NCBI GenBank assembly: GCA_028289675.1
Contig: JANQOL010000864.1
Coordinates: 1 to 46,530 of the forward strand
Direction of reading: 5' to 3'
DNA length: 46,530 nucleotides
Origin: Pirellulaceae bacterium
Lineage (GTDB): Bacteria > Planctomycetota > Planctomycetia > Pirellulales > Pirellulaceae
The stretch's first letter is position 1. Each line of letters starts with the position of its first letter. Under the pieces are notes generated by a model, which did not search any database, was not told the origin of the DNA, and saw only the letters and a list, made by a program, of their open reading frames with translations. The position numbers and the translations under genes are program-made. Below are positions 1 to 46,530 of this stretch, in pieces.

Positions 1-22
1 CCACGTAGTCTGCAATCGAGGA

Positions 23-1297
23 CTACTGCATGCTGGGCAGTTCAATCGGAGGGCTTTGGACGGAATCCAGGTAGGGCGTCAGGAATTCATAGAAACGACT
101 GTTGGCATCTCGCATCGCTTGCTGCGTGGCCGCGCCGTGACGGAGTGCCTGGTCCAATCGCCCACCAGCGTCCAACCCCAAGCTAGATAAGGTGTCGAGC
201 AACGACTTGATTTGCGGATCTTCCCGAATGCGATCGATGCGTTCCTGAGCCTGGTTGTTCGCATTGGCCTGGGATCGCAAGCGGACGACGGGGAACCAGT
301 CGTCCGGCTTCGAGCGGGCAAAGAACCAAGTTTCCACCACCACTTGCGGAGACAGCAAACTCTGCTTGAGTCGTGTGATGAGCACGCCGTGGAATCCATC
401 CCGCTCAGCTGCTTGAGTCGCGCTGCGCCACCAGTCGGATTGGGATTCGGCGGGCCGCTTAAACTCCGGCAAACCCAATTCGGCTCCCAGCTGGCTGATC
501 GGGTCCATCCCTCCGCCTAAGAACTGTCCCATCAAGGCAGCAGGATTAGCAGCACCTTCGCCAACGCGAACGAGCATGCGACCGGTTCCTTGATAGTCCA
601 GCGATTCGCGCATGTTGTACTCGATCAATGCTCGCCGGGCCGCCCATTGACGCGGCGTGTCCTGCTGAACGTGAGGCACTTGTTCCGACAGATCAACCGT
701 TTCGTCGGCCCAATCGATTTGCTGTTCTTCCAGTCGCTTCCGAAGCAACGTGGCTGGAGTTTCGACCACGCGCTGCAAACCGTGCTGATAAGCCAGCCCG
801 GCAATCTTCCGCGAATCAGGGCGAGCCGCTTTCACTTCGCGGACATCGTCGCGTTCAACGTGCAACACCATAAACTGCCGCGGCTTCTCCGCACGTCGAT
901 CCCGAGGATTTCGATCTTCCGTTGGCGGTTGGTCGAGCCGCTGCAATTGGGAGGTCAGAAAGCGGTACAGCAGACTTTCAGGGTCGTCCGCTCGGTCTGC
1001 GATCCACTGCTTCAAGCGTAGGCTCAGTTGCTCTTGCGCCGCTTTCAGATCGGCGGCCTCTTGAGCCACCTGCCGCTCGTACAATTCAGCATGTGTGGCG
1101 GCCAACCACTTTCTCTCGACGGCGAAACGCAGACTTCGATCCGCGTTTTCCTGCAGAACAAATCCGTACAGCCGTATTCCGCTGATCAGTCGCAGTGCGT
1201 CTACGCCCAGTCGCGCGTCATCGACTTGGGGCAACTGAGCGTGCATTGATGGCAGAAACGCCAACCATGCTGTGGCGGTAAGCAGAACTGGTCGCAT
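23..1297 (-). CDS. hypothetical secreted protein
   Basis: Long ORF; start set at the internal Met beginning MRPVLLTATAWLAFLPSMHAQ, a plausible signal peptide. Confidence 0.7.
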   Translation of the reverse strand: MRPVLLTATAWLAFLPSMHAQLPQVDDARLGVDALRLISGIRLYGFVLQENADRSLRFAVERKWLAATHAELYERQVAQEAADLKAAQEQLSLRLKQWIADRADDPESLLYRFLTSQLQRLDQPPTEDRNPRDRRAEKPRQFMVLHVERDDVREVKAARPDSRKIAGLAYQHGLQRVVETPATLLRKRLEEQQIDWADETVDLSEQVPHVQQDTPRQWAARRALIEYNMRESLDYQGTGRMLVRVGEGAANPAALMGQFLGGGMDPISQLGAELGLPEFKRPAESQSDWWRSATQAAERDGFHGVLITRLKQSLLSPQVVVETWFFARSKPDDWFPVVRLRSQANANNQAQERIDRIREDPQIKSLLDTLSSLGLDAGGRLDQALRHGAATQQAMRDANSRFYEFLTPYLDSVQSPPIELPSMQ

Positions 1298-1462
1298 GCG
1301 AATGGTCCTTCTGCTGGTCTTGGCTTGGCAGCCGCCGATGTTGTGACCGCCGCAACGCACTGTTCATTATAGGTCACCGCGCCGGGCAAGGCTCTGTGTA
1401 ATAGTTCATTAGCTGCAACGAGGTAGCTCCGTTCCGACCAGCCCCGCTGGACAGCTGGTTGG

Positions 1463-2500
1463 TCAGGGATCGATGTCAGCCAGTTTGGCTTGCGCCTCTC
1501 GGTCGGCTCGCGCACGCACTTCGGCTAATGGAATTACCGCGCCGTCCTGAGCGCGCGACTCGTCCGCCGCCGCCATGAACGTAAACATCTCCAACGTTTC
1601 CTGGGGACTGACGGGCGCCGCTCCTCCCACGAAGAAATCGGCAATCTGTGTGACTAAGGGAGCATAACCTTCGTACTTGCCACTCAGATCAATTTCCTTT
1701 TTGCCAAACACGACCAAGCCATAGCCGCCGGCCCGGCCACGAAGACCACGGAAGGTGCCAATCCGCCCGTTTTCCCAACGGCCGGTAACCACATCGCAAT
1801 CGTCGGTGTGCGTGCGTGTTACCGATTGGCAACCCGTTCCCATGGCCGTATACAGCGTTTCCACACCATGGATTCCATACCAGGCTAGATCCATGTGATG
1901 GACTTCGAGGTCGCAAGGGCTCCACGCTGCAGCACCTCGCACTTGGTCAGCTTGCGCTCGAAAGCGGGCAATACTAGGACTGAATCGCAGTGACGAGCTA
2001 CTGAACCAGCGAGCGTCGTACTTCTTCGCCAGCAAGTCGATCACGATCGCCTCAGTCAGGTCCGCAGCCAGAGGTTTGTCGATGAACACTGGCTTGCCAG
2101 CGCGAAAAACTGGCAGCACTTGCTCCAAGTGCTTGCGGCCATCGACGCTTTCCAGCAGAACGGCGTCCACCTGCCCAAGTAAGGCCTCGATCGAATCGAC
2201 GATTTCTATCCCCATACCCGCGATTTGCTCCGTGAACTTGTCCACACGATCGCGACTAGCGGCGATGTCCGAACTGCCGCCAGGGAATGCGGCCACCACA
2301 CGCATCTTCGCCAAGTTGCCGGCCGCATCCGGTGCGTTGATCAGCTTGGCAAAGGCAGGCGCGTGGGATGTGTCCAAGCCGATGATGCCGACGCGCAGAT
2401 CCGCATCCGATCCATCGGCGTCTTCTTGAGCGCGGCTGACCAGCGGCAGACAGAGAATGGCGAGTACCAACATGAGATGGGATTGTGCAAATCGACGCAT
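1463..2500 (-). CDS. Gfo/Idh/MocA-family oxidoreductase-like protein, secreted
   Basis: 345 aa; signal peptide; LRVGIIGLDTSHAPAF, LLESVDGRKHLEQVLPVFRAGKPVFIDKPLA are typical of the family. Confidence 0.8.
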   Translation of the reverse strand: MRRFAQSHLMLVLAILCLPLVSRAQEDADGSDADLRVGIIGLDTSHAPAFAKLINAPDAAGNLAKMRVVAAFPGGSSDIAASRDRVDKFTEQIAGMGIEIVDSIEALLGQVDAVLLESVDGRKHLEQVLPVFRAGKPVFIDKPLAADLTEAIVIDLLAKKYDARWFSSSSLRFSPSIARFRAQADQVRGAAAWSPCDLEVHHMDLAWYGIHGVETLYTAMGTGCQSVTRTHTDDCDVVTGRWENGRIGTFRGLRGRAGGYGLVVFGKKEIDLSGKYEGYAPLVTQIADFFVGGAAPVSPQETLEMFTFMAAADESRAQDGAVIPLAEVRARADREAQAKLADIDP

Positions 2501-2593
2501 GGTCGTCTTCCAGTTCGAGATGTTCTAAGATGGCCACTGCCCGACCGGGCGGTTTCACCTTACTCGATCCAACACGGCAATTCAGTGCAAGAC

Positions 2594-3013
2594 ATGCGCC
2601 CCGACTCAAAAGGCGGCAGAAACTGGTTGTGGATAGCCATTCCAATGGGCTGCGTCACCGTCTTTGCCGTCCTCTGCGGTGGATTCGTATTTACGTTGGT
2701 GATGGGCGTAACTCAGTTCATAAAATCGGCCGAACCCTATCAAGATTCCTTGGCGCAGATTCAACAGAGTGCCGAAATGCAGCGCCTACTGGGCGAACCG
2801 ATCCAGGACGGCACCTTTGTGTCTGGGCAACTCAGCATCAACAACGACAGCGGAGAAGCCGATTTTCAGTACTCGGTATCCGGTCCCATCGGTTCCGCCT
2901 CCGTGCACGTGGTTGCCACCAAATCTGAAGGCAAATGGACGTACTCGACTTTGGACGTCACGCCCGACGATGGAGAACCAAGAAGTCTGTTACCGCGTGA
3001 GTCAGCACCATGA
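2594..3013 (+). CDS. small membrane protein, cytochrome oxidase assembly (Coa1)-like
   Basis: MRPDSKGGRNWLWIAIPMGCVTVFAVLCGG TM segment; LLGEPIQDGTFVSGQLSINNDSGEADFQYSVSGPIGSASVHVVATKSEGKW pattern. Confidence 0.6.
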   Translation: MRPDSKGGRNWLWIAIPMGCVTVFAVLCGGFVFTLVMGVTQFIKSAEPYQDSLAQIQQSAEMQRLLGEPIQDGTFVSGQLSINNDSGEADFQYSVSGPIGSASVHVVATKSEGKWTYSTLDVTPDDGEPRSLLPRESAP

Positions 3014-3035
3014 CGCAAGGTGCCTTGCCTTGCAA

Positions 3036-4307
3036 ATGCGTGATTCGGAGCTTGTCAATCAAAACGCATCGCCTATGAAGTCTCATCCCAACCAAGATCT
3101 GATTCAATTGCTCAGCGACGGGCAGACCGATCTTCGCATGCTGGCGCTGCATCAGCTGTGCGAGGGCTACGCAGATGCACCGGAGATCTTCGAGGCCGTT
3201 CGATCCGGCTGGCGAGAATGGGGCGTCGAACAGGCGTTTCCAGAATTTCCAATGTTGTCCTACTTGCCGGTGCCCGCCCATGCCGTGGAGGACTGTTGCC
3301 CTCTAGCAGCCGAGCTGGTGGAAGGGTCTGCTCTAAAGTCTTCCGAGTCGCGCTGCGCGGGCAAGCTGATGGAACAGGTCGTGACGTTGCCAGCGACCGA
3401 CTTGCAGCCACACTTGGAACTGTTGGATGAAGTCAAAGCCAAGTCCAAGATCTTTTTTCGAGTGGACTTGGATGGCGTGCGAGACCGCATCGCATGTTTG
3501 TCACTATCCTCAGCAGAACTGCAAGCCCGCTTTGAGACAGCCGTCCGCGAGCTGGCGGACGATGCAAGTCAGTCACGCCCCGTTCACCAGGCGCTGCACG
3601 CGTTAGAAGCACTGCGACGGTTGTACCCAGAATCGGCGCCGCTGGCCGAGCTGATCAGCGCGGGCCCTCAAGATGACGGGCAGCAGGCCTTGCGCTTTCA
3701 ACTGGCGCTGCAGAGTCTAGTCCAATTCGAGCAACCAGGTGTGGAGCATCTGTTGGCACCTTATCTGCTAGACGATCGCGAGGCAGTCTACTCCGTGGTG
3801 GTCGAGGCGTTGGTTCGATGTGGAACGCCGGAAACCGCCAGTGTATTGGTGAATCAGTTTGATGATGCCCAACTAAGCAATCAGAAGTGGATAGCCCGAG
3901 GTCTGCAGCGCATTCGCGAATCAGGCTTAGCCGGACGCATCTCCGACTTGCGCGGACGTGTATCCGATCCGTCCCTGTGGGTCATGCTGTTGATCGCCGA
4001 AGTTCGGCAGCTGGAGGCCAACAGCCGCCAGCGAATCGCCGGCGAATTGAGCCGGCTCCAATCGTTTTCGAAGACACTGATCGACTCACTCACCGTATTT
4101 TCTCGATTGCATGAAAACACCGCCAGTGATCCACAGTTTGAACAGGCTCTGCTCGGGTACCTGCAGCGCGCCAACCAGTCGTTAGGTGAACAGCTGGCCG
4201 CCAAGAAACGCAAGCTGCAGCGGACAGAGAAGCGCTCCCGCGACCGCAGCAAGCAACAGGTCCTCACCCGCCACCGCCAAGACGTGCGGTATCGAAAGAA
4301 GAGCTAG
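3036..4307 (+). CDS. hypothetical protein, alpha-helical/HEAT-like
   Basis: Frame of ORF 2769..4307, start trimmed so it does not overlap the upstream gene; an alternative Met lies at 3075. Confidence 0.6.
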   Translation: MRDSELVNQNASPMKSHPNQDLIQLLSDGQTDLRMLALHQLCEGYADAPEIFEAVRSGWREWGVEQAFPEFPMLSYLPVPAHAVEDCCPLAAELVEGSALKSSESRCAGKLMEQVVTLPATDLQPHLELLDEVKAKSKIFFRVDLDGVRDRIACLSLSSAELQARFETAVRELADDASQSRPVHQALHALEALRRLYPESAPLAELISAGPQDDGQQALRFQLALQSLVQFEQPGVEHLLAPYLLDDREAVYSVVVEALVRCGTPETASVLVNQFDDAQLSNQKWIARGLQRIRESGLAGRISDLRGRVSDPSLWVMLLIAEVRQLEANSRQRIAGELSRLQSFSKTLIDSLTVFSRLHENTASDPQFEQALLGYLQRANQSLGEQLAAKKRKLQRTEKRSRDRSKQQVLTRHRQDVRYRKKS

Positions 4308-4665
4308 TTTGTCACTCTGACTGACAATTCGTGGGAGCTGCACGGACGACGGCCTGCGTCATCCATGATGTTGGTTGCTCACCATTGTCGAAGACAAGCA
4401 CCACCAGAGTAAAATGTTCTAGCCTGTGACGCCAACGAAACCGTTGATTCTCCGTACCCAGTAACGCTAGACTTGTCGGCAAGCGATTATTGTCGGACCC
4501 ACAAAGACACCTGAACCCGACTGCCGATGGTGATGTCTGGCAGGCAACCAGCTCTGGGCGGTATAGTGCCGGCGGAACAAGATTCAAACAATCTAATTCT
4601 TGGATGGCAAACTCAGTCGGTTCGTCGGCGCAGCCAGAGCTTGGCATCACCGTGGAGAATAATGC

Positions 4666-6696
4666 ATGTCGGATGTCCAGGTTTTTCCTTCGGTGTGCCC
4701 TTTGGATTGTCCGGATACGTGCGCATTGCAGGCGGGCTTTCAGGATGGCCGCTTGGTACAGATTCGTGGTGCGGATCATCCAATCACGCAGGGTTTCGCA
4801 TGCGTGAAAATGACCAAGTACCCGCAGCGGCAAGAAGATCCTAACCGTCTGCTGAAGCCTCAGCGCCGCGTGGGACCCAAGGGATCGGGACAGTTCGCGG
4901 AGATTTCGTGGGACGAAGCACTGGACTCGATCGTGCAGCGGTTGGAGGCCAACATTCGCCAGCACGGTGAGCAGAGTGTCCTGCCCTACAATTACGCGGG
5001 CACGATGGGCCTGATCGAGCGGGATCATCCGTTGGCGTTCTTTCGAGCTTTGGGGGCCAGCGAGTTGGATTGGACGATCTGCGCGGCGACGGGCGGCGCT
5101 GCCTGGGAAGCCAACTATGGGCCCCACAAGATGTCCACACCGCCGGAACAACTCGTCCACTCGCGTTTGATCTTGCTGTGGGGCATCAACGTGCTCCGTT
5201 CCAACAGCCACCTCACTCCTTGGTTGAAAGCAGCGCGGCATCAGGGCGCACGCATTCTGCACATCGATCCCTACCGCAACGAAACCAGCCGATTTGCCGA
5301 TGAGCACTGGCAAATCGCCGTGGGAACCGACGCGGCACTGGCACTGGCTCTGGGTGGCGAGATTCTGCGACTGGGAGGACAAGATCAGGACTATCTAGAT
5401 CGTTACGCCGCTGGATTGGCCGAGTATACCGAGGCCTGCCGCCAATGGCCCGTCGGGCGAGCGGCCGAAGCTTGTCAGTTGCCGGCTGAGGATATCGCCT
5501 CATTGGCGCAAGCGATGGCCAACGAACCGGCTACGTTCATCAAACTGGGATATGGAATGACTCGGAACGAAGGCGGCGGCAATGCGGCTCGGGCCGTGTC
5601 GTTGCTGCCCGCGCTACTGGGTAGCTGGCAACATGCCGGTGGCGGTGGTGCTCTGTCGACTAGTGGCGCGTTCACTTTGAACATGTCCCGCTACTCAGGG
5701 TTGCATCTGCGTCAGTCCGATCGGCGCCACGTGAACCAGAACCAGTTGGGACAGGCACTGAATCGAAGTGAAGATCCGATTTCAACTCTGTTTGTATTCA
5801 ATTCCAATCCTGCCGTGGTGGCACCGGATTCGCTGGCGGTTCGCACGGGCCTGTCACGCGAGGATTTATTCACCGTTGTGCTCGAGCATGTACAAACCGA
5901 TACGGCCGACTACGCGGATATCTTGCTACCAGCCACGACCTTTGTGGAACACCCAGATCTCTACGCGGCCTATGGGCATTACTACTTGCAGTGGGCGGAC
6001 CCTATCGTTCGGCCACGCGGACAATGCCGACCGAACAGTTGGGTGTTTCAAGAGCTGGCCAGTCGTATGGGACTCGACGACGACATCTTGCAGATGAGTA
6101 CCGAAGAACTGGCCAGCGAGTTGCTTAGCAGCGATCATCCCCATGTGGCCGGGATTACGCTGGAACGTCTCAAGCGTGAGCGCAGCGTGCGATTGAACTT
6201 GCCGGAGGATTTTCGCCCTTACAGCACCGGCAGCAGTTTTGAAGACGGCAAGATTCGGTTTTCACCGCCGCCCGAGCAGTTGTCTTTTGAAGTGCGGCCA
6301 TCTGCGGAATACCCGCTTCGGTTGATTTCTCCGCCGGGATCCTACGTATTGAACACCAGCTTGGGCGACCTGGAATCGCTACTGAAGGCTGCTGGCGGAG
6401 AACCCTGCGTACTCGTCCATCCGCAAGACGCGGAGCAGTTTCTAGTTGAGCACGAGCAGCACATCCAATTGAGCAGCGCCCAGGGCTCCATCGTGCGCAA
6501 AGCTCTCGTGTCCAAAGACACTCGACCAGGCGTCGTCGTGGCCCTCGGCCAATGGTGGGCCAAATTGGCGCCCGATGGCAAGGGACTCAACGAGCTCACC
6601 AGTCAGGACCTGACCGATTTGGGCGGCGGCAGCCTCTTTGGCAACGCCGTAGTCCACATCCAACCCGTCGACGCCGAATCGGAGGCTGCAGTTTGA
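4666..6696 (+). CDS. molybdopterin-dependent oxidoreductase
   Basis: 676 aa; VCPLDCPDTCALQ N-terminus, RLLKPQRRVGPKGSGQFAEISWDEALD, molybdopterin dinucleotide-binding C-terminus. Confidence 0.9.
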   Translation: MSDVQVFPSVCPLDCPDTCALQAGFQDGRLVQIRGADHPITQGFACVKMTKYPQRQEDPNRLLKPQRRVGPKGSGQFAEISWDEALDSIVQRLEANIRQHGEQSVLPYNYAGTMGLIERDHPLAFFRALGASELDWTICAATGGAAWEANYGPHKMSTPPEQLVHSRLILLWGINVLRSNSHLTPWLKAARHQGARILHIDPYRNETSRFADEHWQIAVGTDAALALALGGEILRLGGQDQDYLDRYAAGLAEYTEACRQWPVGRAAEACQLPAEDIASLAQAMANEPATFIKLGYGMTRNEGGGNAARAVSLLPALLGSWQHAGGGGALSTSGAFTLNMSRYSGLHLRQSDRRHVNQNQLGQALNRSEDPISTLFVFNSNPAVVAPDSLAVRTGLSREDLFTVVLEHVQTDTADYADILLPATTFVEHPDLYAAYGHYYLQWADPIVRPRGQCRPNSWVFQELASRMGLDDDILQMSTEELASELLSSDHPHVAGITLERLKRERSVRLNLPEDFRPYSTGSSFEDGKIRFSPPPEQLSFEVRPSAEYPLRLISPPGSYVLNTSLGDLESLLKAAGGEPCVLVHPQDAEQFLVEHEQHIQLSSAQGSIVRKALVSKDTRPGVVVALGQWWAKLAPDGKGLNELTSQDLTDLGGGSLFGNAVVHIQPVDAESEAAV

Positions 6697-6754
6697 AATC
6701 CTGTTCTTGTCTTACAGAGGTTCGCGCATCCCGAGCGCGATTTGCCGGACAACG

Positions 6755-7525
6755 ATGAGCGATCTATTCTCACTCCAATTCGTAAAATCGCAGTCGATAC
6801 GCCACCCGAAATTGGAAGAGCCGTCTGGACTGACCCGAGCGGCCGATGGCACACTGTGGACGGTCAGTGACAAAGCTCGACGATTGTTCCAGTTGAACAC
6901 CGATGGCGAATTGCTAGCCAGCATCAAACTCGAGCACCGTGATTTAGAAGGCATCACTTTCGACCATCATGACAGGCTACTGGTCGTCGACGAGGATGGT
7001 GACCGTATTCGCGTCCTGGATCGACAGAACGGCGACCAACTGGATCAGCGGCGGATCAGTGACATGTCGGGCTTCGCGAAGATTGAACCGGTCTGGAAAG
7101 CTAGCAAGCATGGCTTGGAAGGCATCACCGGTGATCCCGTGCGCGACGAAATCTTGCTGCTGAAGGAAGCGGAACCTTGTCTGCTCATCGCGGTAAGCGC
7201 AGATCTGCAGACAATCCATTCTGTCGTCCCACTGGGTCCACAATTGGACCCCGATCGGCCCGACGAACTGGACGCGTCTGGGCTGTGTTACGATCCCATG
7301 TTTGATCTGCTCTGGATCGTCAGCGACCGCGGCCGCAGTCTATTCGGGTTCGATCGCCGCTCTGATCAGATCGAACACGCACTGCCGCTGACCCGTAAAG
7401 AAGATTCGCAGCGAATCAAAAAGGCCGAGGGTGTGGCGCTGGACAGCGAGCAGCGGCTGCTATACGTCGTCTGCGATCAAGATGCCACGTTGACGACCTA
7501 TCGCCTGATCCACCAGCAGACATAG
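6755..7525 (+). CDS. SdiA-regulated/esterase-like phytase-domain beta-propeller protein
   Basis: LEEPSGLTRAADGTLWTVSDKARRLFQLNTDGELL...LEGITFD..LEGITGDPV. Confidence 0.7.
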   Translation: MSDLFSLQFVKSQSIRHPKLEEPSGLTRAADGTLWTVSDKARRLFQLNTDGELLASIKLEHRDLEGITFDHHDRLLVVDEDGDRIRVLDRQNGDQLDQRRISDMSGFAKIEPVWKASKHGLEGITGDPVRDEILLLKEAEPCLLIAVSADLQTIHSVVPLGPQLDPDRPDELDASGLCYDPMFDLLWIVSDRGRSLFGFDRRSDQIEHALPLTRKEDSQRIKKAEGVALDSEQRLLYVVCDQDATLTTYRLIHQQT

Positions 7526-7581
7526 CCAGCTTGGTTGAGCCCGAGACGTGTACCCGGTCTGGTTGAGTCGAGAAAAGAACA

Positions 7582-7615
7582 ACAGCTTGCCTCTGAATGA
7601 ACATCGGCAAGCTGT
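7582..7615. terminator. candidate bidirectional terminator hairpin
   Basis: 10-bp perfect stem ACAGCTTGCC/GGCAAGCTGT between two convergent genes; no clear T tract. Confidence 0.5.
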
Positions 7616-7689
7616 GTTGGGAGTACGCTGATTCTGCGCTAAGGCAATGCTATGTGGCGCTATACAGGTCGGTGTTATTCCGGTCGGCG

Positions 7690-8664
7690 TTATTCCGGTC
7701 GACTGGGCCGTTGTCCGCCTCGTCCACCGCCGGGGCCGCCCTGTCCACCTGGACGACCGCCAAAGCCGCGTCCGCCTCCGGGGCCTCCAGATCCACCTGG
7801 GCCACCCGGACCGCGCTGGCCAATTTGATTCGCCAGCTCAGTCAGTTCCGTCTTGTCGAGTTTCCCGTCGTTGTCTTTGTCAAAACCCATGGCCATGCTG
7901 ACAAACTGCTCCGGACTGGGCCGACCTCGACCACCAGGACCACCTTCACCAGGACCTCCAGGACCGCCGCGACCACCAGGACCACCTTCACCGGGGCCTC
8001 CAGGACCGCGACCGCCCGGCCCGCCGGCACCGGGGCCACCAGCCCCGGGACCACCGGCTCCACGACCACCGCTGCGTTCCGCGGCGCGACTGGCCATCTG
8101 TTTCAGTTCGTCAGCACCCAGCGCATCATCACCGTCTTCGTCGAAGCGGGAGATGATGTTGCGCATGCGTTCCGGCAGCTCATCTGCCGAGACCTTCCCA
8201 TCGTCATTGTCGTCGAATGCCATCAAGCGAGCCGTAAAATCCTGACCGCCACCAGCTCCGGCGCCCCGCCCTTCTCCGCGGCCAGGCCCCCGCTCGCCGC
8301 GTTCGCCAGGTCCGCGCTCACCGGGTCCTCTGTCACCTGGCCCTCGGCCAACGGATTCTCGGTCGCCCGGTCCGCGCCCACGTCCGCCTTCACCGGGAGG
8401 GCCACCAGGACCGCCTTCAGGATGAATCTCATCGTGCGTCAGTTGGCCATCTTTGTTGCTGTCCAGTGCCAACAGTGCCTTGGTCGCATTGCGAATCTCT
8501 TGCTTGGAGATCTTGTGGTCACCATCGGCATCCAGGGCTTCCATGATCGGATTTGGTGGGGGACCTCCGGGGCCTCCGAATCCACCGCCTTCTCGCGGAG
8601 GTTGGGCCAGTGCCGGAGAGGCGGCCAACATGGCCACAGCCGGTAGTTTCAGTATGAGCTTCAT
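7690..8664 (-). CDS. EF-hand domain protein with long Gly/Pro-rich linkers, secreted
   Basis: DADGDHKISKQEI, DSNKDGQLTHDEI, DDNDDGKVSADEL, DEDGDDALGADEL, DKDNDGKLDKTEL EF-hand loops; GGPGGPGEGGPGGRG repeats. Confidence 0.85.
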   Translation of the reverse strand: MKLILKLPAVAMLAASPALAQPPREGGGFGGPGGPPPNPIMEALDADGDHKISKQEIRNATKALLALDSNKDGQLTHDEIHPEGGPGGPPGEGGRGRGPGDRESVGRGPGDRGPGERGPGERGERGPGRGEGRGAGAGGGQDFTARLMAFDDNDDGKVSADELPERMRNIISRFDEDGDDALGADELKQMASRAAERSGGRGAGGPGAGGPGAGGPGGRGPGGPGEGGPGGRGGPGGPGEGGPGGRGRPSPEQFVSMAMGFDKDNDGKLDKTELTELANQIGQRGPGGPGGSGGPGGGRGFGGRPGGQGGPGGGRGGQRPSRPE

Positions 8665-8686
8665 CGTTCATCTCCGATTCATAGGT

Positions 8687-10015
8687 TTACTTGGAAGAGA
8701 TACAGTAGAGATGTTCATTCGAACGAATGAACAGTGTGTCTTCGCTAAGCGCGGGAGTCGCGTTGAAATCCGATTCGTCAGCCGACAAGATGTTGTGCGC
8801 CAATTGCTCAAACTCAGGCTTGGCTGATAGCACAAACGCCCCGCTCCGGCGGCTAAAGACAATCCAGCGATCCCCGGCCAGGACGGGAGATCCGTAGAAC
8901 GGTCGACCTCCTGATTGAACATCATCCAGCCGTTCTCGATACACCAAATCTCCGGTGTCAGCGTTCGCACAGAATGCCAAACCGCGGTCGTCGATCCAGT
9001 ACAGATGTCCGGCATGCAGCAGCGGCGTCGCCACGTAAGAGCTATTGCGGCTGGTCCACAGTACGTGGGTCTGACTGACATCGCCCGAACCGCCGGCACG
9101 GATCGCATGGCTACCAGACGAGCGATAGCCACCGAAGACATAAATCACATCCTGGGGACCAGCCACGATGCTGGGACAGATGTTACCCGTGAGCCGGGTC
9201 TCCGCATACCAATTTAGTTTTCCAGTGTCTGGATTCAGTCCCCAGACTTCACCGGGCACTCCAATAACTAACTCGGTGCGGCCATCGGTCAGTTCCACGA
9301 GCGTCGGTGTTCCATAAGCCAACTCCAGAGAGCCGGCTTCGGCCTTCCAACGCTCTTCACCGGTTGCTTTGTCCAAAGCCCGTATCGATTGACTCTCCTC
9401 GGACGCGTTGACGATCACGGTGTCTTGGTAAACGATCAAGCTGGCGGCTGATCCCCATTGGCGGTTGCTGGATTCGCTGCCAACATCTACCTGCCACTGT
9501 TGATTGCCTTGCATGTCGAAGGCGACCACACCCGATTTTCCGAAGAACGCGAAAACTTGTTGGCCATCACTAACGGGCGTGCTGCTGGCGTATCCGTGTT
9601 CGGTGATGTAGCCGCGATACGGATCTTCCGGCTGTTTGGCATCGACGGATGCCGACCATAACAACCTTCCATCATGGCGATCAAAACATAGCAGCTCACG
9701 TGCTGTGGGAGTCGAGTCTCCGCGATACACGGTCGCCAACACCTTGTCATCGACCACAATCGGACTGGACGAACCGGCTCCCGGCAGGCGTGCTTTCCAC
9801 AGAATGTTTTGGTCGTCGTTCCACACCAGCGGCAGCTTGGCTTGCGGTGCTGCGGCAGCCGCTCGCGGCCCCAAGAACTGTCGCCAGTCTTCGGCTACAA
9901 CGACCGGTGACGCCGCCCAACCGGCAACGATGACACTGCACAAGCAGCTCGCGATCGATCGTGTCATCACCCAAGGTCGTTGATTTGAAAAGTTGGTCAT
10001 GGGCATAAGAGTCAA
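8687..10015 (-). CDS. PQQ-binding-like beta-propeller repeat protein, secreted
   Basis: 442 aa; EDWRQFLGPRAAAAAPQAKLPLVWNDDQNILWKARLPGAGSSSPIVVDDKV typical of the family. Confidence 0.85.
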   Translation of the reverse strand: MTLMPMTNFSNQRPWVMTRSIASCLCSVIVAGWAASPVVVAEDWRQFLGPRAAAAAPQAKLPLVWNDDQNILWKARLPGAGSSSPIVVDDKVLATVYRGDSTPTARELLCFDRHDGRLLWSASVDAKQPEDPYRGYITEHGYASSTPVSDGQQVFAFFGKSGVVAFDMQGNQQWQVDVGSESSNRQWGSAASLIVYQDTVIVNASEESQSIRALDKATGEERWKAEAGSLELAYGTPTLVELTDGRTELVIGVPGEVWGLNPDTGKLNWYAETRLTGNICPSIVAGPQDVIYVFGGYRSSGSHAIRAGGSGDVSQTHVLWTSRNSSYVATPLLHAGHLYWIDDRGLAFCANADTGDLVYRERLDDVQSGGRPFYGSPVLAGDRWIVFSRRSGAFVLSAKPEFEQLAHNILSADESDFNATPALSEDTLFIRSNEHLYCISSK

Positions 10016-10033
10016 CGTAATCTCAAGGACGAT

Positions 10034-11116
10034 CTATCTGCTTTGGCGGCCGCGTACACGTTCTTTCGCCTGCAATGACTGCACGTCGGTTTCGGGAATC
10101 TCCGACTCCCATTCGATTCCCAACTGAATCCCCAGTTGCACATGATTGTCATGCCCTTTTTCGGATCGGGGCATATCGGCAACCGCCTGCAGCAGTCCGT
10201 GCTTCAGCTGAGCAGTCGATTCGTCTCCGGTGAACTGAGCCAATACTTTGCCGGACAAGCCGAACGGGCCGGGATCAACCGCAACGATACGACTACCTTG
10301 TTCAACTCCACGAACAGGTTTAAGTTCCTCTGGCCGAGTCACAAAACAATAAACAAACTGACCCGCCAACGCCTCGGACCATGCAGCCGGAACCAGGCGC
10401 TGGCAGAGCCCAGCTCGCTCCGCCGGTGTGTCACCTCGGACGATCAACATCGGAAGTCCATCGGCAGCGGCTACGTTCAGAGCAATGTCTAAGCTCTTCA
10501 TGAACGGCAGCTCGGTGTCCGTAAGCGCATGCTTAGCAGCTTGGGGATATTTGGCGGCAATCTTGCGCATGCCGTCGGCCATGCTACGGCTGCCTCGGAA
10601 CGCGTGAAACGGACCACGCCCCGCAGCCGTCAACTTCGTTCGTCCGTTCGGAGTCAGAATGGCAAACGTGGTGTTCTCCAGTTGTCCCGAACGTCCCACG
10701 TAAACTGACTTCATGAACTCTGCTTCGGCAGCGTCTTCATAGGTCGCCAAGCGAATACACACAAACTGACGGGAAGCTTCCACAACGCTAGCGTCGGACA
10801 GGAAACTCCTGTCCATTCCTTGCTTGCCCGGTCACCAAATCCCAGGAACCCCCAAGCACTGCGGGGCACCGGATACAAACAAGATTGGTCGCTGACTGCG
10901 TTTGGCCTCCGCCAGCCCACTCTTCAAGGTTCCGTACCAGGCAATTTTGGGTGGTGCAATTTTGGGTGGTGCAATTTTGGACGGCGCTAGTCTGGACGGT
11001 GCACTTGCGGCCGGTGCGTCGCTCGCGCGGGACGTCCCTGGAGTGCCGTCCTGAGCATGAGCAGACTGCCAACCGACGACGACTAAGAGGGCAAGCAATG
11101 GCGAAATCCGACGCAT
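10034..11116 (-). CDS. candidate selenocysteine-containing thioredoxin-like exported protein (TGA at 10832-10834 read as Sec)
   Basis: ORFs 10832..11116 and 10034..10816 are in the same frame and separated only by TGA CCG GGC AAG CAA GGA; joined product ...RPILFVSGAPQCLGVPGIW-U-PGKQGMDRSFLSDASVVEASRQFVCIRLATYEDA...; SECIS-like hairpin immediately downstream of the TGA. Confidence 0.75.
10796..10814 (-). promoter_or_regulatory. candidate bacterial SECIS element
   Basis: Minus strand GGACAGGA-GTT-TCCTGTCC: perfect 8-bp stem, GU-containing loop beginning 25 nt after the TGA. Confidence 0.65.
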
Positions 11117-11411
11117 GATGCTGGTCCTGGTTTAAATGGCCTGGGAGAGTTGTCTGGGACAAAGCTCTCCTGATCGAGGTTTCTCGGGGCGCGAAGCTCA
11201 CTAACTGAGAAAACGAGCGAGGCGTCCACAGGCAAACTGGGATTTTGACTCAAAATCTGCGACATTCTCGTCGCGATCTCCCTGGGTCGGAAAGAAGACG
11301 AAAGTCGCTCCAAGAATCCACGTTTCCTAACGAAACCTTAGCGCTTGCCGGGAGTTTACCTTGTCCGATGAGCGTCGCGCCGCCCATTCCGGCGGGCTAC
11401 CATGGAACGTT

Positions 11412-12056
11412 ATGATCCACGAAAACCAGCAACACGAAGACCCGCAGATCGAAGCCCAGTTGGATCTGCTGCGACACGGCGGAGACCAGGCGGTTGCCGA
11501 CCTGTTCCAACAAGTGCGCCCCCAACTGGAGCGGATGGTGAATTTCCGGATGGATCGCCGGCTGGTCGGTCGAGTCGACGCGGCAGACATCTTGCAAGAA
11601 GCCTATCTGGAAGTCGCTCGGCGGGTGAACGAATATCTGCAATCGCCAACTTGCTCCTTCTTCGTGTGGGCCCGCCAGATTACCTGGCAGCGTTTACTTA
11701 CCGTGCACCGCGCCCAATTGGGAGCGCAAAAACGAGATGCAGGCCGGGAAGTTCATTGCGGTCAGCTCGGTCCCATGGATGCCACTTCGATCTCCTTGGC
11801 TTCGATGCTGGTCGGCGACGCGACCTCACCCAGTCAAGCGGCGATGCGCAACGAACGAGCCGATCGCTTGCGGGCTGCCTTGGAAAGCATGGAACTCCTG
11901 GACCGAGAGGTGCTGGCGCTACGCCATTTCGAACAGCTGAGTAACCAAGACGTTTCCGCCGTTCTGCAAATCAGCAAGACGGCTGCCAGCAATCGCTACG
12001 TCCGAGCACTCGATCGATTGAGGGAACTGTTGCAAGAGGTCCCCGAGCAATCATGA
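11412..12056 (+). CDS. ECF-type RNA polymerase sigma factor
   Basis: RVDAADILQEAYLEVARRVNEYL...FFVWARQITWQRLLTVHR...LDREVLALRHFEQLSNQDVSAVLQISKTAASNRYVRALDRLR. Confidence 0.9.
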   Translation: MIHENQQHEDPQIEAQLDLLRHGGDQAVADLFQQVRPQLERMVNFRMDRRLVGRVDAADILQEAYLEVARRVNEYLQSPTCSFFVWARQITWQRLLTVHRAQLGAQKRDAGREVHCGQLGPMDATSISLASMLVGDATSPSQAAMRNERADRLRAALESMELLDREVLALRHFEQLSNQDVSAVLQISKTAASNRYVRALDRLRELLQEVPEQS

Positions 12057-15000
12057 ACGAACCGCAGGAGACTGATTCGCCGACAGCAGGAACTGACTTC
12101 GATGCTTTAGTGGAAGAATTCACTGCCAGCTGCCGTCGAGGTTCCGCAGGGTCTGTCGAAGAGTACGCTCAGCGCTTCCCAGCGCTGGCTGACAAGATTC
12201 GGCGACTGTTCCCCTCTATCGCCATGATGGAACAGTTGGTGGAACGTGAAAGTGCGGAACGAAGATACACCTTGTCCCACAGCGGGAGGCCTTCCCAGCT
12301 GCCGATCGAGCGCATTGGTGATTACCGGCTCGTCCGAGAAATCGGTCGAGGCGGCATGGGCGTCGTTTACGAAGCAGCGCAAGAGTCGCTGGGGCGTCGG
12401 GTAGCGGTCAAAGTACTGGCGCAACAAGCGCTGTTGGCGGACAAACACATCCAAAGGTTCCACCGCGAAGCCCGCACTGCAGCCAGCTTGCACCATACCA
12501 ATATTGTCCCCGTCTTCGGCGTTGGTGAACATGACGGCTATCACTACTACGTGATGCAATTGATTCACGGCGCGGGGCTGGACGAGGTACTTCGCGCGCT
12601 GAGAGCCATGGCTGCCACTGGCGGCCAGCTTTGGCACTCCAGCACCCAACCGCAAGATGCGGATTCAACCCAACCTTTGTCCGATCAAGCACAGCGAGTC
12701 GCGCAGGCGCTGCAAAGTGGAACTTTCGCGGGTTCCGATTCAACCGTCGCAGACGTTTGGCATAAAGCAGACACCGCACCGGTCCGTGACGCGACCCTGC
12801 ACACGACCGGCAACGCAGCTAACGATTCACCGACGAAAGGCGAGGCATTGCCACACGCTCTGGAAGGTGAACCCGAAGATGGCGTCGCCACTACTGAGAC
12901 TTCGCCGACGTTTCCTGGCGTGGGGACCAGTTATTGGCACAGCGTGGCACGGATCGCGTTGCAGGTGGCTGGCGGGCTGCAGTACGCCCACCAACACGGC
13001 AAGTTGCATCGCGATGTGAAGCCCGCGAATCTGCTGTTGGATACGCAAGGCGTCACTTGGGTAGCCGACTTTGGACTCGCCAAAGCCATCGAGCAAGATG
13101 ACGTCAGCCGCACCGGTGACGTGGTCGGCACGCTGCGCTACATGGCGCCCGAACAGTTCGCCGGCGAACCAGATCATCGCAGCGATATTTACAGTCTGGG
13201 ACTCACGCTGTACGAGCTACTCACTCTGCAACCAGCGTACGAGACGACCAGTCTAGCCCATCTGCTGTCGGATCATGCTCGGCGCCGGCGCGTGGACCCG
13301 CCCCGGCTACTGAATCCCAAGATCCCCGTCGACTTGGAGACGATCACTCTCAAGGCGATTGAAAGTGAGCCAGACCAAAGATATCAGTCGGCAGGCGCTC
13401 TGGCAGCTGATCTCAGGCGTTTTCTAAACGACGAACCTATCTTGGCGCGCTCCACAACAACCTGGACTCGATTGCGCAAGTGGTGCCGGCGTAATCCAGC
13501 CGTTGCCAGTTTGTCAGGTTTAGCCGCCGGGTTGTTGATCCTGGTGGCCATCTCCACATCCTGGGGCTATTGGCGGACCACCGCGGCCTTGCAACGAGAA
13601 TCGCAAGAACGAGAACGGGCCTTGGGCGAACAGGAGAAGGCCGAACGCACGTTGAGCATTTCTTTGGAGGCTTTGGACAAGGTCTATACGCGGCTCGCTC
13701 CTCAACGCATGCCCTCGTCTGCCGTCATCACCCTGGACGACGAGGATGATGACCAGGCCGAGGTACTGCCACAACCGGTGGTTTCACAAGAGACCGCCGC
13801 ACTGCTGGAAGACCTGTTGGATTTCTACGATCGGCTGGCGGCCTCGGACAGCCAAAACGTACAGCTTAAACAGGAATCAGCAAAAGCAAATCGCCGCATC
13901 GGAGACATTCAACAGCGTTTGGGAAACTTCCAGCGGGCTGAATCAGCTTACCGCCTGGCGATCCAGAAGTTCGAAGAACTTCGGCGGTCGGCAGCGGCAC
14001 CAGCGTTGACTCTACAGATCGCTCAAATTCACAATGAACTGGGCACTGTTTTGCGATCTCGCCAATTGCACCGTGAATCCCAAAGCGCGTTCGCTTCAGC
14101 CATGAGCGTGCTCGCCGAGTATCGAGATAGTCAGGATTTCTCGGCCGTCACGGACGACCTGAAATTCGAGTTAGCCCGCACTCTCTACTTGCGTAGCCAG
14201 CGAAAGCCAGGACAAGATCCGGGACAACCGCCGGGCCCGCCAGGACGACCCGGTGGTCCTGAGGGGCCGCCACCGCCGGGCTGGTCCGTCGAGCATGGCG
14301 ACCAACCGCCGCCCGACCGGCATGCAGTTCGATCTCCGCGAGGTGACGATTCGGCCCGCCGAGAATCCCATGGGCGGGGCGATCGGCAACCGAAGGATTG
14401 GCGGCATGATCGGCCACCGGGACCGCCGCACGAACGTCATCCGACCAAGCGGCATGCTCCCGAACATGGACGATCGCGCGACGCCATTAAGTCCGCCATA
14501 GAGATCTTGACCGAGCTGTCCGAGCGGCATCCCAACCCCAAATACACTTATATGTTGGCCCTGTGCCACCGTGAACTCAGTCGCGACGGACACTCGATCG
14601 AAGCCCACCAAGCGGTCCAATTGTTGGAGCAACTTTGCCAGGATTATCCGGACATCGCTGACTACAAACACGAGCTGTCCGAAACCTACGCCATGGTTGA
14701 CGTCCGGCGAGTGCGCCCCGCCGATGCGGCAGACGCTATCGAGCCGTTGAGCGAGGCCCTCAAATTGGCTGAGGAAGTACATCAGCAGCATCCCAACTTA
14801 CCAACCTACGCTCAAAGCCTTGCTCACATCCACCATAAACTGGGCACAGCTTGCATGGTCTCAGCCACGATGATGCCGGCCACTAGAAGATCGCCAGATG
14901 GGAAATCAGCATCCAGGAACAAACAGCTCGACCGCGCCCAGCACCACTACCGAAACGCCGTTGAAATCCAAGGGCGACTAACTCAACAGTTCCCCGACGT

Positions 15001-15226
15001 AGTCGTTGTCGAACTTTGGTTGGCCCGCATGCGCCAGTCTCTGTCGGAAGTTTACGCCCAACGTGGTCAGTGGGATCAATATCGCAGCGTCCGTGCTGAT
15101 GCCACCGATGGACTCCGCCGTCTGTTGGAACGCCAACCGAGTGCGTCGTTCGTACGTAGTCACTTGCGCCAGTTGGAACGTCGACCACCGCCGGCACCTC
15201 GAAGCGGCGCTCCGCCAAATCGATAA
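12053..15226 (+). CDS. serine/threonine protein kinase with C-terminal TPR-like region
   Basis: IGDYRLVREIGRGGMGVVYEAAQ, VAVKVLAQQ, LHRDVKPANLLLD, DFGLAKAIE; 4-bp ATGA overlap with the sigma factor; TM segment. Confidence 0.92.
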   Translation: MNEPQETDSPTAGTDFDALVEEFTASCRRGSAGSVEEYAQRFPALADKIRRLFPSIAMMEQLVERESAERRYTLSHSGRPSQLPIERIGDYRLVREIGRGGMGVVYEAAQESLGRRVAVKVLAQQALLADKHIQRFHREARTAASLHHTNIVPVFGVGEHDGYHYYVMQLIHGAGLDEVLRALRAMAATGGQLWHSSTQPQDADSTQPLSDQAQRVAQALQSGTFAGSDSTVADVWHKADTAPVRDATLHTTGNAANDSPTKGEALPHALEGEPEDGVATTETSPTFPGVGTSYWHSVARIALQVAGGLQYAHQHGKLHRDVKPANLLLDTQGVTWVADFGLAKAIEQDDVSRTGDVVGTLRYMAPEQFAGEPDHRSDIYSLGLTLYELLTLQPAYETTSLAHLLSDHARRRRVDPPRLLNPKIPVDLETITLKAIESEPDQRYQSAGALAADLRRFLNDEPILARSTTTWTRLRKWCRRNPAVASLSGLAAGLLILVAISTSWGYWRTTAALQRESQERERALGEQEKAERTLSISLEALDKVYTRLAPQRMPSSAVITLDDEDDDQAEVLPQPVVSQETAALLEDLLDFYDRLAASDSQNVQLKQESAKANRRIGDIQQRLGNFQRAESAYRLAIQKFEELRRSAAAPALTLQIAQIHNELGTVLRSRQLHRESQSAFASAMSVLAEYRDSQDFSAVTDDLKFELARTLYLRSQRKPGQDPGQPPGPPGRPGGPEGPPPPGWSVEHGDQPPPDRHAVRSPRGDDSARRESHGRGDRQPKDWRHDRPPGPPHERHPTKRHAPEHGRSRDAIKSAIEILTELSERHPNPKYTYMLALCHRELSRDGHSIEAHQAVQLLEQLCQDYPDIADYKHELSETYAMVDVRRVRPADAADAIEPLSEALKLAEEVHQQHPNLPTYAQSLAHIHHKLGTACMVSATMMPATRRSPDGKSASRNKQLDRAQHHYRNAVEIQGRLTQQFPDVVVVELWLARMRQSLSEVYAQRGQWDQYRSVRADATDGLRRLLERQPSASFVRSHLRQLERRPPPAPRSGAPPNR

Positions 15227-15266
15227 GGCGTCTTTACTTGTCTTTTCCTCGTCTGAAAGCGAACCC

Positions 15267-16124
15267 ATGAATTCAAAATCCGCTACTCGCCGCAGTTTTC
15301 TGACATCAGCCGGTTCGGCACTAGCGGTGGCCGCTGCCGGCCCCGCATTGCGCGCTACTGAAAAGCGTCCTTTGTTCCGAGCGGCGGAATTGAATCATTT
15401 GTCGCTGGACATCACCCAGTTTGAACGCTCAGAAACCTTCTATCGGTCGGTTTTCGGGTTCACTCCGATAACCCACGGCGGTCGCGGTGGGGACAAGTTT
15501 CTGCACTTTGCGCAGGGCTTCTTGAACATGCGTCCCGCGGATCAGGCAGGCATGAATCACTTTTGCTTCAGCATCGAAAACTTCGATGCTGACTTCACAT
15601 TTCAAATGTTGGACTTTGCCCAGACCCGACCGTTCCGCATGGGTGGCCGCAATACGCACTGCTTTGATCCCGATGAACTGAATGTGCAAATCCAGGAAGA
15701 ACGTCACGGTTGGGGCCGCATCCGTGAGAACCAGCTGACCAACCATGATCAAGGACTCTTTACTACCGTTCGCATTCACCACGTGTCTTTGAATGTGACG
15801 GACATCGACCAATCGCGCCAGTTCTACCGTGAGATGTTCGGCTTGGTGCCCATCGATGTCGCTAACAAAGGCGACAGTTGCGTCTTGCAGGTCGGAGAAT
15901 CCGCCTATTTGGAACTGCACCAAGCTGAAGAAGCCGGCATCCACCACTGCTGCTTTGGCGTGCGGGACTTTGATCCAAACAACTTGCCAACCGAGCTAAA
16001 AAAGTGGAGCAAAACTGCGCCGAAACAGGTGGAAATGGACGTGGTGCGCATTAGCGACCCACAGGGCATCGCCATCGAGATCACTTCAGCGGATCGCCAG
16101 TGGCCGGCGAGCAAACCGACTTAG
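15267..16124 (+). CDS. VOC (glyoxalase-fold) family protein with Tat signal
   Basis: MNSKSATRRSFLTSAGSALAVAAAG Tat motif; two LNHLSLDITQFERSETFYRSVFG / IHHVSLNVTDIDQSRQFYREMFG repeats. Confidence 0.88.
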   Translation: MNSKSATRRSFLTSAGSALAVAAAGPALRATEKRPLFRAAELNHLSLDITQFERSETFYRSVFGFTPITHGGRGGDKFLHFAQGFLNMRPADQAGMNHFCFSIENFDADFTFQMLDFAQTRPFRMGGRNTHCFDPDELNVQIQEERHGWGRIRENQLTNHDQGLFTTVRIHHVSLNVTDIDQSRQFYREMFGLVPIDVANKGDSCVLQVGESAYLELHQAEEAGIHHCCFGVRDFDPNNLPTELKKWSKTAPKQVEMDVVRISDPQGIAIEITSADRQWPASKPT

Positions 16125-16190
16125 AACAACTTGCGCGGATAATCGGTGAGTCATGCCTGTTTCCGACGTGACCTGACAAAGCGACTTGAC

Positions 16191-17921
16191 TTACGGAGCT
16201 TCGGCTGGCTGGGATCGAGAAGCACCCAGCCGGTCCAAAGCCCAATCGATCGCCAAGGCAATTGGTCCGTATCGCTCACCTTTCCGCAAACCCGCGACGC
16301 TTTCGGAATCGCCGATTCGGCCCAGCGCCACCGCGGCCACGTATTGCACCGTTCGCGCTTCGGCTTCGAGCGGATTGTTGTCTAACAGCCGGCGAACCAA
16401 CTCTTGACTGAGTTGCGGATGGGATCTTCCTTCCCAGATACGGCCCAGCGCGTAGATGGCCGACGTCCGCGTTGATTCTCGCATCAGTTGACCTCTCTTG
16501 GGAACATACTCCTGCAGCAGCTCGTCGGCCGGTCGGTACGCGTGACGGCCGAGAGCTTCAAAGCAAAAAGCCACCCGCGACTCCTCTGCAAAGGACACAG
16601 GTTCGCCATTTGCCAGCCGAGCAGTCGTCGGTTGGCAGTGTTTCAAGATGTTGGCCAACACGTCTTCGTCCAACTCGAGTGACTGCAGTGCCCAGCCGGC
16701 CCGCACATTCACTTCGTCGCGCGGATGCTCCAATAGCGCCACCAATGCCGGAGCACGGCTATGGTCATTCAGTTGCACAACTAGCACGATCGTTTGTTCA
16801 GTTCCTCGCCAGCTAGGCCCAGTCAAGTGGTAGGACACAATGTCGTCGATGGCGGATCTAAACTCGGGTTGCGCCGCTTTGAGCAACAAGTTCTCACGAA
16901 CCTGCCGGCGCACATGAACGTTTCGATCGGTCAACGCGTGGGCTTGCGTGTTCAAACTGCCTACATCATTCTGGTCTTGCAACAGGGCTACAGCTTGCAG
17001 GCGCATCGTGTTATCGGGGTGTTCCAGCATGTCGGCGGCGCGCTCCAGAGCTTGACTGGGAAAATTCTCAACCAACGCCGCAAAGATGACTGCATGTGCT
17101 GCGGCCGAATCCGACTTCAAACCATCGAGGAGCAAACGCTCGGCTGCCAAGCTGGTGTGGTGGCGCAGGAGCTGTGCCGCGACCAGCTGACCGTTCGGTG
17201 GACCGGTGGTCGCCATGGCTTCCGCCAGCGACTCGAGTCCCTGGGGCTTCAGGTTACCCAACGCTCGCGCGGCGGCGAAACGAATAGACGCCGCCGTGGA
17301 CGGGTCGCGAACCATCGCTTCTAAGACCTGGCAATCCTCGGACCCGCCCGCATAACCAATGCCTTCGATGGCCACCAACAACTCACTCTGACCAATCCGA
17401 GGCTGAATCAGCCTTTTCCGCCAAATGGGCAAGGCCACATCGCTGTCCCATTCGACGAGCTTGGGTTCCAGGGCGCGGCGGGCCACTGAATCGTCTCCAA
17501 TGGCCTTCCATAGCGTGACAGCATCAGACGCTTCGGCCAAGCTGACCGCAGCCGACACCATGGCCAATTTGACTTGCCGATTGGGCTCGCCGACCTCCAA
17601 TCGCTCGATGATCGCCTGCAACCCGGCTTGCGGGTTGGTGATGGTCGCGGTTCGGCTATACAGGATCACTGCCTGCGCTTCCGACACGCGATGCTGTGTA
17701 TCTGGAGACCGCAACCGATCGACGGCAATTGTTCTGGTTGGCCGTTCTTGGGAGAGCACCCACTGGCCGCCAATATCGGGATCTATTTCCCAGCGGTGCT
17801 GCAAGAACACGGGCTCCTGCGCATGCCCGGGTGTTCCGACGGCAACCACCATGGTCAGCATGACCGAACAAGCGGTAGCCATAGCCGATCGCGTATGCAG
17901 CATCGAGATTGGATCTGCCAT
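16191..17921 (-). CDS. HEAT-repeat protein, secreted
   Basis: Repeated alpha-helical units such as LEAMVRDPSTAASIRFAAARALGNL and LVALLEHPRDEVNVRAGWALQSL. Confidence 0.75.
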   Translation of the reverse strand: MADPISMLHTRSAMATACSVMLTMVVAVGTPGHAQEPVFLQHRWEIDPDIGGQWVLSQERPTRTIAVDRLRSPDTQHRVSEAQAVILYSRTATITNPQAGLQAIIERLEVGEPNRQVKLAMVSAAVSLAEASDAVTLWKAIGDDSVARRALEPKLVEWDSDVALPIWRKRLIQPRIGQSELLVAIEGIGYAGGSEDCQVLEAMVRDPSTAASIRFAAARALGNLKPQGLESLAEAMATTGPPNGQLVAAQLLRHHTSLAAERLLLDGLKSDSAAAHAVIFAALVENFPSQALERAADMLEHPDNTMRLQAVALLQDQNDVGSLNTQAHALTDRNVHVRRQVRENLLLKAAQPEFRSAIDDIVSYHLTGPSWRGTEQTIVLVVQLNDHSRAPALVALLEHPRDEVNVRAGWALQSLELDEDVLANILKHCQPTTARLANGEPVSFAEESRVAFCFEALGRHAYRPADELLQEYVPKRGQLMRESTRTSAIYALGRIWEGRSHPQLSQELVRRLLDNNPLEAEARTVQYVAAVALGRIGDSESVAGLRKGERYGPIALAIDWALDRLGASRSQPAEAP

Positions 17922-18117
17922 GGATGTGTCTTCGTCCTGGTCGAATGAAACCAGCTGCTGCAATCTGGCGGATCGCCCGCTGAAGCCCAATTGAACTATC
18001 CGAAAATACTAGTCTTAGTCGCGGTTGGGCTCCAGTGGACTGACGTGCAGCCAGTAGGCTGCATCCATAGAACCCGCTTCAGAAATTGCACTCGGCCAGT
18101 TCATGTATTATTGGACA

Positions 18118-18192
18118 GTGTTGATTCTGGTCCGTGTTGATTCTGGTCCGTGTTGATTCTGGTCCGTGTTGATTCTGATCGGTGTTGCATTT
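18118..18192. repeat. 16-bp tandem repeat, about 4.5 copies (GTGTTGATTCTGGTCC)
   Basis: Copies read directly at 18118, 18134, 18150, 18166 (last full copy diverged), then a partial copy. Confidence 0.9.
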
Positions 18193-19570
18193 GATCAGTC
18201 AAACTCAGCTGGCCAGCAACAGATCACGCCCTAGATGCATTCTTGGAGAACAGCCGTTGAACGCCCAAGATTCTTCTTCCAGTAGGGGCGAGCTAGTCGG
18301 GGACCTGGCCAGTCGAGTTGATACGATCGATATCGTGCGTGGTCTAGCGATTGTCATCATGGCCATTGATCACAGTCGCGACTTTTTTGGTGACGTACGC
18401 ATTCCAACCGAAGATCCGGCGACGTCAACGTGGCCATTGTTCCTGACTCGATTCGTCACGCATTTTTGCGCACCTACCTTCGTCTTTCTTGCTGGAGTAT
18501 CGGCCTGGCACTATGGGCAGAAGAACTCCTCGCGTACCAAGCTGGTTGGTTTTTTAGTTTCTCGCGGATGTTGGCTGGTCTTGCTGGAATTCACCGTTGT
18601 GTATTTCTCGATTGCCTTGTCGGTCAATATTCTTCCATGGATGTTCCTGGTACTGGGGGCAATTGGTGTATCCATGATCGCTCTAGCAACGGTTTGTTGG
18701 CTGCCCAGCAGGCTGGTTCTAGCATTGGGACTCGTGATTTGCTGCGGCCATAACCTGCTGGACGGAATCTCCGCCGAACGGTTTGGAGATTGGGGCTGGC
18801 TGTGGACGTTTCTGCACGATGGGCCCGGGTATGTTCCGTCCGCAAATCTCGACATCGGTTATCCCGTACTAGCCTGGATGGGCGTCATGATGCTGGGCTT
18901 TGGAATGGGCCCAATCTTCCAGTGGCCATCCTCTGTCAGACGCAGGTTCTTCTTTTCAGCGGGACTGGCGGTCATCGCTTGCTTTCTGTTGATACGCGCT
19001 GTGAATGGCTACGGCAACTCACAGCCTTGGCAGTGGCAGGCCTCGGAGAGCAGGCTAACCGCGCCGGCGGGAGAGCCCGCCCCAGGGGTGATAACAGGCC
19101 TGCACGACGTCAATGCAGACGGGGATACCAATTCAGTTTCGCTATCGCGCACAGCTATTTCGTTCTTGGCGCCCCGCAAATACCCGCCCTCACTAGCTTT
19201 TCTGCTCATGACACTTGGCCCGACGTTGCTCGCACTCGGAGTATTCGATGGACGAGTGCAAGAAACTCGTGTCGCGCGCGCTCTGAAGACCTTCGGTAGG
19301 GCCTCTCTGTTCTTCTATTTGATTCACTTCTACGTGCTGCACTTGGCCTCCATCTTGGTCTACTGGTTCGTACGTGGACGCCCATTGTCGCCTTTTCAAG
19401 CCGTCTACGGCCAGATGCACGGTCGCGAGATTCCACCGGAGTTTGGCTTTTCGACCATTTGGCAGATCTACGTGGCTTGGGGAATGCTCATTGTGCTGAT
19501 GTACCCGCTATGCCGGTGGTACAGCGAATTTCGTCGTCAATCTTCGAACCCGTTCTGGAGCTATCTATAG
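18182..19570 (+). CDS. DUF1624 / heparan-alpha-glucosaminide N-acetyltransferase-like membrane protein
   Basis: RVDTIDIVRGLAIVIMAIDHSRDFFGD; multiple TM helices; start uncertain. Confidence 0.8.
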   Translation: MLHLISQTQLASNRSRPRCILGEQPLNAQDSSSSRGELVGDLASRVDTIDIVRGLAIVIMAIDHSRDFFGDVRIPTEDPATSTWPLFLTRFVTHFCAPTFVFLAGVSAWHYGQKNSSRTKLVGFLVSRGCWLVLLEFTVVYFSIALSVNILPWMFLVLGAIGVSMIALATVCWLPSRLVLALGLVICCGHNLLDGISAERFGDWGWLWTFLHDGPGYVPSANLDIGYPVLAWMGVMMLGFGMGPIFQWPSSVRRRFFFSAGLAVIACFLLIRAVNGYGNSQPWQWQASESRLTAPAGEPAPGVITGLHDVNADGDTNSVSLSRTAISFLAPRKYPPSLAFLLMTLGPTLLALGVFDGRVQETRVARALKTFGRASLFFYLIHFYVLHLASILVYWFVRGRPLSPFQAVYGQMHGREIPPEFGFSTIWQIYVAWGMLIVLMYPLCRWYSEFRRQSSNPFWSYL

Positions 19571-19618
19571 GGCCGATCGTGGGTCAGTAGTTGCAGGTCG
19601 CTGCCTTGCGATTCGAAA

Positions 19619-20089
19619 TCAGAAACCAGAGTTCGCGAGACCCAATGCTAGAAACACGATTGAGATCAGGCCGATGTAAGTCCGAGCGTGATTCCAGCGC
19701 TGCCACCGAATCTGGTATTCCGGCCAAACTGCTTCGGCCTCGGCGGCATCCGCCTGTGCCAACCGGTTGTTCAGCGGAACGTTACAAAGCATGGTAATGC
19801 CGAACGGGCCGATCAAATTGAGAAGCGAACCAGCAAGCAAAAAAGCCGATCCAATCGCTCGCAGGTGCATTGCCCCGTACACTCCGATCATCAAGCAGAG
19901 CAGCGGCGTCCCCAAAAAGAACGCCAGGAAAACTGGGTTGATAATCTTCTCGTTGATCTGCTGCATCGCAAACATGCCTTCCTTGCTGGGCAACATCGCC
20001 AACGCTCGCATGACGAAATTTGAGAATGCGAAAAGCAATCCGGTAACCACCCCCGCTCCGGCGATTGCTCCAACCGTGATGAATATCAT
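19619..20089 (-). CDS. DUF1772-like (anthrone oxygenase family) membrane protein
   Basis: MIFITVGAIAGAGVVTGLLFAFSNFVMRALAML...WNHARTYIGLISIVFLALGL; start trimmed. Confidence 0.65.
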   Translation of the reverse strand: MIFITVGAIAGAGVVTGLLFAFSNFVMRALAMLPSKEGMFAMQQINEKIINPVFLAFFLGTPLLCLMIGVYGAMHLRAIGSAFLLAGSLLNLIGPFGITMLCNVPLNNRLAQADAAEAEAVWPEYQIRWQRWNHARTYIGLISIVFLALGLANSGF

Positions 20090-20322
20090 GTTGTTTCGAC
20101 CATGTTCAAATTGAAGAACACATAAATCTGTTCGCCCGATCGTTATGCAACAGCCTCGCAGAACCAAGCAAAACTCTTGTATGCAAGTCTGAACTCTCAA
20201 CTTCCATTGCCATGCCTCTTTCTGGAAGAGAATGACCGTAAAAAATCGAATCGCCGGAGTTGCTGGCTGATTTCGAGATTGTCCAGTTCGCGACCACGGC
20301 GGCTTGTTCCGTTCTTTTCATT

Positions 20323-20979
20323 TCAACTGTAGGTGGCTATGCAATTCACAGACATGTGCACCACCATGATATAGAGGATGCTTCCTGTCCACTGGCGAAT
20401 GATTCCCATCAGACAGGCACCCGTAAAGGTGTATGCGAGCTGAAACCAAATGAAGGACCCGATGCCATACGCGATCCCGGGGATGTGCCAAATTGAGAAA
20501 CAGGCCGCGGTCAGCAGGATGTATCGGTTGGCATTAAACGAGTTAGCAATTGCCCCGGGAAAATGGACGGAAAACCATCGGTACAGAAATCCCGCAAAAA
20601 ACAGATCCTGTGCCGGGGGCGAGATCAACCATACTGCGATTGGTCCGCCCGAGAAGGGTTTCGTCGGCAAGAAAGGATACACTACCGCCGTAAGAAGAAT
20701 TGGAACAACACATATCCCCAACACCACAAGCCACTTCCGCCGCATGTCGTCTCCCAATCGGAGACCATATCCGGCGGGGTCGTGAGCAATGAGTGCGAGC
20801 GCAATTACCAGAAACAGCAATTGCTCCGAATTTGTCGTTCCAAGTGCCTTCACCAACGGCCACTGAAAGTACTTCGCCATGCCAACCAGCCAAGCTGGCA
20901 GTGCGTGCGTCGAAAAAACGAGAACGAACGCCAGCGACAAAAAGCCGATCGGCTGTCTTTTGATTTCATCCTTCACCAC
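20323..20979 (-). CDS. CPBP-family intramembrane metalloprotease
   Basis: PPAQDLFFAGFLYRWFS...ACFSIWHIPG...GSILYIMVVHMSVNCIA resemble CPBP motifs. Confidence 0.7.
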   Translation of the reverse strand: MVKDEIKRQPIGFLSLAFVLVFSTHALPAWLVGMAKYFQWPLVKALGTTNSEQLLFLVIALALIAHDPAGYGLRLGDDMRRKWLVVLGICVVPILLTAVVYPFLPTKPFSGGPIAVWLISPPAQDLFFAGFLYRWFSVHFPGAIANSFNANRYILLTAACFSIWHIPGIAYGIGSFIWFQLAYTFTGACLMGIIRQWTGSILYIMVVHMSVNCIATYS

Positions 20980-21019
20980 TTCGCCTCCTTGCCAACTAGT
21001 CTTCCGGAAAAGTCTTTAG

Positions 21020-21154
21020 CTGGACAGCGCCACTTTCGACTTTACCAACCCGAAGCGCCGGCAAGTGAACAAGTTACGTCAAAATACACTCGCTGGCGCT
21101 CTAGCGCTTTGGGTTGGTATCGGTTGGCTTTCGGCCAAAAGTGGCGCTGTCCAG
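21020..21154. mobile_element. MITE-like palindromic element, 135 bp
   Basis: Perfect 17-bp terminal inverted repeats CTGGACAGCGCCACTTT/AAAGTGGCGCTGTCCAG; flanking 4-bp direct repeat TTAG (21016-21019 and 21155-21158); internal inverted ACCAACCCgAAGCGC/GCGCTTtGGGTTGGT. Confidence 0.75.
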
Positions 21155-21221
21155 TTAGCCACACTCTTGAAACGGATGACCGAAGAGAAGTTGCCCAAAC
21201 AGACTCAAATGCAAATTTTCG

Positions 21222-21812
21222 TTATGATTTTCTGTGACCAATTGCCTGAACAACAGACGCCTGCCCTGTATGATAAGTGCCTTCGACAACCTCTCTTTCA
21301 ATCTCTACCAGATGGCTAAACTCTAGATTCGGCAGTTCTCGAAGGAGTGAATCTTTAGTCTGCATAGTGTCGGTGCAGTCGCCACCGCCAGTACGGTACT
21401 TGAGCTGATTGGGAGTGTACGACTCACTTAAATAGACGCCCCCGAGCCGCAGGCCAGATTCGACTTTTCTATGCACGTCTGCGCGCAGTTTTGACGGGAG
21501 TGGGCAGAATATCGAGATGATCCCGTCCCAGCTACTGTCACCAAAATCGTATTCCATTAGGTCCGCATGCACGCACTTGATCGAAACACGGTTGTCCTGC
21601 GCCAGCCTTTGAGCTTTCTCCAGCCCGACCAGAGAACTGTCGACGGCAGTCACCGTATAGCCCTGCTGTGCCAGGAACACGGCGTTGCGGCCCTCTCCTT
21701 CCGCCAGGCTTAGAATTCTCCCTTTTGGTAGAGCGACAAACTGGCTACGTAGGAAGTCGTTGGGATGAACACCATAGGCATACTCGTCGGTGCTGTAACG
21801 TTCATCCCACAT
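21222..21812 (-). CDS. class I SAM-dependent methyltransferase
   Basis: MWDERYSTDEYAYGVHPNDFL, RILSLAEGEGRNAVFLAQQGYTVTAVDSS, DGIISIFCPLP; start trimmed to the MWDERY Met. Confidence 0.85.
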   Translation of the reverse strand: MWDERYSTDEYAYGVHPNDFLRSQFVALPKGRILSLAEGEGRNAVFLAQQGYTVTAVDSSLVGLEKAQRLAQDNRVSIKCVHADLMEYDFGDSSWDGIISIFCPLPSKLRADVHRKVESGLRLGGVYLSESYTPNQLKYRTGGGDCTDTMQTKDSLLRELPNLEFSHLVEIEREVVEGTYHTGQASVVQAIGHRKS

Positions 21813-21838
21813 GGAAACTCTCGCTGTACGGCATGTCT

Positions 21839-22456
21839 CTAATCGATCTGACTTACCTTCGGGAGCCGATCGAAGCTGCCTCGAAGTATAAGGGGTTTTG
21901 GTGGCCAACCAAGGGATTCTCCGGTGTCAGCATCTTCGCATATCGGCAACTGTATTGAGAAGCCGCCGCTGAATTCGCCAGGGGCAATTTCGCTCTTCCA
22001 AAACGTACCTGCAGGCGGATCTTCCGGTTTGCACCGCACGCGACGCACCTGACCTTCAAAAACCAGATCGAATACAAGTTCGGACTCGGGTTGTACTTGA
22101 CCCGATGACTCACAGACAAGGTGCAACTCCCAGTTGGCCCCCGACAGTCTCAACATTTCCTCTTCGAGCGCATAACTCGCATCAGCACTCTCTGAGTCGA
22201 AGCCCAGTTCCGCATCAACACCAAACAATTGGGGCGGAAGCAGACCACCTAGAGGCAGCCCTTCGCGAGGGCGAATGACTTGCACAACAAACGACGGTTT
22301 CGCAGACGATCCGGGCTCAATAGTGCCAACTGGCGCGTCCGGTCTGTACACATTCATCGTCAAGGAGATCAGAGAAATAACAACGCCGAAACATACGAGA
22401 ATCCTCCAAAGGCAGGAAGGCTTGCGTTTGTCTCGTGCTCCCTGGTCCATGCTCAC
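21839..22456 (-). CDS. hypothetical protein with N-terminal TM anchor
   Basis: 205 aa ORF; LWRILVCFGVVISLISLTMNVY. Confidence 0.6.
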   Translation of the reverse strand: MSMDQGARDKRKPSCLWRILVCFGVVISLISLTMNVYRPDAPVGTIEPGSSAKPSFVVQVIRPREGLPLGGLLPPQLFGVDAELGFDSESADASYALEEEMLRLSGANWELHLVCESSGQVQPESELVFDLVFEGQVRRVRCKPEDPPAGTFWKSEIAPGEFSGGFSIQLPICEDADTGESLGWPPKPLILRGSFDRLPKVSQID

Positions 22457-22464
22457 CGTCGCTT

Positions 22465-22914
22465 CTATCGCAATACCATGGAATCAGACGCACGCTGACG
22501 TTCTTTGTCGTGAGGCGCCAACAGTCGCGCGCATTGACGGCGGAACTGAATGTACCCCACACCGATAGTGACAATGCAATATACCAGGATCGATCCTGGA
22601 TGAGCGCCGTGTTTTAGCAACTTCATGGTGTCGAGTTGCGAGTCCCCGGAGAACCATGAGATGGCGATGTACGACCCATTGGCCAGTACACAGAAGTACG
22701 CGATGAACCACATCCAATCTCGACGAACGATGGACGCAATGAGCATCGGCGCGGCAACACCGAAGATGGGTCCCGACCAAAGAGTCACCAGTGGGTGGGG
22801 GTCAGGATTGAAGAAGCTATAGGGCAGACGCCATGGACGGAGATCAAAGTCTGTAAGGTGTGCACCGCAGCACCACCCGCCCAGGATGTGACCGATTTCG
22901 TGGGTCAACGTCAT
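22465..22914 (-). CDS. membrane protein with HExxH (M50-like) motif
   Basis: MTLTHEIGHILGGWCCGAHLTDFDLRPW; several TM segments; true start may lie upstream. Confidence 0.55.
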   Translation of the reverse strand: MTLTHEIGHILGGWCCGAHLTDFDLRPWRLPYSFFNPDPHPLVTLWSGPIFGVAAPMLIASIVRRDWMWFIAYFCVLANGSYIAISWFSGDSQLDTMKLLKHGAHPGSILVYCIVTIGVGYIQFRRQCARLLAPHDKERQRASDSMVLR

Positions 22915-23217
22915 GACACACCACGATACGGCGAGTAAGGCAACTAGGATTAGAGCACGTTTAGCGATGGACGGATTCCAAAGATGTGTCGGGAGGCAAA
23001 ACGTCGGTCGTCACCAAGGACAGGCGATCGTTTGCCACTTCCAAGAATGCTCAAGTTGCCTCTAGGTGCGTGGCAGCAATCGAGGGCCAATCCATAAAAT
23101 AGGCGGTGCTGTGTTGTCGTCATGACAGGGAAGCCAGTACTCATCGAACGGACCAAAGGTGGCTGGCCAACGCGACTTGGGGATATTCCGTGATCGCTCA
23201 CGACAACCTGTCTCGGT

Positions 23218-24177
23218 CTATCGTTCGATCTTGGCCGTAAGCTCGAATTCCTGGCCAGGTAATAATTGAATTCTAGTGTTGTCAATTGCAACCGTCTCGC
23301 CGGCGCGAATCAGGAAAGCGTTTTGGACCATTACCTGCCCAGGCGGCACGTAGCGTTGCACGAAGCTTCCGTCCTGCTCTACTACGGTTTCCCAAACGTA
23401 GAACGCCATGCCAGGCAACGGGAACGAACTAATCTTCAGGGGTGAGTCCACATCAAAAGATGGCTCTGTCCGCTCATGGCGAGTCCCAAGACGAATAGTC
23501 GCCCACGACTCCACTTGCAGGGCAGACTCGTTAGTTAGTCCATCAATCTCGCGAATGGTGAAACCGGTGGGATGGACGACTGCGATTAGTTTCTCGTCCA
23601 CTTGAGGCTGAATGGTAAACCTGCCGCTCTCATTCGTCATCGCAAAGTGCTCATCAAGAGGATCACGCAATCGACCATTGCAGACGTGGACTCCAACCGG
23701 TTGTTCTTGGGGCAGCAAAACTACTTGTGCGCCGGAAACGGGCTTGCCATCTTGGTCGGTGACTTTGAAGGCGAGAGCACGCGATTCATCAATCTCACAG
23801 TCCTGCTGACTTCGGATCTTGTCCCAGCGCCTAGAGGCGCGCGAGGAGACCGAACTAACCGATGCCCCCCTTGTTCTTCCTTGGTGATAAAGCTTGTTTC
23901 TGAGTGGCCAGAAAAATCTCTGGATCTTTTCATAGCGCTCCGCACCCGCCTCCGTCATGCGGAAATGGCAGTAGACCATGGACTCCTTCGCAGCTTGCTC
24001 GACAATTTCTACGAGCCGCTCAACGTCAAGGACCTCTTGCTTGTCGCCCTCGACCCAGACCGTCGCATGCTTGGCGACAACAAAATAGAGAGCTCGTTCA
24101 TCTTCAGCGCCTGCACCTTTCGCAGGGCACAAAACAAGTAGGCACGTCGTTACGCCTAGCTTCAACGGCAGGCTCAT
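23218..24177 (-). CDS. hypothetical secreted protein with carboxypeptidase-regulatory-like segment
   Basis: 319 aa; signal peptide; ALAFKVTDQDGKPVSGAQVVLLP. Confidence 0.6.
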   Translation of the reverse strand: MSLPLKLGVTTCLLVLCPAKGAGAEDERALYFVVAKHATVWVEGDKQEVLDVERLVEIVEQAAKESMVYCHFRMTEAGAERYEKIQRFFWPLRNKLYHQGRTRGASVSSVSSRASRRWDKIRSQQDCEIDESRALAFKVTDQDGKPVSGAQVVLLPQEQPVGVHVCNGRLRDPLDEHFAMTNESGRFTIQPQVDEKLIAVVHPTGFTIREIDGLTNESALQVESWATIRLGTRHERTEPSFDVDSPLKISSFPLPGMAFYVWETVVEQDGSFVQRYVPPGQVMVQNAFLIRAGETVAIDNTRIQLLPGQEFELTAKIER

Positions 24178-24551
24178 CTTGAGAACTCCAATGGATTTCT
24201 ACGCGTGGAACGGCAGCGCATCGTCTCGCACCACATCCGACCGCGATTCGTCATGCCTTGGCTGATTCGCGGATCTCCGTGCTTCTCGTGGCTATTGAAC
24301 CGACAGCACGTCGGCCTTGAAGAATACAGAGCCACGAAAAAACGCAAGAAAACACGAAAACGATCGTGGTTCCATCAATCATCAAGCGTATCTTCCATGG
24401 AAATCTATCGCCCGATGACACCGAGCCCAACGATAACCAGCGCTGGCACTGGCAACTCGCCCTGCCAACGCGGCTTGGGTACAGTCCATTGTTCCATACA
24501 AATCGGTACGACCGCCCCGCGGCGGGCTAAGTCCTTGCCATCGCAAGGGTG

Positions 24552-24992
24552 TCAATCCGAAACAAGGGCTCGTTCAAGCTCGATTTCAGCAAGCAACCTT
24601 CTTGATGTCGCCAGAAGCCCTTCCGATTCGGAACCACCACTGGCTCCTACTTTTTGCAGCTCAAGAATGCGCTCTTCGCCCTCTTTGAGGTTCTCCAGAC
24701 GAGACTTAAGAAGCTCAATCCGCTCCTCACGACTCTCAGCTAGTTCCAGTTCGGCAGCAAAAAGCTCGTCGCGTGCATCAATGAGCGGCTCAAGGGTGGA
24801 TAGTCCGCTTTTGTAATGCGACTCGACCGCGCTGACGCGTTTGGCCAGAACATCACGACGCTCGTTCATGAGAGATTTGATCTTCTCAGACGGGACGCCA
24901 TCCACAGTTTGGGCCGCATAATTTGACGGGACTGCTGGTGCGAAACAGAGCGCAGCTAGTATCGCCAAGCCCAGGTAAACGCGATTTTGCAT
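24552..24992 (-). CDS. hypothetical secreted coiled-coil protein
   Basis: Start trimmed to MQNRVYLGLAILAALCFAPAVPSNYA; Glu/Leu-rich helical body. Confidence 0.6.
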   Translation of the reverse strand: MQNRVYLGLAILAALCFAPAVPSNYAAQTVDGVPSEKIKSLMNERRDVLAKRVSAVESHYKSGLSTLEPLIDARDELFAAELELAESREERIELLKSRLENLKEGEERILELQKVGASGGSESEGLLATSRRLLAEIELERALVSD

Positions 24993-25008
24993 TGCTTTTC
25001 TCCAAATC

Positions 25009-25100
25009 GTAGAACGTCCAGAATCACCGAGCCGGAACCAGCGATCTTCCATATCAAAAAACACGCGCAAGTCCGGCTTCGCGTGCATCCCAATGTTATG
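25009..25100 (-). repeat. attC-like site
   Basis: Plus strand GTAGAAC...GAATCACCGAGCCGG...TCCGGCTTCGCGTGCAT...GTTATG; imperfect palindrome sharing the core of other spacers. Confidence 0.6.
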
Positions 25101-25454
25101 CCTTATCGATCGTCAGGGTGCTAGACTGCACTCAAGAATCGTGATGCTCATATCGCGCAACGCCCAGTTCCATTGCAACCCAGCGCCATTGAAACCCCGT
25201 GATGCACCCATTGATCTTGGCGTGCATTAAGTCTATCGGCCGAATCATCACGCGCCAAATCCGGCCGCGCATCGTGGTGCCTGGATCTCTTCACGCGTTT
25301 CGCGCGCATTTTGCTGCTATTGACTCGGCAACATGTCAGCCGTCAACAAGAAACAGCCACTTCGTGGTCCAATCAACGCGCAACTCCAAGTCGCCCTTAG
25401 GTGGACTGGGACGCCCGTGCCTGCAGCCCGACTTGGCTTAGGTGCATGGCCAAG

Positions 25455-26105
25455 TTACCAATGCAGCTTTTGGGTAGAAGTGGCCCAATAGGTAACGAGC
25501 CCCATGACGAGGAAGACTACGCCGATTGCCCAAGCGAGGAATCTACCTCGAAAGTTGCTCATCAACGCTATCGCCAGGCAGATCGTACCGATCAATGCAA
25601 ACCACGCTCCCGCCAATGTCCCAATTCCGCCCGCAAAACCATTCTTCTTGACGCCGGGTATTGCGATGGCGATCACGGTCGTTGCCACAAATAGCCCACC
25701 AATTGTCCAGCGACCAAACAGCGCTGGCGCTTGGAAGTGCGGTTCGATAAATGCGTCTGCAAAGTCGAAAACGTCTACGAAATCCTGCGGCCGATCATCT
25801 TCGGACTTGGTAATCAGTCGTTCGTCCGCAAGCGCGAATACGATTTCCCCGATCTTCTCGGTCGAGACGATCCCCCACTCGCTGAGCTGAGCTCGCGCTT
25901 CCGAACCATATTGGCGGATTGACGTATCGTGAATCAGCCAGCAAAGAGATTCTCCGGAGCAATGACCTTGCCTATGAAAAGCAGCGCCATGAAGACAATG
26001 GAGAATCAGACAGATGGCCTCCGGAGCGACATCGAGCCTCTTAGCGACTTCGAGGAGTTTTGGATCGATCTCCAAGGACACTGCTCTCCTGGATAACAGT
26101 AACAA
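25455..26105 (-). CDS. Minf_1886-like (TIGR04138-type) domain protein with C-terminal TM helices
   Basis: GESLCWLIHDTSIRQYGSEARAQLSEWGIVSTEKIGEIVFALADERLITKSEDDRPQDFVDVFDF followed by four hydrophobic segments. Confidence 0.65.
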   Translation of the reverse strand: MLLLSRRAVSLEIDPKLLEVAKRLDVAPEAICLILHCLHGAAFHRQGHCSGESLCWLIHDTSIRQYGSEARAQLSEWGIVSTEKIGEIVFALADERLITKSEDDRPQDFVDVFDFADAFIEPHFQAPALFGRWTIGGLFVATTVIAIAIPGVKKNGFAGGIGTLAGAWFALIGTICLAIALMSNFRGRFLAWAIGVVFLVMGLVTYWATSTQKLHW

Positions 26106-26210
26106 TCACCGAGGCGCCGGAGTGATCATGGCTTCAAAGCACGCGCTGTAGGCGAATTCGCGTGTATCTTTTTGTATGATCCCATCGTGGGCGTGATTGT
26201 TGTTGCGTAC
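26102..26210 (-). repeat. attC-like site
   Basis: Terminal AACAATCAC...GTGATTGTT (9-bp perfect complement) lying just 3' of the lyase-like gene. Confidence 0.55.
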
Positions 26211-26220
26211 CACTTCAGTC

Positions 26221-26964
26221 TTACGGCGCGATGTTGCCGGGCGGTGCCACCACCTCATAGCTGCCGTGTGGACCAGCCACGCGGTACTCGTCGAAATAGA
26301 CAACATTTTGTGACACCTCGTCGACGCTATGATACTGGCCGAACTTCGCGTACGGCCCCAGCGTTTCAGGATACTGCGTGATGATGCCAGACTCTTTCAC
26401 GACTTCGGCACCGTTCTTCCAGATGGTCCAAAACCCCTTAGCTTCCGCAGACCAGCGAGCATGCACCACCCAGTCTGTCCAGCGATTCTTCTCGATAGGC
26501 AGCTTTGCCAAAGTACGGCGTTTTTCGGGCGCATCACTCGTAATCTTCCACTCTCCACTTTTCACGCGGATCGCCAGCACGGGACTTGGGCCGCCTTGCT
26601 GAGTATGCCATTGGAAGATCACCGCATCCGTCTTGGTGGGCGCGGTGAACTCGCTGGGAATGAAGACACTCAAGCCATACCAGTAGTCTTTTTCCATCTG
26701 GATGGCCGTCTTCTTCCGGTCCGTGAACTCCGCGCGCTGACCTCCATGTACTTTGGGGTCACTGGCACGAAGCAATGTCCGGGCCGCGTATTTTCCCGCG
26801 CGCACTGGTGCCGTTACCACGCTTAGTGAATCTGCCTGAGCTTGCTGGGTGTCAAGTTGGGACAGATCGTTGGACTCGAAATCCGCAACCAACAGTAGCT
26901 TGGTCTGAGCGCGCGCGGATGTAGCGACTGCCACGAGACAAAGTGTAAGCAAGACGGCCTTCAT
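26221..26964 (-). CDS. polysaccharide lyase-like secreted protein
   Basis: Signal peptide; HGGQRAEFTDRKKTAIQMEKDYWYGLSVFIPSEF, VIFQWHTQQGGPSPVLAIRV, NRWTDWVVHARWSAEAKGFWTIWKNG. Confidence 0.75.
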   Translation of the reverse strand: MKAVLLTLCLVAVATSARAQTKLLLVADFESNDLSQLDTQQAQADSLSVVTAPVRAGKYAARTLLRASDPKVHGGQRAEFTDRKKTAIQMEKDYWYGLSVFIPSEFTAPTKTDAVIFQWHTQQGGPSPVLAIRVKSGEWKITSDAPEKRRTLAKLPIEKNRWTDWVVHARWSAEAKGFWTIWKNGAEVVKESGIITQYPETLGPYAKFGQYHSVDEVSQNVVYFDEYRVAGPHGSYEVVAPPGNIAP

Positions 26965-27193
26965 GATCGTGGGTGGAATACGGTTGGAGTGCTTTAGTTC
27001 GCCTGACGCCACAAAAACCGGGTTGTACCGGCGATGTTCCTGTCAAACTTGGCCCCGCCGGAGCTCGGGTGCATTTATTTACGCGGAGTATGGGAGAGAG
27101 CTCTGTAGCATGCCATCTCTGATCGGATCGTTAGCCTATTCGAAACTGGAGTCCTTCAAAGGCTCAGTATACCAAGTGACGGCCCTGACCCGA

Positions 27194-27628
27194 TTATTCT
27201 GTACCCGACGGAGTGCTACCAGACTGATCGCTACCAGACTGTGGAGGCTGTCGACGATAGCCGTAGTAGGTGATGACCAAAGCGACAACCAAGAACACGC
27301 CTTCGATTACCATGAAGGATGTTGAGCTGACCTCGGCTGAGGCTTGACGGTATTGCCCGGCGGCAAACATCCGGAACATGCCCAGGATCAGAAAGAGCCA
27401 GCCTGTTACCGTAATCAAGACCGGCCAGTCGCGAACCCACAGATTATGTGCGCGCACAATAGCCAAGCCGGCAACAAACAGAAGCACGCCAGTGAGGTAG
27501 ACAACCGGCGGGATCTGCTCGTCGTAGAGATGAGGCTGAACGAGCGGGAACTCGGCCATCAACGCTACAGCGAGGGAAGGACCGAGTAAGCCAGCTATGT
27601 TTCGAGATTTCGCCTTACTTGCGTCCAT
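27194..27628 (-). CDS. hypothetical 4-TM membrane protein
   Basis: 144 aa, hydrophobic helices, Ser/Gly-rich tail. Confidence 0.6.
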   Translation of the reverse strand: MDASKAKSRNIAGLLGPSLAVALMAEFPLVQPHLYDEQIPPVVYLTGVLLFVAGLAIVRAHNLWVRDWPVLITVTGWLFLILGMFRMFAAGQYRQASAEVSSTSFMVIEGVFLVVALVITYYGYRRQPPQSGSDQSGSTPSGTE

Positions 27629-27639
27629 GATTACGTGCG

Positions 27640-27735
27640 GTTAAACGTCCGCAATCACCATGCCGCGATTGGTGATTGCCCATTGTCAAAACGCCCGACT
27701 TCGCGGCTCGGCGCGTATCCAGTCGCCGGGAGACT
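27640..27735 (-). repeat. attC-like site
   Basis: CCGCAATCACCATGCCGCG...TGATTGCCCATTGTCAAAAC...CGACTTCGCGGC; aligns with the core at 44152-44244. Confidence 0.5.
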
Positions 27736-27810
27736 TTGCTAGCTCGACTCTGGTGCATAGTTCTGTCTCTCCCAAAGCCAATATGCACCTGCAACGCTTT
27801 GTTCTGCCGT

Positions 27811-28227
27811 CTATTCGATCCGTGACAGCAGTTCGGGCTCTAGGTCCGGCGATGTAGCTGTCGTCATTGTCATCTCCATTGTGTCGGAGTCGATTAAGCG
27901 AATGGCAGTTTGGCAAGCAACGCCGTTGAAAGGGTGCGACTCGCCGCTGTGCAGGTAGTTCTTTTGAACAAAGGCTACGGTTTCGCCGTCCAATTTGGCA
28001 TCGCTGATGACCATCCGCCACGTATCGTTTTCGGGCGCGGAAAACACGATGCGGTCCTCTGTTCGCGACACGATCAGTGCAACCTCCCCCTCACTTCCCC
28101 ACTTCCCAACCATCTCGGACGTTTCGTCCGTCGCAGCTACACTCGCGGTTCCTGCAGGTGTGTCGGCGGTTCCCGAGCACCCAGCGGCAAGCAGACAAAG
28201 TGTCATTAGCCTTGCAAGGCGAAACAT
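27811..28227 (-). CDS. hypothetical lipoprotein
   Basis: MFRLARLMTLCLLAAGCSGTAD lipobox; start trimmed because the longer ORF runs into the attC-like repeat. Confidence 0.65.
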   Translation of the reverse strand: MFRLARLMTLCLLAAGCSGTADTPAGTASVAATDETSEMVGKWGSEGEVALIVSRTEDRIVFSAPENDTWRMVISDAKLDGETVAFVQKNYLHSGESHPFNGVACQTAIRLIDSDTMEMTMTTATSPDLEPELLSRIE

Positions 28228-28257
28228 GCAGGAACTCCAAGGGGCAGAAAGGTCGCG

Positions 28258-28335
28258 ATAAACCAGGTCGCGGGAGTTAATGGTCCATTTCAACGCCGCC
28301 CGATTCCGCGATCTCGGTTCAGCGCATTCGCACGT
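28258..28335 (-). repeat. attC-like site
   Basis: AACCAGGTCGCGGGAGTTAATGGTCCATTTCAACGCCGCCCGATTCCGCGATCTCGGTTCAGCGC; same core as 40805 and 44152. Confidence 0.5.
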
Positions 28336-28536
28336 CCTCTAGGGGTGCTATTCCGTGCGGGATTTGTCCCCCGTACGAGTCTGGAAACTTTCTGAAATCA
28401 GTTTACCAAATGACCACTCTTGAACGAGCGGTACCAGAAGAGGCTGCAACTTGTTCCACTTTGCTGATCCGCCTGGCGTGAACCGGCATGCCAGGTGATG
28501 CGGGGAGGGCTGTCAATGGTGAAGGTCTTAGCCCGA

Positions 28537-29436
28537 TTATTCAACAGTTGCTGACTTACAAGCATGAACGTGGCGCTCAAACCACTCGATCACTTTCTCA
28601 GGGCGCTCGGTAAGGTCGGCATAGCCAGCAATGCGGCTCTTACCGACATCTGTCCAAACCATTTCCTTCTCGACGGCTAGCGCGTCGAAATACGATCTGA
28701 CGTAATCCATGTCGGCAACGGGGTCGTTCTTGTTTTGAATGACCATCGTCGGCTTGTTGATCAGTTTTACTCGGTCGATCGGCGACTCATCGAAACTTTC
28801 CCCGCCGCGCTTGATGTTGATCCTGTTCGCTCGTTGGATCATGAACTCGGGAACACGCATTGATCGCAGCCAGAGCGAACTATAGAGCGGTTGGACCACA
28901 ACATGAGCCTTGATGTTGTCGACGTGTTCCAATCCGTCGGATCCACCGTGCGCCAAAGTCATGCTCGTGGAACCCATACAAATATCAATCATGCCAATCG
29001 GTGCGTCGGAGTAATCTTGATGCGACGTGATGAATTTCACCGCCGCCTGGACGTCTTTGTACTCTTCCTTTCCGTCGCAGCTGTACTTCGTGCGACCTTT
29101 GTCGCTGGCACCATGGTTGCGCATGTCATATGCCAGCACTGTAAAGTTCAGCTCTGCGAGTGCCTTAATATGCTGCAAAAAGTTGATGTCCGTCGGCCAG
29201 GCGCGAAGCAACCGAGGTTTTTCGGTGTTGGTATAGCCCGCACGACACGCAAAGAGTCCGAAGTGAGTTTGCACAATGACTCGGTCTTGTCCTGGATTTA
29301 CCAGCCATCCTCGCAAGGTAATGCCGTCGGATGCGATGAATTCCACATCGTCATACGTTAAGCCCCAGTTAGCAGGACTGTCGAACAAGGGAGCGCGAGT
29401 TTGAGTTACCAGGTCGGCAATCATCTTGTTTATCAT
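28537..29436 (-). CDS. alpha/beta hydrolase family protein
   Basis: VEFIASDGITLRGWLVNPG, FTVLAYDMRNHGAS, IGMIDICMGSTSM, PTMVIQNKNDPVADMDYV. Confidence 0.85.
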   Translation of the reverse strand: MINKMIADLVTQTRAPLFDSPANWGLTYDDVEFIASDGITLRGWLVNPGQDRVIVQTHFGLFACRAGYTNTEKPRLLRAWPTDINFLQHIKALAELNFTVLAYDMRNHGASDKGRTKYSCDGKEEYKDVQAAVKFITSHQDYSDAPIGMIDICMGSTSMTLAHGGSDGLEHVDNIKAHVVVQPLYSSLWLRSMRVPEFMIQRANRINIKRGGESFDESPIDRVKLINKPTMVIQNKNDPVADMDYVRSYFDALAVEKEMVWTDVGKSRIAGYADLTERPEKVIEWFERHVHACKSATVE

Positions 29437-29474
29437 GACTCTTACTCGACGCGGGACCGTCGGTTCATGCTATA

Positions 29475-29549
29475 GATAACGTCACGCGTTACCAAGAACG
29501 CGAGAAAACTCTCAATTCCCAAACCGCCCAACTCGCTCACTCCGTTACA
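29475..29549 (-). repeat. attC-like site
   Basis: GATAACGTCACGCG...CTCGCTCACTCCGTTACA; complementary ends and inner stem. Confidence 0.5.
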
Positions 29550-29636
29550 TGCGCTAATTCTCGAATCCCCGGAGCTCATTGGAAGAGCGATAACTCCGGC
29601 GACGCTGATTTGCGCTCCGCAAGTGGATTCGTATTC

Positions 29637-30014
29637 TTACTGCTGTTCGACCTCGAAGTAGTCATCGTCGGCAATGTCCGGGATGCCGACCACCAAGACA
29701 CGCATCTTTCCACACGCACCATGAACCGCATTGGGTGGGATGTGAATGAGCGAACCCTTGGAAACTTGATGTTCGACGCCATCAATAGAGACCGTGCCAC
29801 CGCCATCGAGAACATAGTAGAGCTCGGTAGAACGCTTGTGGAAGTGCATCTTCGCCCCGTCAATGTCGACCGCGTGTGCCCATGCAGCTGGAGACGATGC
29901 AACGTCTTCGTGACTGATGAGTCGATCGCGCCAGCCGCAAGCGCTGCGTTCACGGGAAGCTTGACCTTCGTGCCGAATCAGGATCGGGCCCGAGGGCGTA
30001 ACCATGTCATCCAT
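29637..30014 (-). CDS. cupin-domain protein
   Basis: MHFHKRSTELYYVLDGGGTVSIDGVEHQVSKGSLIHIPPNAVHGACG; start trimmed. Confidence 0.88.
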   Translation of the reverse strand: MDDMVTPSGPILIRHEGQASRERSACGWRDRLISHEDVASSPAAWAHAVDIDGAKMHFHKRSTELYYVLDGGGTVSIDGVEHQVSKGSLIHIPPNAVHGACGKMRVLVVGIPDIADDDYFEVEQQ

Positions 30015-30046
30015 TGAAATGCGTTCCAAGTGTCGTTGTTGGTTGC

Positions 30047-30139
30047 GATAACTTCCGGAAATAGCAAGCGGAGTTGACATTGATCTCGCCGGAAATCGCA
30101 TCAACGTCGCTCCGTCGCACCCGACAGTTCGACGTTATA
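30047..30139 (-). repeat. attC-like site
   Basis: GATAACTTCCGG...GCGGAGTTGACAT...CGCTCCGTCGC...GTTATA; overlaps the 3' end of the upstream ORF. Confidence 0.6.
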
Positions 30140-30562
30140 TGGTTTCGCCGGGACTTCCACATTCAGCATGCCTAGCCAATATAGCAGGAACATGGCGAGG
30201 AAAAATGTCAGGCACATGGTCGCGAATAGTCCGACCACATGTAACAGCCAATACCCAACCTCACGGACGCCGCGCGATGCCATCAAGTAGATCAGTGATG
30301 CAATAGGCCAAGCGAAAAAGAACAGCAGCCGCAGAATCGGCAACCGCGATTTCGCAAGCATCCGACAATCGATTTCGAACCAAAGTGTTGCCGAAGTGGC
30401 GAATGCCACCATGTTGGCCATGTAGAGCAGTGCATTATTAACGGCGAAGAGTTGTGCAATGCCCCAAAACGCAGACTGACCGTACAGAGCAAGCACCGCG
30501 TATCGGCGATAGGCCATTCGATCCGCAGCAATTGAATCGAGCGTTGATGATGCTGCGGTCAT
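30101..30562 (-). CDS. hypothetical 4-TM membrane protein
   Basis: 153 aa; C-terminus KPYNVELSGATERR is encoded by the attC-like site. Confidence 0.65.
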   Translation of the reverse strand: MTAASSTLDSIAADRMAYRRYAVLALYGQSAFWGIAQLFAVNNALLYMANMVAFATSATLWFEIDCRMLAKSRLPILRLLFFFAWPIASLIYLMASRGVREVGYWLLHVVGLFATMCLTFFLAMFLLYWLGMLNVEVPAKPYNVELSGATERR

Positions 30563-31167
30563 GGAGTTGCTTCTGTTTCGCAGAAGTTAAGGCTTGCATT
30601 TTCGGCCAAAAAGGACCGTAGAATGCTTGCCATTCCGGTTGCGATTCCCAGTAGCCCACCAATGTAGCTGAAGTTATGCATGGTTCCCGTTCGGCGAAAA
30701 GAAGCAGCATCCGCGATGGCCACCCCGCGAAACGTCCATTCTTCGCTTGGCGATGTCGGGATCACGAGATGCGCAACAAGGAGAGCAGTAAGACCGGTAA
30801 CCAAAGTGGTGAGCACGATCACAAGAAAAGATCGCAGTACTGCCACGATGAAAGATCGGGTATCACGCACAAGGAGGCCGAAAGGGATAACGAAGATACC
30901 AATGACAACACCCATCCACCAAGAAGCCTGCCAACCGACAATGGCTGCTCCAAGTCGGTTTTGAAGCTCGGGCGTAATGCCAAACTGAGCAAACTTGAAC
31001 TTGGTGAAATACTCGTGCGAGACAGAGTACGAAATCTGATTGTGAAGTGCTCCGTACGCTCCGGACAGAAAGCACGCCACTGCGAACAGCACGAAAACGG
31101 CGAAAAGACGTTTCAAGTTTGTCCCTTCAATTGACAACGCATGGAAATCTATCCGGTGCAGCGACAA
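30559..31167 (-). CDS. hypothetical membrane protein
   Basis: 202 aa; 4-bp overlap with the following gene suggests translational coupling; start uncertain. Confidence 0.6.
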   Translation of the reverse strand: MSLHRIDFHALSIEGTNLKRLFAVFVLFAVACFLSGAYGALHNQISYSVSHEYFTKFKFAQFGITPELQNRLGAAIVGWQASWWMGVVIGIFVIPFGLLVRDTRSFIVAVLRSFLVIVLTTLVTGLTALLVAHLVIPTSPSEEWTFRGVAIADAASFRRTGTMHNFSYIGGLLGIATGMASILRSFLAENASLNFCETEATP

Positions 31168-31193
31168 CTAGCGACGCAACGATTACGTAGGAT

Positions 31194-31332
31194 GCGTAAC
31201 GTTGCGCCAGGGTTTGACGTGCGGCCGTGGGCTTCAGTCAAGGAACGTTGGCGACAAACCAAGTCGCCGCGTTGAATCAGGCTGAAAAAACAGTTCAGGA
31301 CTCCGCGAGTCTCGTCTCATCGATTTGTTATC
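31194..31332 (-). repeat. attC-like site (long variant)
   Basis: GCGTAAC...GTTATC flanking, inner GTCGCC/GGCGAC arms; stop codon of the 31333 gene abuts R''. Confidence 0.4.
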
Positions 31333-31782
31333 TTAGGAGCTGCTCTGGTTTTCAAACGCTTGCTGCACTTCTGGTTTGCCAAGCACTACGAATGCCCAAA
31401 TACCGAACGGGATCCCGAGAAGACAACAGGGACCGACACAGGGAATAGCAGCCACCATAGCGGCCATTCGGGATAGCCTGTAGTTTTGGAGCCGTCGCAT
31501 CGCAATCGAACCATAGAGCACAAAGCCCGACGCGGCAATCAAAACGATTCCCCAGGCACTGCGGATAAGTATCTGAGTACGTTTCGGTAAAGACCCGTTC
31601 TGGATTTCATCCAACTGCTGGTCGAGTCCGGTGCTTAGCAAGACGCCATCTACAACGAGCCCCAAAACACCGAGACCTATCGCGATGGAGGAGATGACGA
31701 TCAAGCACAGTGCTGGCGTATTGACGAGATTCTTTGGCGTGGGCTCATTACTCAAGGGTGTTGGATCAAAAGGGTTTGACAT
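31333..31782 (-). CDS. hypothetical membrane protein
   Basis: 149 aa; Pro/Asn-rich N-terminus then TM helices. Confidence 0.65.
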   Translation of the reverse strand: MSNPFDPTPLSNEPTPKNLVNTPALCLIVISSIAIGLGVLGLVVDGVLLSTGLDQQLDEIQNGSLPKRTQILIRSAWGIVLIAASGFVLYGSIAMRRLQNYRLSRMAAMVAAIPCVGPCCLLGIPFGIWAFVVLGKPEVQQAFENQSSS

Positions 31783-31805
31783 TAGTTACCTGCTTCTTGG
31801 TGGGG

Positions 31806-31895
31806 CATAACGGCGGCCACATCCAGTCGCCGCGGTAGGCATTGAAGTAAACAAAGGCGATCGGCGACCTGGGCTCATCGCTTAGTTCGCTCGCG
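31806..31895 (-). repeat. attC-like site
   Basis: GCATAACGGCGGCC...CAGTCGCCG...CGGCGACCTG...; good R' box, R'' degenerate. Confidence 0.4.
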
Positions 31896-31932
31896 ATGAT
31901 GTCTGCATGCAGCCCGAAGTACCCAACAAAAA

Positions 31933-32286
31933 TCAACCGGCCAGCTTGATTATATCGAGGATCTGAAAATCGAGCCAAGTATTGAACAACCCGAACAGAA
32001 CAAGGGCTGATATGGATAGCCAGCCATATCGATTGAAGGCTAGGCCGACCACAGTTGCGACTACACCAAAGAGTATCGGGGAAATGTAACAGTATGCTTC
32101 AAGAGCTTCGATCTTTGGTGACACCGGGACCACCGGAAAGAGCAACGGCAGGATCACGAGAACCGCAACGTTCAGAAAGAGTATCCCAGCCGCGACCGCA
32201 AACGCGTCACGAATGGGATTGGCGTACTTGGCGCGGATCTCCGTCGCCGGTTCTATTTTGCTTGCTTCGTATGGATTCTGACTCAT
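31933..32286 (-). CDS. hypothetical membrane protein
   Basis: 117 aa; two to three TM segments. Confidence 0.55.
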   Translation of the reverse strand: MSQNPYEASKIEPATEIRAKYANPIRDAFAVAAGILFLNVAVLVILPLLFPVVPVSPKIEALEAYCYISPILFGVVATVVGLAFNRYGWLSISALVLFGLFNTWLDFQILDIIKLAG

Positions 32287-32308
32287 GAATCGCGCGCGTT
32301 GCGTATTC

Positions 32309-32395
32309 TTACGATTTCTTTTGCTGCATAACGAACAGTAGCGCTATCGCGAGCGCGACGCCAAGCAGAACGATCCAAGTCGGAATAACAATCAT
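32309..32395 (-). CDS. 28-aa single-TM small protein MIVIPTWIVLLGVALAIALLFVMQQKKS
   Basis: ATG..TAA read by hand; hydrophobic helix plus basic tail; below the ORF-track length cutoff. Confidence 0.4.
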   Translation of the reverse strand: MIVIPTWIVLLGVALAIALLFVMQQKKS

Positions 32396-32542
32396 CTTGG
32401 CAAGCAATGGAAAACCTAACTGCTGAAGTCACACCACGAATTGGCGGTACCGATCACCCCGTTTGAATATGGGCTCCGTGCACGGACTTGGTTATCTGCC
32501 GATTTGGTTGCGTGGGGCGTCTTGTCAGGTACGTCTGAGGAT

Positions 32543-32842
32543 TCAATGATCGGTCTTGGCTTTTCTCGTTCGCATTGTAGTGATCGCGTACGCGGCTATC
32601 AGTCCGATTGTAGCGCCGGCAATTCCTAAGCCCAAGAATGCGTTGGCCCGTATCGTAACATGCTCCAAATATCCACCAGTCGACCCACCACGATCAAAGA
32701 AGATCCCGATAAAGCAGCCAGCAAATCCAAGCAGAAAGGACAATCTACTGCGGTTCATGAATGCCACGACCGCCACCGCTGCTACCACCGGGACGATTCG
32801 CAACGCACTAAAGACGAACTCGGTGTAGGTGTTGTCAATCAT
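32543..32842 (-). CDS. hypothetical small membrane protein
   Basis: 99 aa, three TM segments. Confidence 0.55.
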   Translation of the reverse strand: MIDNTYTEFVFSALRIVPVVAAVAVVAFMNRSRLSFLLGFAGCFIGIFFDRGGSTGGYLEHVTIRANAFLGLGIAGATIGLIAAYAITTMRTRKAKTDH

Positions 32843-32862
32843 CTAGCGAACGAATCGAGCCA

Positions 32863-32893
32863 ATAACGCGACGACTAACTCGTCTCATCGTTG
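32863..32893 (-). repeat. short attC-like hairpin
   Basis: ATAACGCGACGACTAACTCGTCTCATCGTTG; same layout as 39872-39903 with paired substitutions in the stem. Confidence 0.5.
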
Positions 32894-33074
32894 GATGCGG
32901 TAGGTCCAGGGAAAAGTTGAACCACGAAGAACGCGAAGCAATCACGCAGTGCGAGAGGTCGTCGAAAGCCATCCTTCGTGATCTTCGTGTCGCTTCGTGG
33001 CTACCAAATACCAGCCGAAATCAGTGCTATTGTTGCCTGCGGGTTTGTTCGATTGACGATATGTCCGTTGCAGC

Positions 33075-34028
33075 TCATTTTTGCTGCGTACTATCGACCA
33101 AGTCCCGTATCGCTTTCAGTAGTGACTCGTGCCCTGAAGCATCTTGGCCCAATTCCCATGCCATCACTCCGCCGAGTTTAGAACTGATCGCCAGTTTCAC
33201 TTTGCGACGAATGGTATCCGGACCATTGAAGTACATTTGGCCGACTTGATCTTCTGCGGGAGCCGGGTTGAACTTGGCCACAATCTCGCCGTATGTCATC
33301 GCTCGTCGAGTCTTGATGTCGCGGCCATAAAACGGCAGACCCAGAACGATTTTCTGCGCCGGAACGCCCCCATTTGCAATGGCAGAAATCTCTTGTTTTG
33401 CGTACTCAAAGGTTGAGTGCTTTCCGTCTGCGTCATAAGCCATAACTTGGACATAATCTACGGCAGCTATACCTTCAGCGGGTAGGCCTTGCCAAGAAGC
33501 GATGGTCACACTCAAAACCAGGCCATGTGGATCGAAGGCTTGACGAAGTTCGCCAAGCAACTTTCCGTAGAATTCATTGTCGGTTGCTCCCTGGGGGTGT
33601 TCCCAGTCGAGATCAATGCCATCGAGACGCTTATCGAGACAGAGCTGAACTATCGCTTCCACACATCTAGCACGTTTTTCAGGTGATCGCACAACTGAGG
33701 CAAAGTACCTTGACCTCTCCCACCCGCCAATCGTCAAGAGTAAACGAATACGTTGCTGTGTCTTGAAACGGAGCAGCTCTGGCCACGGGCAGTTCTTCAA
33801 ACGAGCCATATCTAGAGACCCGTCTTCGGCAAGTTCAGCTGAGAAAACAACCAGGTCGGTCAATCCCGCAGCCGCGTTGGGATCAAAGGCAGTCAAACGG
33901 TAGTCAGGCAGATAACTGACCACACGAAAAGTTGATGGCGTTCTCAGTTCGTTGGCACGAACCGGGTATGCACCGACGAAGGTGATGGCAAAGACGAGAA
34001 TCGCAGAATGCAAGAGTTGCTGTTTCAT
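33075..34028 (-). CDS. glycoside hydrolase family 18 (chitinase-like) secreted protein
   Basis: RIRLLLTIGGWERSRYFA, LDGIDLDWEHP (DxxDxDxE), VDYVQVMAYDADG, LGGVMAWELGQD; start trimmed. Confidence 0.92.
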   Translation of the reverse strand: MKQQLLHSAILVFAITFVGAYPVRANELRTPSTFRVVSYLPDYRLTAFDPNAAAGLTDLVVFSAELAEDGSLDMARLKNCPWPELLRFKTQQRIRLLLTIGGWERSRYFASVVRSPEKRARCVEAIVQLCLDKRLDGIDLDWEHPQGATDNEFYGKLLGELRQAFDPHGLVLSVTIASWQGLPAEGIAAVDYVQVMAYDADGKHSTFEYAKQEISAIANGGVPAQKIVLGLPFYGRDIKTRRAMTYGEIVAKFNPAPAEDQVGQMYFNGPDTIRRKVKLAISSKLGGVMAWELGQDASGHESLLKAIRDLVDSTQQK

Positions 34029-34104
34029 GTAGCCTAACAATTTCATGAATGACGCCAAAACCACTCTGCGTGACGAGAGATTCTTCGTTGTCAATACACG
34101 GTCA

Positions 34105-34830
34105 CTATGGAATGCCAAACGCAAGCTCATCGGGGTCAATTTTGGCATCGAAGCTTGCTGAGTAGACCGTGGTGTCTTCCGACTTGAAGTCGTCAAACGT
34201 CGACGTGCTATCTATGCGACGGATGAGATACGTCTGCTTTTCAATCCATAGAGTTATCGGGTGATCCGCGTACGATCCGATAATCACGAAACAGTGAGTG
34301 TCATCAATCGTGGCATCGGCACCACGCGTTGGATTCCTGATGTCGGTTAGCGGCCGGCCGCCAACTTCCGCTGGGATCAATAGCGCCGGAATCGTGTGGG
34401 CTGAACCACCCGAAACACCTGTCGCCCCAGCTAGGGCGAGGCCAAGGGAGTTTTCAGACTCCTTTTCTTGATTGAGATCCCACCACGTGAGAACGCTTTT
34501 GCCGTCAGTCCAAACGACATACAACGACCCCGGAATGCCGGACTCCGAGAACTGGAAGCGAAAACTACCATTGCGGACGAATGATGTCGCAAAGGGTTTG
34601 ACAGATTTGTGGATGCCATCGCTGCTAGTCAGCGTGGTCGTAACCGTTCCGGTGTCCGAGTAGGTCTCGCATTCTGCGTACGCGGCACCCATCTTCATCA
34701 GGATTTCCGAGGCCGTCGGACGTTCGGGATTAACAGCCCGAGCCGGCGCATCAACGGCAGTCTTCGAGTCGTCTGAGCAGCCACCAGCGCAGAGTAGGAG
34801 CAGAGAAACGACAGAAGTGAGACGCCTCAT
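34105..34830 (-). CDS. DUF2092-like lipoprotein
   Basis: LLLLCAGGCSDDS lipobox; MKMGAAYAECETYSDTGTVTTTL..., FRFQFSESG. Confidence 0.7.
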   Translation of the reverse strand: MRRLTSVVSLLLLCAGGCSDDSKTAVDAPARAVNPERPTASEILMKMGAAYAECETYSDTGTVTTTLTSSDGIHKSVKPFATSFVRNGSFRFQFSESGIPGSLYVVWTDGKSVLTWWDLNQEKESENSLGLALAGATGVSGGSAHTIPALLIPAEVGGRPLTDIRNPTRGADATIDDTHCFVIIGSYADHPITLWIEKQTYLIRRIDSTSTFDDFKSEDTTVYSASFDAKIDPDELAFGIP

Positions 34831-34916
34831 TGCGATGTGTTACTCCGCATAGTCGTTTCGTCGAAGTTCGGTAGCAGCCAGAGAAACTCGCGTCTCCGCC
34901 TAACCCATGATTCTCG

Positions 34917-35387
34917 CTATTCCGCCGCAGATCTGGGGAAGGCCACCGAATGCGTTCGTATGTACTTTGCGAGACAACCATAGGTCTCGTCCGACGAATC
35001 GAAGTATAACGTATCTGCAGTCTCGAAGCCGAGTAACGCCTTGACGATCGATAACGGCAAACGAAGCCGATTGAGCGGCTTTGCAATAGGAGCGGTGGGG
35101 CGAATCCACAGGAAACCACGCAGAAATTTGGAGAAAGCGCGGTGCGCGCGTTCAGCTCCAATTTTCTCGTGTGCGGTGGACATCAGTTTGCAGAGTTCAA
35201 AATCCGCGTCTTCCCGCTCCAACAAGAACTGGAAACCACCGTTGGTGATGCGCGCATGGGCTTGATTAACGACAAGAACCACCTGGTGTTGCTCTGGAAT
35301 GCGATAGACATCTAGCGCATCGCCATGATGTTGCAGTATCGCTTCGACAGTTTTGCTAACGAGTTGAGAATCCGCTTCTTCAATCAT
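34917..35387 (-). CDS. DUF4375-like (DMP19 family) protein
   Basis: VNQAHARITNGGFQFLLEREDADFELCKLMSTAHEKIGAERAHRAFSKFLR. Confidence 0.55.
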   Translation of the reverse strand: MIEEADSQLVSKTVEAILQHHGDALDVYRIPEQHQVVLVVNQAHARITNGGFQFLLEREDADFELCKLMSTAHEKIGAERAHRAFSKFLRGFLWIRPTAPIAKPLNRLRLPLSIVKALLGFETADTLYFDSSDETYGCLAKYIRTHSVAFPRSAAE

Positions 35388-35564
35388 TCTGGCGCTGGAT
35401 CTTGAGGGGGACCAAAAGCTGGGGGACCGCGCCGCGTTTCTGCGGTACTATGCCGCCATCCGAATCTCGAAGTAGCAAGGGACCCAGGTGTTCCGTAGAT
35501 GCCGCAACCAGACGGCGACGAAAGACCGTCTACTTCAACTTCGCGATTTGAGTGCACTGTGTTG

Positions 35565-36344
35565 TTATGCGACATCCTCTAACAGCGGGATGTTGTCGGG
35601 CAGTTCCGTGATGTCATGGTAGCCGAAGTACGTTAGGTCAACGGACTGTCGAGTCAAGTGTCGCAGATTGTCGAGCGTTTCCATGCGGAGGTCGTTATTG
35701 TCAGCTCGTAGCGTCGCCAGGTCGCTGATCGGATGGTGTTCATTAGTCAATTCGTCACGCAGATAATACGCGTCACCAACATGAAGCATCCAAGCTGCCT
35801 CGTGATTTATCGCAACACCGCAGTGCCCGTTCGTGTGGCCGAACAACGGCACCAATCGGATGTCCACGTCGGTTGAAGTCGAAACCCGCCGAGACGGCAG
35901 ACCGAGCATGTCGGAGTCGTTTTCCGAGTAAGTCTCCCAGTCCGGCCCGTGCGAAAACTGAAACGGCGTGTACCGCGGATTTCCGGCGTCAAGATTCTCT
36001 TTCTCCTCGGATGCAAGATGAACGCGTGCGGCCGGGAAGTCAGCAAGGCCACCCACATGGTCCGAATCACAGTGTGTCAATACGATATCAGTGACCGCGG
36101 AAGCAGCAATTCCGCGCGACTCCAGTTGCCGAATCGCGGTGACGTCAGGAAGGAACTTGAAGCCAGCAGCATCGATCGCATCGGAGCCAATGCGCCGCTG
36201 AGGATCATGCACATCGTGCATCCCGATGCCGGTGTCGACCAAAACAGCTTCGTCCCCGGACAGAATCAATAGGCAGTGGCAAGATGCGGGTGGCAAAGGC
36301 GGCTTGTGCAGCCAGCCGAAGTTCAGGTGTTCGATTCGTATCAT
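35565..36344 (-). CDS. MBL-fold metallo-hydrolase
   Basis: DIVLTHCDSDHVGGLADFPAARVHL, VPLFGHTNGHCGVAI, MLHVGDAYY; TAA stop lies in a CATAACA box. Confidence 0.92.
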   Translation of the reverse strand: MIRIEHLNFGWLHKPPLPPASCHCLLILSGDEAVLVDTGIGMHDVHDPQRRIGSDAIDAAGFKFLPDVTAIRQLESRGIAASAVTDIVLTHCDSDHVGGLADFPAARVHLASEEKENLDAGNPRYTPFQFSHGPDWETYSENDSDMLGLPSRRVSTSTDVDIRLVPLFGHTNGHCGVAINHEAAWMLHVGDAYYLRDELTNEHHPISDLATLRADNNDLRMETLDNLRHLTRQSVDLTYFGYHDITELPDNIPLLEDVA

Positions 36345-36397
36345 TGATTCATCCACTTCTTCTTTGTTGTGCAACCACTTAATCCCCCGCATCGTGA

Positions 36398-37285
36398 TCA
36401 CGATTTCTTCAACACCACGGCGAACTCTGGTCGCTGGGAATTGAACGGTTGTCCAGCTACATCGCCCAGGACCTCCTCTATTTCAAGACCCGCCGGCGGG
36501 AGTTCGTCTTCCAGCGCTTCGACCGAGAAGTACTGGAGCCAGTTGTAGATCTGTCTGGAACGGTCTGTTTCGATGATTGTGTATTTGTCCAAGACAACGT
36601 TCTCCTGATCGTACTTGAACGTATTGAGGAATCCGTAGTAAGGGAGCGGAGACCAGAACCCGTCGAGCAAGTTCTTTTCGTAGATCGACGACTCTTCTCT
36701 CTGCTCAAACGCGGCGAGTGAGTAGACGTCCAGAACGACGCGTCCTTCAGGACTGAGGATGCGACCAAATCTCTCGAGCATCGCTGACCTTTGCATGGGG
36801 CTCAATGCGCAGAAGTCGTACATAACCAAAGTCACGAGATCGAACTGCCCGTCAATCTGCAAATCGAGGTAATCCGCTTCGTGATAATCGATTTCAAGTC
36901 CGTCCTGCTCGGCTTGCTTTCGAGCATAGTTGAGCGACCGTTTAGAGAAATCGACGCCACTTACGGTGGCACCCAGTTGGGCCAAGCGAGACGTGTATAG
37001 GCCAGGTCCACATCCAAAATCGAACACCCGGCGGCCTTCAGGCAAATGGAATCTGGCAGCCATCCATGTCACGGACTCTTCGATGAACTTGGTGCTTCGC
37101 GAGGAAACGTCGATCTCGCCGTCCAAGTGAAACGCCAACATTCGCTGGGACGTATGCTCGTCGGTCCACAAGTCGCGGGCGGTATACACCTCGAAGGGTT
37201 TCGGCCTTTCATTGAGCCGCTCAAGATCCGCATAGAGTGAGGGCGAGAATTCGGGCATGGCTGGCATCAGGTGAAGTGGCTTCAT
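36398..37285 (-). CDS. class I SAM-dependent methyltransferase
   Basis: GRRVFDFGCGPGLYTSRLAQLGATVSGVDFSKRSLNYARKQA. Confidence 0.92.
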   Translation of the reverse strand: MKPLHLMPAMPEFSPSLYADLERLNERPKPFEVYTARDLWTDEHTSQRMLAFHLDGEIDVSSRSTKFIEESVTWMAARFHLPEGRRVFDFGCGPGLYTSRLAQLGATVSGVDFSKRSLNYARKQAEQDGLEIDYHEADYLDLQIDGQFDLVTLVMYDFCALSPMQRSAMLERFGRILSPEGRVVLDVYSLAAFEQREESSIYEKNLLDGFWSPLPYYGFLNTFKYDQENVVLDKYTIIETDRSRQIYNWLQYFSVEALEDELPPAGLEIEEVLGDVAGQPFNSQRPEFAVVLKKS

Positions 37286-37338
37286 CTCTGTGGTGGTTAA
37301 CGCTCTGAATCCCCAGTCGCGTGGGTGTCCAGTTGATC

Positions 37339-37407
37339 TGAACCGCTCCCATTTCCTGATACAGTCGTTGCGAGAGAATCAGGTCAATTGAACCGCTCCC
37401 ATTTCCT
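37339..37407. repeat. 19-bp direct repeat TGAACCGCTCCCATTTCCT, two copies 50 bp apart
   Basis: Exact copies at 37339 and 37389. Confidence 0.9.
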
Positions 37408-37485
37408 TGAACAGCGACGCAAATCTCCGAGTTGCAGTCGGCAACCTGGAATTGAGAAACGCCCAGCCCGCAATTGCTCGCTCGA

Positions 37486-37989
37486 TCACTCTTCGCGATT
37501 CAACGGTTCTGCATCTTCCTCCACCTTCTTCCACTTCTGAACGAGAAGCTGAGAATCTTCTACGCCCTTTCCTGGTCGAAGGTGCGCTCCGTTGGTTCGG
37601 TACCGAATTTCTATAATTCCATTCCTGAGTCGGAGTTCGTACATGAGTTGCCGTTCATTGCCATCCTCTTTTGAGCGAGCAAGAAAAACGTCCGGTACCA
37701 ATTCATAGGCAATGAACTCGAATCGTGTTTTGCGTTTCTGCATGCGCAACGTAAACCCTGCCGAGTCGACTCGAAGTGATTCGAATTGATCATTTGGCAA
37801 TGGCGCGCCACGTAGCTGAGCTTCATGTATCTCCCATTCGCCGCCCATCTCTTGGAGCTGTCGTGCTACCACTTCTCCTAGCCCTGCAGCCGCGTGACCC
37901 TTATCAGAACTATCTGGATCATCGGCAAGGACGACATGAGGGAGAAAAAGAGCAAGGATGTACAAAATGGATACTAGGCTTCGTTTCAT
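37486..37989 (-). CDS. secreted TIGR03067-like protein
   Basis: MKRSLVSILYILALFLPHVVLA; LQEMGGEWEIHEAQLRGAPLPNDQFESLRVDSAGFTL. Confidence 0.65.
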   Translation of the reverse strand: MKRSLVSILYILALFLPHVVLADDPDSSDKGHAAAGLGEVVARQLQEMGGEWEIHEAQLRGAPLPNDQFESLRVDSAGFTLRMQKRKTRFEFIAYELVPDVFLARSKEDGNERQLMYELRLRNGIIEIRYRTNGAHLRPGKGVEDSQLLVQKWKKVEEDAEPLNREE

Positions 37990-38021
37990 TTGGCTTCTGC
38001 TGCTAGTAGGTGAAGAATGAC

Positions 38022-38104
38022 CCGCATCACCGAGTCGGGGAAGTTGAATGTTCATTTGTAAAACCTCGCCAACCCGACTTCGATGGATGCCATGATTCGG
38101 TCTG
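38022..38104 (-). repeat. attC-like site
   Basis: GAATGACCCGCATCACCGAGTCGGGG...CCCGACTTCGATGGATGCCATGATTC; clear palindrome. Confidence 0.6.
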
Positions 38105-38121
38105 TCGCTCGGGATGGCAAG

Positions 38122-38682
38122 CTACTTCTTGTGGTCGATTGAAGCCGCAGGGCTTGCAGGTGGTGGTCCGATGAGAACGGCCACGTAGGGCATTCTCTGC
38201 TCCGTCTTATGCTCTTTGATTGCCAAGACCGCTCGGCTACCAGGTTCATCCGTCAGAGAAACGGTCACGTCGGTACCGCCGGGCCACCATCCTCTAAGGA
38301 GTACCTTGATACGCCCCTCGGCTCGCTCAGGGATGTCTCCGCCGACAGGGCAATAACGGTGCTTGCCTTTAAGGCGACCATCCCACACGTCATTGTCTAT
38401 GATATCGTCCGCAAGCAGCCCATCACAAACAGGCACCCAGCCGGTGACAGCAAAATACTCGGGCTCGCCCAGCTGCTTGAGTCGCGCTGCAACCCAAGAC
38501 TCCACGGCAGGGCCCTTCTGCTTTGGAGTAAGCGGTGTGACGGGCACGAAGACTTTTACAAACACCTGGTTGAACCGGCTTCGCTTGATTGACTCCGCCG
38601 TCGGATTCTGAGCGGCTAATTCGCCAGCAAAGACAGGAACGATGTTGACGACCAGTAGACAAACGAAGCTGATGTGTTTCAT
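38122..38682 (-). CDS. hypothetical secreted protein
   Basis: MKHISFVCLLVVNIVPVFAGELAAQ signal peptide. Confidence 0.6.
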   Translation of the reverse strand: MKHISFVCLLVVNIVPVFAGELAAQNPTAESIKRSRFNQVFVKVFVPVTPLTPKQKGPAVESWVAARLKQLGEPEYFAVTGWVPVCDGLLADDIIDNDVWDGRLKGKHRYCPVGGDIPERAEGRIKVLLRGWWPGGTDVTVSLTDEPGSRAVLAIKEHKTEQRMPYVAVLIGPPPASPAASIDHKK

Positions 38683-38770
38683 TTTGGGCCTCACCAAGTA
38701 TCACCAGTAGGCCGAACCTCTAAATCATCGAGGACGCGCGATGGCTATTTGCCAATGACGGTGGTCATGT

Positions 38771-39157
38771 TTACTCTTTACACAACCAGATGATGCTTGC
38801 CGGAGCCTCATCCTTGTATGCCAGTAGTTTACCCGGAATGTAGGAAACGAGGATCCCAAATAGAGCGCCACGTAGGACAGTGTCGGCATCACGCGCGGCG
38901 ACGGTGGTCGAGTCGTAACGATCCTCTGACGCGATCACGTAGCAGTGTTCATGTGATGACGGCAAAGGATGACTAGGTGATACAGCAACAAAGCGCGGGT
39001 CAATGTCGTCAAGAAATCGGTGGTTGAGTCGATCAAGGAACTGTCCGCGCTTCTTGCGGGAAGCAAGCTGAGACCGGTAGCGTTCGCGCCGATCGCGAAG
39101 GACAAACGAATTTATGAACGCCGTCTCGTGCTCGGAAAGCTCCGTTTCAGTTCTCAT
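38771..39157 (-). CDS. hypothetical protein
   Basis: 128 aa ORF in the unidirectional array. Confidence 0.55.
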   Translation of the reverse strand: MRTETELSEHETAFINSFVLRDRRERYRSQLASRKKRGQFLDRLNHRFLDDIDPRFVAVSPSHPLPSSHEHCYVIASEDRYDSTTVAARDADTVLRGALFGILVSYIPGKLLAYKDEAPASIIWLCKE

Positions 39158-39208
39158 TGGTGTCCGCCGGAGAGATTCTCATCTTTAGTCGGACTTATAT
39201 GGCTGTAT

Positions 39209-39862
39209 TCATGTCGAATCGGCCGTTACTGACGCATCGGACAGCACATTGCTACACACAGTCAGATAGACGTTGCGGACTGTCGTAACAAGTTCTGAGG
39301 CATTGCAACGTTCGAGCGGGCGATCATCGTTTCCGCACATCAATAGGAAACCGTTGCCGACTTCTAGGACTGTCTTAGTATCGAATATTTCTGCAATAGA
39401 AGCTGCTGAACTGTGATCTGACAGAGGCCGCCTGATTAATCGGTGCTTGCCAAGAATTTCCTTGACTGATCGAAAGCGCTCACCAATACGATCCCATAGA
39501 GTCGTCGGCATCAGTCTAAAATATGGAAATTCGAGATTCGGGGATGCAATGTCGGCAACAGCTTTTGAGCATGCATGTGGATTCTGTGACAGATATGCCG
39601 CGGCGAAGAAGAGCGTTGGCAGCACAATTGTTACATCGTGATCCCGTCGCGTCAGAATGGGCTCGTCAGTTATTGCTGCGACATCAACACGGTCGTTTGT
39701 TCGCAGGAGTTTAATAACAGCAGGCGCGGATCCCGCATAAAGCAGGTCGGACACATCCGAAACATCGTCGAGGTTGTAGGGAAGAACGACGATGCTATCC
39801 GGAAGCGTGAGGTTTAGCTGCTCGACGCACGACCGGACATCAATGAAGTCAGTGGCTTCCAT
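39209..39862 (-). CDS. hypothetical protein
   Basis: 217 aa ORF starting 10 bp from an attC-like hairpin. Confidence 0.6.
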   Translation of the reverse strand: MEATDFIDVRSCVEQLNLTLPDSIVVLPYNLDDVSDVSDLLYAGSAPAVIKLLRTNDRVDVAAITDEPILTRRDHDVTIVLPTLFFAAAYLSQNPHACSKAVADIASPNLEFPYFRLMPTTLWDRIGERFRSVKEILGKHRLIRRPLSDHSSAASIAEIFDTKTVLEVGNGFLLMCGNDDRPLERCNASELVTTVRNVYLTVCSNVLSDASVTADST

Positions 39863-39871
39863 GGTTGTGAC

Positions 39872-39903
39872 GTAACGCGGCGGTTAACTCGCCTCGCCGT
39901 TAG
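39872..39903 (-). repeat. short attC-like hairpin
   Basis: GTAACGCGGCGGTTAACTCGCCTCGCCGTTAG. Confidence 0.5.
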
Positions 39904-39971
39904 ATTTGGTAGTGAATTGCAGTTGTACGCGAGACTGTGTTCAACCGTATTGTCGGCCTGCGGGCTAAGCG

Positions 39972-40095
39972 CCGCATTGGCCTGACGGCAGAGCCGACCG
40001 GCGAACGAAAGTGCAGCTGGTTAACGCCTTCTCCAGGGGAGTTGGCCAAGGTCCTAAAGCGACGAAGGAGCGGGCGCCGTCAGGCCAACAACGGC
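39972..40095. repeat. long imperfect inverted repeat
   Basis: GCCGcatTGGCCTGACGGC ... GCCGTCAGGCCAacaaCGGC; 11-bp perfect core arms at 39979-39989 and 40076-40086, inner CGCCTTCTCC/GAAGGAGCG. Confidence 0.75.
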
Positions 40096-40097
40096 AA

Positions 40098-40319
40098 TCA
40101 GCGGGCGGCGGGAGTCGACTCTCCATCGTCGGCAAAGTCGCCACCGCCGCTCCGTTGCATCACATGATTCGTCGCTTGTTTGGAGCGGTTGACGTAGTGT
40201 CGGTCGGATTCGTGTTGTTGACGCTGTAGATCGTCCACGATCCGATCGAGATCATTGTCGAACTTTGCAGCAAGACGATGGCGAGTATCGCGAATTTGTT
40301 GGGTGATCGGGTTAGTCAT
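40098..40319 (-). CDS. small PIN-partner protein (possible antitoxin)
   Basis: MTNPITQQIRDTRHRLAAKFDNDLDRIVDDLQRQQHESDR; ATG overlaps the stop of the PIN gene (ATGACTAA). Confidence 0.6.
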   Translation of the reverse strand: MTNPITQQIRDTRHRLAAKFDNDLDRIVDDLQRQQHESDRHYVNRSKQATNHVMQRSGGGDFADDGESTPAAR

Positions 40320-40790
40320 CAATATCCCCCGGAATCTCGGGTGGCGAACAAATGATTGGAGGCTCAAAACCTGCATCACGGCACGTTCGCTCGATCTTGG
40401 AGCGCATCGTAGCGTTAGCGATGTGCTTGAAATTCCACGTCACCAAGTATTGTACGCACTGAACTGCCGCAACGGCAATGTGCAAGGCATCGCGCGGTTC
40501 GGATGGCGGGACTGCAGCCTCCGCATTAAGAACGCGTGCCAATACTCGCGCTTCGTCCGTGATCGCAAGAACGGTCAAGTCATCGAGGACGTCCAGACGC
40601 TCTCTCGCGGCTACGGATCACCATCGCCGCATTCATCGATGACCAGCTGCGATATTGCGAGCTCGTATTGGCGTGCTGCCGTGTTCTACCAATTTCGCGT
40701 CGTCCTTTGGCGGGACGCGGCATCCGGGTTTGAGTGAATGCGCCCAACGACATTACCAATCACAGTTGTTTCGACGTAGATCAAATCCAT
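40312..40790 (-). pseudogene. decayed PIN-domain (VapC-like) toxin gene
   Basis: MDLIYVETTVIGNVVGRIHSNPDAASRQRTTRNW-TAG-NTAARQYELAISQLVIDECGDGDP then frameshift then VAARERLDVLDDLTVLAITDEARVLARVLNAEAAVPPSEPRDALHIAVAAVQCVQYLVTWNFKHIANAT. Confidence 0.75.
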
Positions 40791-40804
40791 CCGGTCATTC
40801 TATC

Positions 40805-40904
40805 GTCGACCAACGTCTGCGATAGCCGAGTCGCGGGAGTTGATTGTCCATTGCGAAATCGCACGGCTACCGCGACTTCGGTTGATCGCTTGGTTGTCGC
40901 GATT
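40805..40904 (-). repeat. attC-like site
   Basis: GTCGACCAACGTCTGCGATAGCCGAGTCGCGGG...CCGCGACTTCGGTTGATCGCTTGGTTGTCGC. Confidence 0.65.
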
Positions 40905-41592
40905 TCGAGCCAGCGGCGACCAGTACGCAATAGTAGTCGTAAATACGCTCATCATCGTTTGTCCGAAATCTGCCAACGCACATCTCGGTCCCGGTCCAGT
41001 TCGGGATTCGCTCCCAGGCGGCTGATACAGACTCGCCGAGGCAGAAATCGTCTTGCGGCGAGATCGACGACGAGACACCTGAAATTCTGACATTCCCCGC
41101 GATCCGCCATTGGCCCTGTGCTGGTGGTGCAGTCATTACGTCATCTAACTCTATCAACCAAGTCGCAACGGACACGCCGTCACGGATTCGTGCCGACGAA
41201 ATCCGTCCGGTTGAGAGTTTCATCTCCGCGTCTTCGTGCGATATGATGAGTCCGCCATCTACCGATCCCACGGTGAAATCAGCATCGTGACGCTCTGATG
41301 ACCGACGGATTTCCAATGTAACGGAATCAAGATCATCGAAGGGAAACGGAACTCGGTATGCCCACAGTCGACCCGGGGGCGCAGCATCAATTGGCAAAGA
41401 CGTAGTGCTAGCCGAGCTTGGGCTTCCGTAGTAAGCCCACGCACAGGCAGCGACACCAAGGCAAAGCCCAAGTGCGAGGAATGTTTCTAGTGTACGTTTT
41501 ATCTTCAAAGTAGGTCGGTTGGAATCACCCAGTCGCGTGAGTGCTTTCGTTTGGCAAAGCCGATCGGCCAACGCGGATCGGGTGCATTCCAT
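40867..41592 (-). CDS. hypothetical membrane-anchored protein
   Basis: LKIKRTLETFLALGLCLGVAACAWAYY; probable TTG start near 41515; C-terminus QPSDQPKSR encoded by the attC-like site. Confidence 0.6.
   Translation of the reverse strand: MECTRSALADRLCQTKALTRLGDSNRPTLKIKRTLETFLALGLCLGVAACAWAYYGSPSSASTTSLPIDAAPPGRLWAYRVPFPFDDLDSVTLEIRRSSERHDADFTVGSVDGGLIISHEDAEMKLSTGRISSARIRDGVSVATWLIELDDVMTAPPAQGQWRIAGNVRISGVSSSISPQDDFCLGESVSAAWERIPNWTGTEMCVGRFRTNDDERIYDYYCVLVAAGSKSRQPSDQPKSR
41519..41591 (-). repeat. attC-like site
   Basis: GGAATCACCCAGTCGCGT...ACGCGGATCGGGTGCATTCC palindrome. Confidence 0.6.
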
Positions 41593-41623
41593 GGTTACCA
41601 GATTCTTCGTAATTCAGTTTGAG

Positions 41624-42013
41624 TCAGTCGGATCTTGCTGCAATTCCTCCGGCATAGCCACCGAGCACCGCCAACGTGCCGAAGTACGCAATGCTGACGG
41701 CAACCAAAAACGATTTGGGCAGCAGCTGATATCCGACCAAATCGAAGGTCCACTTAAGAAAGAAGGACATGAGAAAAACCGGACCTATGCCAATAAGGGA
41801 ACAGAACAACGAAGACAGTGTCCCAACGATGAGCGAGTACTTTGTTTTGGTAACACTGTGTGCGGCAAGCGGCCCCAACGTAAATGGAAACGCGAGCGGA
41901 ACAAGCAAGGAATCAATACGTGAAATCGCAAGTGATACCGCGCATATCGAAGTGATGACGAACAGCGTCTTAGCTGAGAACTGGTTTTGGTAAATGCTAT
42001 CTCGTAGCTGCAT
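41624..42013 (-). CDS. hypothetical 3-4 TM membrane protein
   Basis: 129 aa. Confidence 0.6.
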   Translation of the reverse strand: MQLRDSIYQNQFSAKTLFVITSICAVSLAISRIDSLLVPLAFPFTLGPLAAHSVTKTKYSLIVGTLSSLFCSLIGIGPVFLMSFFLKWTFDLVGYQLLPKSFLVAVSIAYFGTLAVLGGYAGGIAARSD

Positions 42014-42026
42014 CTAAGCATTTGTT

Positions 42027-42114
42027 GGATAACGCCTGCCGTAACCGGGCACGAACGGAAAGCCTTGATTCAGTTGCCGCGTGAATGAGTGCTCCGGTTT
42101 ACTTTTTTGTTCTG
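42027..42114 (-). repeat. attC-like site
   Basis: GGATAACGCC...CCGTAACCGGG...CTCCGGTTTAC...GTTCTG; R' box GTTATCC. Confidence 0.6.
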
Positions 42115-42121
42115 TAACGCC

Positions 42122-42736
42122 CTACGCAGCTGGCAAGCCATTGGGGACATACGGTTTGGCAGAGCCGAAACCAACCTGTTTGTCGGCCGCGGGTGCCGTT
42201 TGTTTGGCCTGAGGAGATTGACGCTGCAATTTAAGAACGGTTGCTTTTGGACCGCCATCGACCAGGCGAATTGTGATTGTCTCACCATCTACCGTCGCTA
42301 CTCCGACGGAGTCGGAATCGGTAATCCCGGAAAGTGACACATTGAACAAGTTGCCTTGTCTTCGTTGACGAGCGGTCAAGTTGATGGGCACAGGATACTT
42401 GTCACGACCGACAACGATCATGCCACTGAACCCAGTCGGTTGATCGATTTTGACGGGGTTGCTGGCGAACTCGTTGAACGTCAACACGATCGATCCACGT
42501 TCCAGATCAGTCTGCGTCACACTTCCATCTTCAATCTGTGTTGTGCGAAGCGTAACATCGAAGAAGCCGGCAAATTCCCCTACGACTGCTCCTTCCGCTT
42601 GGATGTGAATGTCTTCCCATCCGGGAGGTGTGGCATGGTCCGTAAATGCCCCCGAGGTTCTCGTCTCCGGCTCTTGGCCTGTGCAAACAACGGCACCGAT
42701 TGCGGCTACAAGCAGAACTGACTTGAGAATCACCAT
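42122..42736 (-). CDS. hypothetical secreted protein
   Basis: MVILKSVLLVAAIGAVVCTGQ signal peptide; start trimmed. Confidence 0.65.
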   Translation of the reverse strand: MVILKSVLLVAAIGAVVCTGQEPETRTSGAFTDHATPPGWEDIHIQAEGAVVGEFAGFFDVTLRTTQIEDGSVTQTDLERGSIVLTFNEFASNPVKIDQPTGFSGMIVVGRDKYPVPINLTARQRRQGNLFNVSLSGITDSDSVGVATVDGETITIRLVDGGPKATVLKLQRQSPQAKQTAPAADKQVGFGSAKPYVPNGLPAA

Positions 42737-42807
42737 ATCATATCTCCGTATCGAGTTTCTGGCAGAACGACCATAGTGACCGCGTCGGGACCAATCAACA
42801 CTGATAA

Positions 42808-42855
42808 TTGATAACGACCGCAAGCCCAACTGCGGTCCAACATTTTGTTATGCCG
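42808..42855 (-). repeat. short attC-like site
   Basis: GATAACGACCGCAAGCCCAACTGCGGTCCAACATTTTGTTATGCC: GATAAC/GTTATG ends, perfect GACCGCA/TGCGGTC stem. Confidence 0.6.
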
Positions 42856-42859
42856 CGAT

Positions 42860-43453
42860 TCAGTGCCAGACATGCCCACAATCGAAGCATTGTTTCCCAT
42901 ATCTTGTTTGGGTGGGAGCCCCACATTTCGGACAAGTTGGCCAAAGTGATTTGGGATCCAATTCAGCAATTTCTGATTCCGTCAATATTCTCACGTCACC
43001 AATGGATTCGCCAGACACCCAGTTTACGAGGCAAATGCACTCGCCGCGTTTCGCGTGTTCAATGACCTGAGATTCTGAGAAACAAAGATGCACGGGTTTG
43101 CTGCATTTTAGGCAATTTCGAACGGTAGCGAGTTCTGTCTTTTCTAGTGAATCCCAGTTCTTGGGGCATTGGTATTCAAATTTCCACGAGCAATTCTTTA
43201 CGGGGCGGATGCTCCCGTATGCGATTCGAATTGCTTTTTCGATCTCGTCAGTTGGATATGGTCTCCACGAAATTGCTCGGTTGAGAAGGAATTCAACGAT
43301 CTCCTTGTTCTCATTGTCCCAACCTGTGGCGGGATGGGCTAATTCAACTGAGTCGCCTACATTCGAGATCGCCAAAACACAATGATGATTTGCTACAGAT
43401 TCCGGCAGCAGATCGCTTAGACGTTCGAGGTTGTCGTTGGCGAGAAGCGACAT
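42860..43453 (-). CDS. hypothetical protein with C-terminal zinc ribbons
   Basis: WPTCPKCGAPTQTRYGKQCFDCGHVWH; CLKCSKPVHLC. Confidence 0.65.
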   Translation of the reverse strand: MSLLANDNLERLSDLLPESVANHHCVLAISNVGDSVELAHPATGWDNENKEIVEFLLNRAISWRPYPTDEIEKAIRIAYGSIRPVKNCSWKFEYQCPKNWDSLEKTELATVRNCLKCSKPVHLCFSESQVIEHAKRGECICLVNWVSGESIGDVRILTESEIAELDPKSLWPTCPKCGAPTQTRYGKQCFDCGHVWH

Positions 43454-43466
43454 ATTCCTCCAAGCG

Positions 43467-43556
43467 GCATAACGCCTACAACTACCGGGTTGCCGCCAGT
43501 GATGTTGATTTCAAATTGCGTCCGGATCGGCAACTTTGGTGCTTTACACTGTTATG
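43467..43556 (-). repeat. attC-like site, best example
   Basis: CATAACGCC...CCGGGTTGCCG...CGGCAACTTTGG...CACTGTTATG: 6-bp complementary R boxes, inner GGTTGCCG/CGGCAACtt stem, stop codon of the upstream ORF lies in R''. Confidence 0.7.
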
Positions 43557-44142
43557 TCGTATCGTTGGCCAGCAACGAATCGAATAACGGATCTACTGGA
43601 GTGACCCTTGCGCAACGGCACCAATATACCAAATCGAGTTGTAATTTCTGAGCGAGCGATTTGAGCCGACCAATTGAATCGACGTCAGGGGGATCGTCGG
43701 AGTATTGATCGAAGGCAATTGACTGAACGTTGCCGTTTGGCGCGACGCCGTAGACCGTAAGATCATTCATCTGGAACGCATAGCCGTCAGCAATCTGTGA
43801 TTGCGCGCCTCGATAAGTCACGCCAACTGATCTGCCGGTGATGTTCAGCGCATTTGCAAGATCAGCTAATCCGAGCGTGCAGGTCAGAGGAAAATCGGGC
43901 TTCGATCGGACGTGTATTTCACGCCAACCAACTTCAGCCGCAGCGTTTTCGTGAATCAGTCGGATCTTCTCGATTTCGTCATCAACGTCGTGTGCCAGGT
44001 TATGGTCTGCTCGAAACTCGATCACTGAGAGCGTCGTCTTATAGAAGTTAGACGCGAACAGGGAAACTAGCGCCAAGATTGCCACGAACACCATTAGCGT
44101 TTCAGATTCCAATTGATCCAATGCATCAGCTAGCGATAGCAC
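43552..44142 (-). CDS. hypothetical membrane-anchored protein
   Basis: 196 aa; LMVFVAILALVSLFASNFY. Confidence 0.6.
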   Translation of the reverse strand: MLSLADALDQLESETLMVFVAILALVSLFASNFYKTTLSVIEFRADHNLAHDVDDEIEKIRLIHENAAAEVGWREIHVRSKPDFPLTCTLGLADLANALNITGRSVGVTYRGAQSQIADGYAFQMNDLTVYGVAPNGNVQSIAFDQYSDDPPDVDSIGRLKSLAQKLQLDLVYWCRCARVTPVDPLFDSLLANDTT

Positions 44143-44151
44143 CTCTTAATC

Positions 44152-44244
44152 GCAGAACGATTGCGATCACCGAGTCGCGGCGAGTTGATTTTCCATTGCC
44201 AAAAAACTCGGCTACCGCGACTTCGGTGGATCGCTTGGTTCTGC
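44152..44244 (-). repeat. attC-like site
   Basis: GCAGAACG...GCGATCACCGAGTCGCGG...CCGCGACTTCGGTGGATCGC..GTTCTGC: 7-bp perfect terminal complement and long inner stem. Confidence 0.7.
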
Positions 44245-44886
44245 CGGGTCTTCCCGAGGATCAACACCATTGAACACCTCGCGATATCGTGGGTTTCGCA
44301 CCAGTGAATTCATGACATGTTCCGCCCATTCGTCATTCCGATTACCAATCTTACGGAGAACATCGTCAGGCGTGTTGGGATTTTGCGCAAGTACCATCTC
44401 AGTTCCAACTTGGTGCGGCCTGCCTTGTAGTGAGCGAAGCACGTCGGGAGGTGTATTGGGATGCCTTGCTATGCGATTGTCAATTTCGTAGCCAGGACCG
44501 TCTGCGTAGTCGGCAAGCTCACGCAAACGATCAGCCTTTGTGTTTGGATCCGCTGAGTCTAGCAGGGCAGTTCGCATCCGCGTTAGATTGACAAACCCTA
44601 GAGAATACCATCCGAGAAGAAGAAAAAGTGGTACTAATGCCGCAAATCTACAAAGCAATGACTTTGAGTCCAATGAACGAAACATCAGCCATGCTGCTAG
44701 CGTAACTGTCGCAACAATACCAGCGCTGGTAATGATCGACATCATTATCCAGATCCCATTTTGAGGATCAGGAGCGAGGGGAACAATAAATAGGCACTCA
44801 AAAACACACCTCGCAACACCAACGAATGCGCCGATTCCAATTGCAGCCAAGAACGGGCGAGAGGGTTTCATGATCGCTACCAGCAT
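44212..44886 (-). CDS. membrane protein with leucine-rich-variant-like repeats
   Basis: RHPNTPPDVLRSLQG, QNPNTPDDVLRKIGN; C-terminus PSDPPKSR encoded by the attC-like site. Confidence 0.65.
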   Translation of the reverse strand: MLVAIMKPSRPFLAAIGIGAFVGVARCVFECLFIVPLAPDPQNGIWIMMSIITSAGIVATVTLAAWLMFRSLDSKSLLCRFAALVPLFLLLGWYSLGFVNLTRMRTALLDSADPNTKADRLRELADYADGPGYEIDNRIARHPNTPPDVLRSLQGRPHQVGTEMVLAQNPNTPDDVLRKIGNRNDEWAEHVMNSLVRNPRYREVFNGVDPREDPAEPSDPPKSR

Positions 44887-45048
44887 GAACGGGAAATGCG
44901 GGGCAGAGGCTTACATCGCCCTCACAAGAAGCCACTCGCGTGCATATATAGAGCCCGTTGCTCTGTTGGATTTGCGCTCCTATCCCGAGAAAGGCAAAAT
45001 TCGTTTGATAGTCTCGCCAAAGGCTGATCGGCAGAACGATATTAGTTA

Positions 45049-45067
45049 ACCCCTAGTCGGAAGGGGT
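45049..45067. terminator. candidate hairpin between array and ABC permease
   Basis: ACCCCT-AGTCGGA-AGGGGT. Confidence 0.3.
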
Positions 45068-45272
45068 GTAAACTTGGTTACGACCCGAGCCAGAGAGGAT
45101 ATCGACTGTTACCCTTGGACTCATAAAAGATACGATACCCACTCTGTAAGGGGCTAGCAACGAATTGAAACCTGAGCAAAGACTTGCCAATGACACTCCA
45201 AGAATTCGAAACACTGGTGAAGGCAAATGACGTGGGCCGGACGAAAACAGGCACCACGAAAGTCAAGGCACT

Positions 45273-46530
45273 CTAGTCAGGCAATGTCAGTTGCCAAATG
45301 CGGATGGCGAATAGCAACAAACAAGCCACTGAAATAAAGCCTCCTACCCACCAGGCGGCGGGCGTGAGATTGTAGAGCTCGAATCCTGGACTCTTCATTT
45401 CTCCCAGCGCGGCGGCGGCTGGATTCAAGGTGAGTACCCGCTCGACGAACACCGGACCAAACGGCTTACCCCGCGCGAGCCAAATCAACAGCGTGCCCGC
45501 GAACAGCGTCAACAAGACTCCGTAAGCCGTGGCCGTGGCCGCGGCGGTCGTTCGCGCAAACGCGCTAATGCACGCGCTGATCGACACCACCATACAGACC
45601 GCGATCAGCAACGAGACGATGACGTTGCCAACCTGGCCTCCCATGGCGGGTTGGATGTAGCTCATCACCGCATAGCCCGGCAATGTCGCCAACAGCACCA
45701 GCAGCATGGTCCACACCGCGCTCATGATTTTGCCGCAAAATACGCGCCACGTGGAAACCGGTGTGACGCGAAGCAGTTGCCAACCGCCGCTTTCAATCTC
45801 CGCGGCGATCAAGTTGGCTCCCAAGCTGGGTCCCACCAACAGCATCAAAGCGACTTGCATCAATACCAACGGTCCAGCGATGCGTTCCACGCCCCAACTG
45901 ACCGTGCCTGTCGTGGCGACCACCGTTAACAACAGCGAGATGATGGCGCAGATGGCCACCAACCGGATGAGCCAGTGCAGGCGGCCGAACTTCCTGGTTC
46001 GAAACTCCTTGACCATGATCGGGTTCAGCCACCAAGGAATACCCGACTTGCGCTGTTGTGGATCCACCAGATAAGCGATCCGTCGCCACCAACTATTGGG
46101 CTGCCCCACTGCGCCGATAACGCGGCCTGAGGGACGTGCGCGGTCCAACAAGATTGGATCCAGTTTCCGGATGGTCAGGGTCGCTAGCAGCAACGTGATC
46201 AGCCCGCTGACCACCAAGAACTCAACCCAACCGCTTTGTATTCCCAGACCGGCCACAGCCGACTGACTGGCCGTAACTTGTTGGAGAGCAGACACCGGCG
46301 AAACCGTCGTCAACCATCGGGCAATCGTCGCCTTGCTGCCTGACAAGTTGCCGATAATCACCAGCGGCCCCACCGACAGGACCGCCAAGGCCAAGACGGT
46401 GGCATAGGTCCAACGCAGACTGGCATCGGAGCTGGAAGAGCGAATACTGATCCACAAGCCAACGGCCGAGTATTGGAGCGACATGGCCAGCAAGACGAGC
46501 GCCAACGGCCCCACGTGATTGCGAATGGAG
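45273..46530 (-). CDS. ABC-2 type transporter permease (5' end outside window)
   Basis: Multiple TM; WWLNPIMVKEFRTRKFGRLHWLIRLV, IAAEIESGGWQLLRVTPVSTWRVFCGKIMSA; ORF open to the window edge. Confidence 0.88.
   Translation of the reverse strand, partial: SIRNHVGPLALVLLAMSLQYSAVGLWISIRSSSSDASLRWTYATVLALAVLSVGPLVIIGNLSGSKATIARWLTTVSPVSALQQVTASQSAVAGLGIQSGWVEFLVVSGLITLLLATLTIRKLDPILLDRARPSGRVIGAVGQPNSWWRRIAYLVDPQQRKSGIPWWLNPIMVKEFRTRKFGRLHWLIRLVAICAIISLLLTVVATTGTVSWGVERIAGPLVLMQVALMLLVGPSLGANLIAAEIESGGWQLLRVTPVSTWRVFCGKIMSAVWTMLLVLLATLPGYAVMSYIQPAMGGQVGNVIVSLLIAVCMVVSISACISAFARTTAAATATAYGVLLTLFAGTLLIWLARGKPFGPVFVERVLTLNPAAAALGEMKSPGFELYNLTPAAWWVGGFISVACLLLFAIRIWQLTLPD

Follow-up and report, generated by a model that had tools for sequence, protein, structure and literature searches.

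Does the in-frame TGA at positions 10834-10832 of the minus strand end a protein, or is it decoded as an amino acid? The question is raised by two open reading frames (ORFs) in the window (the whole stretch of DNA analysed, 46,530 nucleotides), located at 10832..11116 and 10034..10816 of the minus strand. As proposed in the initial annotation, they share one frame and are separated by the TGA and five sense codons (CCG GGC AAG CAA GGA), which are followed by the downstream ATG. Our answer is that the gene product is very probably an exported, selenocysteine-containing redox protein. The whole explanation, in which UGA95 would be decoded by SelB in an exported protein with tandem thioredoxin domains and a redox role in the cell envelope, is given a probability of about 0.93; its selenocysteine (Sec) insertion is deduced from sequence, its fold from a predicted model.

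The reading frame and its homologs

Standard translation splits the gene, as had been foreseen, into an ORF of 94 amino acids and a separate ORF starting at the downstream ATG. This is what would be obtained if the TGA were a real stop, with the 94-residue amino-terminal piece as the product, or if the gene were a pseudogene or contained a sequencing error. When the TGA is translated as U, the gene (10034..11116, minus strand) encodes a protein of 360 residues, putatively exported and predicted to have a tandem thioredoxin fold. It contains a single U, at position 95, in the context APQCLGVPGIW-U-PGKQGMDRSFL. The cysteine that had been noticed eight residues before the U is Cys87, so that the motif can be written as QCLGVPGIW-U-PGK (C-x7-U). 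The protein begins with a putative Sec-type signal peptide, MRRISPLLALLVVVGWQSAHA, with an AHA cleavage motif (11054..11116, minus strand), recognised by eye in the translation; this is followed by a low-complexity linker and, from about residue 59, a conserved region. Since TGA also ends neighbouring genes in the normal way, for example that of the ECF sigma factor (11361-12056), a simple reassignment of the genetic code does not apply.

The same TGA is present at the exact W-U-P-G column in more than 140 separately assembled homologous genes, and the sequence past it stays conserved and in frame. These genes belong to Planctomycetota, Verrucomicrobiota, Vulcanimicrobiota (Eremiobacterota) and other MAGs. 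Searching 60 genomes, namely that of the window and those of relatives, gave nine loci; eight or nine homologous genes contain the column, all with an in-frame TGA, one genome has two copies and one carboxy-terminal fragment does not contain the column. Scanning the GTDB contig set yielded 98 relatives, of which 80 were kept, from Planctomycetota, Verrucomicrobiota, Vulcanimicrobiota (Eremiobacterota) and a few MAGs labelled Actinomycetota or Proteobacteria, single-contig labels that may be wrong. Strong matches were counted by hand in 53 of the 392 genomes of a phylum sample, while in a family sample (Pirellulaceae) matches at E<=1e-20 were present in 61 of 241.

At 99 unique homologous sites, the codon is TGA in 97 and TGT in two. 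The full-length genes of the family sample all have one TGA except for three with TGT (Cys), all from one genus (G519, G527 and G531). Overall, five full-length Cys loci were found, restricted to a small Pirellulaceae clade, although some of these may be the same gene. No residue other than Sec (TGA) or Cys (TGT) was present at the column among the homologs examined, and homology continues on both sides of it, as the initial annotation had expected of a true selenoprotein. Since the homologs were sought with a query that had Cys in this position, the predominance of TGA is not an obvious effect of ascertainment. Conservation of an in-frame TGA together with the sequence on both sides of it is, on comparative grounds, far beyond chance.

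Second TGAs in three homologs (L067, L095 and L134) were considered as additional Sec codons and rejected, as they are ordinary terminal stops; the contexts of the second TGAs at L114 and L124 are the same. At three loci (L063, L088 and G649:C186) the selenoprotein gene is present in tandem, and every copy has a TGA of its own. A search for plasmid copies of the gene found none.

Selenocysteine machinery, hairpin and cysteine forms

The genome of the window contains the components that the initial annotation had named for Sec insertion: selA (E=3.4e-120), selB (322 bits over its cut-off) and selD, all on one contig (C810), and a tRNA-Sec (selC) scoring 73.9 bits with the anticodon TCA. In the phylum sample, selB scores over the cut-off in 51 of the 53 genomes carrying the gene, versus 184 of the 339 non-carriers (Fisher p=1.8e-10, a value that ignores shared ancestry). 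Four carriers (G338, G395, G016 and G600) have no selB over the cut-off, and these were considered as cases of the Sec form in genomes truly devoid of selB. All four contain tRNA-Sec and three, the exception being G016, a strong selA; assembly gaps are thus the likely reason and the candidates were dismissed.

Starting 17 nt past the UGA, RNA folding predicts a SECIS-like hairpin, GGACAGG-AGUUU-CCUGUCC (10796..10814, minus strand), with a 7-bp stem and the loop AGUUU located 24 nt from the UGA. The first 48 nt fold at -16.1 kcal/mol. In its loop distance from the UGA, the G at loop position two and its stable stem, the hairpin agrees with the bSECIS model as quoted in PMC13188914; a search of Rfam with the hairpin gave no match. 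Across 91 sequences, 93.7% of the cells of the stem are paired, versus 28-60% when the partner is slid by 1-3 nt. The stem occurs in compensatory haplotypes, GGACAGG/CCUGUCC, GGACCAG/CUGGUCC and GGACGAG/CUUGUCC, the last two of which encode DQSLWS and DESFLS, respectively, where the protein of the window has DRSFLS. The SECIS would in this way visibly shape the protein, all three variants preserving the stem. With shuffles of synonymous codons as a control, folding is better than that of the sequence's own shuffles in 67 of 97 Sec forms (p<=0.05), with a median z of -2.9; for the other 30 the difference is not significant.

A subclade with the variant W-U-P-G-F (UPGF), called early-diverging, comprises L008, L085, L086, L098 and L103. 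Its hairpin is located later, with the loop about 32 nt past the UGA, and in L008, L085, L098 and L103 it folds no better than codon shuffles. A role for this later hairpin is weakly supported.

The full-length protein would also be produced if near-cognate read-through or a change of code placed a standard residue such as Trp or Arg at the UGA. Support for read-through as Trp or Arg was looked for and none was found. Trp, Arg and Gly are present at the column in no homolog, TGA being replaced by Cys alone, and UGA serves as a stop in the same genome and as the terminal stop of the homologs L067, L095 and L134. The conserved hairpin 3' of the UGA also argues against this reading, which we regard as highly improbable.

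The two Cys rows of the phylogenetic tree group in a single clade (support 100/100) nested among Sec rows, so a single change suffices. Because all other branches are Sec, a change from Sec to Cys is the simpler direction in this tree of uncertain root. One of the two Cys forms has no hairpin and the other (L108) a weak one (p=0.03). The Cys-form genomes tested do not contain selB, and in the two that were checked for tRNA-Sec this was absent as well, while their SelA-like match is weak. This amounts to a natural experiment: genomes in which no Sec machinery is found have Cys at the column and a SECIS hairpin that is lost or much weaker. Many selenoprotein families have more Cys homologs than Sec forms, whereas here Sec is the rule and Cys the exception. 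That Cys is the only alternative at the column, confined to genomes without selB, and that the same TGA recurs in so many separately assembled genes ahead of a conserved, in-frame continuation, leaves almost no room for the TGA as a real stop. The selenoprotein reading is strongly supported by these computations.

Predicted fold and active site

The first part of the protein matches the Pfam family Thioredoxin_7 (PF13899) with 29.0 bits, versus a curated cut-off of 27, and 61 of 67 family members match it at E<=0.01. No significant relatives were found in the PDB by sequence search. AlphaFold2, run on a 67-row alignment, gives a model with a pLDDT of 97 and a pTM of 0.94, containing two tandem thioredoxin-like domains in a PDI-like arrangement and a carboxy-terminal helix. 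In this model, Sec95 directly precedes the helix that comes after the first long strand, a position that in thioredoxins belongs to the nucleophilic Cys. In a Foldseek search, the first domain aligned with DsbD-gamma, AGR2 and ERp18, and the two domains together gave loose matches to PDI and ERp44.

Apart from Sec95, the alignment has only two near-invariant cysteines. Cys87 (10856..10858, minus strand), the candidate resolving Cys of the C-x7-U motif, is present in 66 of the 67 rows; in the exception (L105) a Cys is located one position further upstream. Cys120 (10757..10759, minus strand), in the following strand (FVCIRL) and 25 residues past the Sec, is present in all 67. A classical redox pair, CxxC, UxxC or CxxU, was looked for in the same alignment and is absent. 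The alignment with the WCxxC region of thioredoxin put forward in the initial annotation therefore holds in part: both Pfam and the model place the U at the position of the first Cys, but the second Cys is missing and is Lys in most members (UPGK). Without this second Cys, the partner of the Sec must be Cys87 or Cys120.

In the mechanism that we propose, SelB and tRNA-Sec(UCA) would insert selenocysteine at UGA95 under the direction of the downstream hairpin. After its presumed export, the protein would fold into the two tandem thioredoxin domains, the first of which would be catalytic, with the Sec as the nucleophile, while the second, which has no conserved redox pair, would resemble the a-b part of protein disulfide isomerases. 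The Sec would most likely attack a disulfide, sulfenic acid or peroxide substrate, and the intermediate may be resolved by a selenenyl-sulfide between the Sec and Cys87 (across the C-x7-U loop) or Cys120, in place of the second Cys of CxxC. The protein may thus be a thiol/selenol oxidoreductase of the envelope or periplasm, either a reductase/isomerase or a peroxidase, with Cys87 or Cys120 as the resolving residue.

The absent CxxC partner would also fit a selenoprotein in which the Sec is a ligand for a metal or metalloid (copper or mercury, for instance, in the cell envelope) and the C-x7-U segment a binding loop, and PMC13188914 reports a share of selenoprotein families with predicted metal-binding capacity. 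The U is, on the other hand, at the canonical nucleophile position of the thioredoxin fold, with a Trp before it, and metal-transport neighbours do not recur among the loci. We consider a ligand role unlikely and prefer the redox enzyme.

Gene neighbourhood and known relatives

In the window, the selenoprotein gene is the first of a same-strand row. After a gap of 18 bp it is followed by a gene for a PQQ/BamB-like beta-propeller (8687..10015, minus strand; PF13360, E=1.6e-28) and then by one for an exported Gly/Arg/Pro-rich protein with matches to Pfam EF-hand families (7690..8664, minus strand). Divergently oriented are genes that Pfam identifies as an ECF sigma factor (plus strand) and a Ser/Thr kinase (12053-15226, plus strand); the same pair lies next to the L029 homolog, and kinases are adjacent to those of L092-L094, L096, L097 and L107. 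Similar EF-hand proteins recur beside the homologs of L029-L031 and of Verrucomicrobiota. In all, roughly a dozen loci have an EF-hand protein close by, and roughly eight have a kinase or ECF sigma factor; EF-hand and DUF3500 proteins occur together in some other loci. The downstream gene differs among loci (PQQ propeller, EF-hand, DUF3500, sulfatase, GDPD or none). A conserved operon partner was thus ruled out, and because the neighbourhood is not conserved the substrate is a guess. Elsewhere in the window, region 19600-45000 contains a row of single ORFs, each about 190-300 amino acids long, mostly on the minus strand and separated by imperfect palindromes such as that at 44156-44240 (AACGATTGCGATCACCGAGTCGCGG...CCGCGACTTCGGTGGATCGCTTGGTT), an arrangement that resembles an integron (attC) gene-cassette array.

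The protein is thioredoxin-like, as first suggested, but it is no mere extension of a known Sec-thioredoxin family: it belongs to a two-domain family that falls outside both NCBIfam and the accessible part of a 2026 catalogue. Two described families could in principle include it. The VPGUxxT family (NF041382 and NF041383) is likewise a thioredoxin-like selenoprotein of similar length, with weak similarity in the first domain, and the Trx7/PDZ selenoprotein (NF041199) shares a Thioredoxin_7 type domain with Sec. The best score of the new sequences is 26.8 bits for NF041383, where the cut-offs of the VPGUxxT models are 350 and 275; for NF041199, with a cut-off of 300, the protein of the window scores 12.2 bits and its homologs at most 17.3. 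The cut-offs, 275-350 bits, are missed tenfold or more, and no NCBIfam model was matched at its cut-off. The Sec motifs also differ: in the VPGUxxT family the Sec comes right after VPG, but in ours two residues later (VPGxWU), and the new sequences lack the CxxU motif and the PDZ domain of the Trx7/PDZ selenoprotein. An unnamed family from early marine metagenome work is a further candidate, as a 2008 GOS table has a row labelled 'Unknown', made up of 15 Sec sequences and no Cys ones, that could be the same family (PMC2398784). The W-U-PGK motif is absent from the 119 selenoprotein families and subfamilies of the 2026 catalogue and review PMC13188914, as far as its accessible text goes, and no description of the family was found in the open-access literature, the coverage of which is incomplete. 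That the family has already been described is therefore, in our estimate, improbable.

With no NCBIfam match at cut-off and no place in the accessible catalogue, these genes apparently form a new family of selenoproteins that have a thioredoxin fold and a variant layout of the active site. The fuller proposal is of an undescribed, mostly Sec-using, exported PDI-like family with a Sec-Cys pair across the C-x7-U loop instead of CxxC, UxxC or CxxU, whose Cys forms have a single origin, in a lineage where Sec machinery is not detectable; to this we give even odds. Because standard annotation truncates the Sec-form genes, databases probably lack this protein or contain it cut short, in about a quarter of the Pirellulaceae genomes searched and in several other phyla. 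The prokaryotic selenoproteome would gain an exported selenoenzyme with a new Sec motif.

Compared with Thioredoxin_7, DsbD-gamma, AGR2 and ERp18-type domains, the fold of domain 1, the nucleophile position and the conserved Trp preceding it are alike. The new family differs in having Sec for Cys, Lys for the second Cys of CxxC, and an extended strand-to-helix loop that holds the near-invariant Cys87. With PDI and ERp44 it shares two consecutive thioredoxin-like domains, aligned by Foldseek over 270-300 columns; however, it is bacterial, putatively exported and very probably Sec-dependent, and the relative orientation of its domains is unlike theirs, with an rmsd above 15 Å over both domains.
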